DNA of 64,000 bases from Rhizophagus irregularis (taxonomy: Eukaryota; Glomeromycota; Glomeromycetes; Glomerales; Glomeraceae), in NCBI RefSeq assembly GCF_026210795.1, contig NC_089447.1:3660501-3724500 (forward strand). Reading direction: 5' to 3'. Shown here piece by piece: positions 1-64,000 of the stretch. Position numbers and translations under genes: made by a program. Below the pieces are notes generated by a model. It worked only from the letters and a program-made list of their open reading frames with translations. It was not told the origin of the DNA and searched no databases. Each line of letters opens with the position of its first letter. Within the stretch, counting starts at the first letter, position 1.

Positions 1-603
1 AGTATTACTTCATTTCGAATTAGCGCAGTAACTTCTATTGATCGAACTTCTCGGTCGCACCGACAAAAATTTAGCGCAGGGACAGCGTTACGGCATTATG
101 CACGAACACGTGAAATAAACAGTGACGAAGACAAATACTCAAAAAAAAAATCCAAGTCCCTCAGACAGTGGAAATCTGGTGGCCTGTGATGATTTAAAAG
201 TATGTCACTAAATTTTTGTTCATATAATTCTGGAATTTTTAATTCGAATAATGGAGAATTCTAATTCCACAAATAGAATTCATTATAATAACACTAAATG
301 AGGAAATAATTTTTTCAATAAAATTGCCCCTGAATACGATTATATCACCTTATTTATTTATATCATGTTTGGTTGTACACTTTAATAATAAATTTCTTGA
401 ATAACATAAGTGTAACCATACTCTTTTGCCATTTTAACACTAAAAACTTAGAAGATATTACATCAATTATAAAGGTTCTTTGTAGTGTATTTAGGGCCTT
501 TTGCCGTATTTCAATTTTAAATTTTTTTATTTTTGAAGCTTTCTTAATTCAATTTTAATTTTTTTTATTTTCGAAACTTTCTTAAGGTACAATATATTGC
601 ATT
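1..603. other. No gene seen
   Basis: AT-rich DNA without a coding pattern. Short open frames here have no recognisable domain and are composed mainly of Phe, Leu and Ile codons, as expected by chance in such DNA. Confidence 0.6.
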
Positions 604-1994
604 ATGAAATTTACAATTAACGAAGGTTCTTTAATCTTTTTTACATGCAAAGAATCAATTTCTACTGTTCTAATTCTTCATTTGCCATGTTGGGATACTC
701 ATGATAAGGCGGTGATTAGTGATAATTCGGAATTTTTCGGTATTATTTCATTTCAAATTTGCCATGGTGGGATACTCATGATCAATGTATAGTTTGTGAT
801 TCAAAATTAAAATTTATACCAGATTATCAAAAACAATGTTTAGAGTGCTATAGTATAATTTATACCAGTTGTGGATATTGTTCAACAACAAATATTATTT
901 TTGGAATCACAAATCAATCTCAATGTATAGAATGTAAAAGAGTATCATTAATTTCTAACATGCCTGACATGAAAAATATTTTTAAATATTTTCTAAAACT
1001 AAATGCTTACAATTATAATCAAATTGCTAATTATGTAAAGAATATTGATAAAAATTCTAATTTACTGGAGATATATGATTTTATGAAGAAGCTTAATTAT
1101 TTTCCTTTAAAAGTTTTATATTCTCACATTGCAAATGAAAATAATGAATATTCTTTAGATTTAATTATACCAATTATGTTTATCCCTTTTAGAAATGATA
1201 TAGATCGATGTTATTGTTGTAAAAAGGACTATTCTGAAACACTACTATTTAAACAAAAATATTGCAACAATGGTATATTAAGTATGCAACTAGTAATACG
1301 GATATTAAAACTACAATTGGTAACCTGGATGCATGTGTAATAACAATCAATGCTAGCTGTAATAAACATGAACCAAGGAATTTAGATTTTTGCATTCAAG
1401 AATGGTGTGAAACTTGCTCTGAGATTTCACACTTCAAACAAATAGTAGTTCCAAATCAGCAAATAACTACAAATCAGAAATTTAATTTCAGTTATATGGA
1501 AAAGTTAATTAAGTTAATTTATGATCATAATGATATTTTCAAGTACAAATTGTATCCAGATTGCTATTTAATTTCTTTTGAATTTATAGAATCGACTTTG
1601 ACTGAAGAGCATATTCCGGTTCTTCATTTGCCATGGTGAGATGCTTATAATGAATGTATAATTTGTCACAAGCCTCTAGAATCAAAATATAATTGTCAAA
1701 AAATATGTTTAAATTGTTTTATAGTTTATACTGGATGTAGATATTGTTTAACAACAAATATTATCTTTGGATTTATTGATCAATCTCAATGTAAAAAATG
1801 CAAAAGAATTATAGCTATTAATATCAGTGGAAATAATAGTGTAGATCAATTTCTGCAACTTACAAATGTCAATTTTATTGTCAGTAATCAGTTTGCTGAT
1901 TATATTAATAATATAAACGGGGTTTACAGTCCATTAAATATATATAATATTATTAAAAGTAATATAAATTATCTTTTCTTCAAAACTAAAAATA
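604..1994 (+). pseudogene. Decayed zinc-ribbon N-terminal part of a kinase gene
   Basis: Two diverged copies of a Cys-rich module typical of the N-terminal part of Glomeromycotina kinases are visible. Copy 1 (about 762-1340) begins PWWDTHDQC and carries CxxC pairs (CIVC, CLEC, CGYC, CIEC). Copy 2 (about 1628-1830) has HLPW, then TGA, then DAYNEC with CIIC, CLNC, CRYC and CKKC. A third truncated start (HLPCWDTHD) lies at 681-708. Copy 1 changes frame near 1262, copy 2 has an in-frame TGA at 1637-1639, and another frame change near 1990 is needed to enter the kinase domain. The part is therefore probably non-functional, or is spliced in a way I cannot resolve. The Cys pairs suggest metal binding; function is otherwise unknown. 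Confidence 0.6.
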
Positions 1995-1997
1995 AAA

Positions 1998-3640
1998 TGG
2001 GTTTCATATTCGAAAATTACAAATTTAGAGAAAATAGCAGAAGGTGGATATGGAAAAATCTATAAAGCGTCAATCCGTGGAAAGATTATTGCTATAAAAG
2101 AATTTTCAAATTCTCAAGATCCCAGTAAATATTTTTTAAACGAGGTGAATTTTTATTAATTCTAAAACTTTGTTTTGAAATTCGTATATTTGTTTATTAT
2201 TTTATATTTTAAAAATTTAGATCAAATCACTTTATCAATGTTATGATGATAAATTTGAATATATTATTAAATGTCATGGTATTTCAAAAAATCCTATTAC
2301 AGAAGAATTTATGTTTTTAATGAAATATGCAAATGGAGGAAATTTACATAATTATTTACAAGAGAATTTTACAGAGATTACATGGAAGAAAAAATTATGT
2401 ATTTTATGGAGAATTTCAGATGGGTATTTATAATTTTGATTTATTTAAAGTTTACTATATTTTATAATATTGATTAATTATTTTAATTGTTTTATTTTAG
2501 GCTTCAAACTATTCATGAAAAAGATTTTATACATCGAGATTTTCATAGTGGAAATATATTGGTTGAAATAATTGAAAATGAATTATGTAAAATTGATCAA
2601 TATTTAATTGGAGATTTAGGATTATCACAACCTGCAAATAATACTTTATCACGAAATGAAATATATGGAGTTATACCATATGTTGCTCCAGAGGTTTTCA
2701 AGGGAGATGCATTTTCGAAAGCAACAGATATTTATAGTATGAGTATGATTATGTGGGAATTAACAACTGGCTGTAAGCCTTTTGCCAATGTTGAACATGA
2801 TACTGATTTAATATATGAAATTATTGATGGAAAAAGACCTGAAATTACAAATGATACTCCTGAAGATTTTGCGAATTTAATAAAAAAATGTTGGAATTCT
2901 GATCCTAAAAAGAGACCTTCAGCAAAAAAACTTTGTGAAAGTCTTAACCTTTGGGCTAATATGGGAAAAGATGCCAATCAGTTTAATCAAGCTGAAGAAA
3001 TACGATTACAATTAATACAATCTAAGTTGCTTGGTCAAGAATTTAGTGAAAAAGCTCATTCAAAAGCAATTTATACAAGTAGATCATTAAGTTCTTTTAT
3101 TTCCAAATCTTCATCTAATTCATTGATGAATTCATTGAGGCAAAGTATGCAATACTTAGTTTATATCTTAAATTATAAAAAAAAGCATTAATTGAAAAAA
3201 TCGCAAATATTACTTATTATTAATTAATTATTATTTAACACATTACTTAGATTATGTAACAAAAGAATTTGAGTTTGATATAAATGATATTCAGAGGTAT
3301 GAATAAAGCTATATAAAGATTTTTATTTTTTATTGATATCATCGAACTAATAATTATAATTAAATCATATTTAGGCCAAGTAGAGACACTATAATTCAAA
3401 ATTCTAACACTCAGCATGCAATTTATACCAGCAGACCATTAAGCGAATTAATTTCAAAAGTAAATCCTTCAGGAAAACGGAATTTTGAAGATGAAACTCA
3501 TGTTAATAGTAAGTAACTTCTTATTTATATATAAGGTTAATTATAATATTATACGTATAAAGTAATAATTTTTATTATTTACAAAAACAGGAAAGCATAC
3601 TAAAATTAGTAACGAAATTAATACGGAATTTCAAGAATAG
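1998..3640 (+). CDS. Protein kinase domain protein (5' end uncertain)
   Basis: Six exons join in one frame: 1998-2144, 2221-2423, 2501-3144, 3251-3296, 3375-3508 and 3591-3640 (1224 nt with stop TAG). Kinase motifs in order: WVSYSKITNLEKIAEGGYG (glycine loop), IIAIKEF (VAIK Lys), HRDFHSGNIL (catalytic loop with Asp and Asn), DLGLSQP (DFG equivalent), VAPEVF (APE), WELTTG and CWNSDPKKRPSA. After the domain come two copies of a short tail motif, (S)KAIYTSRSLS and HAIYTSRPLS, seen in this fungal kinase group. It probably phosphorylates Ser/Thr or Tyr in the cytosol. The first coding ATG is not clear because the upstream zinc-ribbon part is broken; an upstream exon may have been lost. Introns are 76-106 nt with donors such as GTATGC and GTAAGT. 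Confidence 0.8.
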
Positions 3641-3764
3641 TAAATTTCAGTTCATTTAGTATAATCACTTTCATTTGTTCATTATTTAGGTTATTGAATG
3701 TATTGAATCTATTTAATTGAATTTCTTTGTATTTATTCGTTCAAAAAGGATTAGGGTTATTAAC
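3641..3764. other. Short spacer after the kinase gene
   Basis: AT-rich 3' flank of the kinase gene. No signal seen apart from the mobile element that follows. Confidence 0.4.
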
Positions 3765-4743
3765 TTCAGTTACCTTCGGTAGGTAGTAAGTAAGTAACGG
3801 AAATTGGCTAAGTGAGTAACGTAAAGTTACTAATTTAGGTTAATTTACGTTACTCCCCTTAATTAAGGCACGGAACGTAAGATAAAATTTTTTTACCTTA
3901 CGTTACTCACCTGTCTCACCATATCTAGCACCACGTGATTTATATTATCAATTTTTGCATATTTATCTTGGTAAAAAATTTATTTTAAAAAAGAATTTTT
4001 CATACTATTAGAGTTGATTTTCTTATGCCTTTAAATATAAAAGAAAATTGATTTTATACTTTTAAAATTATAAAAATTATTTATTTTAATAATTTATTAA
4101 TAAACATAAAACAAATAAAAACATAACAGATAAGCTTTAATTAATGTCTTTATTATTTATAAATTAAAATACAGTAAATAAACGCGTTACGCGTAACGCG
4201 TCCTAATATTATTATGAAAATAATTACAACTCCACAAATATGAAAGCCAAACCCAGTAAAAATAGATCTTTGAGTAATCCAATAGTACCATACCTATTAA
4301 ACAGCTTTACTTATCTCCAAAAGACAATTAACTTTAACAAAGATATCAAAACTATACTCTAAATTTTTTGTATACAAAATAACCAAAAAATAAAACAGTT
4401 AATATATGACAGGCAGTTTAATAAACAAATTTTATACCTAAATAATTGTTCAAACTTAATTGTCTTTGACTTTCTATCTTTTTATAAGATTTTGTTTGAC
4501 ATTTTGACATTAAAAGAAAAAAACGAGGGAGTTATGTAAAATGTAAACAAACAAATAGGCTGATCGTGATGTGCCACAAAAAATCACTTACGTTGTCACG
4601 TGAACCATATAAGATATGTAACGTAAGATAAAAAAAATTTCACTTTACGTTACGTGCCTTATATTAAGGGGAGTAACGTAAATAAATCATGTGACTTTAC
4701 GTTACTATTTCCGTTACTTACTTTCTATATATTCAGTTACCTT
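3765..4743. mobile_element. Non-autonomous DNA transposon with long inverted ends (MULE-like)
   Basis: The left end (about 3777-3910) and right end (about 4610-4731) are inverted copies. Shared blocks include GTAAGTAACGGAAAT, GTAACGTAAAGT and TTTACGTTACTCCCCTTAAT, each in opposite orientation at the two ends. A 12-bp direct repeat TTCAGTTACCTT flanks it (3765-3776 and 4732-4743) and may be the target duplication. The interior has no open frame with a transposase. Long inverted ends of about 130 bp and a target repeat of 9-12 bp fit Mutator-like elements; that assignment is inference. Confidence 0.72.
4182..4201. repeat. Perfect 20-bp palindrome
   Basis: ACGCGTTACGCGTAACGCGT reads the same on both strands and lies near the middle of the MULE-like element. 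It holds three overlapping CG-rich cores in otherwise very AT-rich DNA. It could be a protein-binding site or a remnant of the element's internal structure. Confidence 0.8.
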
Positions 4744-4953
4744 TATTGCATTTTACCCATGGCTCGCATGTAATAATTTATTGGCTATATCATAAGTCTT
4801 TATTTCTTTTGATGATTTCATATGATGATGACATTATATCGGATAAAATTGCTTGATATAGTAAATATCATCTAAATTAAGAAATTGATGCATAGAAATT
4901 TGAGTACCGGTTTTGAGACGTATATTTTATCACTGAAGTTATATATTATATAG

Positions 4954-5098
4954 TTATTGGGTAAGAAGTATTCAATATGAAGATTTATGACCGTCGATGT
5001 TAAATGATTGGCCGTTATTGTGCCACGTAGTGGCACAATGGCCAATCATATAATGTTGATGGTCAAAATGGTAATATTGAATACTTCTTACCTAATAA
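4954..5098. repeat. Fold-back MITE-like inverted repeat
   Basis: The segment folds on itself. TTATTGGGTAAGAAGTATTC on the left matches the reverse complement of the right end with one change. The central part, GTGCCACGTAGTGGCAC, is nearly perfect. Total length is about 145 bp with almost no loop. This is the form of a palindromic MITE; a TA target is possible but not certain. Confidence 0.75.
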
Positions 5099-5357
5099 TG
5101 ATTTTATTGTGGCAGACCACCAAGATCATGTTTTAAAAGTTTATTTAAACTTTCTTTTAAATTTCAATTTTTACGCGTCTTTTTCTTTACGCGTTTAAAA
5201 GTTTATTTAAACTTTCTTTTAAATCCACTCATTTGTACACATTTTTTCTTTACGCGTTTTTTCTTTTACACATTCTTTTTTATATACACTTTTTAAATAC
5301 CCTACTTTTTCTTTACACATTTTTTTCTTTCAACCTATTCTATTATTTATTTTAATA
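5099..5357. repeat. Direct repeat in T-rich leader upstream of the recombinase gene
   Basis: A run of about 30 bases (starting TTTAAAAGTTTATTTAAACT) occurs twice, at about 5132 and 5194, 62 bases apart. The rest is T-rich with scattered ACGCGT sites. It is the immediate upstream region of the tyrosine recombinase gene and may hold its promoter, but no specific element can be named. Confidence 0.5.
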
Positions 5358-6985
5358 ATGAAGGAAAAAACTAACAAAAATAAAATAAATAATGATAAAG
5401 TATGTTGTTATTATTACCAAAATATTGTTATATTAATTTGCTAATACAATATTTTCTATTCAAGTTTTATTTACCTACAGAAGACGAAATAAATTTTTTC
5501 AAAAAGAAGTCAAGAGTAGTAAATACAGATAAATCCACAGCAAATTGGGTTCACCAATTTGAAAACTTTCGTGAAAAAGCTGGATTTACTGGTAAAAGCA
5601 TAGATATTACTGATAGAAAGGAATTAGAAAGTCAAATCTGTAGTTTCGTAACAGTTATGAAGACTAATTCTGGTGAAGAATACAAGGCTAGATCTATCCT
5701 CAGTGCTATACATGCATTAAACCGACATTTAAATGATTTATCATCACTATCTCCAATGGATTTTACTTCAAGAAAACAATTTCCAATATTATATGATGTA
5801 TTAGATGGCAAAATGAAACATGTAGCAGAACAAGGAAAGGCCAATGTTCAAGGAGCTGATGGTCTTTCTGTTGAAGAATGTAAAAAAATACTGTATTCAC
5901 CAGTATTAAACATTGACACACCCACTGGATTGTTAAAAAAAGTCTTTTTTTTAAATGCATTATTCTTAGCTCTTAGAGGTGGTGAGCACTATTCATTACA
6001 ATATTCTCATTTTAAGTTTAGAGCTGATGGTCAGGGTTTTGATGTAAATATTCCTCGAAGTAAAACAAATCAAAGGGGTATTAATGGCTCATTAAATGAT
6101 GAAAAATTAAGAATTCCATATCATCCAATGATAATGGAAACTTATAACAAATATTTTTCTAAAAGACCAGGTAATGCCGATAAAGAATTCTATTTAAGAG
6201 AATATGTGTCTGAAGATGGTGAGTTCAATGTACTTTATCATTTTATGCTATTTTTTTCAGTAATATGACATTTATTAGTTAACTTATTTATTTATTTATA
6301 GATTATATTATTTATAATCGTTGGTTTCAAAAGTTTCATGTTGGTGAAAAGCGATTAAAAAATTTTTTACATGAAATTGTAATAGAATGTGGTATTGATA
6401 TTGGCAATCGAAAGATCAGCAACCATAGCGCCCGAAAAAGTTTAGTAGGAATATTGAAAGAACTTGGTACTAGTGACAATGAAGTTATGGCAATTACCCG
6501 GCATAAATCAAATTCAGGATTCACTAGCTATGAAAGAACTAAAGAAAAAATGCAGAATGTTAGTTTAAACAACTTAATGAACGTTCTTATAGATAATGAT
6601 CAAATGGAAGGCTCGGGTGAGTTTTAATTTTAATTTTTAAATTGATTTTCAATATACTAATTATACAATATGGAATTTTAGATGTTTTAGAACCTTTGCC
6701 ACATTTTTCAATGCCAGATAAGCAAGCATTAACACCAATTGAACTTAAATCAACTTTTACTAGTGCACGCGAAATTTTTAAAGGTAATTTATTAATAGTT
6801 TGTTTTATTTTATTTTATTTTATTGATTTCTATTAATAAAATTAGCTGAAATCAATCAAGAAAGCCGAATTCCATTTTCTAACAAATCCAACAAATTGAC
6901 AATAAATGAAACTGAAACTTTACAGGATATTTTTAAAGGAAACGGATCAATTTTCAATAATTGTACATTTGTATTCAATAGATAA
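5358..6985 (+). CDS. Crypton-like tyrosine recombinase
   Basis: Five exons join without stops: 5358-5399, 5465-6218, 6302-6616, 6682-6783 and 6846-6985 (1353 nt, 450 residues). The start ATG at 5358 is chosen because the 14-codon first exon ends in a strong donor, GTATGT. The catalytic set of tyrosine recombinases is visible: an Arg in ALRGGEH, a basic strand in PRSKTNQRG, HxxR in NHSARKS, His in ITRHKS and a Tyr nucleophile in FTSYERT. The N-terminal part (TANWVHQFENFREKAGF) resembles the SAM-like core-binding domain of Crypton/DUF3504 proteins. The C-terminal tail ends IFNNCTFVFNR. It would cut and rejoin DNA through a 3'-phosphotyrosine. It may be a live Crypton gene or a domesticated copy. 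All splice sites are canonical, which argues against a dead copy. Confidence 0.82.
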
Positions 6986-7575
6986 TACTAATATAGTTTA
7001 AGTAACAGTTTTTCAAATTGCTGTACAGTATTAAGCTAAACTAATGTAAATGATATTTGGTAAATGACGTAATGCGTTAGCAATATTGAGCGGAAATTAA
7101 ATAACATGATCCTATAGGGATGCCCAATAAATATAATTTATTAATGTTACTATATGATCATTATATCATTATAAATGTAAAAATTCTGAAATAAAAATAA
7201 AGTGATTGTGAGACAAACAGATCATACGATACCCATCTATTTAAATTATATAGGTGCAGATCTGAAAAAAACCATCAGTTAATCCGGATTAAAAATCACG
7301 TGCGCGTTCTGTTTTGAAACACCGGTCACTTAGTTCATGACAGCATACAAATTTTGATTGATATACATACTAGAAAAAAAGTAGGTATTCAGACGTGATA
7401 TAAGCAAAAAGAATAGAGAAAGAAAGAAAAAAAAACAGCAAAGGATGAATCTAAATATCTCTAAAGGAAGCATTAAAATATTCTAAGTTTCAAAAGATAA
7501 AAACAAAGTTTACTTGCACGGAAGAAGAATTCTGAGAAAAGCAAAGCAGATAGCAATAAAATGCACCCTAAGAAA
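6986..7575. other. Intergenic, no gene seen
   Basis: Region between the convergent recombinase gene and the minus-strand gene that ends at 7576. It should hold both 3' ends. No repeat or coding pattern was found. Confidence 0.5.
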
Positions 7576-10300
7576 TTACGGACTATTACTTTTTTTAGGG
7601 GTCCACCACGGTTTACAAATATAATTGTATTTATTATTATTATGAGTGATAGACTTGTCTTCATCATCAACATCAACATCGAAAATATCATCGAAATCGT
7701 TATGTGATGTTTCTACATTTTCTATTGTTTTGCATGTTTTGACATACATTTCCTGCGCAATATATTATAATAGATTAGTGATGCAGAATTCAAAATATTA
7801 TTATAGATTATGTTAATGATCGGGTTCATGTAACTTTGAAACTGTAATGATCAAAGTCATGTGACTGAAATTTCTGAGACATTATGTCCCGGAAAAAATT
7901 TTTTTGATGACAAATAGAATTCATAAGCTCACCATAACTAATTTAATTACGCCAATACATGTCTTTAATTTTCCAATACTCTTGAGTTTCGTCGGTAACT
8001 CAAATTTAGGTCCGGGTAAAACGACATAAAAACCTTCCATCAGGTCTTCAATCAATAATTGTCCGTTTGTTCCGGCAAATTGTAAGAAAGGAACTCGGAT
8101 ATCCTTGACCTGATTGTCATCGAGATTGTATTCTAATAAACCATTCAATATAGATTGGTTTATTCTGGCCGAACGACAACGATCACCAATCATTTTTGTT
8201 GCTGTAGCCTTGGCGGAAAACTCCCATTCTCCCACATCGACTCCTAATATTGTCATGAAACGAACGTCACATTCGCGCCCATTAATATAATCCGCACTTC
8301 TACTTAAGGGACAAAATGATTCGCCCCTTGAATGCATAAATTATAAATTATGACTTGTGAAATGGCTATATTATTTTGAATATAAAGCAAACAATATTAT
8401 ACCAACCATCTTGGATAAATTGTGAGGCTCTTGTTAAGCCCCTCGACAATGTACGCACAAGCTTTTAGGATTACGTCTAATTCTGTGTGTGCACTTTTTG
8501 TGGTAAAATCTAAAATATCTTCTCGGTCTTTGCTCTTGTAAATGCTGTGTATGTTGAATAGTGAGGATAAGAATCACGAAAAAATAAATATCTTAGATAG
8601 CAATCAAATAACTCACAAATCTCCATATATTTTACTTATTTTATATAAGTAACTATCTTCGATTGAACTTGAATGGATTTCCGTACAGTACTTATATGCC
8701 TGGCTTACGTGTCCTTTATATACCATCTACATAGAGTAATGAATTCATAAGTATATGCATCCATATAGGCAAATAAGATAATTTAAGAAAAACAAAACTC
8801 ATACATCCTTGACTTTTAGAACAAATGAACTCTCCTCATCTGTCATTTCAGGAACTCGCAACATAGATTCGTAGTCTTTCTTAATGAACTTTTTGTCGTT
8901 TTCGCAAAACCACTTTTTCATGTGAGCGGATAAATCAATTATCCTCGAGGCGCCGTATCGCAATATAGCCTTTTCGACTGCCGTAAGTCTTTTCTTATTT
9001 TTTACTGTGCGTGCGTTTTCAGATATTTTTTTGGAATAGATGTCACCGACGTTCTTTCCCGAAGGCAAAGTCCAAACTTTTGAGTTTGAAAGGGCAAAAG
9101 AAAGAGAGTCTTCTGGAGGTAAAGCCTCTTCATCATCGTCGCTATAGTCATTAGCTTCTTTCGAAGGAATCCCATCATCGGTTTCATCACCTTCAACAAC
9201 ATAATTTATAGGTGATGGCTTCGTAATCTTCGTACCGTCAGGTAACGTACCCTATAATGAAAATAACTCGATTTACCCTTTTATGAAAAATGTTTTTTTT
9301 TAACCAAAATCAAGTTATATGCTGACTCTTTTGCCTGATTTAGATTTCTTTTTGGATGGAGGCTTCTCTTCATGAAATCTAACTCGTTTTGTTTGTTTTT
9401 GTTCATCTTCCTAAAGGATTAAATGGTAAAATAATTAGCTCCACTGTTTCTCGACTTGATAAAAAAAAATACACATCGGTACCTTTTCCTGACTCCTCTT
9501 ATCTGATGATTCGGAAATGAAAGTTCCACCGGTTATAGCCCCATTTACAACAGCATTAATAGTCCCACCGTCCATAAATGTCGGTTGGTGACAGTGAATT
9601 TGATTATATGGTCGTCCACTATCCCATGCTTTTGCTAGATGATAATCTAGCCGAACGCCCTAAAATGTAAGATTTAGCTAATTAGCGATATTCTTGACGA
9701 ACTTATGTAAAATTCTCCTTTCATTAACCATCCCATCAAATCAGCTATCAGCCTTTGAACGTCAGGCAACCTAGCAAGCCACCTGAGCCCTGACGGAATA
9801 TCGGAATATTGAGCGACAGACAACCTAGCAAGCCATCTGTGCTTCGTAACAGTACGACCTAGCAAGCCGTTGTCACAAACCAAAATTCCTCCTATATTTA
9901 ATTTGCTATTAATGATAAAAAACTCTATACTCGCCTCCCTATAGTTATCAAGCAATATCTGCGCTCTTTCGCGCCTGCCACCTGTTTCAAAATTAGCAAT
10001 GTTCTCTAAGTCCTTAGTGTAATGGTCTATCTTTCGGTCGAATGGCTCCACCTCGCATTCCTTTAAAAACTCAATGATGTTCCATTCGGAAGGCTTATAG
10101 TCGAAATATTTATGTACCTGTTTTGGACATAAAGTAAAAAAACGAAAAGTTATCACGCCAGACAATGCAAAAAATCGAAAAATACTCTCTTACCCCTTTA
10201 TGTTTATTGTTAACGGATATGATTTCGTTCAGAAATGATATTGAAGGCCAATTTTTTTCTTTGTACTGGGAATGTCTTGGAGGATTTTAAGAGTTTTATT
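7576..10300 (-). CDS. Multi-exon conserved fungal protein of unknown function
   Basis: Exons in transcript order: about 10300-10194, from 10118 to an unresolved end near 9880, then 9659-9483, 9410-9327, 9251-8805, 8726-8617, 8544-8407, 8326-7933 and 7752-7576 (stop TAA). From 9659 on all exons join in one frame with canonical sites. Recognisable stretches are KYFDYKPSEWNIIEF, GVRLDYHLAKAWDSGRPYN, VWTLPSGKNVGDIYSKK and NGRECDVRF followed by GEWEFSAKA. The last pair loosely recalls the D...ExK core of PD-(D/E)XK nuclease folds, but the Lys spacing is not canonical, so I do not call it a nuclease. I recognise the pattern as a large gene family in Mucoromycota/Glomeromycotina with no known role. 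The 5' start codon is not found, and the region near 9770-9890 is disturbed by a repeat. Confidence 0.68.
9765..9890. repeat. Three-copy minisatellite inside the minus-strand gene
   Basis: The motif ACCTAGCAAGCC (plus strand) recurs three times at about 9769, 9822 and 9869, spaced about 53 and 47 bases. Read on the minus strand it gives LLGR, RWLARLS and RWLARLP. It sits exactly where the exon boundary of the gene becomes unclear, so it may be an expansion that altered the exon. Confidence 0.6.
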
Positions 10301-10797
10301 TACCAAGGTAATAAATCGAAAAATTCAGGTTAAATTTTTGGGTGGGTCTTTTTATACTTCTGATAGAGGAAGTCCCTAAAATTTTGGGGACAATAAATTA
10401 AACTAACGCCACTTAAATATACTTCTGGTGACCACTTTACATTTATTATTGTCCGAAGCGTAGCGTAGTTTGAACTCGATATCATGCAATGTCCGTCTGT
10501 CACGCCACGTATATAACCAATGAAATTTTAGGATCAGTGTAACAGATAAACGCGTAAATAATTTATTAATTATAAAATAGTTTAAATAGTTTAATATATA
10601 GTATAATGGTACTATATATAATAAATTTTTTAAACTAATGTTTTTATGGTTTTTATGTAGAAAAAACTATTATAAATAAAAATTTGAAAATTAATATCTC
10701 TTTTGCTAATAAACCGTTGCTTCTAAAGTGTCAGTCTATAAATTGTACATTCAAAAAAAAATTAATAAATAATCCATAAAAAATAATTAAACAATTC
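10301..10797. other. Upstream region of the minus-strand gene, no gene seen
   Basis: It holds the likely promoter of the 7.6-10.3 kb gene. Apart from AT-rich runs I see no structure or coding signal. Confidence 0.4.
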
Positions 10798-11490
10798 GAT
10801 AAATAGAAAAAGCAAATGAACAGATAACAAACCTGTCAACACTTCGTAAATGTATATCCAGAGAAAATGAAACTGTTGAACATCATGAAATACGCCATTC
10901 AAAAAATCGAGAAAATAAACAAATGAAAAGGTCACCAGAAACACCAGATCAGCGTGACGCGTGGCTGAGCAGAGAACGTAAATAAAAGAGTAGTAAGAGA
11001 ACGAGAGGTGTTTTAGAAAATAATAATGACCACATCAATAGACAGAATGAAAACCAGAATCGGGATGCTGTCAACCAGCAGCTTTCTGAAACTGATCGAG
11101 AACTTCTGTATAAGTTTCAAACAGAGATGAATAAACTTAAACATACTTTTTGCTTTAAATGTAACAAACAATTTCCATCCGTTGAACTTATAAAAGGAGA
11201 ATGTTGTCAACGCTGCCATAGTGATAACAGGAAGGTGAACAATACAGGGAACAATACATTGAAAAAGTTTTCTGCAGATAATAATATGGACCAGGGCGAA
11301 GTTCCAGAGGAATTAAAAGGATTAACAGAAATAGAAGAAATGTTAATTGCCCAGATATTTCCCATTGCTTTGGTATATTGCCTTCACAAGATGTATTAGA
11401 GTTTGCAACACACCTCCCTCGAAATCCATCATTGCTTGATATTCTTGTCATACGGCGTCAGTCTTCAAATGGTTTGGCATTCAAAAATTT
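10798..11490 (+). pseudogene. Helitron replicase-helicase relic (N-terminal, DUF6570-like)
   Basis: A broken frame reads IEKANEQ...MKRSPETPDQRDAWLSRERK, then a stop, then LLYKFQTEMNKLKHTF, two CxxC pairs (CFKC, CQRC), KKFSADNNMDQGEVPEEL and MLIAQIFPIALVYCL. The frame then shifts to PSQDVLEFATHLPRNP and LDILVIRRQSSN. This order is that of the region ahead of the Helitron-like N domain in Rhizophagus Helitrons. A segment between VYCL and the PSQDV part appears deleted. No helicase part follows, so it is a truncated copy. Confidence 0.7.
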
Positions 11491-11590
11491 TCAACTATAC
11501 ATTTTTTAACTTCAGTGATACATTTAACTATACATTTTTTAGTGAAGCATTTTTTTAGTGATACATTTTTTAGTGATATTTTTTTAGATG
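11491..11590. repeat. Short imperfect tandem repeat
   Basis: The motif ATACATTTTTTAGTGA and variants recur about five times (11494-11586) directly after the Helitron relic. It is low-complexity DNA; no function is suggested. Confidence 0.6.
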
Positions 11591-13020
11591 GTCATGTGAA
11601 GAATATAACGCTTCAGACACTCCAACAGTTCCTGTTACCTAGTATATATACTCGCATCAATACTCTAGACAATGGGTTAGATGTGATTTACATAATAATA
11701 TACATAACTAGGGAAACGGTAAACCGCTACGTAGTCCGGAGCTTATCAGTTAGGTAGATAACCACATGCTCAATTAACCGATCGAGATAATTTTGTGATG
11801 TTATGATATATTTACAATAGTTATAGTGATATATCTGCAATACATTTAAAATGATTTACCATGCATAGTTATAGTTTAATAATGTGTAATTTAAAAACAT
11901 GGTTTCCAACTTTACGGCCGTGCATAGTATGTTTATATGATTTATACGAGTGATTGATTTATAAGAACTTTTAGAACTGTTAAAATTAATGAATTGATCT
12001 ATTATATAATAAACTCATTTCACGATCTTCCGCTCTGAAATAAGAAAAGTATATTTATTCTTCAATTCTGTCCTATCTGAAAAAAAAAATTAAAAAGGCT
12101 ACAACTAGTTTATCGAATGTATCAAGTGTCAACCCTCTTGTTTCATATTTTAATAATGATATTTCATTTCTCGGTAAAAAAATAAAGTAATATTATTTCT
12201 CCCATAATTTTTTCAACTTGTAATATTTCAATTATCAATTTCGATTTATTAATAATTAGAACTTGTTGAAGAATATCATTGATTACCTGGTAAATACATT
12301 ATTATTACCACCCTATATAGCAATCACATTTACCAATTTTCGCATTAAAATCTATTTGATCTCTAAATGAAATATAAACTATCTGTATACTCTTATAGGG
12401 TAGTTCCAAATCATAACTTTTGAACTTTACCATCACTATCACATCGTAAGTCGCTCGTTATCTAGACTATAATTGTCACTCCAATCAAATTTGTTAATTT
12501 ACCTGCTCTAGTTATCCTAAAATGAAATAAAAATTTAATTAAGCAGGTATGATACCACTGAAGATATAACGCGTCCCGTTTAAATTTAAATAATTTGTAT
12601 ATGTTTAATTAAGAATCTTTTTTTTTTTAAAAGAAAAATATAATAATATTATTTAAAATAATAAAAATTTCTCCGGTCCTGCGGATCAGCCCAAATACTC
12701 CTTTATCAATCAATCAATCAATCAATCCTCGTTCCTTTCATTGCCAATTTGGGATTCCAAGTAATATATAATAGAGATTTTTTTTTTTTTTAACAATCAA
12801 TTAATCAAACACTTTTTTTTTATTTTTCACTTTTTTTTTATTTAAAAATATATTTCACTATTTTTTATTTTAAAAATATTATATATATATATATATATCA
12901 CTTTTTTTTTACTATATTTCACTTTTACTCCATAACGATAATTAATTTTCTATACTTCATATTATATTTATTATCATTTTAAAATGTACAAATAAAATAG
13001 TGTCACTAGGATAGGAATAC
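11591..13020. other. AT-rich intergenic DNA with microsatellites
   Basis: No gene seen. It contains a CAAT/ATCA tetranucleotide run at about 12704-12726, T runs near 12780-12840 and an (AT)n run at about 12880-12898. Short stretches such as 11690-11770 are less AT-rich but show no recognisable feature. Confidence 0.5.
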
Positions 13021-13300
13021 GTTGCATGGTGGTTTTGATGTACACCTAACAACTAAGAAACGAAATCGTCCTTCACGTGCTAGTGCGCCATATATCCGGA
13101 AAAAACAACAATCATTTTTAAAGATATAAATAAAACAGGTATAGGAAATATTGGATGGTGGCTAGCAATAAATTTTTCTGGCTAACACCCATTTTGCTTG
13201 TGTAGATGCCAAAACAACTTAAGAAGCGACATCGCTCTTCACGTTCTAGTGCATCATTTATCCGAAGACTGACCTTTGTTACGAAGAAATACTTGGTAAA
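13021..13300 (+). pseudogene. Duplicated basic exon relic
   Basis: Two diverged direct copies about 166 bases apart (near 13047 and 13213) encode TKKRNRPSRASAPYIRKK and LKKRHRSSRSSASFIRR. The conserved pattern K-K-R-x-R-x-S-R-x-S-A-x-x-I-R suggests descent from coding DNA. The family is unknown to me; the basic character would fit DNA or RNA binding. Confidence 0.4.
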
Positions 13301-13317
13301 GATTTTCATTTAAGAAA

Positions 13318-13438
13318 TGAATCTTTAAATTTGACCACTGATTCGGTTGATAATGTTCCTTTAAATTTGACCACTGGTTTAGCTGATAATGTTTGTTCTT
13401 TAAATTTGACCACGGGTTCGATTGATAATCATGTTTAA
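13318..13438 (+). repeat. Coding-like minisatellite
   Basis: The motif TTTAAATTTGACCAC occurs three times, about 43-48 bases apart (13322-13430). One frame stays open through all three, giving SLNLTTDSVDNV, PLNLTTGLADNV and SLNLTTGSIDNH before TAA. The repeat lies between the basic exon relic and a helicase fragment. Confidence 0.6.
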
Positions 13439-13477
13439 CTTAGAGGATAACTTAAAAGTACTAACGAAACTGATAAA

Positions 13478-13750
13478 ATGTTCAACAAACACACAAATTA
13501 TCCATCTGAGGTCATCTTAAAGGAAGGATGTCGAGTCATGTTTCTCAATAACAAATACTTTTCTAAAGGAATTTATAATGGATCAATAGGTGTAATACTG
13601 AGAGTACTGGATGAATCTCTTGTTACTCACGAGGATGTTGATGTGTTAAAGAAATATAATGTAGAAAAATTTATGGAAATATTCAAGTGTAATAAACAAG
13701 TTGTGGAGGATATGTTTATTAGATATGGAACATCTAAAAATTATGTATAA
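13478..13750 (+). pseudogene. PIF1/Helitron-type helicase C-terminal fragment
   Basis: The open frame NYPSEVILKEGCRVMFLNNK followed by YFSKGIYNGSIGVILRV matches the domain that follows the helicase core in PIF1-like helicases (consensus P-x-x-I-x-L-K-x-G-x-x-V-M-x-L-x-N, then G-x-x-N-G-x-x-G). Walker motifs and the rest of the helicase are absent, so this is a fragment, probably from a Helitron or a PIF1 pseudogene. Confidence 0.6.
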
Positions 13751-13802
13751 TGACAATATTAGTAACACATTATTAAAAACCAGAATGTAAAATGTCAAAA
13801 TT

Positions 13803-13957
13803 TTTTGGTATACGGTGCGAATTCCTGGCAAAATCGACTGCGGGAAAGGATTTTCTAACTTTACAGCTGACCAGTGGCAAATTTTTTCACAATTTATGCC
13901 ACAGTATCGCTTTGGGAACATCTCTCAACTGAAGATAGAAAAATTCTGACTCATTGA
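13803..13957 (+). pseudogene. CACTA-type transposon relic (DUF4218-like)
   Basis: The frame VRIPGKIDCGKGFSNF, then TADQWQIF, shifts by one base in a T run near 13876 to FFTIYATVSLWEHLSTED and RKILTH. This is the pattern of the DUF4218 region found downstream of the transposase in CACTA/EnSpm elements. Nothing else of the element is recognised nearby. Confidence 0.55.
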
Positions 13958-14929
13958 TGTGAGATTTTCTGGTGATTGACATCAATTTCAATGGATGATG
14001 ATAAGATAATTTAGAATTAATACAGTATTATTTACTATTATACTGTATGTGTGTGGTTATGTCATTAATTCAGGTAAATCATAATAGTGAATTAGTGTAA
14101 TCACTTTGATTATAAAGCGTTAAGATTTGCTTTTAAGAAATTCAGAATTAACTTTTTCAGATAATTTTTATCACATTGTTATACTTAAATCACTAGCTAG
14201 AAAATATTTTGTAATTTATATCATTTTATTAAATCTATATATGAAACACTAAAATATAATCGAAATACAGAAGTAAATTGATAAAATTTATTAATTTAAT
14301 TAAATATAAAATGTACTTTTAGATTTTAGTTAAACAAAATATGTTTTTAAAATAAATATCAATCCATAATTTAACAATCATTCATTTTCCATTATTCACT
14401 CATCAATTGCTGATGTGGTTCTTCATATACTGCTGCTCGAGTTAATGAATTACAGGATTATGCAATTATTAGATATATATCTTGGGTTTAGTGAGTACAA
14501 AATCATCTATAACAGTCATATAGTGGAAGTTCATTGAAGATATTGATTTACATGTAAGTTTACTAGCAGAAAAATCGCCAATCTCGTGATTGGGAATGTT
14601 ATTTATTGCAAACATTCTAATATTCATTCATTTATATACAACTTAATTCCTAGTATTATATATATTTTTCAAAATTTTAATATACTCTTTATAAATAATA
14701 TAAAAATATTTATTTTTATTTATTTTTATTTTTACTTGAGAAGAGGCAAATACATCGATAGATTATCATTAATTTCAATTATTACACGTGTACAATTTAT
14801 AAAAAAGTATAATAATTTTGCTACGCCATACATATAGTCGGACTGAGATGCCATCCAATTGCACGAATTTGCCGTCTATTTGGTTTTAATAGAACAACAT
14901 TAATTAATGAAAGTGAATAATTACTAATT
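13958..14929. other. AT-rich intergenic DNA
   Basis: No gene or strong repeat seen. Open frames are short and composed mainly of AT-rich codons. Confidence 0.5.
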
Positions 14930-15128
14930 TAATATTAGCTATATACCTAATTACCTATGCTATATACATAGTTAATATTTGAATATTTCAATTAATGCTG
15001 AGAGAATGATTCATATGTAAAATTTTCTCAAAATATCAAAAATGATGTTAAATATGTATATTCATTAATTTGGCTTTATTATATACTATGTACTATAGGA
15101 TACTACAATTACTACATGAATTTACTTA
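14930..15128 (+). repeat. Dispersed repeat, copy 1
   Basis: This segment matches, in inverted orientation, the one at 25383-25605. A shared run includes GAGAGAATGATTCATATGTA followed by AAATTTTCTCAAA and ATCAAAAATGATGTTAAATA. Copy 1 lacks about 30 bases present in copy 2. It is probably a non-autonomous transposon piece. The two copies lie about 10 kb apart. Confidence 0.65.
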
Positions 15129-15448
15129 TCAGACCACAAAAAAATTTCTTGTTGAGACGCGGCTGCCGCTATCACGTGTCCATGTGACAAAATCATCACC
15201 TGTACTACGCGAGATTTACCGCAATTACATTGTTCAAAACCATTTATAGGAATTATAAACCGTATGAAACATTTTATTATCAAAAAGTCTGTACTCCTCA
15301 AAAAGCTATTTAAACTCATTAAACTCATAAAATTTTCCAATTCAATTACGATAATACATAAAGAATAAAAAATAAAAAAATGGTAAATACCAAAAATGTT
15401 TGTAAAAGAAAAAAAAACGAAACTTAATACTGCTTTTTCTATTTGTAG
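15129..15448. other. Upstream of the Mug135-like gene
   Basis: No first exon could be identified here, although the next exon starts right after an acceptor (TTGTAG). A candidate ATG near 15118 opens only a 23-codon frame. Confidence 0.35.
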
Positions 15449-16130
15449 AATCAACAAACTACTGAAGTTGAGCAATTCTTTTCTATTGTCAAAAAAGAGT
15501 TAGTTCAACTAGTCAAACAGGAGTTAGAAAACAACAATATACTAATCCAACAAATAGTCCAACAAGAGTTAGAAAACAACAATAAACTATTCAAACAAGT
15601 GTTAGACGACATGAGAAAGGAAATAGCAATGCATTCTACACTCAAATCAATGATAAAATCTCCAGATTGGAGACCGACACCAACCAAAAGTTTTCTGATA
15701 CCAACAAAAAGTTTTCCGACACCAACCGAAAGTTCTCAGAAATGTAGATTTTTTAAGTGTTAATGATAATTTTATACAAATAGATAAAGTGATTGAATTT
15801 TTTTTATATTTTTAGGGACTCACGAAATCTTTCAAGATTACGTACTAACTCTCATTTAATCGATCCGAACGCGAATTTAGTACAGATTCCAAACGAAAAT
15901 GGAGATGTACCACAGTGATTTCCGCAAACTGTCAATCACATTCGTGATATGTCTGGTCTGTATACTAATGAAATATCAAAAAATTCAAATCATTTACTAA
16001 ATAAATCATTTGTTATATTAAAGATACCGATATAGATTTTCTCCTGATATCATATGGATTACCAAAGCACGAAAACACACGGGAGAATCGTCATATGCTC
16101 AGAAAATATATTGGTGTTCAACATATTTAG
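15449..16130 (+). pseudogene. Mug135-like C-terminal domain protein with in-frame TGA
   Basis: Three exons join: 15449-15756, 15816-15955 and 16024-16130 (stop TAG). Exon 1 encodes a coiled coil with repeated QQELENNN-type heptads, then PTPTKSF, PTKSF and PTPTES repeats. The later exons read SRLRTNSHLIDPNANLV, then FPQTVNHIRDMS, then LLISYGLPKHENTRENRHML and RKYIGVQ. This order (FP-x-T, LLxxYGLP, R...LRxxIGV) fits the Mug135-like C-terminal domain as I remember it in Glomeromycotina. One in-frame TGA at 15916-15918 sits between VPQ and FPQT. It is either a recent loss of function, a readthrough stop or a sequence error. The 5' end is missing. Confidence 0.6.
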
Positions 16131-16609
16131 AGAGGCCTCCCTTTTTATTTTTTTTTTATAATATAATCCACCCAAATTGAATTTCATAAAAGAAGGAAAT
16201 TTGGGATCTAATTTTTTATAATGCTATTTTCAAGAACTTATGCTTATATTCCTTTATAAATTGAACGCTAGATGCGCTAATTTTATTATTGTAGAGCTAA
16301 TAAATTATTTTAAAAAAACGTACGAAAATTTAAAAAAATTGACGTAAAATCATAAATCGATTTTATCCGTGAACACATGAATGATTGATCATATTACACG
16401 TGATAGTAATTTATACTGTATTTTACATGAACTTATTTGTGAGTCATCACCAAGATCCAACAACAAAGTCAACGCAGTTAAAAAAATAGAAAAAGTAACC
16501 CTTCCTTGGCTTTATATGCCAGTTGGAAATATTCGAAACAGACTTCTATTTATTAGATGTCATACTGTCATAGGTAACTACGGTTCACAATCTCTGTAGT
16601 AAAATCATA
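16131..16609. other. Intergenic, no gene assigned
   Basis: A 72-codon frame at 16381-16599 has no recognisable motif. Otherwise AT-rich. Confidence 0.35.
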
Positions 16610-17290
16610 CTAACTGCAAATATTAATAAAGGTACACAAAACATCAACCGAGTATCCAAAGCACGAACCTCCAAAATTATTAAAGTAACCTGATTCTTTA
16701 ATTAAAATAGGCTTAAAGTTTTGAAAAAAATCCAGGTCGAAGTTACCTATTAACCATCCAAGTTGACCTACAAAAGAAAAATCCAGAGCCGAAAGATTTA
16801 ATCTAGGCCTACAAAAAAAAAGAGTTAGTATATTTCTTAAAAGAAAAAAAAGGAAGTTTTGTACGAAACTTACCATTTAAAGTCCCTTTTCCAATATTAA
16901 GTTTGTCAAAACTAAAAAAAAAAGAATAAAGGAAACATTAGTAAGAGTTTTCTAATAAAAAAAAAATATTATTAAGTTTCAAAACGAAATGAAATATTAC
17001 AAAACTTACTAATCCGTTCTGAACTCTCTGATCCTACAAAAAGGATGAAGGAAACGTTTAAAAAACGTTTTCTAATAAAAAAAATCAAAGTTTTATGATT
17101 CACTTCGAAACTTACTATATCCAAGATCCCAAAGTTGAACATGCAGAAGGTCCTACACAAAAAAAATATAGGAAACGTTAGAAAAGTTTCCTAAAAAGAA
17201 ATTTAAAAAAAAGATATTTTTTTTAAAAAGTTTAGACGTGCCAAAACTTACCAACACGCCAAAAACCTACAAAAATATATAGGAAACGTT
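16610..17290 (-). pseudogene. Candidate mini-exon gene with repeated introns
   Basis: Exon-like blocks lie between clean minus-strand acceptors (TTTTTGTAG) and donors (GTAAGTTT): 17266-17252, 17152-17116, 17033-17010, 16911-16874 and 16767-16610. The last two join in frame into GQLGWLIGNFDLDFFQNF, ending FINICS and TAG. Joining the 37- and 24-nt blocks gives a TAG across the junction, so the gene is broken or my borders are wrong. The introns share a hairpin, AGGAAAC...GTTTCCT. The product is unknown. Confidence 0.4.
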
Positions 17291-17475
17291 AGTAATGTTT
17301 CCTAAAAAGAAGAAATTAGAAAAAAAATAATTTAAACCTGTCCTATTACCATTACTATCATAATGTACTTTATAAATCTTTTTTTCATTTTACTTAAAAA
17401 CTGAGTTACGCAAATCTACACATACCACTATTTTTCATATAATGGCATCCAAAGCCAGAACCAGTGGTAGCCTCT

Positions 17476-17838
17476 AAACAAGAGGGTGGGGTTCCCTAGA
17501 AATGTTAGCTAATGTATGGTCAGTAAAACTGAGTACATCATCAATATCACGAGTATTTTTAACGTCTGCAATGCCTACAAGGTCAAGACCTACATGGTAG
17601 ACAAGGTGAAATGAAGGTACAAGGTCATAGACCTACATGGTACCATTTATGATAAACACGTAAAGATACAAATGGTAAGACTACCTCTAACGCAAACGCC
17701 GCTGGTTGCCGCTACGTAAATACGCCAAAGATGTGTCATACGTACCTTGGATTTGACATTGGTCCCTTCTCCTTGACCTTCTATGGACTCTCTAAGATCT
17801 TGTCGTGCTCTACGATTAAAACTGTGTCTTCTAACCAT
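17476..17838 (-). CDS. Candidate short gene, unknown
   Basis: On the minus strand an exon starts with ATG at 17838 and reads MVRRHSFNRRARQDLRESIE, ending at a strong donor GTACGTATG near 17746. A downstream frame reads IADVKNTRDIDDVLSFTDHT and ends PHPLV and TAG near 17478. The phase between the two pieces is not resolved. Two copies of ACAAGGTC...AGACCTACATGGTA (17578-17644) lie in between. No family is recognised. Confidence 0.3.
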
Positions 17839-17839
17839 T

Positions 17840-18090
17840 TTTACTTAAAAACAAAGTTACGCGTCACTTATACCATCAAAGGTGGTCACTGATACTTAGA
17901 TTATTTTTAGTTAAAAATAACACTTCGAAACTTACTTCATTTTCCAAAGTCGAACATGCTGAAAGTCCTATAAAAAAAAGTATTTTTCTTTTTTTTGTTT
18001 TTTTTAAGTTTTGATGAGTCAAAACATGCTAAACTACAAAAAAAAATATAGGAAACGTTAGTAATGTTTCCTCTAATAATTTTTTTTGAT
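17840..18090 (-). repeat. Duplicated exon and intron segment
   Basis: The block with CACTTCGAAACTTAC and an exon-like sequence containing CATGTTCGACTTTGG (minus strand, 17920-17966) is a diverged copy of 17100-17152. The block at 17850-17866 (TTTTACTTAAAAAC...GTTACGC) repeats 17388-17412. The perfect hairpin AGGAAACGTTAGTAATGTTT occurs at 17281 and 18051. The mini-exon region thus grew by local duplication. Confidence 0.55.
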
Positions 18091-20500
18091 TTGCTTTTTA
18101 AAATTACCCCACAATAAAGTTCGCATAATAAATAATGTGACAAATATTTTTTACATGATTGATAATTTATATGAATCTACTGTAATTTTAATGATCCGAC
18201 ATAACAAAGAAATGAGTCAGCACATTGTGATCTTCAACCTGCTGACTAATAATTAATGTAAAATATAGGAAATATCAATATAATTTATTTTGAACTTGTT
18301 TTATGATAAAACATAATGTAAAATTTATAAATTCTTTCTTTTATAATTGTTTTTTTAGTTTATAACTAGCAGTCACCCATATATTAATGATTTGACGTTT
18401 GAGTGGAATGAAATTCGGATTAATTAAGGAATTGTAAGGAATTGTGAAGAATTGTGAAAAAATAATTATCAATAAAAATTGATTAATTTTTTAGAAGTAT
18501 TTTCGAAAAAACTTTAATATTTATATGAAAATACTGCAAATATCTTTATTAATTAATTATAAAACATTTTATAATTATTTCTTATTATTTTATATTACGT
18601 CAACCTTAAACCGACTTGGGAAAAATATTTGAACAATTAAATGTATTGAAATTTGTTTTCCGGATATTGATTTGGTTATAATAATCCAATTATAGAATCA
18701 ACAATTTCTTTAATTAATTAATTATAAAATAATATTATAAAAATATCAAAATTTTTTTTGATTTTTATGAATTTGGAAATCAAACTATTTATCCAGCGTT
18801 CAATTTAATTGAAAAAGAAATCTTAATTATCTTTCTATCAGCGTTGGCCTACATGTTATATTGATTTTTTTAAAAAAACAATAATTTTGTAAATATATTT
18901 AATATAATATTTTATTTCTTTATTTAATTTAATGATAAAAAAAAAGAAAAAAAAATTAAAAAAAAATTTGGGGGAAAGAAGAAGGATAAAGAAAGAAACC
19001 GGTTTAAAAAAAGAGAAATTTCCGAAAAAAAAAGGAATCCGAAAAAAAAAATAAGTACTGAAAAAAATTCTGAAAAAAAAAGGACAATAATTCGGTCCAA
19101 AAAGAGTGAAAAAAAAATAACAATACGGTCTAAAAAAAAAGATCGAAAAAAAATAATATAAAAAAATCGGTCTTAAAAGACCGAAACAAAAAAAAATTGG
19201 AAGTGCTGATCATCTGATTGGCTGACTAATAGATCATTAGACTAATGGAATTTCCCAAAATTTGCCATAAAAAAATTATAAAAAAAAACGTATTTAAAGA
19301 GACTTTATTCTTAAAAACTGAAGCAGGCAGTTAAACAGTTAACAGTTAACAGATAGATAATAATTAACAATTAAACAGTTAATAAATTTTATATTTACAA
19401 ATTGTTATAAAAATGGATCTAAACTTAATATATTGTTAAAAAAAAAAATAAAAAAAATTAATTTCTATTTATTAAAAATGTTGAACTTAAAGTTTCTAAG
19501 TATAAAATGTTGATTTTTTTAGTTTAAAATATCAAATTTGATAAAGAATAAATCCTTTTGGCCAGATAATCTAAAGGATCTTTAAATCCATTTGATTATC
19601 CAGCTGAAACAAGATTAAATATAAATAGCTCACTCACTGTATTCAAAAGTACACTAGTTACTAGTAGTTACTATTTATTCGTCATCATAATAATGGCATA
19701 TTTAGTATAGATGTTTTAATAAAATAAATTCTTTGACCATTTTCGGAAACACTTTAGCTTTAATTTTCTGATTTAAAAAAAAATCTGTCTATGAGATAAC
19801 CCGTTCTTGTCATTTTAAAAAATTCAAATTCAAATTTTAAATATTTTTTATTTAAATACTTCGAAATATCATAAATTATCTTTAGATAATATTATTAAAT
19901 TGATTGAATCCCTTCCTATTCTTTACTTTAATTTTATAATTACTTTAAAAGAATTTGAATTTTTTTATTAATGAAATCTAATTCTAATTTTACTATTATT
20001 ATTGCTTTCATAATATTTTTTTTAAAAATCAAAATTATAATGGATTATGTTACTAATAATTTTGTTCTTTAAAGGAGATTAGATTTCAAAAAGTTTTTTT
20101 TAGTAGGGATCGTAATAGTTCAAAGGTGATTGGATGATAAATTAAAATAAAGTATATTATCGATAATTACAAATAATAGTGGTAGTGGTAATATATTAAA
20201 AGAATTAAAAGTTAGCAAAAGCTAAATTTTATAATAATGATTTTAATTCTTATTGGTTTATGCGAGGATTATGAGATTATAATTTATATCAAATCCGAAA
20301 TCAGATTTATATTCATTAACTATTCGGGATTAAGTGATATTGGGCGAAAATCGAAAGATAAAATTTTAAAGGACTTAATTCTTCTTCGAAAATAAAAATA
20401 AAATTAAACCTTTTAACCTCAAGTGGAATGGTCCGGAGGCAAATATTTTCTGTACGGAAAGCGTCAAGAATTCATCGGCGTCGAACACTCAATTAATATC
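18091..20500. other. A-rich DNA with polypurine tract
   Basis: No gene seen. From about 18920 to 19200 the plus strand is almost all purine, with runs of A broken by GGGGG, CCGAAAAAAA and GGTC. At 19320-19380 the hexamer-like motif CAGTTAA recurs several times. The rest is featureless AT-rich DNA. Confidence 0.5.
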
Positions 20501-20533
20501 AAAACAAGGGGGAGAGTAAAGTTGTAGAGCCAG

Positions 20534-20686
20534 ATGGAAGAGGAGGAAAGTACGAAAGTAATCCTCGAAGAAAAGGTAGTTGAGACGGTTAATAAATATA
20601 GAAAAGGTCTAATTGACGAACAAGATCAATGGCATAAAATAGTATACTTCACCGGAGGCTATAGTGGATATGAGAAAACAGGTTAA
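20534..20686 (+). pseudogene. Short coding relic, unassigned
   Basis: An ATG frame reads MEEEESTKVILEEKVVETVN, then KYRKGLIDEQDQWHKIVYF, and stops after 50 codons. Further Glu/Lys/Val-rich coding-like sequence follows with stops to about 20820. The wording KGLIDEQDxWHKIVY reminds me of sequence ahead of Sel1-repeat domains in Rhizophagus, but the evidence is thin. Confidence 0.3.
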
Positions 20687-20829
20687 AGAATCAAAAATAA
20701 AGATAACGGAATAAATTGTAGAAGAGGTGAAAGTGAAATCGGAGGTAATAGAAAGTATAAAGGTGATCAATAAAAGAGAAGTAGAAGATAACGAAAGAGT
20801 TCGAGAGTTAATTTAGCTGAAGGAAGTAC

Positions 20830-23335
20830 TATTCCCCTTGATGAAAGATAATGACTTAAAGAAAGGATCAGAAAAATTCGATCGATGTCTAACGAAAAAA
20901 AAGCATTATATATATAACTAGAAAATTTGTTGTGGGAGCTAGAAGTCATTTTATCATAGCAGCGTTGCACAATTATGTTCAATTTTGATATGTTGATAAT
21001 AAAACATGAATGATTCTTATACAGCTCATATTTAAAGTCACTCTTTAATAAAATGGATGAAATACATATTTTTTTTGTTAAAACCCATTTGGCATTCTTT
21101 TTTTTTTATATTTATTTGATAGTGTATAAAAAATTCTTTTTCGGGTGAAATTTCGTAATTACACTAACATATTTTATACTTAAACAATTTCTTTATATGA
21201 TATTGTTCGGATCCTAAATAAATCATAAAATAAGATCTTTTCAACTGAAATTTTTATAAATTTAATGTAACCGTGATTAATTCTAGTGAATTTTCTTTTG
21301 CAAAAAGTAGTATAAAGATATAGATAAATTTTCAGAAAAAGGTCAATAAAAAAAATGGTCATTTTTTTTTTTTTGAGTTTTTGTTTTTTTTAACACGAAA
21401 AGAATAACAATCACCGCGCATGTAATATGCAAATCATTTTCATATTAAAAAAAATTCGTGTAACCATATTTGAGTCACTTCATTTTATGATAAACCGTCA
21501 ATTTTAATATGTAACTCCCATACAAATTAAGTAATTTGATAGAACATCATGTGCTTTACTAGTCTCTGAAGTTAATTTTCCATTTTTGAAAATTTTTTTT
21601 TCTCTTCGCATATACAAGAAGTTTACGTTAAAAAATGAACTTTTTTTGAGATCCTTTTAAAAGTTTGGATAAATATATAGTTTTAATAGCAAAAATATAT
21701 GTAATTTTGCAAGAGAAAAAAGATTTTCTAAGGGTTTAATGGTAGTTATTCGGGTAGTTTTTGTATAAACACAAAAAAATTGATTTTTTAATAAAAAAAA
21801 GAATTTTTACTTCAATAAATTTTAATGAGAATCCTTTAACTAATAATAAATATTTTATTTTTAGGTGTAACTTTTCAAAAGAAACAGCTTTTATTAAGTT
21901 AATAAGGTCGGTCACCCAATAAGATTTTTGTTTATTATTGAATTTATCAAATTTTCTCTATTTTTTAATATGAAATAATGATAAAATTTTATTTATTATA
22001 GGAAAAAAGGAAGGGAAGAGTATTATTAGATTTATTTTTGAATAATATATTTTTTTTAAATTAAAAAAAAACTACAAAATTTTCATTATTTTTAGTAAAT
22101 CCACTTTTGTCCAATCATGTTTTAATATTAGATTCCTATTTATTTCATCACGAAATTTTTTTATTTTAATATTCAAATTGTTTTTTAAATTAGAAAATAG
22201 TTTGTTTTGTAATTAAAACCATTGAAATAATAAATAATTTATAATACTATTATACAAATATAATGAAAAAAAGGGAAATTTTTCTTTATAGATTCTGGGT
22301 TTATTTGAAAATTTATTTGAGTTAATATTTTTTTAAGCTTTTTTTTTTGTTATAAAATTATATAAAATACTTTCTGTCTTAATTTGGAGTTTTAAATTAT
22401 TTACTATATTTGACAAATTTCAAGGTTTTCTCATTATTCCTTATTTTTAGCAAATAAAATGTACCAACTTCTAGTTAAGATCCACCTTAAAAAACAAAAA
22501 GTATTTGAAGAAATTTTTCAACACACTCTTAGATGTTGTCAAGAAGTATTATTTTCTATATTTAGTTTGAAAGTTATTTTATATAAATGTGATGTTACAT
22601 TTGAACTGCCATTTTCAATTTTTATAAAATTTAGGCCGGCATTATAAAATTGGCCGGAATTAAGCAAAATTTTGCCAGAATTATGGATTAGAAAATCATC
22701 AATTTTAACCAATAAAATTTATTTTAGCCGATTTTGATCTACATACATAATTATATAATTAATAACTATACGGCACCATAATTTTTAATATGGCTATCAT
22801 AATAAGAAAAATTTGCCCTTAAATTTTATTACATGCGCAGTGATTGATAAGTTAAAAATCAAAAAATAAAAAGTTGATTAAAGATCCATAAAATACTAAA
22901 ACTACATGATTAATGCATTTCAGGATATGATTAACAATTCGTATAATAAATTTCTCAGATAAGTTTATAAAAAATCCTTCTGACGTTTAGAATACCCAAC
23001 TTGCGCCCAATATATCCTGGATTTATAATTTGGTTGGATTAGATAATGTGAATGTAAATGAAATTTTTACTAATAAGGTAAAGGGGACTGTGAATCAGTT
23101 AATCAGTTTTAATTGTATATAATTATTTTTTAGGTCTTTTTAATCATTAGTACTGTAAATGAATCTCAGTAATCTGACATAATCATTACCTTTCATATTT
23201 GAGTCATTATTGTTCATATGATTTTGTTATCATAAGAGAGTCAGTTAGCATTAGTCATCTTAAGTGCAAGATATATAACAATATATGAATAACCATACAA
23301 ATTTTTTTACACCATTTTTTTTTTTAAAAAAAAAA
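20830..23335. other. AT-rich intergenic DNA
   Basis: No gene seen over 2.5 kb. A small segment at 22630-22690 (GGCCGGCATTAT, TTGGCCGG) resembles the GC-richer core of a MITE at 40726. The last 60 bases before the F-box start form a T run followed by an A run, as in front of the second F-box gene at 32221. Confidence 0.5.
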
Positions 23336-25383
23336 ATGATTTCGACACTTCCTACTGATTGTCTTAACAAAATTTTCGAGTGCTTAGAGGAAGACAAAGC
23401 TACTTTACATTCTTGTTTACTTGTAAATCGTCTTTGGTGCAGAATTTCCGTTGAAATATTATGGAGAAATATTTGGGATCTTAAATGTATTGATCAAATT
23501 ATTAGGACTCTAATCGATTGCCTTCCTAATGAATCAAAAGACTTATTAATTAATAATGGAGTCATTTCAATTCCAATCTCAAATCCTCCATTGTTTAATT
23601 ATGTATCACTCTGCAAAGTTCTTTCAATTCCACATCTATTAATTGGCTATTGCACATATATTGAAATTCTAACTCAAGATCCAAAAAATTATCTGATAAT
23701 CCAAGAAATATTGAAAATGTTTATGAAACAAATTTCTTCTTTAAAAGAAATGGATTTTAGTTTTATTGAAGATGATTATGTTTTTGATTTTTTTTATAAT
23801 AAATATAATTTTTTAAATTTTATTAATTTTCCTGGAGCAAATGATTGTTTAAAAAATCTTTCAGAATTGATATGTGACTCATACATAAATTCTGAATTTT
23901 TTCTTCAACTATCTAAAATATGTCACAATATAAATTCTTTAGTTATAAAATTTGAAGAAACTGTTTCAGTAGTTGGAATAAAAGAATTGATATCTTGTCA
24001 AAATAATTTGAAATCCATATCATTCACCTGTAATGATGGTAGTAATATTTTTGATAATGATATACTTAATTGTTTCAAGGCATCAACAAACATTCAAATA
24101 CTCTAATAGAATTATTCTTATTTGGAATATCACTACTGTTATGCCAGTTCTTGTATGCTTATAAAAATAAGCGTATGGGTGTATGGTAAGCAGAAGGATT
24201 ATGAATAAAATAAATGTTAAATAATATTAATGAACGCAAAGTGAAAATAACTATATGTAAATATTAGTAAATGTATCACTGTCGATCAATTTACGAAGGT
24301 TACACAATAAAATAAAATGAAATTTCAGTCAAATGCGAATACGGTATTGCACACACGGGCATATACACTCAGACGCAAATATGACTCACAAATATAACAA
24401 ACTATAAAATAAACAATGAGATAATTTATTTAATAAATGCTTTATTAAAATATAACAGAATTATCTATCTTTAATACATAGAAAAATAATGCATCTATTT
24501 ATATGTAAAAACACTAAGCTAAAAATGTTTAAAATGTTTAATATATGCCATATATACCATATGTGCAATATGTGCAATATATGCCATATATTTAATATAT
24601 TTGATATATTAAACATTTCGAACATTGATCCTCCCGTTATATGACGTTGATCATTCAACAATAATTAATCATCCCGGAAATTACCATTGATCAACGATTA
24701 TATCACGTGACTTCGTTGCATTGTTTTTCATCGTAACACTACCATCCATTTTTACTAGAATTATATTTTCAAACTTAAGATTTTTAAAATTAGTTCTTTC
24801 AATTAATGTTGATACATTGATTAAATTTTTAGTAATTAATGGAAAGAATTTAGAAGAACTTTCTGTATTTGACTGTAATAATAATTCATTAAATTTAGCT
24901 ATAGCTAATTATTGCCCAAACTTAAAATCATTATATGTTAATTTTCCATCTAATGGAATAGAAGAATTAAAAATGATTTTTGTTAACTGCCAACAATTAG
25001 AAAGTATTAGGACTTCTAGTGGTTCACGTTTAAGCGGAAAGAGACTGTTAGAATTTGTTGCTAAATATTCTCCTAAAAATTTTCATGAATTAAACTTACG
25101 TGAAGTAAATTTAAAATCAAAAGATCATTTGGAATCATTTTTTAGTAGTTGGAAAGATCGTATACCACTAAAACCATTATCACTTATCATTAATGGTAAT
25201 GGTAAGGGTCCTTTAAATAATAACATAATCAGGAAATTAGTTGAAAAATACAAAGGATTGGGTGTTATTAAAAATTTGAGTACTCAAACAAATAAAAGTG
25301 AATTAGATTCAGTTATACTCTTATTAAATAGTATATTAAATCATATTAATTGTTGTTATGTAGCAAAAAAAGTGATTATTTAG
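23336..25383 (+). pseudogene. F-box/LRR-like protein gene split by a solo LTR
   Basis: The start ATG at 23336 opens MISTLPTDCLNKIFECLEED and CLLVNRLWCRISVEILW, the F-box typical of the expanded Rhizophagus family, followed by LRR-like sequence. The frame is lost near 24080, where the alternative frame continues HSNTLIELFLFGIS. A solo LTR (24137-24738) then interrupts codon CTA-CCA, and the second half continues PSIFTRIIFSNLRFLKLVLS up to TAG at 25383. A functional copy would be a substrate-recognition subunit of an SCF ubiquitin ligase. Two independent lesions make this copy a pseudogene. Its paralogue at 32221 is intact. Confidence 0.85.
24137..24738. mobile_element. Solo LTR of the Ty3-type family
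   Basis: The 602-bp segment begins TGTTA and ends TAACA and is a diverged copy of the 635-bp LTRs at 52129 and 59039. Shared blocks include ACACTAAGCTAAAAATGTTT, CATTGATCCTCCCG and ATATCACGTGA. It is flanked by a 4-bp target duplication, CTAC (24133-24136 and 24739-24742). It arose by recombination between the LTRs of an earlier insertion in the F-box gene. The family is therefore older than the full-length copy at 52-59 kb. Confidence 0.88.
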
Positions 25384-25605
25384 TTTGATATAATAAATTC
25401 ATGTATCCTATACTAGTAAATATATAATAAAACTTAATTAATGAATATATCATATTTAACATCATTTTTGATACTTTGAGAAAATTTTACATATGAATCA
25501 TTCTCTCACCAGAAGCAAACAAGGTTTTAAAACAACATTTTATTGAAATATTCAAATATTAACTACATGTATAACGTAGGTATATAACTAATATGCAAAA
25601 GAAGC
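25383..25605 (-). repeat. Dispersed repeat, copy 2
   Basis: Inverted match of 14930-15128. It starts at the end of the F-box pseudogene. It holds about 30 extra bases (around 25510-25540) compared with copy 1. Confidence 0.65.
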
Positions 25606-25649
25606 CAAGCCAAATTACAAGAATAAAAAAATAAATCCTTTTCAAAAAA

Positions 25650-26035
25650 TAAAAGAAAAAGAGAAATGGTGAGTGGACACTTTATAACCGCCTAGAGTGG
25701 AAAATGAACTTGCTCAACTCTTTTGGATATCACCAACCCAGCAAGATTACTCTTTGGTTAGAATAATATAACATTATTATTGGAAACCTAATCATGTTTT
25801 TACAGATTGCAGAAGGGCTAAAGTGGCCATTCCATACAAAAACAATTTTATTAATCCTGCAGATTTAGTCCAATCAATGATGGACAAGATAGGGGCGAGT
25901 GAGCGAGTTTTTTTTGTTTTTTTTTTCCTATTTTTTTTAAAAAAAATCACCAAAGGTTGCCAGGTGGGCAATAGTGCAAAGGCTAACCACATTATATGTA
26001 TTCAAATTCTTAAGGAAGGCCTATTGATCTTTTAA
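25650..26035 (+). pseudogene. Decayed coding relic, probably transposon-derived
   Basis: One frame with several stops reads PPRVENELAQLFWISPTQQD, then YWKPNHVFTDCRRAKVAIPY and NNFINPADLVQSMMDK, before a T-rich run. It clearly derives from protein-coding DNA. I cannot name the family. An upstream EKW-stop-VDTL in the same frame shows decay. Confidence 0.35.
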
Positions 26036-27659
26036 ATTATAGTGAAAATAAATAATTAAAAGAATTTAAGTGTTTATTTAATGTTTAAAGGAATATTAAG
26101 ATAAATCTTACATTAAAAATCTTATTCAAATCATAGGAGAAAGAATGCAAATTTCTTTAATAAGCTACATAAATCATAAAAATTGATTGAAAATAATAAG
26201 TAGAAAATGCGTAGAATAATAATATAGCAAACAGATTAATAAGAGCTATAGATAGAAATTCATTATGAAATGGAGTTTATAATATGCATGTTGTCATTAA
26301 AGCCACCAGCATTTTATAGATAATAACCTAGAAATTCATATATAGTTAGAAGATACAAATACATTGGTCATTATTAGGAGATAACTGAACAAAATAGAGT
26401 TCTTTAGCAGAATACAGAGAAATTGGTTGAAAAAAAGGACCAATTAACAGATTATTTAATTTGCATTCAAGGGAACAATATAATTATATTTGAAGAATTG
26501 CATTTGGTATGTAATCATGTCAATAGAATTCCACTTGCAGGATTTTCTTGGATTATCAACTTTATCCACTTAGTCTATTTTCAGACTAACTTGAAATGAT
26601 ACTAGAAAGAAATTATAATTCATAACCAGAAGTTGCTTACTCTGTCAGCAAAATATAAAAAAAAACACTTAACAAATTTAAAGATGGAAATATCAGTAAC
26701 ATATATATATATTGATTTTAATTACTAAATACTTTCAACACTTAACCATGGAATCTGTAACTTCAAAACTACTAACATTAGGTATGCTTCTTACAAAGGC
26801 AACATTGTATAATCATCTTCCAAAACAATAATAAAATGATAACAATAACAAAAGATGCAAGAGGAGCAGAACTTTTGGTTATAAGGTAAGGTGATAGAGG
26901 AAGTGGTATAGATAGAAGAAGCAATAGCATCATTAATTGCTTTTTCTTTATAGTTGCAAATCTTGTGCCAATAATAATATCAGAGCTGAAATTAATTATA
27001 TCCAATCTTTAAATTCAATATAAAGAAATTGTCAAAGAAATAAAATAAACTATAAAGTATCATAATGGAGATACATATTTTCATGAAAAGAACTTCATGT
27101 AAATAAATATAATAATATCAACATTTGGATTACCATCTCTATTTATTACTCTTACAACAAAAAAGATTTTATAATTAATTGGGTTAAAAAATATTCTCAA
27201 TGATAAAAAAAAATCTTGGGAAAACTGCTACTGGCATAATTAATGACACAACAAAAGCATATATTAGATATTTATATGTATCACAAGTTACCAAAAGGTA
27301 GTTATCATTTTTTCAATATACCAAATAGTCATTAGTATAGAGAAAGCTTCACAAAAACAATCACATTATGCAATGGTATCATCTATCCAGAGCATTGAAG
27401 GAAAATTATCCTAAATTATATAAGTTTCTAAACAGCAAAAATTTAATGAAACATCTGAAAAAATGATTGAATATTCAGATTTGTCATTACTTAAAGAATT
27501 AATGGCACATAAATCAATACCAGAAAGCTTATTGTTTAAAGGGAATGATTTTGGAATTTTAAAACTTTATGAAAAATTGTAAGTTATAATTAATAATTTA
27601 AATATCAAATCTTAAATTTTACTATAATATTATTAAACTGTCACAAAATTTTAAAAGAC
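26036..27659. other. AT-rich DNA, possibly the outer part of the Helitron relic
   Basis: Coding-like pieces with many stops, for example NIIIFEELHLVCNHVNRIPL near 26480-26540, but no assignable domain. Confidence 0.3.
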
Positions 27660-30600
27660 ATAAATAATTATGATACTATTCTAACAAATACATACTACAT
27701 TTTATATGCAACTTAAAAAGCACATTGGAAAAATTCTGTACATTCAGAATGGGCAATTTAACTAACTTTTTTTGAAAGAGTAGAATTTCAAAATCATGGT
27801 ACAGTACATACACATGGTATATATTGAATTTTTAAATCTATTGCAAAAATGATTGATAAAATCTTATAAGATCTGATTTACTTAACCCAAATATTGAATC
27901 TGATTTATATGAAAAAGTAAAAGCAAATTAAGTTTATATATTGCAGTGCAAAATTTGGGGTCTAGCTACTTTAAATCATACTTGTAAAAAAGTAGATAAT
28001 TACAACTATTACTATCACAATAATTTCAAACTCATCACTAATAAAGCTGATGCAAGACAAAGAGAAAAAATGGTGGATCGATGGAAATTATAAAATTATT
28101 GATGAACTGTTAGCAAATGCCAGATGAATTTAGAATTTCCTCATCCATTTTTTCACAATACATATTTTGATATTAATACTCAACATTATATTTACAGATG
28201 TATTAAAACTGAAGATCAATGAATAGTACCATACCATTCTTTAACTTTAATGATACAATATATTAGTTCTAGAAAATTAGCCTTTTATTTAATAAAATAT
28301 ATAGCAAATCAAAATCATTCCATATTTTAATATACAAAAAAGTGATATATAAATTAAAAGAACATATAGTAGCTCAACTTGCATTTTATGAAAAGAAATG
28401 TTATGCAGAAGGCATTTCTTACATGGATGACGTCAAAAAAGCTTGGAAAAAGCTTGAAATTTAAAAATTAGGATCTGTGGAATTAATGCTCTTAATATTG
28501 GAAAACTATTTGTAATTCTTTTTGTACTATTACTTATCTTACTACTGATTCTCCTATAAGTAGATAAAAAGCTATTTGATCTATTTATTTAATTAATGAA
28601 AATGATGATCAATCCAACACAAACTTCATCAGTAATAAAAACTACAGCAATAGCAATAACTACATCATCAAGGAAAAGGAAAATGGATAACATAATGGAG
28701 ATTTCCTTGCCACTCCCTTGTAATTCTGATTCTTCTTTGAATATTCTTAAGGTCTTGGAGTTGACAATTCCAGAGTTGGATGCAATCATATTGAAAAATA
28801 TTTGACCTTCCAGAAGAAGAATACTCTTAAAATTATGAAGTAGTATTTACTAGACTAACAACTTAACAATTATTTATATTAATAAATTAGGAAATTATAT
28901 AATTAAAAGAACAAATCAAAAATTAGATATTTAAGATTAGAAAACAGAAAACTCTATTTTTTTATCAAAAACTTCTACTTGAAATTCCTTGCAGAAATAA
29001 AGAAGAATTGCCTAATTACTTAGCAGTTTTTTAACTAAACATTGGTCATATAATCATTCTGAATTTCAAGAATCTGATACAACAAATTACCTAAGATTTT
29101 TTATATTTACAATAACTAAAGCTAAATCTTCAAATTTAATAATCTATTAGTAACTTAATTAATAATTTACAATTTATAATACCAGCTTCTATAACAGAAT
29201 TTCTTACCATAGTATCCAACATAATTCCTAATTAATTGATCCTCTGCATTAAATCTTCCAATGATCAATTAAATGCTCTTTCTACAATTTGTAATATTTT
29301 TATTCCAAAATTATCAAAAAAACAAATATGCATATTTTTTCATTACTGGAACTAGTACTGGAAAATTATTTTAATTAATTTAATTACTAATGATTTAAAA
29401 AGTAAAAGGTCAAATTATTTATTACTAGCTCCAACTGGTATAGCTGGCACAAATATTGGAGGTGAAACTATATGTTCTGCATTAAGAATTCATTGAAACA
29501 CATAGTCAGTGGTTTTAAATCTTAAGCATAATTTTTTCAAATATTTGAAAACTAGAGATACTTTAATTATTTATGAAATTCCTATAACATCTACTCTTTT
29601 TTATTTTATCTCTGATATGTTTTCTGTCATTCAGCAACAAATTAATGCATTTGGAGGATTAAATGTTATAGTTGTTGGTGATTTAGCTCATCAATATAAT
29701 TTTAATGGATTTTTTTATTTTGTAAAGTGGTATAATGCCAAAATTGGTATTTAAAATCTATTCATTTTCAAAATTGATTTGTATCATTTTTAAAAATCAA
29801 TTCGTAAATATATATATCCCCCACATATTACTTCCAGTAACTGCTGGTTTACCAGTATATAAATCATCAGAATGGAAATACTTTTATTCTTTATTTTAAA
29901 AAAATCACAAGACAAAATCAAGATATGCAATATTATCATGCCTTACAAGAAATTAAATTTGGCAATATTTTTTATGAATACATGGACTCTTTTATATAAA
30001 AAGGAAAATAATTTTAATTATCATAAACTTCTTAATACTATTCTTAATATTAAAAATATTGTTGGATATAATCAAACTGCCAATCAGATACATTATTTGT
30101 AATATATATGTTACCAGTAAATGAAAATAAATAAAGAACAACACACTAGTCTTCTGTAAATCCATAAATATTCTGCTCTCCTTCAACTCTTACAGCCCTA
30201 TTAGTTCAGCTATTGATTTTATTGATAATCAACAATACAATCCAGATGATGCACAAAAACTTTTTAAAAGAAAACTAACTTTCTAGTTATTTATATTTAC
30301 AAAAAAGGTGCTCAAGTTATATATCCTAAAAATAATCTAATAGATCAAAATATATATAATGTTACTATTGTAGTAGTAATAATTGATCTTGATTTACAAG
30401 AATAGCTTTTAGTGTAGAGGGTAGTATCATTAATATTGGAATTAAAAAAGAAACTGCAGCATTTATGATTAAAGGAGTAGATATCAATTTCCTTTACAAA
30501 ATGCATTTGCACTTACAGTTCATAAAACACAAGTTTAACTTTACCAGAAGTTTCTGTAAGTCTTGATAACCAATTTTTTGCTGCTGGCCAAGCATGCATT

Positions 30601-30720
30601 GTATTAAATAGATGTCAGATTTGTCTAAATTGCATATAGCTTCCTTGCATTCTTCTGCTTTTATTACAGAAGTCAATAAATGAAGAATATAAACATCCAA
30701 AACAGAAGCTGCTGTTCCAT
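27660..30720 (+). pseudogene. Highly decayed Helitron (Rep plus PIF1-type helicase)
   Basis: Collinear remnants of a RepHel protein are visible despite many stops. Near 27780, RVEFQNHGTVHTHGIYW corresponds to the HUH (His-x-His) motif of the Helitron Rep domain. Near 29430, LLAPTGIAGTNIGGETICSA is helicase motif Ia. Near 29650, INAFGGLNVIVVGDLAHQ is motif III. Near 30490, PLQNAFALTVHKTQ, LPEVSVSLDNQFFAAGQA and CIVLNRCQ match the C-terminal helicase motifs. A living element would replicate by rolling circle. No Helitron ends (5' TC, 3' hairpin-CTRR) could be placed with confidence. Confidence 0.72.
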
Positions 30721-31483
30721 TACCTTTATAAATTTAAATTTATTAAAATAAAAACATTAAATTAGCATAACTGTATATTACATTAAGAATTAGATAAAAG
30801 TTTTAATTTAATATTAAGATTGGTGTTGTTTGCTGCATCAACTTGTTACCCATAACTTTTACTACTACATGGAAGTAATGGAAACCTTTAGGATCGATTG
30901 ACATTTCTGCAAGATCATGGTATTCTCTTTCCATATGATTACCTTTGGACACTCTAACCACTTTCCTTTGGGTTTCTTGTAGAGGTTTTAATTAAATATT
31001 ATTATAAAATTACTATGAAACACCAGTGGTGCTTAGTACCAGTGTCACATATTTTTATTTGTATTATGTCACTTATCAGATTTATTAGTTTATGTTTTAT
31101 TTATGCAAGTAGTTTCACCTTTTAGAAATTGTGACCATACTCCAGAGAGATTGTAATATTTGCTATTCCTGGTATATATTGTCATAAATAGATTATACAA
31201 AATTTTTAGATTCTAAATTTAAATTAGACATTGGCATTCAATAGGTAATTATTGAGAAACTTTTATGCTTTTATTTTTTGCTTTTTTATATTTTTTATAT
31301 AAATTATAAAAATTGGGAATCAAGTCATAATTATTACAATTATTGTTAATAAAACATCTCTTTTTAATATATGAAATTTTTCTATTCATACATAAAATAC
31401 TTTCTTCGACACTATTGAAGGTATAGTAATTTAATAAATTAACAAAGTGTTGAATTCTATCAAACGTAATTTTTCAATACATT
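30721..31483. other. Intergenic, weak minus-strand coding trace
   Basis: On the minus strand about 30999-30807 a frame reads HMEREYHDLAEMSIDPKGFH and YFHVVVKVMGNKLMQQ without stops for about 60 codons. No ATG context or domain supports a gene. Confidence 0.25.
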
Positions 31484-31750
31484 CGTTTTCAAAATGGTTG
31501 AAATTGATGTTGATTACGTCTCATGTAAGGTAGTGGTGACAAAAAAAAAAAAATTTTTTTCACATATAAAAAAATATATGTATTGTATGTAAAATAATAC
31601 AAGATCATGGAACACTTTTTTACGCAAACGCTCTCAAAGGATTGATGAAATATCACGTGATTGCTAATCGACATTCACAAATTATCCTGTGTTTGTCACC
31701 AGTGATCACGCCCTACGTGCTCAACATAGATTTCAACCATTTTGAAAACG
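31484..31750. mobile_element. MITE with 21-bp terminal inverted repeats
   Basis: The ends are CGTTTTCAAAATGGTTGAAA and its exact reverse complement (31484 onward, and ending at 31750), with weaker pairing further in. Length is about 267 bp without coding capacity. A target duplication could not be fixed with certainty. Confidence 0.75.
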
Positions 31751-32220
31751 GCAATAATTGATTATAAGTAATATGTATATGTATTTACCGTAAAATCATA
31801 AATGATCACGTTATAAGTAGATTATGTGTCATACGTTACTTTGATGGTTAATTTTCAGTCCGATTTTAGTAAACGGGAATAGTTATTCCGTGGATAAGAT
31901 AATCATGTAAATATATTACTAATCTTGGAACACATTTCGAACTTGGATTATATAATCACTTGAATTTTGGGACGGGTAGGAATTCCGATACTATAAATTT
32001 GGCTAGAGCTGCACAACAAAATTTAGTACTGTATTACAAGACAGAATTCTTTTAAATTCAGCTGATCATTTAATTCAATCCAAATAAATTTTAGCTTAAA
32101 CACAAATTTCTTACTTTGGTATATTTAATAGCAAATATTTGTAACATTTGTACCACATTTTATAACATAAAAGAAACTCTTTTTTTTTTTAAAAAAAAAA
32201 AAATTCCTGAAAATTAAAAA
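31751..32220. other. Upstream region of the F-box gene
   Basis: No gene. A T run followed by an A run lies just before the ATG, as in front of the other F-box gene, and may be part of the shared promoter or leader. Confidence 0.4.
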
Positions 32221-33654
32221 ATGACACTTCGACTTCCTATTGATTGCCTTAACGAAATTTTAGAATGGTTAGAAGATGATAAGATGACTTTATATTCATG
32301 TTTATTAGTTAACCGTTTTTGGTGTGAAATTTCGGTTAGAATTTTATGGAAGAATTATTTTGGACTTGATAATAAACAACGATTAAAAGTTTTTAATACT
32401 TTAATTTCTTGTTTACCTAAAGATTCAAAAGAACTTATTAAATATAAGAATGAAAATATTATTTTAACACAAACTTTACCATTATTTAATTATCCATCAT
32501 TTTGTAAAATTCTTTCAATTGGTGAAATTATTATAATGACAAAATTATTTCTTGAAAGTGAAAGATTAATTCATTCTGAAAGTTTAAGAGATTTAATAGG
32601 ACGAGAAATTTTAAAAATGTTTATGAAACAAATTCCTTCATTAAAAAAATTAATTTATTATTCAATTGATGGGGAAATAAGAATTTCAAAAAGTATAACT
32701 TTAACACAATTTCTCGGAGCTAAAGAAAGTTTAATGGATCTTACAGAATTAAGATGTAGTTCAGATATTACATCAGAATTTTTTAATCAATTATCACAAA
32801 TATGTCATAATATTCAAACATTAATTATAGAAATTGAATATAGTCATATTTCAAATGGGTTAAAAGATTTAATTTCTTCACAAAATAATTTAAAATATTT
32901 ATCATTAACAGATCCTCTTTTAAAAGATATGGATTGGTCAGGAATTATATCATCTTTAACAAAACATTCAATTACATTAACAAAATTACATATTCAAGTA
33001 AATGGAAATAAGGAATTATCATTTATTAATAAATTTAAAAATTTACAAGAACTTTTTATTTTATTTGAATCTTATGGTTCTTCTAATTCTTTTAATAAAC
33101 ATTTTAAAGATTTACAATATACAAAATTTGATCAATTACAAATTTTAAAACTTGATGGAGGTTGTCCTAAATTTGAAATTTTGGTTAAATTTTTAGAAAA
33201 TAATGGTAAAAATTTAAAAGAATTTCATGTTAATGGTTATGGTTCTTTAAATTTAATTATTGCTAAATATTGTCCAAATTTATTATCTTTATATACTTTA
33301 TTTCCAAAGAATGAAATGGAAACATTAAAATTTATCTTTAATAATTGTCAAAAATTAGAATCTATTAAAATTTTATGTGGTGAAGGTTATTTAACTGAAA
33401 AAGAGATTTTGAAAATTGTTGCTATTCATTCCCCAAAAAATTTTCATGAATTAAAATTATATAATTTCGATATATCGGGATCTGATTTTGAACCTTTTTT
33501 TATCAATTGGAAAGATCGGGTACCATTAAAATCTATTTCTTTTATTATTGAATGTCATTTAAATGTTAAAAGAGAAAATATTGAATTACTTGAAAAATAT
33601 AAAAATTTGGGTATTATTAAAAAATTTGAGATTAATGTAAAAGGTTTATATTAA
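32221..33654 (+). CDS. F-box/LRR-like protein
   Basis: An uninterrupted 477-residue frame begins MTLRLPIDCLNEILEWLEDD and CLLVNRFWCEISVRILWKN, the F-box (residues about 3-45) that binds Skp1. The remainder is leucine-rich with irregular LRR-like segments such as LKYLSLTDPL, LTKLHIQVNGN, LQELFILFES and LQILKLDGG. The end, GIIKKFEINVKGLY, is typical of this fungal family. It most likely selects substrates for an SCF ubiquitin ligase in the cytosol or nucleus. The gene is a single exon. It is a paralogue of the broken gene at 23336; both share motifs such as LLVNRxWCxISV and HSPKNFHELKL/YSPKNFHELNL. Length and completeness suggest it is functional. Confidence 0.92.
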   Translation: MTLRLPIDCLNEILEWLEDDKMTLYSCLLVNRFWCEISVRILWKNYFGLDNKQRLKVFNTLISCLPKDSKELIKYKNENIILTQTLPLFNYPSFCKILSIGEIIIMTKLFLESERLIHSESLRDLIGREILKMFMKQIPSLKKLIYYSIDGEIRISKSITLTQFLGAKESLMDLTELRCSSDITSEFFNQLSQICHNIQTLIIEIEYSHISNGLKDLISSQNNLKYLSLTDPLLKDMDWSGIISSLTKHSITLTKLHIQVNGNKELSFINKFKNLQELFILFESYGSSNSFNKHFKDLQYTKFDQLQILKLDGGCPKFEILVKFLENNGKNLKEFHVNGYGSLNLIIAKYCPNLLSLYTLFPKNEMETLKFIFNNCQKLESIKILCGEGYLTEKEILKIVAIHSPKNFHELKLYNFDISGSDFEPFFINWKDRVPLKSISFIIECHLNVKRENIELLEKYKNLGIIKKFEINVKGLY

Positions 33655-36115
33655 AAAAAAATAATAAATAATTATATTATTATTTATATATTATCCTAAA
33701 TTTATTTGTATTTATTTATAATAAAACATATTATTATTATTAAATTATAGAATTGTGATAATATTTTTTAAAGTGTAAAATTGTTGACTCATTTGCATCA
33801 CATGATTTTTCTTGGAAAAGAAAAAGTGAATAATATTGTTTCTTATCAATCGTCATCGTACATATCTGAGATTTTTCACAAAGAATACATTATGCATGCA
33901 TCATGAGGTTGAAACAATCAAGCGGTCACACAAATAAATTACAGAATCTAGAACTTAATATTCGAATTTTCTGTGATACACGGCGTAAGGACCCTAGATA
34001 ATTATAATAGAGGTTACATTCACGTTACTATGAAAATTTCAAAAAAATATACACTAGCCGACTAGCCGTTGGGCGTCCGAGGCATTATAATTGCATGATT
34101 ATTAGTATATTATTATATTAACGTGTTACATTTGATTCTAAATTATCTAAAATTATGTTGGCATACACGTGGTGTTCAATACGCTTCGAACAATAATTTA
34201 ATGAAATAACTGTTGATATGAACCATCTTTTTACAAACACAGATAATAATTTCCTGGAGCATTTTGATATCTTTTCAATGTTTCTAAATGACATTTATTT
34301 TTCCATCTTTTTATTCTTAAAATTCCAGATTTCGAGTTATTATGTTAACGTTATAAGGATTAAGGTTTAAAGTTGAATTGATTTCAATAACCGAATTTTT
34401 TTCATCCTTAGAATGAGCTTCATGTTTTTGATGTTGTGATACCAAAAGTAAAATTTCTAATTTTCCTGACAACAAAGCGCCTGTTTTCAACGTTTTATTG
34501 TTATATTCCCAAATAATACTTTACCCAACTAATTATTTATGCATAAAATTTATTTTCTTTCGACCTTCTTTATCAAAGTTATTAGTATTTTCTTCTAAAT
34601 CAAAAATATATTACAGCTTTACTAATTTCTCTTAGTTTATAATCAATCTCATTAGTTTCTCATCATCATTTTGATTTAAGTTCTCTTCTAATAAAGAAAC
34701 TTCATAAACTGACATATTATAAGTCCTACCATAAAAAAGTTTTTCATATTATTTTAACAAATTCGAGAATTTCAGAAAATGCAATTTGATTACTCATGAG
34801 CTTCATTAATAACCAAATAAATTTCTTCATCTGTAGGATACTATAATAAGTCATTAATATCATTAGCAATATTACCTTCATAATAATCAAAAATAAGTGA
34901 TTATATTATACAAATGATACTTTTCTTTATGGAATACAATGTACATTTCTTATATTTATTGAATAGCTTTATTAGAGACATAATAAATGAATATTAATAT
35001 AAATCACAAATACATAATTTTTTTTAAAAATTAAATGAGCAATTATGAAAAGTAATTTTTAAAGTTAGTTAACTTTCAATATTAACATTTGAACTAGAAA
35101 TATTTTTATTATTTTCGTCTACTTGTAGTAGCACTTTCATTTTTTAATTGTTAACGTTAATTTGTTGCAAAGAAGTATTTTTACTAATAATTCAAATAAA
35201 AATAAATATTTCAAATATTTAAAATATGATACTAATAAATAATATTTCATCTTCAGCAACTTGCAATCCAGATGTTGAAACTTTATCAGATGTTCTATCA
35301 ATGGTCATCTTTTGATATAGATCACAATCGAAGTAGTACTACATGACATTAAAGTGGCTTGATCTGTACATAAAAATAAATTAATCAGTGATATATTAAT
35401 TTAGCTAGTAATAAAAATTTAATAATACTAATAATACTGTACCAGGTATTTTTTCATATGTAGCATTACGCAATCTTTCTGAATATGGAAAATTCAATAA
35501 AGTCAAAAGTACGGCATAATTTCTCAATATATACGTTATTGAAATTGATATTGGAAAATCGAAAAAAAAAATTCGTACTGTACTATATAAATCAAAAATA
35601 TAAATAGTTCTTACCTTGAAGATTCAAATAAAAATTAATTACATCAACATTTATTGTAAATTATTTATAAAAATTTGGCTTCAAATATTTCCTCCACTTT
35701 TTTGATTTTAAAGAAAAATTTTTTTACAAGTTTATGAAATCCAGGACATACTTCAAGGATACAAAAACACTTTTTATTCAGAAATTGTATAGTTTATATC
35801 TTGTCAATTGATTCTTCACTACATATAGTATTTTCAGTCAAGAATTCAAGAATTCGACATTTGGATCATTTTTTGTGCTAAAGATTAAATTTACCCTTCC
35901 CATAATTACATCGTACTCAACGTAAATCAATTCATCTAGTACTGTATTTATGATATATGTCAAATCTAACAATCATTATAATCAAATACTACATAATTTT
36001 TAAAATAGTAAATATTTACTCCAATAAAAAAAAAATATATAAATTATTAATTTTGGAAATAATAAATTAAGTAAACAAAAAAAATATTTATGTATAATTA
36101 TTATTCACGCTAATT
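33655..36115. other. Intergenic with faint minus-strand relics
   Basis: On the minus strand about 34860-34380 broken frames read YPTDEEIYLVINEAHE, SLLEENLNQNDDEKLMRL and KLEILLLVSQHQKHEAHSKD. These look like a decayed gene that I cannot assign. At 35449-35490 the sequence CATATG-AGCATTACGCAATCTTTC repeats the upstream region of the BTB gene (37638-37680), so a remnant of a third BTB copy or its promoter lies here. Confidence 0.4.
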
Positions 36116-37568
36116 CTAAAAAATTTGAAATACTTCAAATTCTTTTACATAAGACTTCCTACCATTTTCTCTGATCTGATTTTCATATTTATTTTTATTG
36201 CAACTAACTGTAGACGAATAAATATCAAAACTCAAATCACTATATCCAAATGATGGACCATCAAACGAAAAATTACGTATAGCTCTCTTTTCATCTATTA
36301 CCCGACTTAAAATATACTCATTATTCCTAAAGGAAAATATGAAACTATTTTTAGTACTGTCAAAATTATCATCAGATTTCCATTTAATCGGATTATACCC
36401 TCCCAAAATTTCATTACTGTCTTTAACTTTAATAAATGTGACAGTATGAGCTTGGTTATCACAAATTTCATGGAATTGTTTGGCCGTACATTCATTAGGA
36501 TATCCACGAAAAATTAATCTAAATTCAAATAAATTTTTTATTTTGTTCGTATACTCTAACCTATCTATCCATTTTGAGATTAATTTAACATGTTGAAACG
36601 TAATGATTGTAGAATCAATATTTTTTGAACTTATTGATCTTATTTCAGGTTTTGATATTTCATTTGGCTTGATTGGTTTGTTATCATTATTTAAAAAATC
36701 TTTTAATAAACTTTTATATAATTCCTTTGGAAATATTTTTTTGTAAGACGTCACTTTTTCCGAAAATTCCTTGGAAGTTAAATTATGGAATCTAATTAAA
36801 GGAATGCATTGTTGTAAGGTTTTCTTTAAAGCATTGAAGTCATCTTTTGAAAAGCTTTCAATGTCAGATGGAAGTCCCGGATTTTGAGCAAGTCCCCATT
36901 TAATCACATGTTCCCAGACTTGTACTTCATTCAATTGAACATTTTCATTTTGAATAAGTGAGATCAAAAGGTTTTCTGGAATTAAAGAAAAGTTTGGAGA
37001 ATTGAAAATCTTATATGGTTCTTTAGCAATTAAATCAGTACAATATTTTTGAAGTTGTAAAAAAGAATCATTTTTAAAACTCGTTCGATATATAAAATCA
37101 AAGTTTTGTTCCATCCAGTCCGCCTTTCTCTTAATCAAAAAGACTTCTAAATAGGGAAATAATTCTTGAAGACTAAGTTCATTAGCAGTGATTAAGATTT
37201 TGATGATATCCGAAACCTCATATTCTTCCAAAGATAATTTCCCTCCATAAATATATCTAAAAATAAACGTTTTGAATTTAATAAAGTATAATAATTTTTA
37301 ATTGTTTATTAATAAATTTTATTTTTATTTTTTTTTTTTACCTTAAAACCACACTAATGTGCGCCAAAGTTCCATCATTTTTCTTTTTATTTGTTGATAA
37401 AACTCTTCGTAAATAAGGAGAACGATAATTTAAAATTACCATATGAGCACGAAATATTTTTACGTTAGGGTCATTACCAACTTCAATTGTAATATCATAA
37501 TATTCTTCATCATTTAAAATTTCAAGAAAATTTTGTGATAATTTTGGTAAAAGTTTATTATCGATCAT
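36116..37568 (-). CDS. BTB-BACK-TLDc domain protein
   Basis: Two exons, 37568-37342 and 37256-36116, join in frame (1368 nt, 455 residues), with the intron at 37257-37341. The start at 37568 gives MIDNKLLPKLSQNFLEILND, then the BTB fold (YYDITIEVG, IFRAHMVILNYRSPYLRRVL). The BACK region follows (LSLQELFPYLEVFL, NEVQVWEHVIKWGLAQNPGL, CIPLIRFHNLTSKEF). The C-terminal TLDc domain has LIFRGYPNECTAKQFHEICD, KVKDSNEILGGYNPIKW and SFIFSFRN. Such proteins are expanded in Rhizophagus; BTB-BACK proteins often bridge Cullin-3 ubiquitin ligases. Compared with its tandem copy this gene lacks 10 residues (KLSNISPEIF in the copy) just before the intron, an in-frame 30-nt deletion in the BTB domain that may affect folding. 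Confidence 0.9.
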
Positions 37569-38100
37569 TATAATAATTTTAAAAAATGAGAATGAGAAAA
37601 GTCTAAAAATCGTGCAGATCATTCTTGAATTTATATTTTTTTTCATATGCAGCATTACGCAATCTTTCCTAATATGGTAAATTTACCGTAACGTCGGTTT
37701 ATAATTTTTCAGTATCAACAAAATTCGTACAATAAAAATAGATAAGACAAAAAAAAAATACTAATTACGGAATTTCCGTCCTCTATTCTAACGCGACATC
37801 GTGAATTAAAATATTATTGATACCATAGATAATCTAAATAACACATTTGTTCGCAACTATCTAACCTCAAGATATTATCCAAGGATTCACATTTCACAAT
37901 TAACGGTAACAAATTCATATAATATTTTCTTGTTATTTTATGATTTAAATTTGAAAATAAAACATACAGTCTTGATTTCTCAACCGTAATTTTATAAAAA
38001 TAAATACTTATATAAATTTATTTATTTGTAGCTTTAAGAAATAAAGATTATTTATTAAAAAAAATATGCGTTAAAGTAATAATTATAAATAAATATTATT
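37569..38100. other. Spacer between tandem BTB copies
   Basis: Upstream region of the intact BTB gene and 3' flank of the decayed copy. It contains the repeated promoter-like block CATATGCAGCATTACGCAAT (about 37645-37664). No other gene. Confidence 0.4.
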
Positions 38101-39600
38101 CACGTAATTCTACAAAATTTGAAATACTTCAAAATCTTTTACAAAAGAACTTTCATCATTTTCTCTAATCTGTTTTTCATAATTAGTTCTTTTGCAACGA
38201 ACTCTTAATCCAAAAACTAAAAATAAACACATGTCAATCAATTCCAAATGATGGACCATTGAATGAATCATTTTTCATGGCTTCCCTTTCATTGATTACA
38301 TGACTTAAAATATAATTACTGTTTCTAAAAGAAAATATAAAACTATCTTTGGTAATACCAAAGCTATTATCAGATTTCCATTTAAGTGGATTATACCCTC
38401 CCAAAATTTCATTACTGTCTTTAACTTTAATAATCGTTACAGTACGAGATTGATTATCGCAAACATTATGAAAATTTTTTGGATTAAATCCATCACAAGA
38501 TGCACGAAAAATTAATTTAAATTCATGCGAATTTTTAATTTCGTTCGTACATTCTAATCTATCAATCCATTTTGTGATTAATTTGGAATGTTGAAATGTA
38601 ATGATTTCAGAATCAATATTTTTTTAAATTTGTTTCTATAATCTCATCTGTTACACATGGTTCCATTTTTTCAACTTGTTCAATTGGCTTTCTATCATTA
38701 TTTAAAAAATCTTTTATTAAACTTTTATATAATTCTTTTGGAAAAACTTTTTTATAAGGTAAAACTTTTTCCGAAAATTCCTTAGAAGTTAAATTATAAA
38801 ATCTAATTAAAGGAATACATTGTTGTAAGGTATTCTTTAAAGCGTTAAAATCATCTTTTGAATAGTTTTCAATGTTAGAGGGAAGTTTCGGATTTTGAGA
38901 AATTCCCCATTTAATCGTATGTTCCCAAACTTGTACTTCACTTGCTTGAGTACCTTTATTTTGAATAAGTGAGACCAAAAGTTTTTCTGGTATTGAAGAA
39001 AATTTTGGTGAATTGAAAATCTTATTGGCGCTTTAGCAATTAAATCAGTACAGTAAAATCAGTACAGTAATTTTGAAGTCGTAAAAAAGAATTATTTTCA
39101 AAACTCGTTCGATATATCGAATCAAAGTTTTGTTCCATCCAATCAGCTTTTCTTTCAATCAAAAAGGTTTCTAAATAGGGAAACAATTCTTGAAGACTAA
39201 GTTCATTAGCAACGATCAAGATTTTAATAATATCTGAATTATCATATTCTTCCAATGATAACTTTCCTCCATAAATATACCTAAAATAAATGATTACAAA
39301 TTAAAAAAAAAATACTTATTAACTTCTAATTTATAATCTTTTTTCTTACCTCAAAATCACACTAAAAATTTCGGGCGAAATATTCGATAATTTAATATGT
39401 ACCAAGGTTTCATCATTTTTCTTTTTATTAGTTGACAAAATTCTTCTCAAATAAGGAGAACGATAATTTAAAATAATCATATGAGCGCAAAATATTTTTA
39501 TATTAGGATCATTACCAACTTCAAATATCATAATATTCTTCATCATCTAAAATTTTAAGAAAATTTTGTGATAATTTTGGTAAAAGCTTATTATAATTAT
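38101..39600 (-). pseudogene. Decayed tandem copy of the BTB-BACK-TLDc gene
   Basis: It has the same domain order and intron position as 36116-37568. Lesions: the start ATG is lost (near 39595); a 5-nt deletion after EEYYDI shifts the BTB frame (near 39530); a 15-nt direct duplication plus frame break follows RLQNYCTDF (39040-39065); a stop after LKKY near 38613 precedes the TLDc part; and another break follows GPSFGID (near 38240). The BTB segment NDETLVHIKLSNISPEIF shows what the intact copy has lost. It arose by local duplication and then decayed. Confidence 0.85.
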
Positions 39601-40725
39601 TAAAATGAATAAAAAAGGGGGACTTATACTACTCCCCCATTCAGGAAATGATCTTGTCTACTACACAAAACTCTATATTAGAAAAAGCCTTACTTTTTTA
39701 GCAGGTCCCACATTAAGTACCCTGTAATTGTAACAGAAGATGATGTACAAATAGATAGGTTGAGTCGCACATGTACAGGGTTAACCGCCAAAAAAAGCCA
39801 ATCATATTTATTGTCACAAACTCACAATAGGTAAATTCATGTTTTATGAAGAAGAATCAAGTATAAATAATTTTATATAGTCCTGTACAGTGTCTGGTCC
39901 GAGCAGCCCTAAACAGCCGGTATTGTTCTAATTGAATACACTTTTGACTAAGTTGCCCAACCCAAAAATGCTCGCCTTCGTGTGACTGACTCTCGAGTGC
40001 ACGTGATATGTAATGTTGGCAAAAATTATTGTAATACGGTCTGCTCTAAGTCGGCAAAATTAGGAACAATGGGAAAAGTGCTTAATATGACGTTTGTGTG
40101 TATCAAGACGAAGATAATGATAAATGATAATACTGATGATGCAGATCAATACGAAGATATGATATGCTTGACGCATCAGAAAATGATTTTGCTATGAATC
40201 AGATTTGGGAAGATGAATTTACGTGAAAATTACTTTACGAAAAAAACACTACAAAAAAAAACAAAATTAGTGGTTTCCGGCTATATCTGATATCAATAAC
40301 GTGATTCCTAGAGTTCTGACAATATTGAAGATTTATCTGATACATCAAATTTATCAATCATTGAAGTCATAAATAAAAATGATACTATGGAATTTGCTCG
40401 GTTAAAAATGCTTGATCATATAACATACTTTTTTTGTTAATTAAAAAATTCGTTATTATTCCAAAAATTAAATCAATCGACCCTAAAAATAAATAAGTCT
40501 CATGAGAAGCTAAAGTTTATGAAACATGAGAAATTGATAAATATTGATAAAAATTACTTTACATACTGTATAGTGTATACTGTTTACTTGTTTTAATTTA
40601 AATATAAGTAAAAACATTTATAAACATTTTAAAAAAGGTTTTTTTAATGTTCTTTTATTAAAACCTTTAACAAAAATATAATCACAACAGATAATGATAA
40701 CTTAATAAAAAAAAAGTTCTAGAAC
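39601..40725. other. Intergenic with a weak coding relic
   Basis: From about 40150 to 40440 the plus strand holds RYDMLDASENDFAMNQIWED, then stops, then DNIEDLSDTSNLSIIEVINK and MEFARLKMLDH. This looks like decayed coding DNA of unknown family. The rest is plain AT-rich DNA; around 39617-39642 a short GGGGG...CCCCC hairpin is present. Confidence 0.3.
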
Positions 40726-40864
40726 TACCGTATTTGCCCAAAAATAAGTAATCACCGAAAATAAGCAACATGGCCCGCATTATAACAAATTTTGGCCCAC
40801 ATTATCAAAACTTGGCCGGCATTATGTGCAAAAACTTGTTGCTTATTTTCGGGCAAATACGGTA
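40726..40864. mobile_element. TA-flanked MITE
   Basis: Inverted ends TACCGTATTTGCCC and AAAATAAG face each other across about 139 bp, with a core containing GGCCCGCATTATAAC and GGCCGGCATTATG. The outermost bases are TA on both sides, as expected for a Tc1/mariner-like target. Confidence 0.72.
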
Positions 40865-41029
40865 TATATTTTTTGTTAAAAATATGAGTGTTATAAATGT
40901 CCAATAAATTCTAGAATATATATTTGTATGTTTTAATAAGTACCTTAAGAATCTCATTTCAATGAATCAATAAATGTACATTTATAAACTATACAGTAAT
41001 CCACCAATATTGTTAATTCTAATCTTTTG
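40865..41029. other. Short spacer
   Basis: AT-rich, no feature seen. Confidence 0.4.
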
Positions 41030-42035
41030 CTAAATTTTTTAATTCTTTTTTTTCTTGTTTTAATTCTAATTTTAATTCATTCAAATTCTTTCTATATCTC
41101 CTGCCATCATGTTAAAATTTAATTGAGTTCTAGTTCCTTCCTAAGAATTAGTAGTAAATTTAAAAATATTGTATTTATCATAATTAAAAAAATTCAACTT
41201 AAGAATATTTTCTGTCACAAGACTAACTTCCAACTGCAGATTCTTTAATTTGTATAGCTAAATCTTAATTCCATTTGAATATTTGACATGTCAATTATTT
41301 TTCTTCTAACTCATTTTGAGAACTTTGATAATAAGCTTCAGCAATTGTTTCTAATTTAATAAGATTCTGTTCAGTATCTTTTTGTTTCAATTCAAGAAAT
41401 TTCAATCTTTGAGTTTCTTCTAAAATTTCATTTAGTAAAATCTTGTATAGAATGCTTGTGAATGAGATTTTACAATAAGGTTATTATGCCCAATTGGTGC
41501 ATTTATAAATTCCATAATATATTACTTTATCAATATCACTAACCCCATTTTATGAAGAAGAATAACCCATTTTTTTAATAGTATCTAGCACTTCTGATGT
41601 AGATGGTCTTTTTGATGGATCTTTATCCCAACATTTTTCATCAAATTTACATACATTAGCCCTGTTCATTTCCGGTCGGTTGCATTTTTCGGTCGGATTT
41701 TGTTGTACAAAAATTATCCAATAAAATATTTTTATTTTCGATCGCAAATTGAACTGCTTTAGATGAAATTTAGTTCGAACTCCTTCTATTGATATACATT
41801 ATTATCTTAATTGTCACGTAAACAGAAATTATCTAATTTTGGTTGGTTATTTTTGGCGTTCGACCAAAAAACCCCCAAAAAAATTGGGATAAAAGTTCAG
41901 AAAATGGTTGCGTTGTACAAACTGATCAGCCCAATCAAAATTAACTCAAATCTGACCGAAAAATGCGACCGACCGGAAATGAACAGGGCTATTGTGGAGT
42001 ATTTACAATAATTTCAGGACGCTCAGAAACCCTGA
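41030..42035 (-). pseudogene. C-terminal kinase fragment interrupted by a MITE
   Basis: On the minus strand the relic starts VRVSERPEIIVNTPQ (42035-41993). It is cut by an element at 41657-41991, then continues (in a shifted frame) with KCWDKDPSKRPSTSEVLDTI and the tail MEFINAPIGHNN, SHSQAFYTRF and LEETQRLKFLELKQKDTEQN, with stops. The order matches the C-terminal lobe and tail of the kinase at 43-49 kb (ERPEIIENTPQ, KCWNEDPLKRPSSKEV, EFINAPIGHNN). The catalytic half is missing. Confidence 0.78.
41657..41991. mobile_element. TA-flanked MITE with ~45-bp inverted ends
   Basis: The left end TAGCCCTGTTCATTTCCGGT and the following CGGTTGCATTTTTCGGTCGG face a near-identical inverted copy at 41945-41991. 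TA is present at both borders. The element of about 335 bp is inserted in the kinase relic right after the codon for Gln of NTPQ. No coding capacity. Confidence 0.8.
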
Positions 42036-42454
42036 CAATAATAATAATAAGAAGGAAAACTGTATTAATAAGTTGATAGAAATAATCAAATAAATAAATA
42101 AAAAATGACAAAAAAATAATGAAAAAAACAACCAGAAACAAAGTGAAATAAAAGAACATTAATATTACTTATTGTGCCATATTTATTTTCAATTTTATAG
42201 ATTATATATTTGGCTAAATTAAATAGGCTTAAAAAAATTAAGTGTTCAACAAGTGTAAAATTCATTACTTAAATATTAATTTTATCAAGCTAACTTGAAA
42301 TAAAATGATTTTATTTTATGCATTTTAAGAAAAAAAATATTTGTTATTTTCTTTTTTTTCTCAAGATAAACGTTCCGTGCGAAAAATTAGAGATATACGA
42401 TCACGTGATTTTAAATTACATATATTTGTAAGTACTAATATATAATAAAATATG
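42036..42454. other. AT-rich spacer
   Basis: No gene or repeat recognised; the region begins with short ATT/AAT repeats. Confidence 0.4.
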
Positions 42455-42720
42455 TATGTGCAGGTCGGTTGAGGGTTCATCCCTCTCCCGCCCTCCACAT
42501 ATTTTTACAATCAAGGTGGCAACCCCTGATTCCGCAAGGGTAGTACGGGTTTTGGTTTCAGTTTATATAGTATACTTTTAGGCCCTAGTTTGTAGGGTTC
42601 TTGTATTCTTTACTGTAACTTGGTTCATTTTGTGATATAAAAATAAACATATGTATCTGCATAAGTCCTTGACTCCTTGTAATTTGTACCGTGACTTAGT
42701 TCACGTGGAATCTAAAAATA
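42455..42720 (+). repeat. GC-richer unit ending in A/T-rich tail, possible SINE or TE end
   Basis: The segment from GTGCAGGTCGGTTGAGGGTT through CATCCCTCTCCCGCCCTCC, then AACCCCTGATTCCGCAAGGG, is far richer in GC than its surroundings. It ends in GTGATATAAAAATAAAC and a second version near 42690-42730 (AAAATAAAAATAAAAG). GGTTCATCCC resembles a pol III B box with one mismatch. A similar end (TTCACTCTGTGAAATAAAAA) occurs near 50605. I recall this segment type as repeated in Rhizophagus, but cannot verify it here. Confidence 0.4.
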
Positions 42721-43010
42721 AAAATAAAAGTAAAATAGTAAAAAAATGCAACCATATGCATTATACAGATCATTTGACGATATTTACAATTATCTTTACA
42801 CTTTAAATAACTTTGTTTGATGATTGACACATTCCGAATTCCGATTGTTTCATACTGTATATATGCAGTGTTGTGATCAACATCATACATTTGCATAAAA
42901 TATTATTACCATATTTATTTATACTAATAAAGACGTTTAATAATAAAAAGAAAAAGAAAAAAAAAATATTTACTTTTGTCTTTTCCAATTAGAGAAAATT
43001 TAATATAGTA
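42721..43010. other. Promoter-side region of the micro-exon kinase gene
   Basis: AT-rich DNA upstream of the ATG at 43011. No specific element identified. Confidence 0.35.
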
Positions 43011-46000
43011 ATGGGTCAACGTATTGGTAAAGGTAAAGCATATAGCATAAATATATAATATAAATTAGAATTATTCAAAATTTTTAAACCAAACTTCAAT
43101 ATAATAAAACTAGTTTTGTATAATATCAAGAAACCGAAAGGTAAATATAATATACAGAATAAAGATGAAATACTAAGATTTTTATTTATTAAAAAAATTA
43201 ATTGTAAATAATCAAATATAATTAAACCAAATTTGCAATATAACAAAACTAGGCACTAAAGAATTTGAGGGGAGTGGCACTGAAGAATTTGAAAGAAGAA
43301 GTATTGAGGAATTTGAAGGAAGTAGTACCAAGGAATCTAGAGGTATATCAAACAAGCTGAAATATTAAATTATTATTTATAAAATATCTATAATTATACC
43401 TTATATAATATGCAAATATAATTTAGACTAATTATATTATATAAAAATTATATTAAATATTTAGCTCGTAAGTTAATATAATTGAATAATAGCTAATTAC
43501 TCATTATTTTTTATTGTATTTCATATAACTAAATAATTTATTTAATGATTAATAATTCTATAGTTGGTAAGTTATCAGTTATTTAAATCTTTAATTCTTT
43601 GTTTATTTATTTTACATAACATTCAAATAACTAAATTCTTTATTTAAATACTAACTATTTAATAATTAATTATATTACAGATGGTAAGTTACAATATCAT
43701 ATACATTATATTTATTTGTTTAATATTTTATATAATTCAACTAATTATATTCTTAATTTAAAGTTATCAGTTATTTAAATCTTTAATTCTTTGTTTATTT
43801 ATTTTACATAACATTCAAATAACTAAACTCTTTATTTAAATAACTATTTAATAATTAATTATATTACAGATGGTAAGTTACAATATCATATATATTATAT
43901 TTATTTGTTTAATATTTTATATAATTCAACTAATTATATTCTTAATTTAAATAACTAGATTGTAAGTAATATATATAATTTACAGTAAATACTTTTATAT
44001 TATATTTATATCTAACTAATTAATAATCAATAATACTATAGGGTGTAAGTTATATGGTATTGATATTTCTATCATTTATATAATTTAAACTAACTAATTT
44101 CTTTATTTAAAAAATTATTTTGTAATTTAGTTGGTAAGTCATAAGTTATTTATTTAATTTTATTATAACATTTGTATATAATTTAAACTAACTAATTTCT
44201 TTATTAAAAAAATTATTAAATAATATAGAGAGTAAGTATTTATTTAATTCTATTATTAATTATTTATGTTGTGCGTCAGCTGCCGATTTGCGTCAGATGA
44301 CGCCGGCCTACATTATCGGCCCAGTATTATAATGCCTTAAGTGGGTTGGCCAGCATTACTACTAGGCAGCCGTCATCTGACGCACAACATTTATATAACA
44401 TTTACATATAATTTAAACTAACTAATCTTTATATTTAATAGATCGTAAGTTATAAGTTATACTTATTTATACAATATTTAAACTAACTAATTTCTTTATT
44501 TAAATAATTGTTAAATAATATAGTTCGTAAGTTATTTATTTAACTTTATTATTACTTGTTATAATATTTACATATAATTTAAACTAACTAATTTCTTTAT
44601 CCAAAAAATCATTAAATAAAATAGCCCGTAAGTTATTTATTTAATCCTATTATTACTCATTTATATCATAATATTTACAAATAATTTAAACTAACTAATT
44701 TCTTTATTTAAAAAATTTTATTTTAGTTGGTGAGTCAAAAGTTATTTATTTAATTATATTGTTACTTATTTTAAAATATATAAACTAATTAGTATCTTTA
44801 TTTAAAAAATTATTTTGTAATTTATTTTAGTTTGTAAGTCATAATTTATTTGATTCTATTATTACTTATTATTTATATAATATTTATGTATAATTTAAAC
44901 TAATTAATTTCTTTATTTAATAGATCGTAAGTTACAAGTTATTTATTTAATTCTATTATTACTTATTTATATAATATTTACATATAACTAACTTTTTTAT
45001 TTAAAAAATTATTAAATAATATAGGGAGTAAGTTATTTATTTAATTCTATTATTTATATAATACTTACGTATAATTAAAACTAACTAATTTCTTTATTAA
45101 AAAAAATTATTTTGTAATTTAGTTGGTAAGTCATAAGTTATTTATTTAATTCTATTATTACTTATTTATATAATATTTACATATAATTTAAACTAAATAA
45201 TTTCTTTATTTAAAAAATTATTAAATAATATAGAGAGTAAGTTATTTATTTAATTCTATTATTACTCATTTATATAATATTTACATATAATTTAACTAAC
45301 TAGTAATTTCTTTATTTAAAAAATTATTAAATAATTAATATAGGGAGTAAGTTATTTATTTATTTCTATTATTACTTATTTATACAATATTTGCACATAA
45401 TTTAAACTAATTAATTTCTTTAATTAAAAATTATTAAATAATATAGAGAGTAAGTTATTTATTTAATTCTATTATTATTTTATTTATATAATATTCACAT
45501 ATAATTTAAACTAACTAAATTTCTTATTTAATAGATTGTAAGTTATAAGTCATTTATTTGATTCTATTATTAATTATTTATATAATATTTACATATAATT
45601 TAAACTAATTAATTTCTTTATTTAATAGATCGTAAGTATAAGTTATTTATTTAATTCTATTATTACTTATTTATAATATTTACATATAATTTAAACTAAC
45701 TAATTCCTTTATTTAAAAAATTATTAAATCATAATAGAGCGTAAGTCATTTATTTAATTCTATTATTATTTATTTATATAATATTTATATAATTTAAACT
45801 AACTAATTTCTTTATTTAAAAAATTATTTTGTAATTTATTTTAGCTGGTAAGTCATAAGTTATTTATCTAATCCTATTCCTTATTTATATACTAATATAT
45901 ACACATAATTTAAACTAACTAATTTTCTTTATTTAATAGATCGTAAGTTATAAGTTATTTTTATTTAACTTATTTATATAATATTTGAATCTAATTTAAA

Positions 46001-49000
46001 CTAATTAATTTCTTTATTTAAAAAATTGTTAAAATAGAGCGTAAGTTATTTATTTAATTCTATTATTACTTATTATATAATATTTGCATATAATTTAAAC
46101 TAACAAATTTCTTCATTTAAAAAATTATTAAATAATATAGGGTGTAAGCTATTTATTTAATCCAATTATTACTTATTTATATAATATTTATATATAAATT
46201 AAACTAACTAATTTCTTTATTTACAAAATTATTTTGTAATTTATTTTAGTTGGTAAGTCATAAGTTATTATTTTAATTCTATTATTATTTATTTTAGATT
46301 ATTTACATATAATTTAAATAACTAATTTCTTTATTAAAAAAATTATTAAATAATATAGGGAGTAAGTTATTTATTTAATTTTATTACTAATTACATACAG
46401 TTCACCCTCGCTATAGTGAAGCTCATGGGCTGAAGGTTAAGATTAACTATAGTAAGGGATTCGCTATAGCGAAGGTGAACTGTATTAAGAATTATTATTT
46501 ATATAGAAAATCCGTACCTGAGCTTTTCTTTACTATAGAAAATTATTCACTATATAAAAATTCACTATAGCGAGGGTGAACTGTATAATTTAAACTAACC
46601 AATTTCTTTATTTAAAAAAATTATTTTGTAATTTATTTTAGTTGGTAAGTCATAGTATGTTATTCATTCAATTCTATTATTATTTATTTATAAAATATTT
46701 ACATATAATTTAAATTTTAAACTAACAAATTTCTTTATTTAAAAAATTATTAAATAATATAGGGAGTAAGTTATTCATTTAATTCTATTATTACTTATTT
46801 ATATAATATTTACATATAATTTAAACTAACTAATTTCTTTATTTAATAGATCGTAAGTTATAAGTTATTTATTTAATTCTATTATCACTTATTTAAATAA
46901 TATTTATATATAATTTAAACTAAATAATTTCTTTATTTATAAAAATTATTAAATAATATAGAGCGTAAGTTATTTATTTAATTCTGTTATTATTTATTTA
47001 TATAATATTTACATATAACTACTAATTCTAATTTCTTTATTTAAAAAATTATTTTGTAATTTATTTTAGTCGGTAAATCATAAGTTATACTTATCTATAT
47101 AATATTTGCATATGATTTATTCTAACTAATTTCTTTATTTAAAAATTATTTTGTAATTTACTTCAGTTGGTGAGTCATAAGTTATTTATTTAATTCTATT
47201 ATTACTTATTTATTTATATAATATTTACATATGATTTATACTAACTAATTTCTTTATTTAAAAAAATTATTAAATAATATAGGGAGTAAGTTATTTATTT
47301 GATCCTTATTTAAATAATACTTATATATAATTTAAACTAACTAATTTCTTTATTTAATAGATCGTAAGTTATATATAATTATTTATTTAATTTATTATAT
47401 AATATTTACATATAATTTAAACTAATTTCTTTAATTTCTTTATTTAATAGATCGTAAGTTATAAGTTATTTATTTAATTCTATTATTACTAATTTATATA
47501 ATATTTACATATAACCTAAACTAACTAAATTCATATTTTAAAAATTATTAAATAATATAGGGTGTAAGTTATTTATTTAATTTTATTATTATTTATCTAT
47601 GTAATATTTACTTATAATTTAAACTAACTAACTTCTTTATTTATTAAATATTATAGGGTGTAAGTTATTTATTATTACTTATTTATATAATATTATATAT
47701 AATTTAAACTAATTTCTTTAAAAAATTATTTATGATATAGCTTGTAAGATATTTATATTTCTATTGTTATATATTTTAAATAATATTTATTTATTAACTG
47801 AATTCTTTCATTAAAAAAATATCTGTTACTTTAGTTGGTAAGTTGTAAATTATAGGTTATTATATATATTTATCAAAAAAAACTAAGACTTATATTACAT
47901 TAAATTCTTATTTAAATTTAGAGTAAGTAATAATTTATTTTAGTGTAATTATAATAATATAAGCTATAATATAATTTAAATTTATAGATTTGGAAAAAGT
48001 GAAAATGCAATTATAGATGATTTTATTCTTAAAAATGGATTAAAATGGATTCCTTATAACACATTTAGAAAAGTTGAATATTTTAATGAAGGAGGATTTG
48101 GTACTATATATAAAGCTACTTGGTTAAAGAATAATAAAGATGAAAAAGTAATTCTTAAATGCCATAAGAATTTAAATGAAAATTTAAATGAATTTTTAAA
48201 AGAAGTATGATAATATAATATATTATTTTCTATTTTTAATTTAAATTAGAATTTATTTATATTAATAAATTATTATTATTATTTTATAGTGGGAATATCA
48301 TACAACTGTTTTAAGTTCAAATGATATTATATATTTTTATGGATTTACAGAAGATCCAAAAACTTCAAAATATATGGTAGTAATGGATTATGCAAATAAA
48401 GGTAATTTAAGAGAAAATTTAACAAGAATAGTTGAAAATAATTGGAATCAAAAATTATATATGTTGTACGAAATTATTTCTGGGCTTAGTAAGATGCACG
48501 AAAAAAGTCTTATTCATTGTGATTTTCATGATGGCAATATTTTAAATCATAATGATAAGAATAAGGACAAATTTTATATTAGTGATTTAGGATTATGTCA
48601 ACCTGTAAAATCGGTTTTGAAAGAGTATGATATTTATGGTGTTATACCATTTATGGCTCCTGAAGTTTTAAGAGGCCAATCTTATACTACAGAGAGTGAT
48701 ATATATAGTTTTTCTATGGTTATGTGGGAATTTACATCTGGAGTACCACCGTTTAATAATAGAGCACATGATTTTCAACTTAGTTTAAGTATCTGTAAAG
48801 GTGAACGTCCAGAAATTATTGAAAATACTCCACAATGTTATGTAGATTTAATGAAAAAATGTTGGAATGAAGATCCATTAAAAAGACCATCTTCTAAAGA
48901 AGTATTAAAAATTATTGAAAATTGGATTTTCCGTTCTTATGGAGTCAGTGAAGAATTAAAAAGCAACATTATAGAATTTATAAATGCACCAATTGGACAT

Positions 49001-49300
49001 AACAACCTTTCTACTAAATCTCATCCTAAAGCATGTTATATAAGTCGATTACTTGATTTTACTGGTAAAAAATTGAATGAAGTTCTTGATAGTGAATATT
49101 CACAAGCATATGATTGTGCAATTAGAGATTCAAGACCATTAGGTATGTACTATAATATATAAAAATTAATCTTGCAAATTATTTATGTGAAATTAATTTA
49201 TTTATTTAATTATTTAGATGAAAATACTAGTAAAAAGATGAATCAAATTCTTGAAAGTGAAGGTTCACAAGCTAGTGTAAAAGCAAATGCTAGTAAGTGA
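43011..49300 (+). CDS. Protein kinase with tandem single-codon micro-exons
   Basis: Exon 1 (43011-43032) MGQRIGKG; exon 2 (43253-43342) has four diverged copies of an (S)xT/IxEFEG repeat. Then follow 41 micro-exons of 3 nt and one of 1 nt (47922), then 47988-48204, 48290-49142 and 49218-49300 (TGA). Kinase motifs: WIPYNTF, EGGFGTIYKATW (glycine loop), VILKCH (Lys), HCDFHDGNIL (HRD with Cys for Arg, catalytic Asp kept), DLGLCQP, MAPEVL and CWNEDPLKRPSS. The C-terminal tail (APIGHNN, KACYISRLL) is that of the fungal family. Exon 2 ends in phase 1. Joining the micro-exons gives 42 codons without a stop (starting A-L-D-D-D-W, ending R-W-S-F-E) and enters FGKSENAIIDDF in the correct frame only if the 1-nt exon is used. 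Direct splicing of exon 2 to 47988 hits a stop within about ten codons. The kinase part is sure; the micro-exon splicing is inference from sequence. Confidence 0.8.
44267..44389. mobile_element. MITE inside a micro-exon intron
   Basis: Inverted ends TGTTGTGCGTCAG and CTGACGCACAACA face each other, with GCGTCAGATGACG also paired. The GC-richer core contains ACATTATCGGCCCAGTATTA. It lies in the intron between micro-exons 8 (44229) and 9 (44442) and leaves both splice sites intact. Confidence 0.75.
46396..46585. mobile_element. Pogo/Tc1-like MITE inside a micro-exon intron
   Basis: Ends CAGTTCACCCTCGCTATAG and their exact reverse complement are bordered by TA on both sides. Terminal CAGT and a TA target fit the pogo/Tc1/mariner superfamily. 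An internal partial inverted copy (GCTATAGCGAAGGTGAACTG) lies at about 46460-46482. It is inserted in the intron between micro-exons 28 (46359) and 29 (46642). Confidence 0.82.
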
Positions 49301-50703
49301 AGATTTGAATAATTATATAATTAAAGATTTTAGTCATTAGGTATGTGTTATAATATATAAAAGAATTAATCTTGCAAATTAATTAACTTTATTTATTTAA
49401 TTATTTATATATTAAAACAGATGAAAATTAACTAATTGTATGTGTATTTTTAAAAAAGATTTATAGTTTTTTAAGTGATATTTGATATCATGCATTCAAC
49501 AGAAATTGTTTTTTATTTTATTCATTTTGGATTTATTTAAACACTAAAGGTTAGAGTACTAGTAAATAATTTACAAGATTCTTTGTTTGTAATTTAAATA
49601 ATTCCTTTTTTATATTTTAAGAATTATTTAAACACTAAAGTTAGAGTAGTAAATATTTTACAAATTTCTTAGTTTGTAATTTAAATAAATCTTTTTTATT
49701 TATAACTTTCAATTATTAAATATAACTTATCAAATTAATAATGAGTATATAAAACCATTTCTCATGTATAAAATTAAAAATAAATAATGTAAAATTTTTT
49801 ATACTCATTTCAAGAGTTGATTTATAATGCTGACTTTTATTTTTAATTCTTATCAATCATTCAACTAAAAAAAAAGACAAACTATACTTGAGTTTTTTTT
49901 TCACTCCTTTTACTGTATTATAGGTTATATATATTTCATTAAAGTTTTATTTTGAAAAAGCAGAGAAATTTCGGCCAAAGACGTTTAAAAAAAAGAGTTA
50001 AATATTTTAAAAATGTTTCACGTTTCTTTTAATACTGCCCAAAAGCATTTCTTCATTATTTACGTTGTGTACAGTCTGACTTAATAAAAAATTAATTACA
50101 GAATGTAGTTCTTTATTTACATTATTTCATATATATAAAGTTTACATGATCTTTTTAATGATATGTAGCATTATACAACTAAGTATTATTATAGGTCCAA
50201 AATTAATACCAATTTCATAATTTGACGCAAAATTGATTATATCCAATTTGTGTCTAGCAACTATTTCGACCATTATCACTTTTTTAAAAAATCATAACTC
50301 TAATTTTTAAGAAATGAAATCGTTATTACAGTATATATTTTAAAAATTAACAAAACTTATATATGTCACACAAACCAAATAACAATCTAAGATTTCTTGC
50401 CGATTCTTAGTAATATTTATTTAGCTGGCCGTTACAGCCACGCTAAGGCAGAATTAAAAGTAAATGATGCATATTGTTTTTAAAATTGCGCTTACTTCAT
50501 TCTATATTCAGTACAGAGATCGTACATCAAATCACATGTAATTACTCACCTGACGCGTTAAACTAATTATCACTATACTGTATATAATCTGTACTGGAAC
50601 TAGTTCACTCTGTGAAATAAAAATAAAAATAATAATAAAAATTTGTTTTAAATTTAAAAACAAAAATTTAAGCGCAATACCTATTTTTATTTTTTTTAAA
50701 AAA
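49301..50703. other. Downstream region of the kinase gene, no gene
   Basis: At 49330-49440 the terminal intron and start of the last exon (TTAGGTATGTGTTATAATAT, ACAGATGAAAATTAA) are repeated, suggesting an alternative or duplicated 3' end. Two diverged copies of TTTAAACACTAAAG-TTAGAGTA occur near 49535 and 49625. The rest is AT-rich without features. Confidence 0.45.
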
Positions 50704-51498
50704 AGGTAAAATTAGTGCTCCGAATGATACGAGTCAACCTGGGTTAATTTGACCTGACTCGACTTTTAAATTGGGTCGGTACTAACGATTTTTAATGACC
50801 CGTGACCCACATGACCCGCATGACCCGACCCGCCGGGTCAGGTTATAAATTTCCTTGACCCGGATTTGACCCGGATCGACCCGGATGTTTTTAATTCTGG
50901 CAAAATTATAATTTTGGCTAAAATTAAGCCAATAATTAGTTTTAACAAATATTAACATAGCTTAATCAGAAAAATAAAAAAAAATTAACATTTGGCTTTT
51001 GAGAATAATATTTTTCTGATAGCTTTAGAATTCCAATTTATCTTTGATTTGAATATCTGCTAATTATTTTGCCTAACTCTTTGACTTTTATTATATTAAA
51101 CCAGGTTCAAAATTCATATTTTTAATTTTATATTAGATAATTTAGTCTAGGAGAAAAATAAGAGCTAGTGTTACATGTTTTGTATAACCATTCATGATAC
51201 AAATTTCAGGTGGCTACTAGTGGTTAATCACTAAGTTGCCTTTTTTTCAAATAAAAGGAAATTAATTTTGTTATTATTAGAAAAAAATCTCACATAATAT
51301 AAGTTAGTACCCATTTTACTTAAATGTTCGGGTCTAACCCGGGTTACACGAGTTAAATTATACTCGGTCGAGTCAAGGGTCGGGTTACAAAAATATGAGA
51401 CCTGAATAAATACGAGTCTTATATTTTTTTATTCAGATCGGGTCGAATATTTCCTCAAAACCCGACCCGACTTGACCCGGTAGGAGCACTAGGTAAAA
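50704..51498. mobile_element. Non-autonomous hAT-type element
   Basis: The element (50712-51490) has AGTGCTCC at the left end and GGAGCACT at the right end, and a perfect 8-bp target duplication AGGTAAAA (50704-50711 and 51491-51498). Both subterminal regions are packed with GACCCG/CGGGTC repeats, common in hAT elements. The AT-rich interior has no transposase frame. Confidence 0.85.
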
Positions 51499-51904
51499 TA
51501 TTAATTTAAATAAATATTATAAGGGTAATAATACATTTCCCTTTAATTGCATTCTGGCTATATTTGCCTGGAATTTATTAATAATTTTAGAAAAGTTACA
51601 GTTAGAGAGATAAGCATCATAATTGCTTTAAGATTCTTCCAAAATATTCTTAATAATGACCATTCTTTCTAATAAACAAATAACTTTTTCCAGGAATAAT
51701 CAAAATCTAATCTTAATTTTAACTTTATGATATACACCAGCCGGAAAAAAGTCAGTAGGTAACCGTAAATTATTACAATAATTGGTTTGAACCTACTCTG
51801 AAAATTACGTGAACTTCTGAAAAAAATTAATTGCAATGTTTATAAGTATTTTAGGCATAATATAACATTAAAAGTTATTGCTTCATTTTTAAATAAAATT
51901 ACGC
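51499..51904. other. AT-rich spacer
   Basis: No gene recognised between the hAT-type element and the nested elements. Confidence 0.4.
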
Positions 51905-52128
51905 GACGCAAAGTTATAAATTCAGTTTTCATATCCCGGCCAAGTTAAAAATAATTTATATTTTATAATATCATGTAATAACCGCACTTATTACAGAAAT
52001 CAATATCATAAATTGAGACAGACATATTGCTTTAAAGAAAATTTTATATTCTGATAAATGGGAAAAAAAAAGATTAGCAATTTTATTACAATTGATTTCC
52101 CACGCCAAAAATTTAATAATTATGATAT

Positions 52129-52763
52129 TGTTAGTATCAGTTCTTTTATCGTTTATTAATATAAACAAAAGATTATTTAGGGTAAGCAGAAGGTATATGT
52201 GTATATGTAATATAACGATAGTTAATGCAGGGTTAATAAATAAAATTAATATCTCTAAATTACAATTGACCAAATTTACTTCAAATCCGATCAGATGTGA
52301 ATAAAGTATTGCACTCCCAATGGCAAATACGATCAGACACAAATAAAGGATTATGACAATAAATGACAATAAAACAATAGGTTAGGTGTATATGACAACA
52401 ATTAACAATGAGATAACCAAAGATATTTATAATAATAAAATATTTTATTTAATATCAATAAATTATCACTTAATATCTTAGTGACTTGGGTACCTATCTT
52501 GAATACATTGAAAAATAACACATCTATTTATATGTAAAAACACTAAGCTAAAAATGTTTAAAATGTTTGATATGTTTAATATGTGCGATATATTTAATAT
52601 GTGCAATATATCTGATATATTTGATATATTTGATATATCAAACATTTTGAACATTGATCCTCCCGTCATATGACGTTGATCATCCAACAGTAATATTAAT
52701 CATCCCGATAAATGATCAATGGTTATATCACGTGATTTCGTCACATCGTTTTTTATCGTAACA
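52129..52763 (-). repeat. 3' LTR of the Ty3-type element
   Basis: 635 bp, the downstream LTR on the minus strand. It keeps CpG at the site near 52288 where the other LTR has TG, and has CA or TG where the other has CG near 52702 and 52720. It would provide the transcript's polyadenylation signal. Confidence 0.93.
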
Positions 52764-52776
52764 TCACCCTCCGCTT
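52764..52776 (-). promoter_or_regulatory. Polypurine tract for plus-strand priming
   Basis: AAGCGGAGGGTGA on the minus strand directly precedes the 3' LTR. All but one base are purines, as expected of the RNase H-resistant primer of LTR elements. It overlaps the last codon and stop of the extra ORF. Confidence 0.75.
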
Positions 52777-53212
52777 AATTTTCAACCCCGTTGAAAATCT
52801 CCAAAGATCTCATGACCAGATCTTGATATTCCTCCTGGCTCAACTTTCTGACCAAAGTTAAGGTAATATTAACGGTCCTCATAATTTGACTTACGCCAAA
52901 GGCTTCAAACAGGTAGTATACTCGTTGGGATGTGATACGATAATGTAGCGTCAGTTGTTGTGTGTAGTGGCTTCGCAAAGCATTGGTTTTTACTTTCTTT
53001 TCCAAAAATTGTCCCAAGAAAAATGCATTTACCAAATGCATTCGTCTGTCACCCATTCTTTTTGAGCGTCTCATAGCCTCCCTTAATGTTTCGAATTTAC
53101 TATCCATACTTGCTTCCTCGTTATATGGAGGCACTAGTGGCGTAACTTCAATTAGGAAAATTTGATAAAGGTCTTCAAGAATCTTTTGGTGTGCATTCAC
53201 TGTATCTGCCAT
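52775..53212 (-). CDS. Extra ORF between integrase and 3' LTR
   Basis: An intact 145-residue frame begins MADTVNAHQKILEDLYQIF. It is rich in predicted helix and basic clusters (REAMRRSKRMGDRRMHLVNA, FLEKKVKTNALRSHY) and has RITSQRVYYLFEAFGVSQIM before its C-terminal part. It has no signal peptide or membrane segment, so it is not an envelope-like protein by sequence. It is the only undamaged frame of this copy and lies on the coding strand of the element, with its end overlapping the polypurine tract. The function is unknown. Confidence 0.7.
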   Translation of the reverse strand: MADTVNAHQKILEDLYQIFLIEVTPLVPPYNEEASMDSKFETLREAMRRSKRMGDRRMHLVNAFFLGQFLEKKVKTNALRSHYTQQLTLHYRITSQRVYYLFEAFGVSQIMRTVNITLTLVRKLSQEEYQDLVMRSLEIFNGVEN

Positions 53213-53416
53213 AGATAAATATCGATAATAAGTTTAAAATAAACAATAAATAATATAACCTAATATAACCTATAATCAAAAAAAAATTCACACATATATA
53301 TATAAAAAAAATATATATATTTTTTTTTTTTTTTTTTCGATAATCCTAATTTATGCATGTACATGCATTTCATCTTATGATTATGTCATTCATGCAACAT
53401 AAACTAATTAAGTCAT
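53213..53416. other. Low-complexity spacer inside the retrotransposon
   Basis: Contains an (AT)n stretch with an A run and a T run of about 20 (53275-53337) between the pol end and the extra ORF. Confidence 0.5.
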
Positions 53417-54698
53417 CACCGTTGGTGATAATATTTCAGCCGATCAGCATTTACTGGGACCTTTAAAATTTTTCCTTCCATAGTCCTAAATTTGTATGCC
53501 CATCCCCTATAATCTCATGGACATAATATGGTCCTTTCCAACGTTCTTGTAACTTCTGTTTTCCTTTAAATTGACTTTGGTATAATAGAACAAGGTCACC
53601 TATCTTGAAGATAATTTCCTTAAGATCAGCATCATGACGTTGTTTCTGCTTTTGCTGCAATTTGTATATCATATCCTGTGTCTCAAGTCTATCACCTACT
53701 ACTTTACCGGTTAATGTATGTATGCGCTTAGTAAGATCATCTTGCCAATTATCTTCAGGATAATTAACTTGAGAAGTTTCTATCGCAAATTCAATTGGCA
53801 ATACTGCATCCCAACCATACATGAGGTAAAAAGGCTCATGGCGTGTAGTATTATGCCGCTTGGTTCTATAGGCAAACAGGACAGATGGTATATATATATC
53901 CCAATTATCCTTGTTTTCATTGGCATATTTAGCCAATGCTTCACATAGCGTTCGGTTAAAACGCTCCACCAATCCATTGGTCTGTGGGTGATATGCCGTT
54001 GATAGTCTATGTTTAGTACCGAGATTATCACATAGAGAATTCAACATTTCGTTTACAAAGTGGCTTCCACGGTCTGTTAATATTTCCTTGGGATAGCCAT
54101 GGTGGCATATAATATCATTATAGAAAAATGTGACTACTGAGGATGCTTTTGCGTCAGGAATGGCTTTCGCTTCAGGCCATTTAGTTAGATATTCAGTGGC
54201 AACCACTATATACTTGTTGCCATTTTTCGTTACAGGAAGCGGTCCAACAATGTCCATACCTATTCTGTCAAAAGGTTGTCTGACCTTAATTGGATGCAGA
54301 GGTTCTACGCGTCGGTTTTTTCCTCTGCGTTGACATTCGTCACATGTTCGTACATATCTACGAACATCCTCAAACATTTGCGGCCAGTAATATCGGATTT
54401 TTACCCTTCGATAGGTTTCGTCAATTGAGAAGTGTCCAGCTAAAGGATCTGAATGTGTATGATATAAAATTTCCTCTATTTCACTTTCTTTAGCTACTCT
54501 AATCGGCCTGTTAGGATTATCTTTATTCTTTTTGTATAACTGGTTATTTAAAATTATAAAATATCAAGACTTTCTTTTTATAGCAGCCTGCTGCTCTTTT
54601 GAGATATCGGTCGGCATTGAGAAATCTGTCAAATATCGGATGAGTGAGTAATACGTTGTTAAATCCATTCCGTTAATCCAAAGATGGGAAATCCGTTA
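53417..54698 (-). pseudogene. pol: pol part 3: integrase
   Basis: Same frame: MDLTTYYSLIRYLTDFSM, then TGA (54566-54564) between KS and YFIILNNQLY. The zinc-binding HHCC region follows (H...H in YHTHSDPLAGHFSIDETYRR, C..C in RTCDECQRRG). The catalytic core has GMDIVGPLP (Asp), LTDRGSHFVNE (Asp) and HPQTNGLVERFNRTL (Glu). The GPF-type C-terminal end (LQERWKGPYYVHEIIGDG) shifts frame in a G run near 53500; the other frame gives KFRTMEGKILKVPVNADRLK and stops at 53417. Confidence 0.9.
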
Positions 54699-54758
54699 AA
54701 GAGGTGTCAAAAATGTAAATCCGGTGTGTGTAAAGATAAATATAATATATCGGTTTTA

Positions 54759-55400
54759 TTAAACTCTTATTCGGCTTAATGTATCGACGTTGGTGTGTAA
54801 TTTTCCTGGGCGATTTATAATTTCCAATTCATATCCGTTTAAAGTCATTATCCATCTGCCAAATTTGCCGACCGGGTTAGTCATATTCATCAAATATCTC
54901 AACGCTGCATGATCAGTTATAACAAGGAATTTTTGACCGTGAAGGTAATGGTGAAAGTGTCTTACTGCCCATATGACGGCAAGACACTCTAATTCAGTAA
55001 CGCCATAATTTCGCTCATGCTTATTGAGAGTCCTGCTCGCATAAGCAATTACTCGTTCCTTCTTTTCTTCATTCTTTTGCGATAGTATAGCTCCAATGGC
55101 GAAAGTGGAGGCGTCCGTATAAAGAATAAAGGGTTTGGTGAAATTAGGGTACGCCAATATTGGTGGTATCATTAAACAACACTTTAACCGTTCAAAAGCG
55201 TCGTGTTGTTCTTTACTCCACACATACGGGACATTTTTCTTTAATAAACGATTTAGCGGTTCAACGATAGATGAAAAATTCTTTACGAATTTTCGGTAAT
55301 AAGATGCTAGGGCGACAAATCCCCTTAGTTGCGTTAAATCCTGTGGTATAGGAAACTCCTTGATAGTTCGCAACTTTTCTGGATCGGTTTGTATGCCATT
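54759..55400 (-). pseudogene. pol: pol part 2: RT connection and RNase H
   Basis: Same frame as part 1: FPIPQDLTQLRGFVALASYY, then RNase H with ILYTDASTFAIGAILSQ (first Asp), ELECLAVIWAVRHF (Glu) and VITDHAALRYL (Asp). It ends TLSRIRV and TAA (54761-54759). Another TAA follows directly, and a further TAA lies at 54698-54696, so the linker to integrase is decayed or differs from the usual form. Confidence 0.88.
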
Positions 55401-57347
55401 TCAGCTTACAACATGTCCTAAAAAGGGGATTTCTTCTTTAAAGAAGAAACATTTTTCCGGGCTTAATTTGAGACCGGCCTGTCCCAATCGATAGAAAACC
55501 TGTTCCAGATGATGGAGATGTTCATCGAATGTCTTGGAACCTATATTGATATCATCTATGTATACTACGATGAATTGCCATAGTATATCCCATAATATCG
55601 TATCCATTAAACGCTGAAAAGTGGCGGGAGCGTTACAAAGACCAAAGGGCATCACCGTAAATTCATATGTTCCGAATCTGGTGATAAAGGTCGATTTTTC
55701 TCGGTCTTTTGGGTCCAATTCAACCTGCCAAAAACCACTGGCAAGGTCCAAGGATGAAAACCATTGAGATTCTGACAAGGTTTCCAACATATCATCTACT
55801 CGTGGCAACGGGTAATTATCCCTCTTCGTAACCTTGTTCAATTTTTGGTAATCCACGCAAAGGCGTTTTTTACCATTTTTCTTCTCTACCACTACTACTG
55901 GTGAAGTCCATTGGTTTTTTGACGGTATAATTAGTCCTGCTTCTAAAAGCCATTGTATTTCATCTTTTATAAACAGTTGGTTTTGATATGAAGTTAGGTA
56001 AAACCTTTGTTTAACTGGAGCGGCAGTTCCGGTATCGATATTATGAGTAATTACCGATGTTCGTCTGAAATCATCAGGATTCCAGGCGAATAAGTTCTGA
56101 TATCGCCCCATAAACTTTTGAAATTTCTGCTGTTGTTCTTCACTCAGTTTTCCTGTATGAAAATTGCCCTTTTCTATTTCCTCGTATTGATAATAAAACT
56201 CTTTTTTAATAAAATTATTATTTTTCAATTCATCTTCAATTTCTTGCGCTTGTTCTTTAGTTATAAATTGAGCATTGCAAAATAATTGATCTTGCGTTTC
56301 CTCGTTGTCGCTTTCGTACTCTTCTTCTTCGGATTCGTCAGCGGCTTCCTCTTCATCTTCGTCTATCTCCAGGTCGGGTACTTCAATACTTACTATGTGT
56401 TGAGGCATCTCCCTACATTCAGTGGCGACTTCAAACGTTTCATCTTGCCACTTAATTACCATTACATTGCTATCATAATTTAAGATAGCCTTAGTCTTTC
56501 GTAACCAATCGTTACCAACAATTGCAGAATATGAGTTAGCATCCGTAACGATGGCGTCCATAGGGATAATACAACCATGTATTTTTAGTGGCAGGTTGGT
56601 CACTGCCCCTAACGGCCTTCGTCTTTCACCGTTTACATTGACCATAACAGTTTTCGACGCTTGGGTTATTTCTATTTCTAAATCCTTCAATAGCGATAAG
56701 GATATAATACTCCCAGCTGATCCTGAATCAACTATCAGTGGGAACTTGATATGGTTTATCGAGGCTTCGCAGTATAACGCCGAGGTTTTATCATCATTTG
56801 GTTTTGAAAGATTTACTTGTAGTAAATCATTGACTTCAGGCGTATTTCCATTTTCTTGAGTCACTTCGTCGATTACCATCTTAGTCGTTTTTTTATCCTG
56901 GTCGTCGTCCCTTTTTCTAACTACAGGTTTTCGTAATTGTTTGGCAATTGTCAATCCAAACTTCGGATTCATAGCCAACAATTGACCATTGGTAATATCA
57001 GCCTTTTGGTCAAAGAATTGTTGAGGGGTATACGGCTCAACCATTCTATTAATTGGGGCTACAGTAACCAATTTCTTTTTGGTTCTTTTTGGTACTGCCC
57101 TTTTAGCTTCAGTTTGTTTTACTTCCGATGTCTTTATCGGTCGTTTACTTTTATTCACTTGTTGCATAGCCCGTAATACATTTTCCTCTTCAGTAGGATT
57201 CTCCTTTAATGTTCCTTCCAACGGGTTTAATCTCGACATGCTACGGGTTGTCCTAGTAGCGGGGTACGTTTCCAATAATGTAAGGTTTGAGGGGATTGTC
57301 TTTTGGCATGTACGCTTACCCTCCGAAGGTACGCCATTTAGTTTAAA
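55401..57347 (-). pseudogene. pol: pol part 1: protease and reverse transcriptase
   Basis: The frame runs from the frameshift site without a needed ATG. Protease motif LIVDSGSAGSIISLSLL (catalytic DSG), then an acidic stretch, then reverse transcriptase: KKNGKKRLCVDYQKLNKVT, PFGLCNAPATFQRLMD and VVYIDDINIGS (YIDD catalytic pair). It ends at TGA (55403-55401) after FLGHVVS. The next codons, NGIQTDPEKL, continue the normal sequence in the same frame, so the TGA is a single-codon lesion. Confidence 0.9.
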
Positions 57348-58984
57348 GATTGGTCGCTAGTATTATCTTGAGGTAATAATTGGGCTAACATCTGCTGGAT
57401 TTGTGCCAGTTGTTGTCCACTATCATTGGCTGGTTGAGGGACGGTCGTATTGCTATTACTAGTATTATTAATAAATGGTGCTTGTCGATTATTAGGAACA
57501 CCGATATTGTTACCATTCGGACAATTTCTAATAATATGTCCGGGTTGACCACATGAATAACATACGACTCAATTTTGACGGTTTGGTGTATATGCCGTTG
57601 ATTGACTCGTATTTCTAAAATCACCACTATTATTATAACCTCTATTACCACGATTTCCAGTACTTAAGTTTTGAACTTGTTTAGTTAACTCGTTAATCGC
57701 CTTAAGAAGATCATCTGATTGATTGCTGGTGCCAGACGGCGCAAATTTATTTAAATAGGCGTTAACGGCATGTTGATCTTTATGAGTTAATTCATAAGCT
57801 TTTGCCCGGTCCACAGCGCCATTCCACGTCTGGTCATTGTGTGGTTTGACGGTTACATATAAATCCGGTAATAAACCGTTGACAAACTTCCGTGCTTTTA
57901 TAGCGTCAGGATAAGCGAAGGCGTTCGTCTCAACTCTCCTATATAATTCTTGTAACGCAGCAGCATATGTATTGACGTCCTCGCCAGGTTGTTGACGTCT
58001 TTGTTCTAACTCTGTGGTCCAGATCTCAACCAACGTTTGAGTTCTAAATGCCGTAGGGAAGTTTTGGATGAAATCGGTATTATTGTTGTTACCAGTCCAT
58101 GCGATAATTTTATTTGGGTTACCATTCGGTAATGCTTGGTTAGTATTCCACCATGTGGAGGTGGCACCCTTTAGATAGGCTGGTACAACTTCCAGTTTTT
58201 GTCCGTTTGCGATACTATTTGCATTACAAGATCTAGTAAAGTCTTCTAACCACGCGACCGGGTCCTGATTACCACTATAGAAATATGGTAATTCGGCCAC
58301 TTTACCTTCTCGTCGTGGAGGATTATTAATAGCTTGGGTATTTCCAACCAAAGCATTGTTAGTGTTAGGCAACGCTTGGGTTAAAGCAGCAATGGCAACT
58401 CGCAGTTGTTGAAAATCCTGTTGATTAGGTTGGGCCATATTAATTACCGGTGGGATTACTGGAGCTGGGTTATTCGGTGTGTTGTATATAGGTGGTAATG
58501 GAATATGTAAATGGGGAATTTCTTCCTCGGAATTCTCTGATGTAGTATCACTTAAAGCTTCCGGTTCTGGCGAGGTGGTAGTCTCACTGACTTGATAGAG
58601 AACTTCGTTAGGATCCTGTTGAAAACCGTTGGTTAGATTATAGGCGTTAATAAGATCCTGACGTAAAAGAGTATAATCTATTGGTTCTATATCAGTGTAT
58701 CGGATGCTGATCAATAGGTTATGTATGGCGTTGTCAATATCCGCGTTAGTGATTGAATAAGCAACCTCTTCAAAGTATTGTTGAGTGTATCGGGTATATT
58801 CTATGACCGGATAATTAAAAGATATCCAATCCAAAAAGTGTTGAAAAGTGGGGGTTAAGGGGATCTCAGATGGGTAACAATTATTACACGATAGATCACG
58901 ATGATAAGCAGCTATATTATTTAGCCCTAATTGTCTATGTATAGCGTCGTATATAGCGTTGCGATTAAAGTGGTTTTGGAACAT
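57338..58984 (-). pseudogene. gag: gag with in-frame TGA before the zinc knuckle
   Basis: From ATG at 58984 a 471-residue frame carries the capsid-like region (DPVAWLEDFTRSCNANSI, ATSTWWNTNQ, RKFVNGLLPDLYVTVKPH). A TGA at 57571-57569 follows PNRQN. The same frame then continues VVCYSCGQPGHIIRNC, a CCHC zinc knuckle (CxxCxxxxHxxxxC), and a Gln/Asn-rich tail to TAA at 57340-57338. The stop thus separates capsid from nucleocapsid. It may be a CpG-type CGA to TGA mutation. The last gag codons overlap a frameshift site. Confidence 0.88.
57341..57347 (-). promoter_or_regulatory. -1 ribosomal frameshift site TTTAAAC
   Basis: On the minus strand the gag frame ends tcT-TTA-AAC-TAA. T-TTA-AAC is a canonical X-XXY-YYZ slippery heptamer, placed directly before the gag stop. 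After a -1 slip the frame reads TTT-AAA-CTA-AAT-GGC, which is the pol frame (same phase as reverse transcriptase at 57275 downward). Five bases later, GGCGTAC can pair with GTAC-AT-GCC, giving a stem at a normal distance. Pol should thus be made as a Gag-Pol fusion. Confidence 0.75.
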
Positions 58985-59020
58985 AAAAAGAAGGGATTAA
59001 AATAAGGATTCGGATGATTT

Positions 59021-59036
59021 CTGGCAGAAGGCACCA
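59021..59036 (-). promoter_or_regulatory. tRNA primer-binding site
   Basis: Two bases inside the 5' LTR the minus strand reads TGGTGCCTTCTGCCAG. TGG at the start is complementary to a tRNA CCA end, so reverse transcription should be primed here. The tRNA species was not identified. Confidence 0.75.
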
Positions 59037-59038
59037 AT

Positions 59039-59673
59039 TGTTAGTATCAGTTCTTTTATCGTTTACTAATATAAACAAAAGATTATTTAGGGTAAGCAGA
59101 AGGTATATGTGTATATGTAATATAACGATAGTTAATGCAGGGTTAATAAATAAAATTAATATCTCTAAATTACAATTGACCAAATTTACTTCAAATCTGA
59201 TCAGATGTGAATAAAGTATTGCACTCCCAATGGCAAATACGATCAGACACAAATAAAGGATTATGACAATAAATGACAATAAAACAATAGGTTAGGTGTA
59301 TATGACAACAATTAACAATGAGATAACCAAAGATATTTATAATAATAAAATATTTTATTTAATATCAATAAATTATCACTTAATATCTTAGTGACTTGGG
59401 TACCTATCTTGAATACATTGAAAAATAACACATCTATTTATATGTAAAAACACTAAGCTAAAAATGTTTAAAATGTTTGATATGTTTAATATGTGCGATA
59501 TATTTAATATGTGCAATATATCTGATATATTTGATATATTTGATATATCAAACATTTTGAACATTGATCCTCCCGTCATATGACGTTGATCATCCAACAG
59601 TAATATTAATCGTCCCGATAAATGATCAACGGTTATATCACGTGATTTCGTCACATCATTTTTTATCGTAACA
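59039..59673 (-). repeat. 5' LTR of the Ty3-type element
   Basis: 635 bp. Compared with the 3' LTR it has C for T in the block near 59056, T for C near 59198, G for A near 59612, C for T near 59630 and A for G near 59658. It should carry the element's promoter. The AT-rich block with ATATTTGATATATTTGATA is a possible core-promoter region (inference). Confidence 0.93.
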
Positions 59674-59824
59674 ATATTATTTAACCTAAAACTTCTAATA
59701 TATGAATATTATTGATTGGATAGCTAAATTTATTGATTAAAAATTTAATTTTAAATAAAAATCTGGGTGGCTGGGTCAAAAAAGGCAAATTGTGATATGA
59801 AAACTGAATTTATAACTTTGCGTC

Positions 59825-61142
59825 ACCTTATTTATCAAAATTTTTAATATATTATTGCAAAGTATCATAACATTTAACAAAGATTATTGACATCTATTAG
59901 TTATTTACAAAATATTAACTAAAGAACAAATCATGATCTTTGGTTCTGGTCACAATCAAAATATAAAACAAAAAAAAAAAATTGGTATAACTTGTCATTG
60001 ATTTTTAACCTGTCATGTTACTATATTTCAGCCAAATCATTGTTTATTCAAAAATGGAACATATAAATATGTTCGCAATTATTGTTAAGTTATCATCTGA
60101 TCATTTAAATTTTTAGGGTTTCTATATAAATTGGGTAATGTAAAAGACGACTTTATCTAGTGATATTATTAAATTTGGGGGCGCAGCATTAGTATATTTA
60201 ATTTAGGTGTATAAAATTTTTAGTCTTAAATTTGCTGCGGTTTTGAATGACGTTAATTTTATAGGCCCAAAGTGACCTTAAACTTATTATTTTAATGACC
60301 ATTGGTGGTCCGTAATGATGTAGGTGATTTATTGTAGATCGTTAGGAGTACAAACAGGATACCGGTTCATCAAGGCCCTCAAAACCGACTTTTTTTTTTT
60401 TTTATTTAATTGGTTCTTTTAATTATTTTAATTAATTCTGGAAAGGGGAACTTTTGATTTTAATTGGTTCCTTTAGAATAGGTTTTCATATAAATAGGTT
60501 TTGGGAGTATTTACTTAACATAACTTAAAAATGAAAATTTCAAGGAAGAAAAGAAATTTTATCTTTGAACTCAGAAAACGCACTAATTAATAAAATTTAT
60601 CTTTTGCATACCATCTGGTGGCAATGATTTAACAAATCATGTACGTAAAGGTGCGGGATGGTCCCTACGGTAATTAAAAAAAAAATTTGGATATTTAGAT
60701 TACTCTGTATAAATACTGATTAGATTATGTACAGTATAGCCAGCTGGTTCCCTATGAATTGTGTAACATGGCTAATCTCAAATTCAAATCATCGGAAAAA
60801 CATTGAATATTGACATCATGACACTAGAAAAAAAATAGAAAAACATAAGATTTAATAATAATACACAGGGAATAATAATTAAACCATAATTGCAAATTCC
60901 TTGTTATAAATTGATTAAATTCATTTTATCGTAAGTATAACCTGCAAATCAATCTGGCTATCATTTTTTCTGGGAGACGCTAGGGTTGTTGAGTGTCTCT
61001 CTATCCAAATCAATAAAATCACACCATAATAATCATACTTTAACAAATTTAAACTGATTTATAATGGCTTATATTGTTGCTAACTTAGCCAAATTTTTAA
61101 AAAACTTGTTGCCATCTGATCACCACGTTGAGGTGCATTGAT
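59825..61142. other. AT-rich intergenic DNA
   Basis: No gene seen. A T run lies at about 60390-60402. Short less AT-rich pieces near 60290-60390 and 60600-60680 have no recognisable content. Confidence 0.5.
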
Positions 61143-61530
61143 CAGGGGAGGGAAAAAGTGAAGGAAAAAGACGAGAGAAGAAAAGGGAATGGAAAAGAAG
61201 CGAAGGGAGGGATGAGAAAGGAAAAGAAGAGGGAAAGGGTTAGAGAAAGGACGAGAGAGAAGTAAAAGAGCGAGGAAAAGGGAAAGGAAAAGGATAGGGA
61301 AAGAACGAGGGAAAACAAACACCACACATACCCACACATCCACACTACCCTTTTACATACCTAAAAGAAGATTTAAAGAAAGGATCAAAAATAAAGGGAA
61401 AAAAAAGAGACCTAAAGAAAAGAAAATACACGAAAGAATCCTAATAAAGAGAAAGAGAAGACTTAAAGAAAAAGATACCTAAAGAAAAGAAACGAAAGAG
61501 AAGACACGAAAAGAGCTTATAGGATAGATG
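61143..61530 (+). repeat. Polypurine (GA-rich) tract
   Basis: About 390 bases of plus strand consist almost wholly of A and G, with motifs such as GGGAAAGG and AAAGAGAAG, broken at 61320-61370 by ACCACACATACCCACACATC. Open frames on the minus strand here (Phe/Ser/Leu/Pro-rich) are by-products of composition. Such tracts can form triplex DNA. Confidence 0.75.
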
Positions 61531-62590
61531 ATACTTTTTAAAAAGTTATTTGTCATAACGAAAAATTAGGAGAAAATGAAGAAGTTAATTAATTATCATA
61601 TTACTTGCCTGTTTTCATTATCGTTATTGGAATATTGCAGGTCGCCATAGTTTTTTGTCATTAATAAGACGGTATAACAAGTATTTATTTCATTATTATA
61701 TTCTGTTACTGTCATGTGACTGCAATGAAAAATGATGGTAAAGTTATATTTACTTTAAATGATGCTAAATTTTTACAAATACTTACCAGACAATTGAATT
61801 TTAATTGTTGGATATTGTAAAGTATGGATTTAATTTCATTAATTAAATCAAAAATCATTAATGTAAATAATATCTTTGAACCACAGAACTTTATTTTGCT
61901 TAAAGTGACAATTAGGGTGTGGCAAATATGGTTTTTTGCATTAAAAATTTGGTCTAGTTATTTAATTAAATTGATTATACAAACTTTATGATATTGATAG
62001 CACAATAAATAAATAATCTTTTTTTTTGTGTACATGTTTCACGTTTTTTTGCATATCTCAAATTTCAAGAAAATTAATTCAAATGCAAATTATTATTTAA
62101 TTACAAAGAACCCTAATCAGTTGTCATAATTTTTTAAAAATTGTAACGAAAACAAAAGTAATGTAAAATTAAAAAATCACTTTTTTTTAAAAAAAAAAAA
62201 TCTAACAATATCACGCGACGCAGATTTACATGCTGCGACTGCTGCGTCAAATCGATCAACTTCCATCCTTCTCTTGTAAATGCATTATGTACTATAAAAA
62301 TAATTAGTAAAGTCGTTAATCAAATTCATATAAATAAACTTTATATTAATTAAAACAATAAAAAGATATTATTGGGCGTTTTTTATAAAACTAGTAACGA
62401 TTTTGTTGATCATTTGTTGATCATTTATTTTAAATTTATTATAAATTTTGTCACGAGATTTTCTATGGAAATTATTTCTCAATTTGTTATTAAAACACCT
62501 GCTGAATTGCCTCGAAATTGAAAATCATTTCCCTTTTTATAAAAAAATTTCCTTTTTGGTAAAAAACTCTCAGATTAATCTTATATAACT
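61531..62590. other. AT-rich intergenic DNA
   Basis: No gene seen. A small inverted repeat GACGCAG...CTGCGTC lies near 62217-62250. Confidence 0.5.
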
Positions 62591-62596
62591 TTATGT

Positions 62597-62670
62597 AAAT
62601 GTCAATGACAATGTCAATGTCAGTGACAATGTCAATGTCAATGTCAATGTCAATGTCAATGACAATGAAA
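62597..62670. repeat. Hexanucleotide repeat (AATGTC/AATGAC)
   Basis: About twelve units of AATGTC with interspersed AATGAC and AGTGAC variants. It directly precedes a region that leads into the hairpin satellite. Confidence 0.9.
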
Positions 62671-62984
62671 AAAACTTTTAATGCCAACTTTTCGCAAAAA
62701 CTCTTCCTGTGCCACTAAAAGTCCCTGTTAAATTGTTGCATCATTCAATATTTGCATAATTTCATTTTTTTGTTGATCATTAAAATTTCATAAAATATTG
62801 CAAAAAAATAAAAAAATTGTAAAAAAAACGTTTCAGCATTTTTTCATATAATATTATTAAAAAATTGCCAAAAACTTTTTTTTTTGCATTACTATTAAGA
62901 AAAAAACGTTTTGGCATTTTTCCATATAAAATTATAAAAAAATAACACAAAAACGTTTTTTCTTCATTTTTTATTTTTTTAACA
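62671..62984. other. T/A-rich lead-in to the satellite
   Basis: Contains three loose copies of AAAAACGTTTYRGCATTTTT (near 62826, 62907 and 62953) that may be an older, diverged form of the satellite or a separate repeat. Confidence 0.45.
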
Positions 62985-64000
62985 AGAAATGTCAAGACTG
63001 ACGTTTTTAATTAAAAAAAACCAATATTTTTTTGATTTTTAATCACAAAAATGTCAAGTCTGACGTTTTTAATTAAAAAAATCATTTTTTTTGATTTTTT
63101 AATTACAAAAACGTCAAGTCTGACGTTTTTAATTAAAAAAAAACCAATATTTTTTTAATTTTTATTTTTTAATCACAAAAATGTCAAGTCTGACGTTTTT
63201 TAATCACAAAAATGTCAAGTCTGACGTTTTTTAATTAAAAAAATCATTTTTTTGATTTTTTAATAACAAAAACGTCAAGTCTGATGTTTTTAATCAAAAA
63301 AATCATTTTTTTTGATTTTTTAATTACAATAACGTCAAGTCTAACGTTTTTAATCAAAAAAATCATTTTTTTTTGATTTTTTAATTACAAAAACATCAAG
63401 TCTGACATTTTTAATCAAAAAAATCATTTTTTTGATTTTTTAATTACAAAAACATCAAGTCTGACGTTTTTAATTAAAAAAAACAATATTTTTTTGATTT
63501 TTAATTACAAAATGCCAACTGCCAAGTCTGACATTTTTAATTAAAAAATCAATATTTTTTTGATTTTTAATCACAAAAACATCAAGTCTGACATTTTTAA
63601 TTAAAAAAAACCAATATTTTTTTTGATTTTTAATCACAAAAACGTCAAGTCTGACGTTTTTAATAAAAAAATCATTTTTTTGATTTTTTAATTACAAAAA
63701 CGTCAAGTCTGACGTTTTTAACTAAAAAAATCAATTTTTTTGATTTTTAATTACAAAATTGTCAAATCTAACGTAAAAAATAATTTTTTGAATCATAAAA
63801 ATGTCAAATCTGACGTTTTTAATTAAAAAATCATTTTTTTTTATTTTTAATCACAAAAATGTCATGTCTGACGTTTTTAACTAAAAAAATCATTTTTTTT
63901 TAATTTTTTAATTAAAAAACGTCAAGTCTGACGTTTTTTAACTAAAAAAGTCATTTTTTTGATTTTTTAATTACAAAAACGTCAAGTCTGACGTTTTTTA
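62985..64000. repeat. Hairpin satellite with TGACGT motifs, runs off the window
   Basis: About 18 units of roughly 57-62 bases. Each holds AAAACGTCAAGTCTGACGTT, a stem with loop AGTC, followed by an A/T palindrome of the type TTAATTAAAAAAATCA facing TTTGATTTTTTAATTA. Units differ mainly at CG positions (ACGTC, ACATC or ATGTC; GACG, GACA or GATG). TGACGT/ACGTCA is the half-site bound by bZIP proteins of the CREB/ATF kind. The array continues beyond 64000. Confidence 0.9.

Follow-up and report, generated by a model that had tools for sequence, protein, structure and literature searches.

One-codon exon arrays that are very probably protein-coding in kinase genes of Rhizophagus irregularis

Kinase genes of Rhizophagus irregularis very probably contain protein-coding arrays of consecutive one-codon exons, each array carried by tandemly repeated introns. 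The array described here occupies positions 43343..47987 (+ strand) of the window, the 64,000-nucleotide stretch of R. irregularis DNA that was analysed, and is part of a large family of kinase genes. Patterns of stop-codon loss across that family strongly indicate that all of the tiny exons are joined in order and translated. The initial annotation of this DNA had proposed an array of 41 such exons under selection for splicing and frame, and that reading is supported in its essentials.

The gene model lies on the forward strand throughout. Exon 1 (43011..43032) opens with the start codon, reads ATG GGT CAA CGT ATT GGT AAA G before the donor GTAAAG and ends in phase 1, as it does in 11 of the 11 copies read by eye, window copy included. 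Exon 2 (43114..43140; 27 nt, between CTAG and GTAAAT) preserves that phase, and exon 3 (43253..43342), which encodes acidic GTEEFEG-type repeats, again ends in phase 1 (...TCT AGA G before GTATAT); a similar segment in the same frame occurs in the R. irregularis protein P0009. The 41 one-codon exons follow, with first bases at 43465, 43564, 43681, 43870, 43959, 44042, 44131, 44229, 44442, 44524, 44625, 44727, 44831, 44924, 45025, 45123, 45234, 45344, 45447, 45535, 45629, 45738, 45845, 45940, 46038, 46141, 46250, 46359, 46642, 46763, 46850, 46962, 47070, 47167, 47283, 47361, 47451, 47561, 47657, 47741 and 47835. The array closes with a one-nucleotide exon, A (47922..47922, in the context TTTAG, A, GTAAGT), which moves the frame from phase 1 to phase 2. 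The first kinase exon (47988..48204) begins in phase 2 (A TTT GGA AAA AGT ...), and its FGKSENAI-like frame is that of R. irregularis proteins; the second (48290..49162) is open to a stop codon, with an extra donor, GTATGT, at 49143 from which the gene may run further. In the predicted spliced message, the end of exon 3 is followed by CTCTTGATGATGATTGGTTTGAGAATC at the array start, and a further stretch joins GGTGGTCTTTTGA to ATTTGGAAAAAGTGAAAATG. The protein predicted from this message is a kinase, matching PF07714 (Pfam, PK_Tyr_Ser-Thr) with E 4.3e-43 and a score of 147.9 bits, where the curated cut-off is 23.1.

All 41 units between 43343 and 47987 have the form YAG-NNN-GT donor, as had been claimed for them, and the same pattern has eight matches in the other 59 kb of the window. 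Donors are GTAAGT in 36 units, GTGAGT in two, and GTAAGC, GTAAGA and GTAAAT in one each. The trinucleotides are of 15 kinds, in agreement with an earlier count of at least 15. A CTAACTAAT motif had been placed upstream of each acceptor, a wording that is literally too strong because CTAA[CT] is present in 36 of 41 units and CTAA in 40. The predicted length of about 124 nt between 43342 and 47988 holds only if a 42nd unit is counted, the one-nucleotide exon at 47922, which the initial annotation did not name. Introns are 75-118 nt long apart from three of 186, 210 and 280 nt. The 186-nt intron is located within a 189-base tandem duplication, and the other two contain inverted-repeat insertions (44261..44395 in the 210-nt intron; 46395..46586 in the 280-nt intron, with 26-nt arms that are 100% complementary; neither is assigned to a strand). 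Rfam gave no match in the window, and one unit pattern gave none against viral contigs, a collection from which records of the R. irregularis genome may be excluded.

The three-nucleotide spacing is a property of the whole family. A strict branch-acceptor-donor pattern applied genome-wide gave 702 matches at 3 nt, two at 1-2 nt, one at 4-5 nt and four at 6-8 nt; AG-to-GT spacing in paralogues of other isolates had been named as a possible point of refutation; among paralogues in the R. irregularis genome itself, which served in their place, the spacing is held at 3 nt. Measured as the distance from a donor to the nearest YAG (up to 40 nt; window plus 19 loci), spacing is 3 nt in 653 of 705 cases, with the one-nucleotide exon accounting for 14. 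When branch-like anchors are the starting point and no splice site is demanded, it is 3 nt in 528 of the 536 anchors having an acceptor and donor in reach; 42 of 578 anchors lack such a pair, and those listed include GC donors, AAG acceptors and sequence without any unit. Forty-one spacings that looked like 1 nt are all 3-nt exons whose final GT the script took for the donor. Internal exons are 3 nt long in 1006 of 1018 cases and 0 nt in one, in a tally that favours 3-nt units. This constancy is maintained while intron lengths vary widely. Most introns in the family measure 75-115 nt and closely match others in it; they have a strong GTAAGT donor and a TAG acceptor, and most contain a branch-like CTAAC/CTAAT motif. 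In the 11 copies covered from end to end, arrays contain 19-48 one-codon exons, and one complete copy (L015) runs from ATG to stop through 37 one-codon exons and the one-nucleotide exon to give 473 amino acids. In many copies the ends of the encoded segment are conserved (ALxDW ... [AS]FE), with little conservation of the interior. A rough extrapolation to the whole genome suggests about 135 genes and about 4,400 one-codon exons.

The evidence for translation comes from codons formed across exon junctions. When neighbouring exons (i/i+1) are joined in phase 1, one stop occurs in 901 codons compared to 26.9 ± 4.1 in shuffles, and none of 1000 shuffles was as low. The deficit disappears when exons are joined at distance two (27 stops; 24.5 expected) or three (31; 22.1), in reversed order (36; 26.7) or in the other phase (153; 136.8), and at 17 other joining distances stops never fell under half of expectation. 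It extends to each stop codon at neighbour junctions (TAG 1 vs 19.5, TAA 0 vs 4.9, TGA 0 vs 5.1). TAT and TGG, which are not stops, are frequent among phase-1 codons at 63 each, and 136 codons of the set TAT/TAC/TGG/TGT/TGC stand against the single stop, so the scarcity is stop-specific. We attribute a loss limited to next neighbours in one phase to in-order splicing and translation, having found no other explanation. The evidence for inclusion without routine skipping is evolutionary in kind, namely a strong stop loss at the next neighbour alone. Among the triplets themselves, stops are also scarce, with 3 in 1006 where base composition predicts 26.9. The non-stop triplets TAT, TAC, TGG, TGT and TGC are rare too (5; 56 expected), so this shortage is not peculiar to stops. 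A phase-0 reading of the array, which would give a hydrophobic peptide, was rejected on two grounds: the first exons that were read finish in phase 1, and TGA occurs three times as a one-codon exon.

The 3' ends of the arrays show how the frame would be restored. The kinase exon demands phase 2, and the terminal one-nucleotide exon shifts phase 1 to phase 2; every one of the 37 readable 3' ends has it (36 by script and L052 by eye), and a tail pattern gave 102 matches genome-wide against 7 for the control. The frame is open up to the kinase exon in 34 of 37 arrays; for 20 of the 37, the count covers the last 1 kb only (5-9 units). The three failing arrays have two 4-nt exons (L018), exons of 2, 0 and 2 nt (L025) and one stop (L047). 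In L026 the acceptor of the one-nucleotide exon seems to be lost, and several arrays contain stretches of more than 140 nt between units, which were counted against the model.

Public R. irregularis protein models leave the array out. In P0001, P0002, P0005-P0008 and P0010 the kinase exon is preceded by just a brief segment, and P0008 appears by eye to continue through the donor that follows the one-nucleotide exon; P0004 starts at the kinase exon, and P0009 joins exon 3 to it via three residues, DGK. A Rhizophagus diaphanus model, P0003, joins what look like some 37 of these codons to the kinase exon and is taken only as a sign of the array in a second species. It was rejected as proof of splicing: its codons are in another phase and a one-nucleotide exon does not fit where one would be expected, so the model could equally well be ab initio or based on transcripts. 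A search for further proteins like P0003 returned P0003 alone. A retrocopy of the spliced message was tried and rejected. Most of the 80 matches to a pattern across the last junctions (up to three mismatches) lie in the normal genomic kinase exon, and the single one-mismatch candidate, L028, looks on visual inspection like a coincidental hit to sequence that is unrelated. BLAST with the 124 spliced bases found nothing, an empty answer that proves nothing.

Many units are highly alike, which is consistent with the serial amplification of an intron plus one codon that the initial annotation envisaged. Nearest-neighbour units differ at 25% per exon site compared to 5% in introns. With held-out flanks the exon-versus-flank contrast shrinks to 0.35 against 0.21 and 0.43 against 0.32; random pairs differ by 0.65 in exons, 0.42 in downstream flanks and 0.49 in upstream flanks. 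Hypervariable exons under diversifying selection were rejected because the contrast is gone relative to random pairs with held-out flanks. Low divergence at splice sites is biased because those sites served to find the units.

The favoured mechanism begins in phase 1 at the array start, would hold phase 1 throughout and would then use the one-nucleotide exon to reach phase 2 for the kinase exon. The spliceosome would remove every intron through intron definition, a strong donor compensating for an exon too small to hold exon signals. Both sites around a 3-nt exon are presumably too close for simultaneous binding, so that neighbouring introns would be removed in turn. All exons would be included, in order, and each unit would add one residue to the protein before the kinase domain. 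Tandem duplication adds whole codons, which makes growth nearly harmless, and selection would remove units that break a splice site or the frame or create a stop with the next neighbour.

The arrays could instead be long introns cut by recursive splicing in bites of about 95 nt, with the 3-nt pieces mostly or often absent from the mRNA. A strong donor sits almost directly after each acceptor, as at recursive sites, the frame survives omission of any number of 3-nt exons, and public models skip the array. Common skipping, however, predicts stop loss at distance two as well, and rare inclusion predicts none at neighbours, whereas stops are missing at neighbours and not at distances of two, three or more. 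A recursive ratchet point is a zero-length exon (AG directly followed by GT) that is absent from the mRNA; spacing here is 3, with the single zero-length case noted above. We regard recursive splicing as improbable. Still less credible is an ordinary AT-rich satellite in a large intron, whose splice-like motifs would be meaningless and shared by descent. Its tandem units, many of them highly alike, do fit a satellite, and a common ancestor would initially fix a 3-nt spacing, but the spacing is still 3 despite wide variation in intron length, stop loss depends on the phase, the order and the distance between joined exons, and the frame-repairing exon is retained at every readable end.

A narrower doubt is that the family is spliced as described and the window copy is a relic free of selection. 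The array of the window copy alone has no stops where 1.17 are expected, a result shared by 25% of shuffles and not significant. Selection, claimed originally from this array, thus has weak evidence in the window itself and is shown at the level of the family, by genome-wide spacing and neighbour-junction stop loss. The copy also has one GTAAAT and one GTAAGA donor and two insertions within its introns. Against this, it is open from ATG to stop with a full-scoring kinase domain, its 41 exons are all 3 nt and its one-nucleotide exon is intact. A relic is unlikely, although it is the least remote of these alternatives.

The spliceosome is generally thought to recognise very short exons poorly. 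If in-order inclusion is correct, one genome would hold thousands of 3-nt exons and perhaps at least 100 one-nucleotide exons, in rows of dozens with no routine skipping apparent, a natural and much-repeated test bed for minimum exon size. Such arrays would test whether intron definition suffices alone and how neighbouring introns alternate, and would be a route for harmless repeat expansion inside genes. Annotation of such genes in arbuscular mycorrhizal fungi is suggested to miss coding sequence that standard aligners leave unmapped. It is likely that about 135 kinase genes carry about 4,000 or more constitutive one-codon exons, each beside a copy of a satellite intron and spliced in order, and that the one-nucleotide exon serves them as an invariable phase adapter. 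The repeat would then be a coding satellite contributing one residue per unit, and the encoded protein segment would grow and change codon-wise at almost no frame risk.

Introner-like elements yield introns within ordinary exons, whereas each repeat unit of the R. irregularis arrays includes a single codon of its own and the units stay in tandem. Multiplication of introns as repeats is described for introner-like elements and for intron gain by tandem duplication (PMC4457414, PMC4974935). In Arabidopsis APC11 a constitutive one-nucleotide exon (A), flanked by two introns, determines the reading frame (PMC4674806). This is one exon in one gene, compared to R. irregularis, in which each family member has its own behind a row of 3-nt exons. 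Drosophila homothorax has an isolated 3-nt exon of one codon (PMC7392893), which is single and alternatively spliced, whereas dozens occur in a row here and are routinely included according to the stop test. Schistosoma micro-exon genes are also alike in form, with 10-20 such exons per gene and introns of 0.1-5 kb (PMC10526429). Their exons are mostly 15 bp, over a range of 6-81 bp according to the main text and 3-81 bp according to the abstract. In both systems many very short exons follow one another, most have lengths divisible by three, and automatic annotation has difficulty with them. Compared to these sizes, R. irregularis exons are nearly all 3 nt and introns mostly 75-115 nt. Unlike in micro-exon genes, the introns are mutual copies, the row is closed by a one-nucleotide phase exon and the predicted product, judged by its PF07714 match, is a kinase rather than a secreted micro-exon gene protein.

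Between window positions 43343 and 47987, direct reading and a pattern scan identify 41 units, in each of which a YAG acceptor is followed by three bases and then by a GT donor. The triplets are of 15 kinds, and CTAA[CT] precedes 36 of the 41 acceptors. Units recur at steps of 78-121 bases, save three of 189, 213 and 283, and are separated by introns of 75-118 nt, save three of 186, 210 and 280 nt; in the remainder of the 64-kb window, a YAG-NNN-GT scan gives just 8 matches. The array is preceded on the plus strand by a first exon with the ATG (43011-43032), a second at 43114-43140 and a third at 43253-43342 that ends in phase 1. It closes with a single-base exon, A, at 47922 (TTTAG-A-GTAAGT, after the 41st exon), and the kinase exon starts in phase 2 at 47988. 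The 41 x 3 + 1 bases carry phase 1 to phase 2, and a direct junction of 43342 to 47988 is out of frame. The predicted spliced protein is open from the ATG through the kinase domain, which scores 147.9 bits against PF07714. Inverted-repeat insertions occur at 44261-44395 and 46395-46586, in the introns of 210 and 280 nt; one has 26-nt arms with 100% complementarity, and the exons are untouched. Past the kinase stop, at 49533-49699, lies an 87-base repeat with AG-TTT-GTAATT. It is found again in many of the listed paralogues, and an intron in the 3' untranslated region is one possible reading among others.

Other parts of the window contain repeats and possible mobile elements. A pair of 300-nt direct repeats (52127-59336; 99% alike, spaced 6910 bases) flanks minus-strand ORFs that by eye resemble gag, protease/reverse transcriptase and integrase; this is a candidate Ty3/gypsy-like LTR retrotransposon, judged by eye, and its insertion is probably recent. 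By eye, an ORF of 288 aa at 5402-6268 resembles a mobile-element integrase of the tyrosine-recombinase-like kind. A 6/18-base tandem array begins at 62593, followed by units of about 60 bases with an inverted core (AACGTCAAGTCTGACGTT) up to the window end at 64000.

The array belongs to a large family. In the genome (G000; 146,748,485 bases, 32 contigs), a strict pattern of CTAACTAAT, 8 to 38 bases and TAG-NNN-GTAAGT has 702 matches (271 + 431; about 100 places listed) and none in the reversed control. Replacing the three bases by 1-2 leaves 2 matches (control 1), by 4-5 leaves 1 (control 1) and by 6-8 leaves 4, each of six bases (control 0). Loci were sampled as 19 stretches around listed strict matches and a further 25, most of which surround the conserved kinase exon; one of the 25, L036, proved unrelated. 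Across the window and the 19 loci, the distance from a GTRAGT donor to the nearest upstream YAG within 40 nt is 3 nt in 653 of 705 cases (2 of them in the window outside the array), 1 nt in 14 and different in 38. When spacing is measured from 578 branch-like anchors and splice sites are not demanded, 528 give 3 nt, four give 6 nt, one each gives 4, 10, 12 and 20, and 42 have no pair within reach. A tally over all arrays that includes weaker sites, and favours 3-nt units where readings compete, counts 1006 three-base exons and a few of other lengths: 6 nt (6 exons), 9 nt (1), 4 nt (2), 2 nt (2) and 0 nt (1). Where both ends were seen (11 copies), the number of three-base exons per array ranges from 19 to 48. 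In one copy, L015, the frame stays open for 473 residues between the ATG and the stop, passing through 37 one-codon exons and a 1-nt exon. Strict matches make up 160 of the 1006 units in fetched loci, from which extrapolation of the 702 matches gives roughly 4,400 one-codon exons genome-wide, with the loci partly picked by that same pattern.

Of 37 sequences with a recognisable kinase exon, 36 have the single-base exon as their final unit in a scripted scan (A in 33, G in 2, T in 1); the 37th, L052, which has a longer last intron, shows it by eye. This sample leaves out the long loci L010, L012, L014, L017, L020, L026 and L027, whose kinase exon is unrecognisable in the fetched stretch; L010 has TTTAG-A-GTAAGT ahead of a kinase exon that has diverged, and the sequence at this position in L026 is TTTAAAGTAAGT, probably a loss. 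A tail pattern, TTTAAATTT(N)AGNGTAAG, has 102 genome matches (control 7) and recovers 26 of the 37 known 3' ends; corrected by this fraction and by the control, it suggests a rough figure of 135 family genes, array presence having been checked at a minority of matches. The first exon ends in phase 1 in all 11 copies read by eye. Exon lengths sum to 1 modulo 3, stop-free into the kinase exon, in 34 of 37 copies; L018, L025 and L047 fail. Of the 37, 20 are 1-kb pieces with 5-9 units. In L018 (G000 C3:4847700-4857600), a unit whose donor is of the GC type (GCAAGT) occurs 8 times and two exons measure 4 nt; this is possibly a decaying copy or one in which GC-AG introns are tolerated.

Public protein models treat the array variously. 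P0003 from Rhizophagus diaphanus, which may be transcript-based or a prediction, carries a run MIGGGG...MIMLSK ahead of the same kinase exon that reads by eye as joined array codons, with the conserved start and end of the family present, yet in another phase. The R. irregularis models either begin next to the kinase exon or cross the array by three residues (P0009). P0001 and P0010 have NLE ahead of FGKS; this looks like a reading of the last intron as far as the 1-nt exon, followed by splicing to the kinase exon, and fits use of the donor after that exon. By eye, P0008 seems to run through this donor.

Stop codons offer a test of splicing order. Under in-order splicing, each phase-1 codon takes its first base from the end of one exon and its other two from the start of the following exon. 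Across 93 unbroken runs (994 exons), next-neighbour junctions contain 1 stop in 901 phase-1 codons, compared with 26.9 (standard deviation 4.1) when exons are shuffled within runs; none of 1000 shuffles is as low. Removal of identical unit pairs leaves 864 codons and still 1 stop. The loss extends to each kind of stop (TAG 1 vs 19.5 expected, TAA 0 vs 4.9, TGA 0 vs 5.1), and there is no depletion of the non-stop codons AAG (41, 29.7 expected), CAG (12, 14.1), GAG (31, 21.7) and TGG (63, 47.3); TAT occurs 63 times (77.9 expected). With exon i joined to i+2 there are 27 stops (24.5 expected), with i+3 there are 31 (22.1), and from distance 4 to distance 10 the counts stay close to expectation. 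Reversed order gives 36 stops at distance 1 (26.7 expected), with low counts at distances 5 (9, 17.6 expected) and 6 (10, 16.0 expected), and a phase-2 reading of distance-1 junctions has 153 (136.8 expected). Such selection acts on translated sequence, so the loss of stops between neighbours is evidence that splicing links each micro-exon to its immediate successor, that the reading is in phase 1 and that skipping is not routine. The result applies to the family; the window array by itself has 0 stops with 1.17 expected.

Divergence was estimated, with all arrays pooled, by pairing each unit with its closest match, chosen on one flank and scored on the opposite flank. Held-out introns differ by 0.21-0.32 per site and exons by 0.35-0.43; the nine splice-site bases differ by 0.03, a value biased low because units were found by those bases. 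Scaled to random pairs, the pace of change is about equal in exons and introns, which indicates little constraint on the middle of the predicted peptide beyond the avoidance of stops and the upkeep of the frame. Array ends are better conserved: many start CTC-TTG/TCA-ATG/AAG-ATT-GGT and finish CTT-TTG-A, translating as ALxDW and [AS]FE. The nearest relative lies within the same array for 321 of 901 units, so unit types are both common to several arrays and locally duplicated.

These analyses establish the anatomy, frame, order and spacing of the arrays. A plausible mechanism is that introns are recognised by intron definition through strong donors; GTAAGT is the donor in 862 of 1006 units. Neighbouring introns would take turns in removal because two complexes can hardly share three bases, and the paper on the Arabidopsis single-nucleotide exon reasons in similar fashion (PMC4674806). 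Arrays would grow by tandem duplication of units, at little cost because each duplication brings whole codons.

Among the matches listed from the open-access literature on micro-exons, one-codon or 3-nt exons, single-nucleotide exons, introners and the kinase or tandem-repeat genes of these fungi, none describes such an array in its title or excerpts; with open-access papers as the scope, absence in print is not proven. According to a 2024 paper (PMC11121469), no functional micro-exons had yet been described from filamentous fungi, and fission yeast was the only fungus in which such exons had been tested. The closest known systems among the matches listed are the micro-exon genes of Schistosoma (PMC10526429) and the 1-nt exon of APC11.
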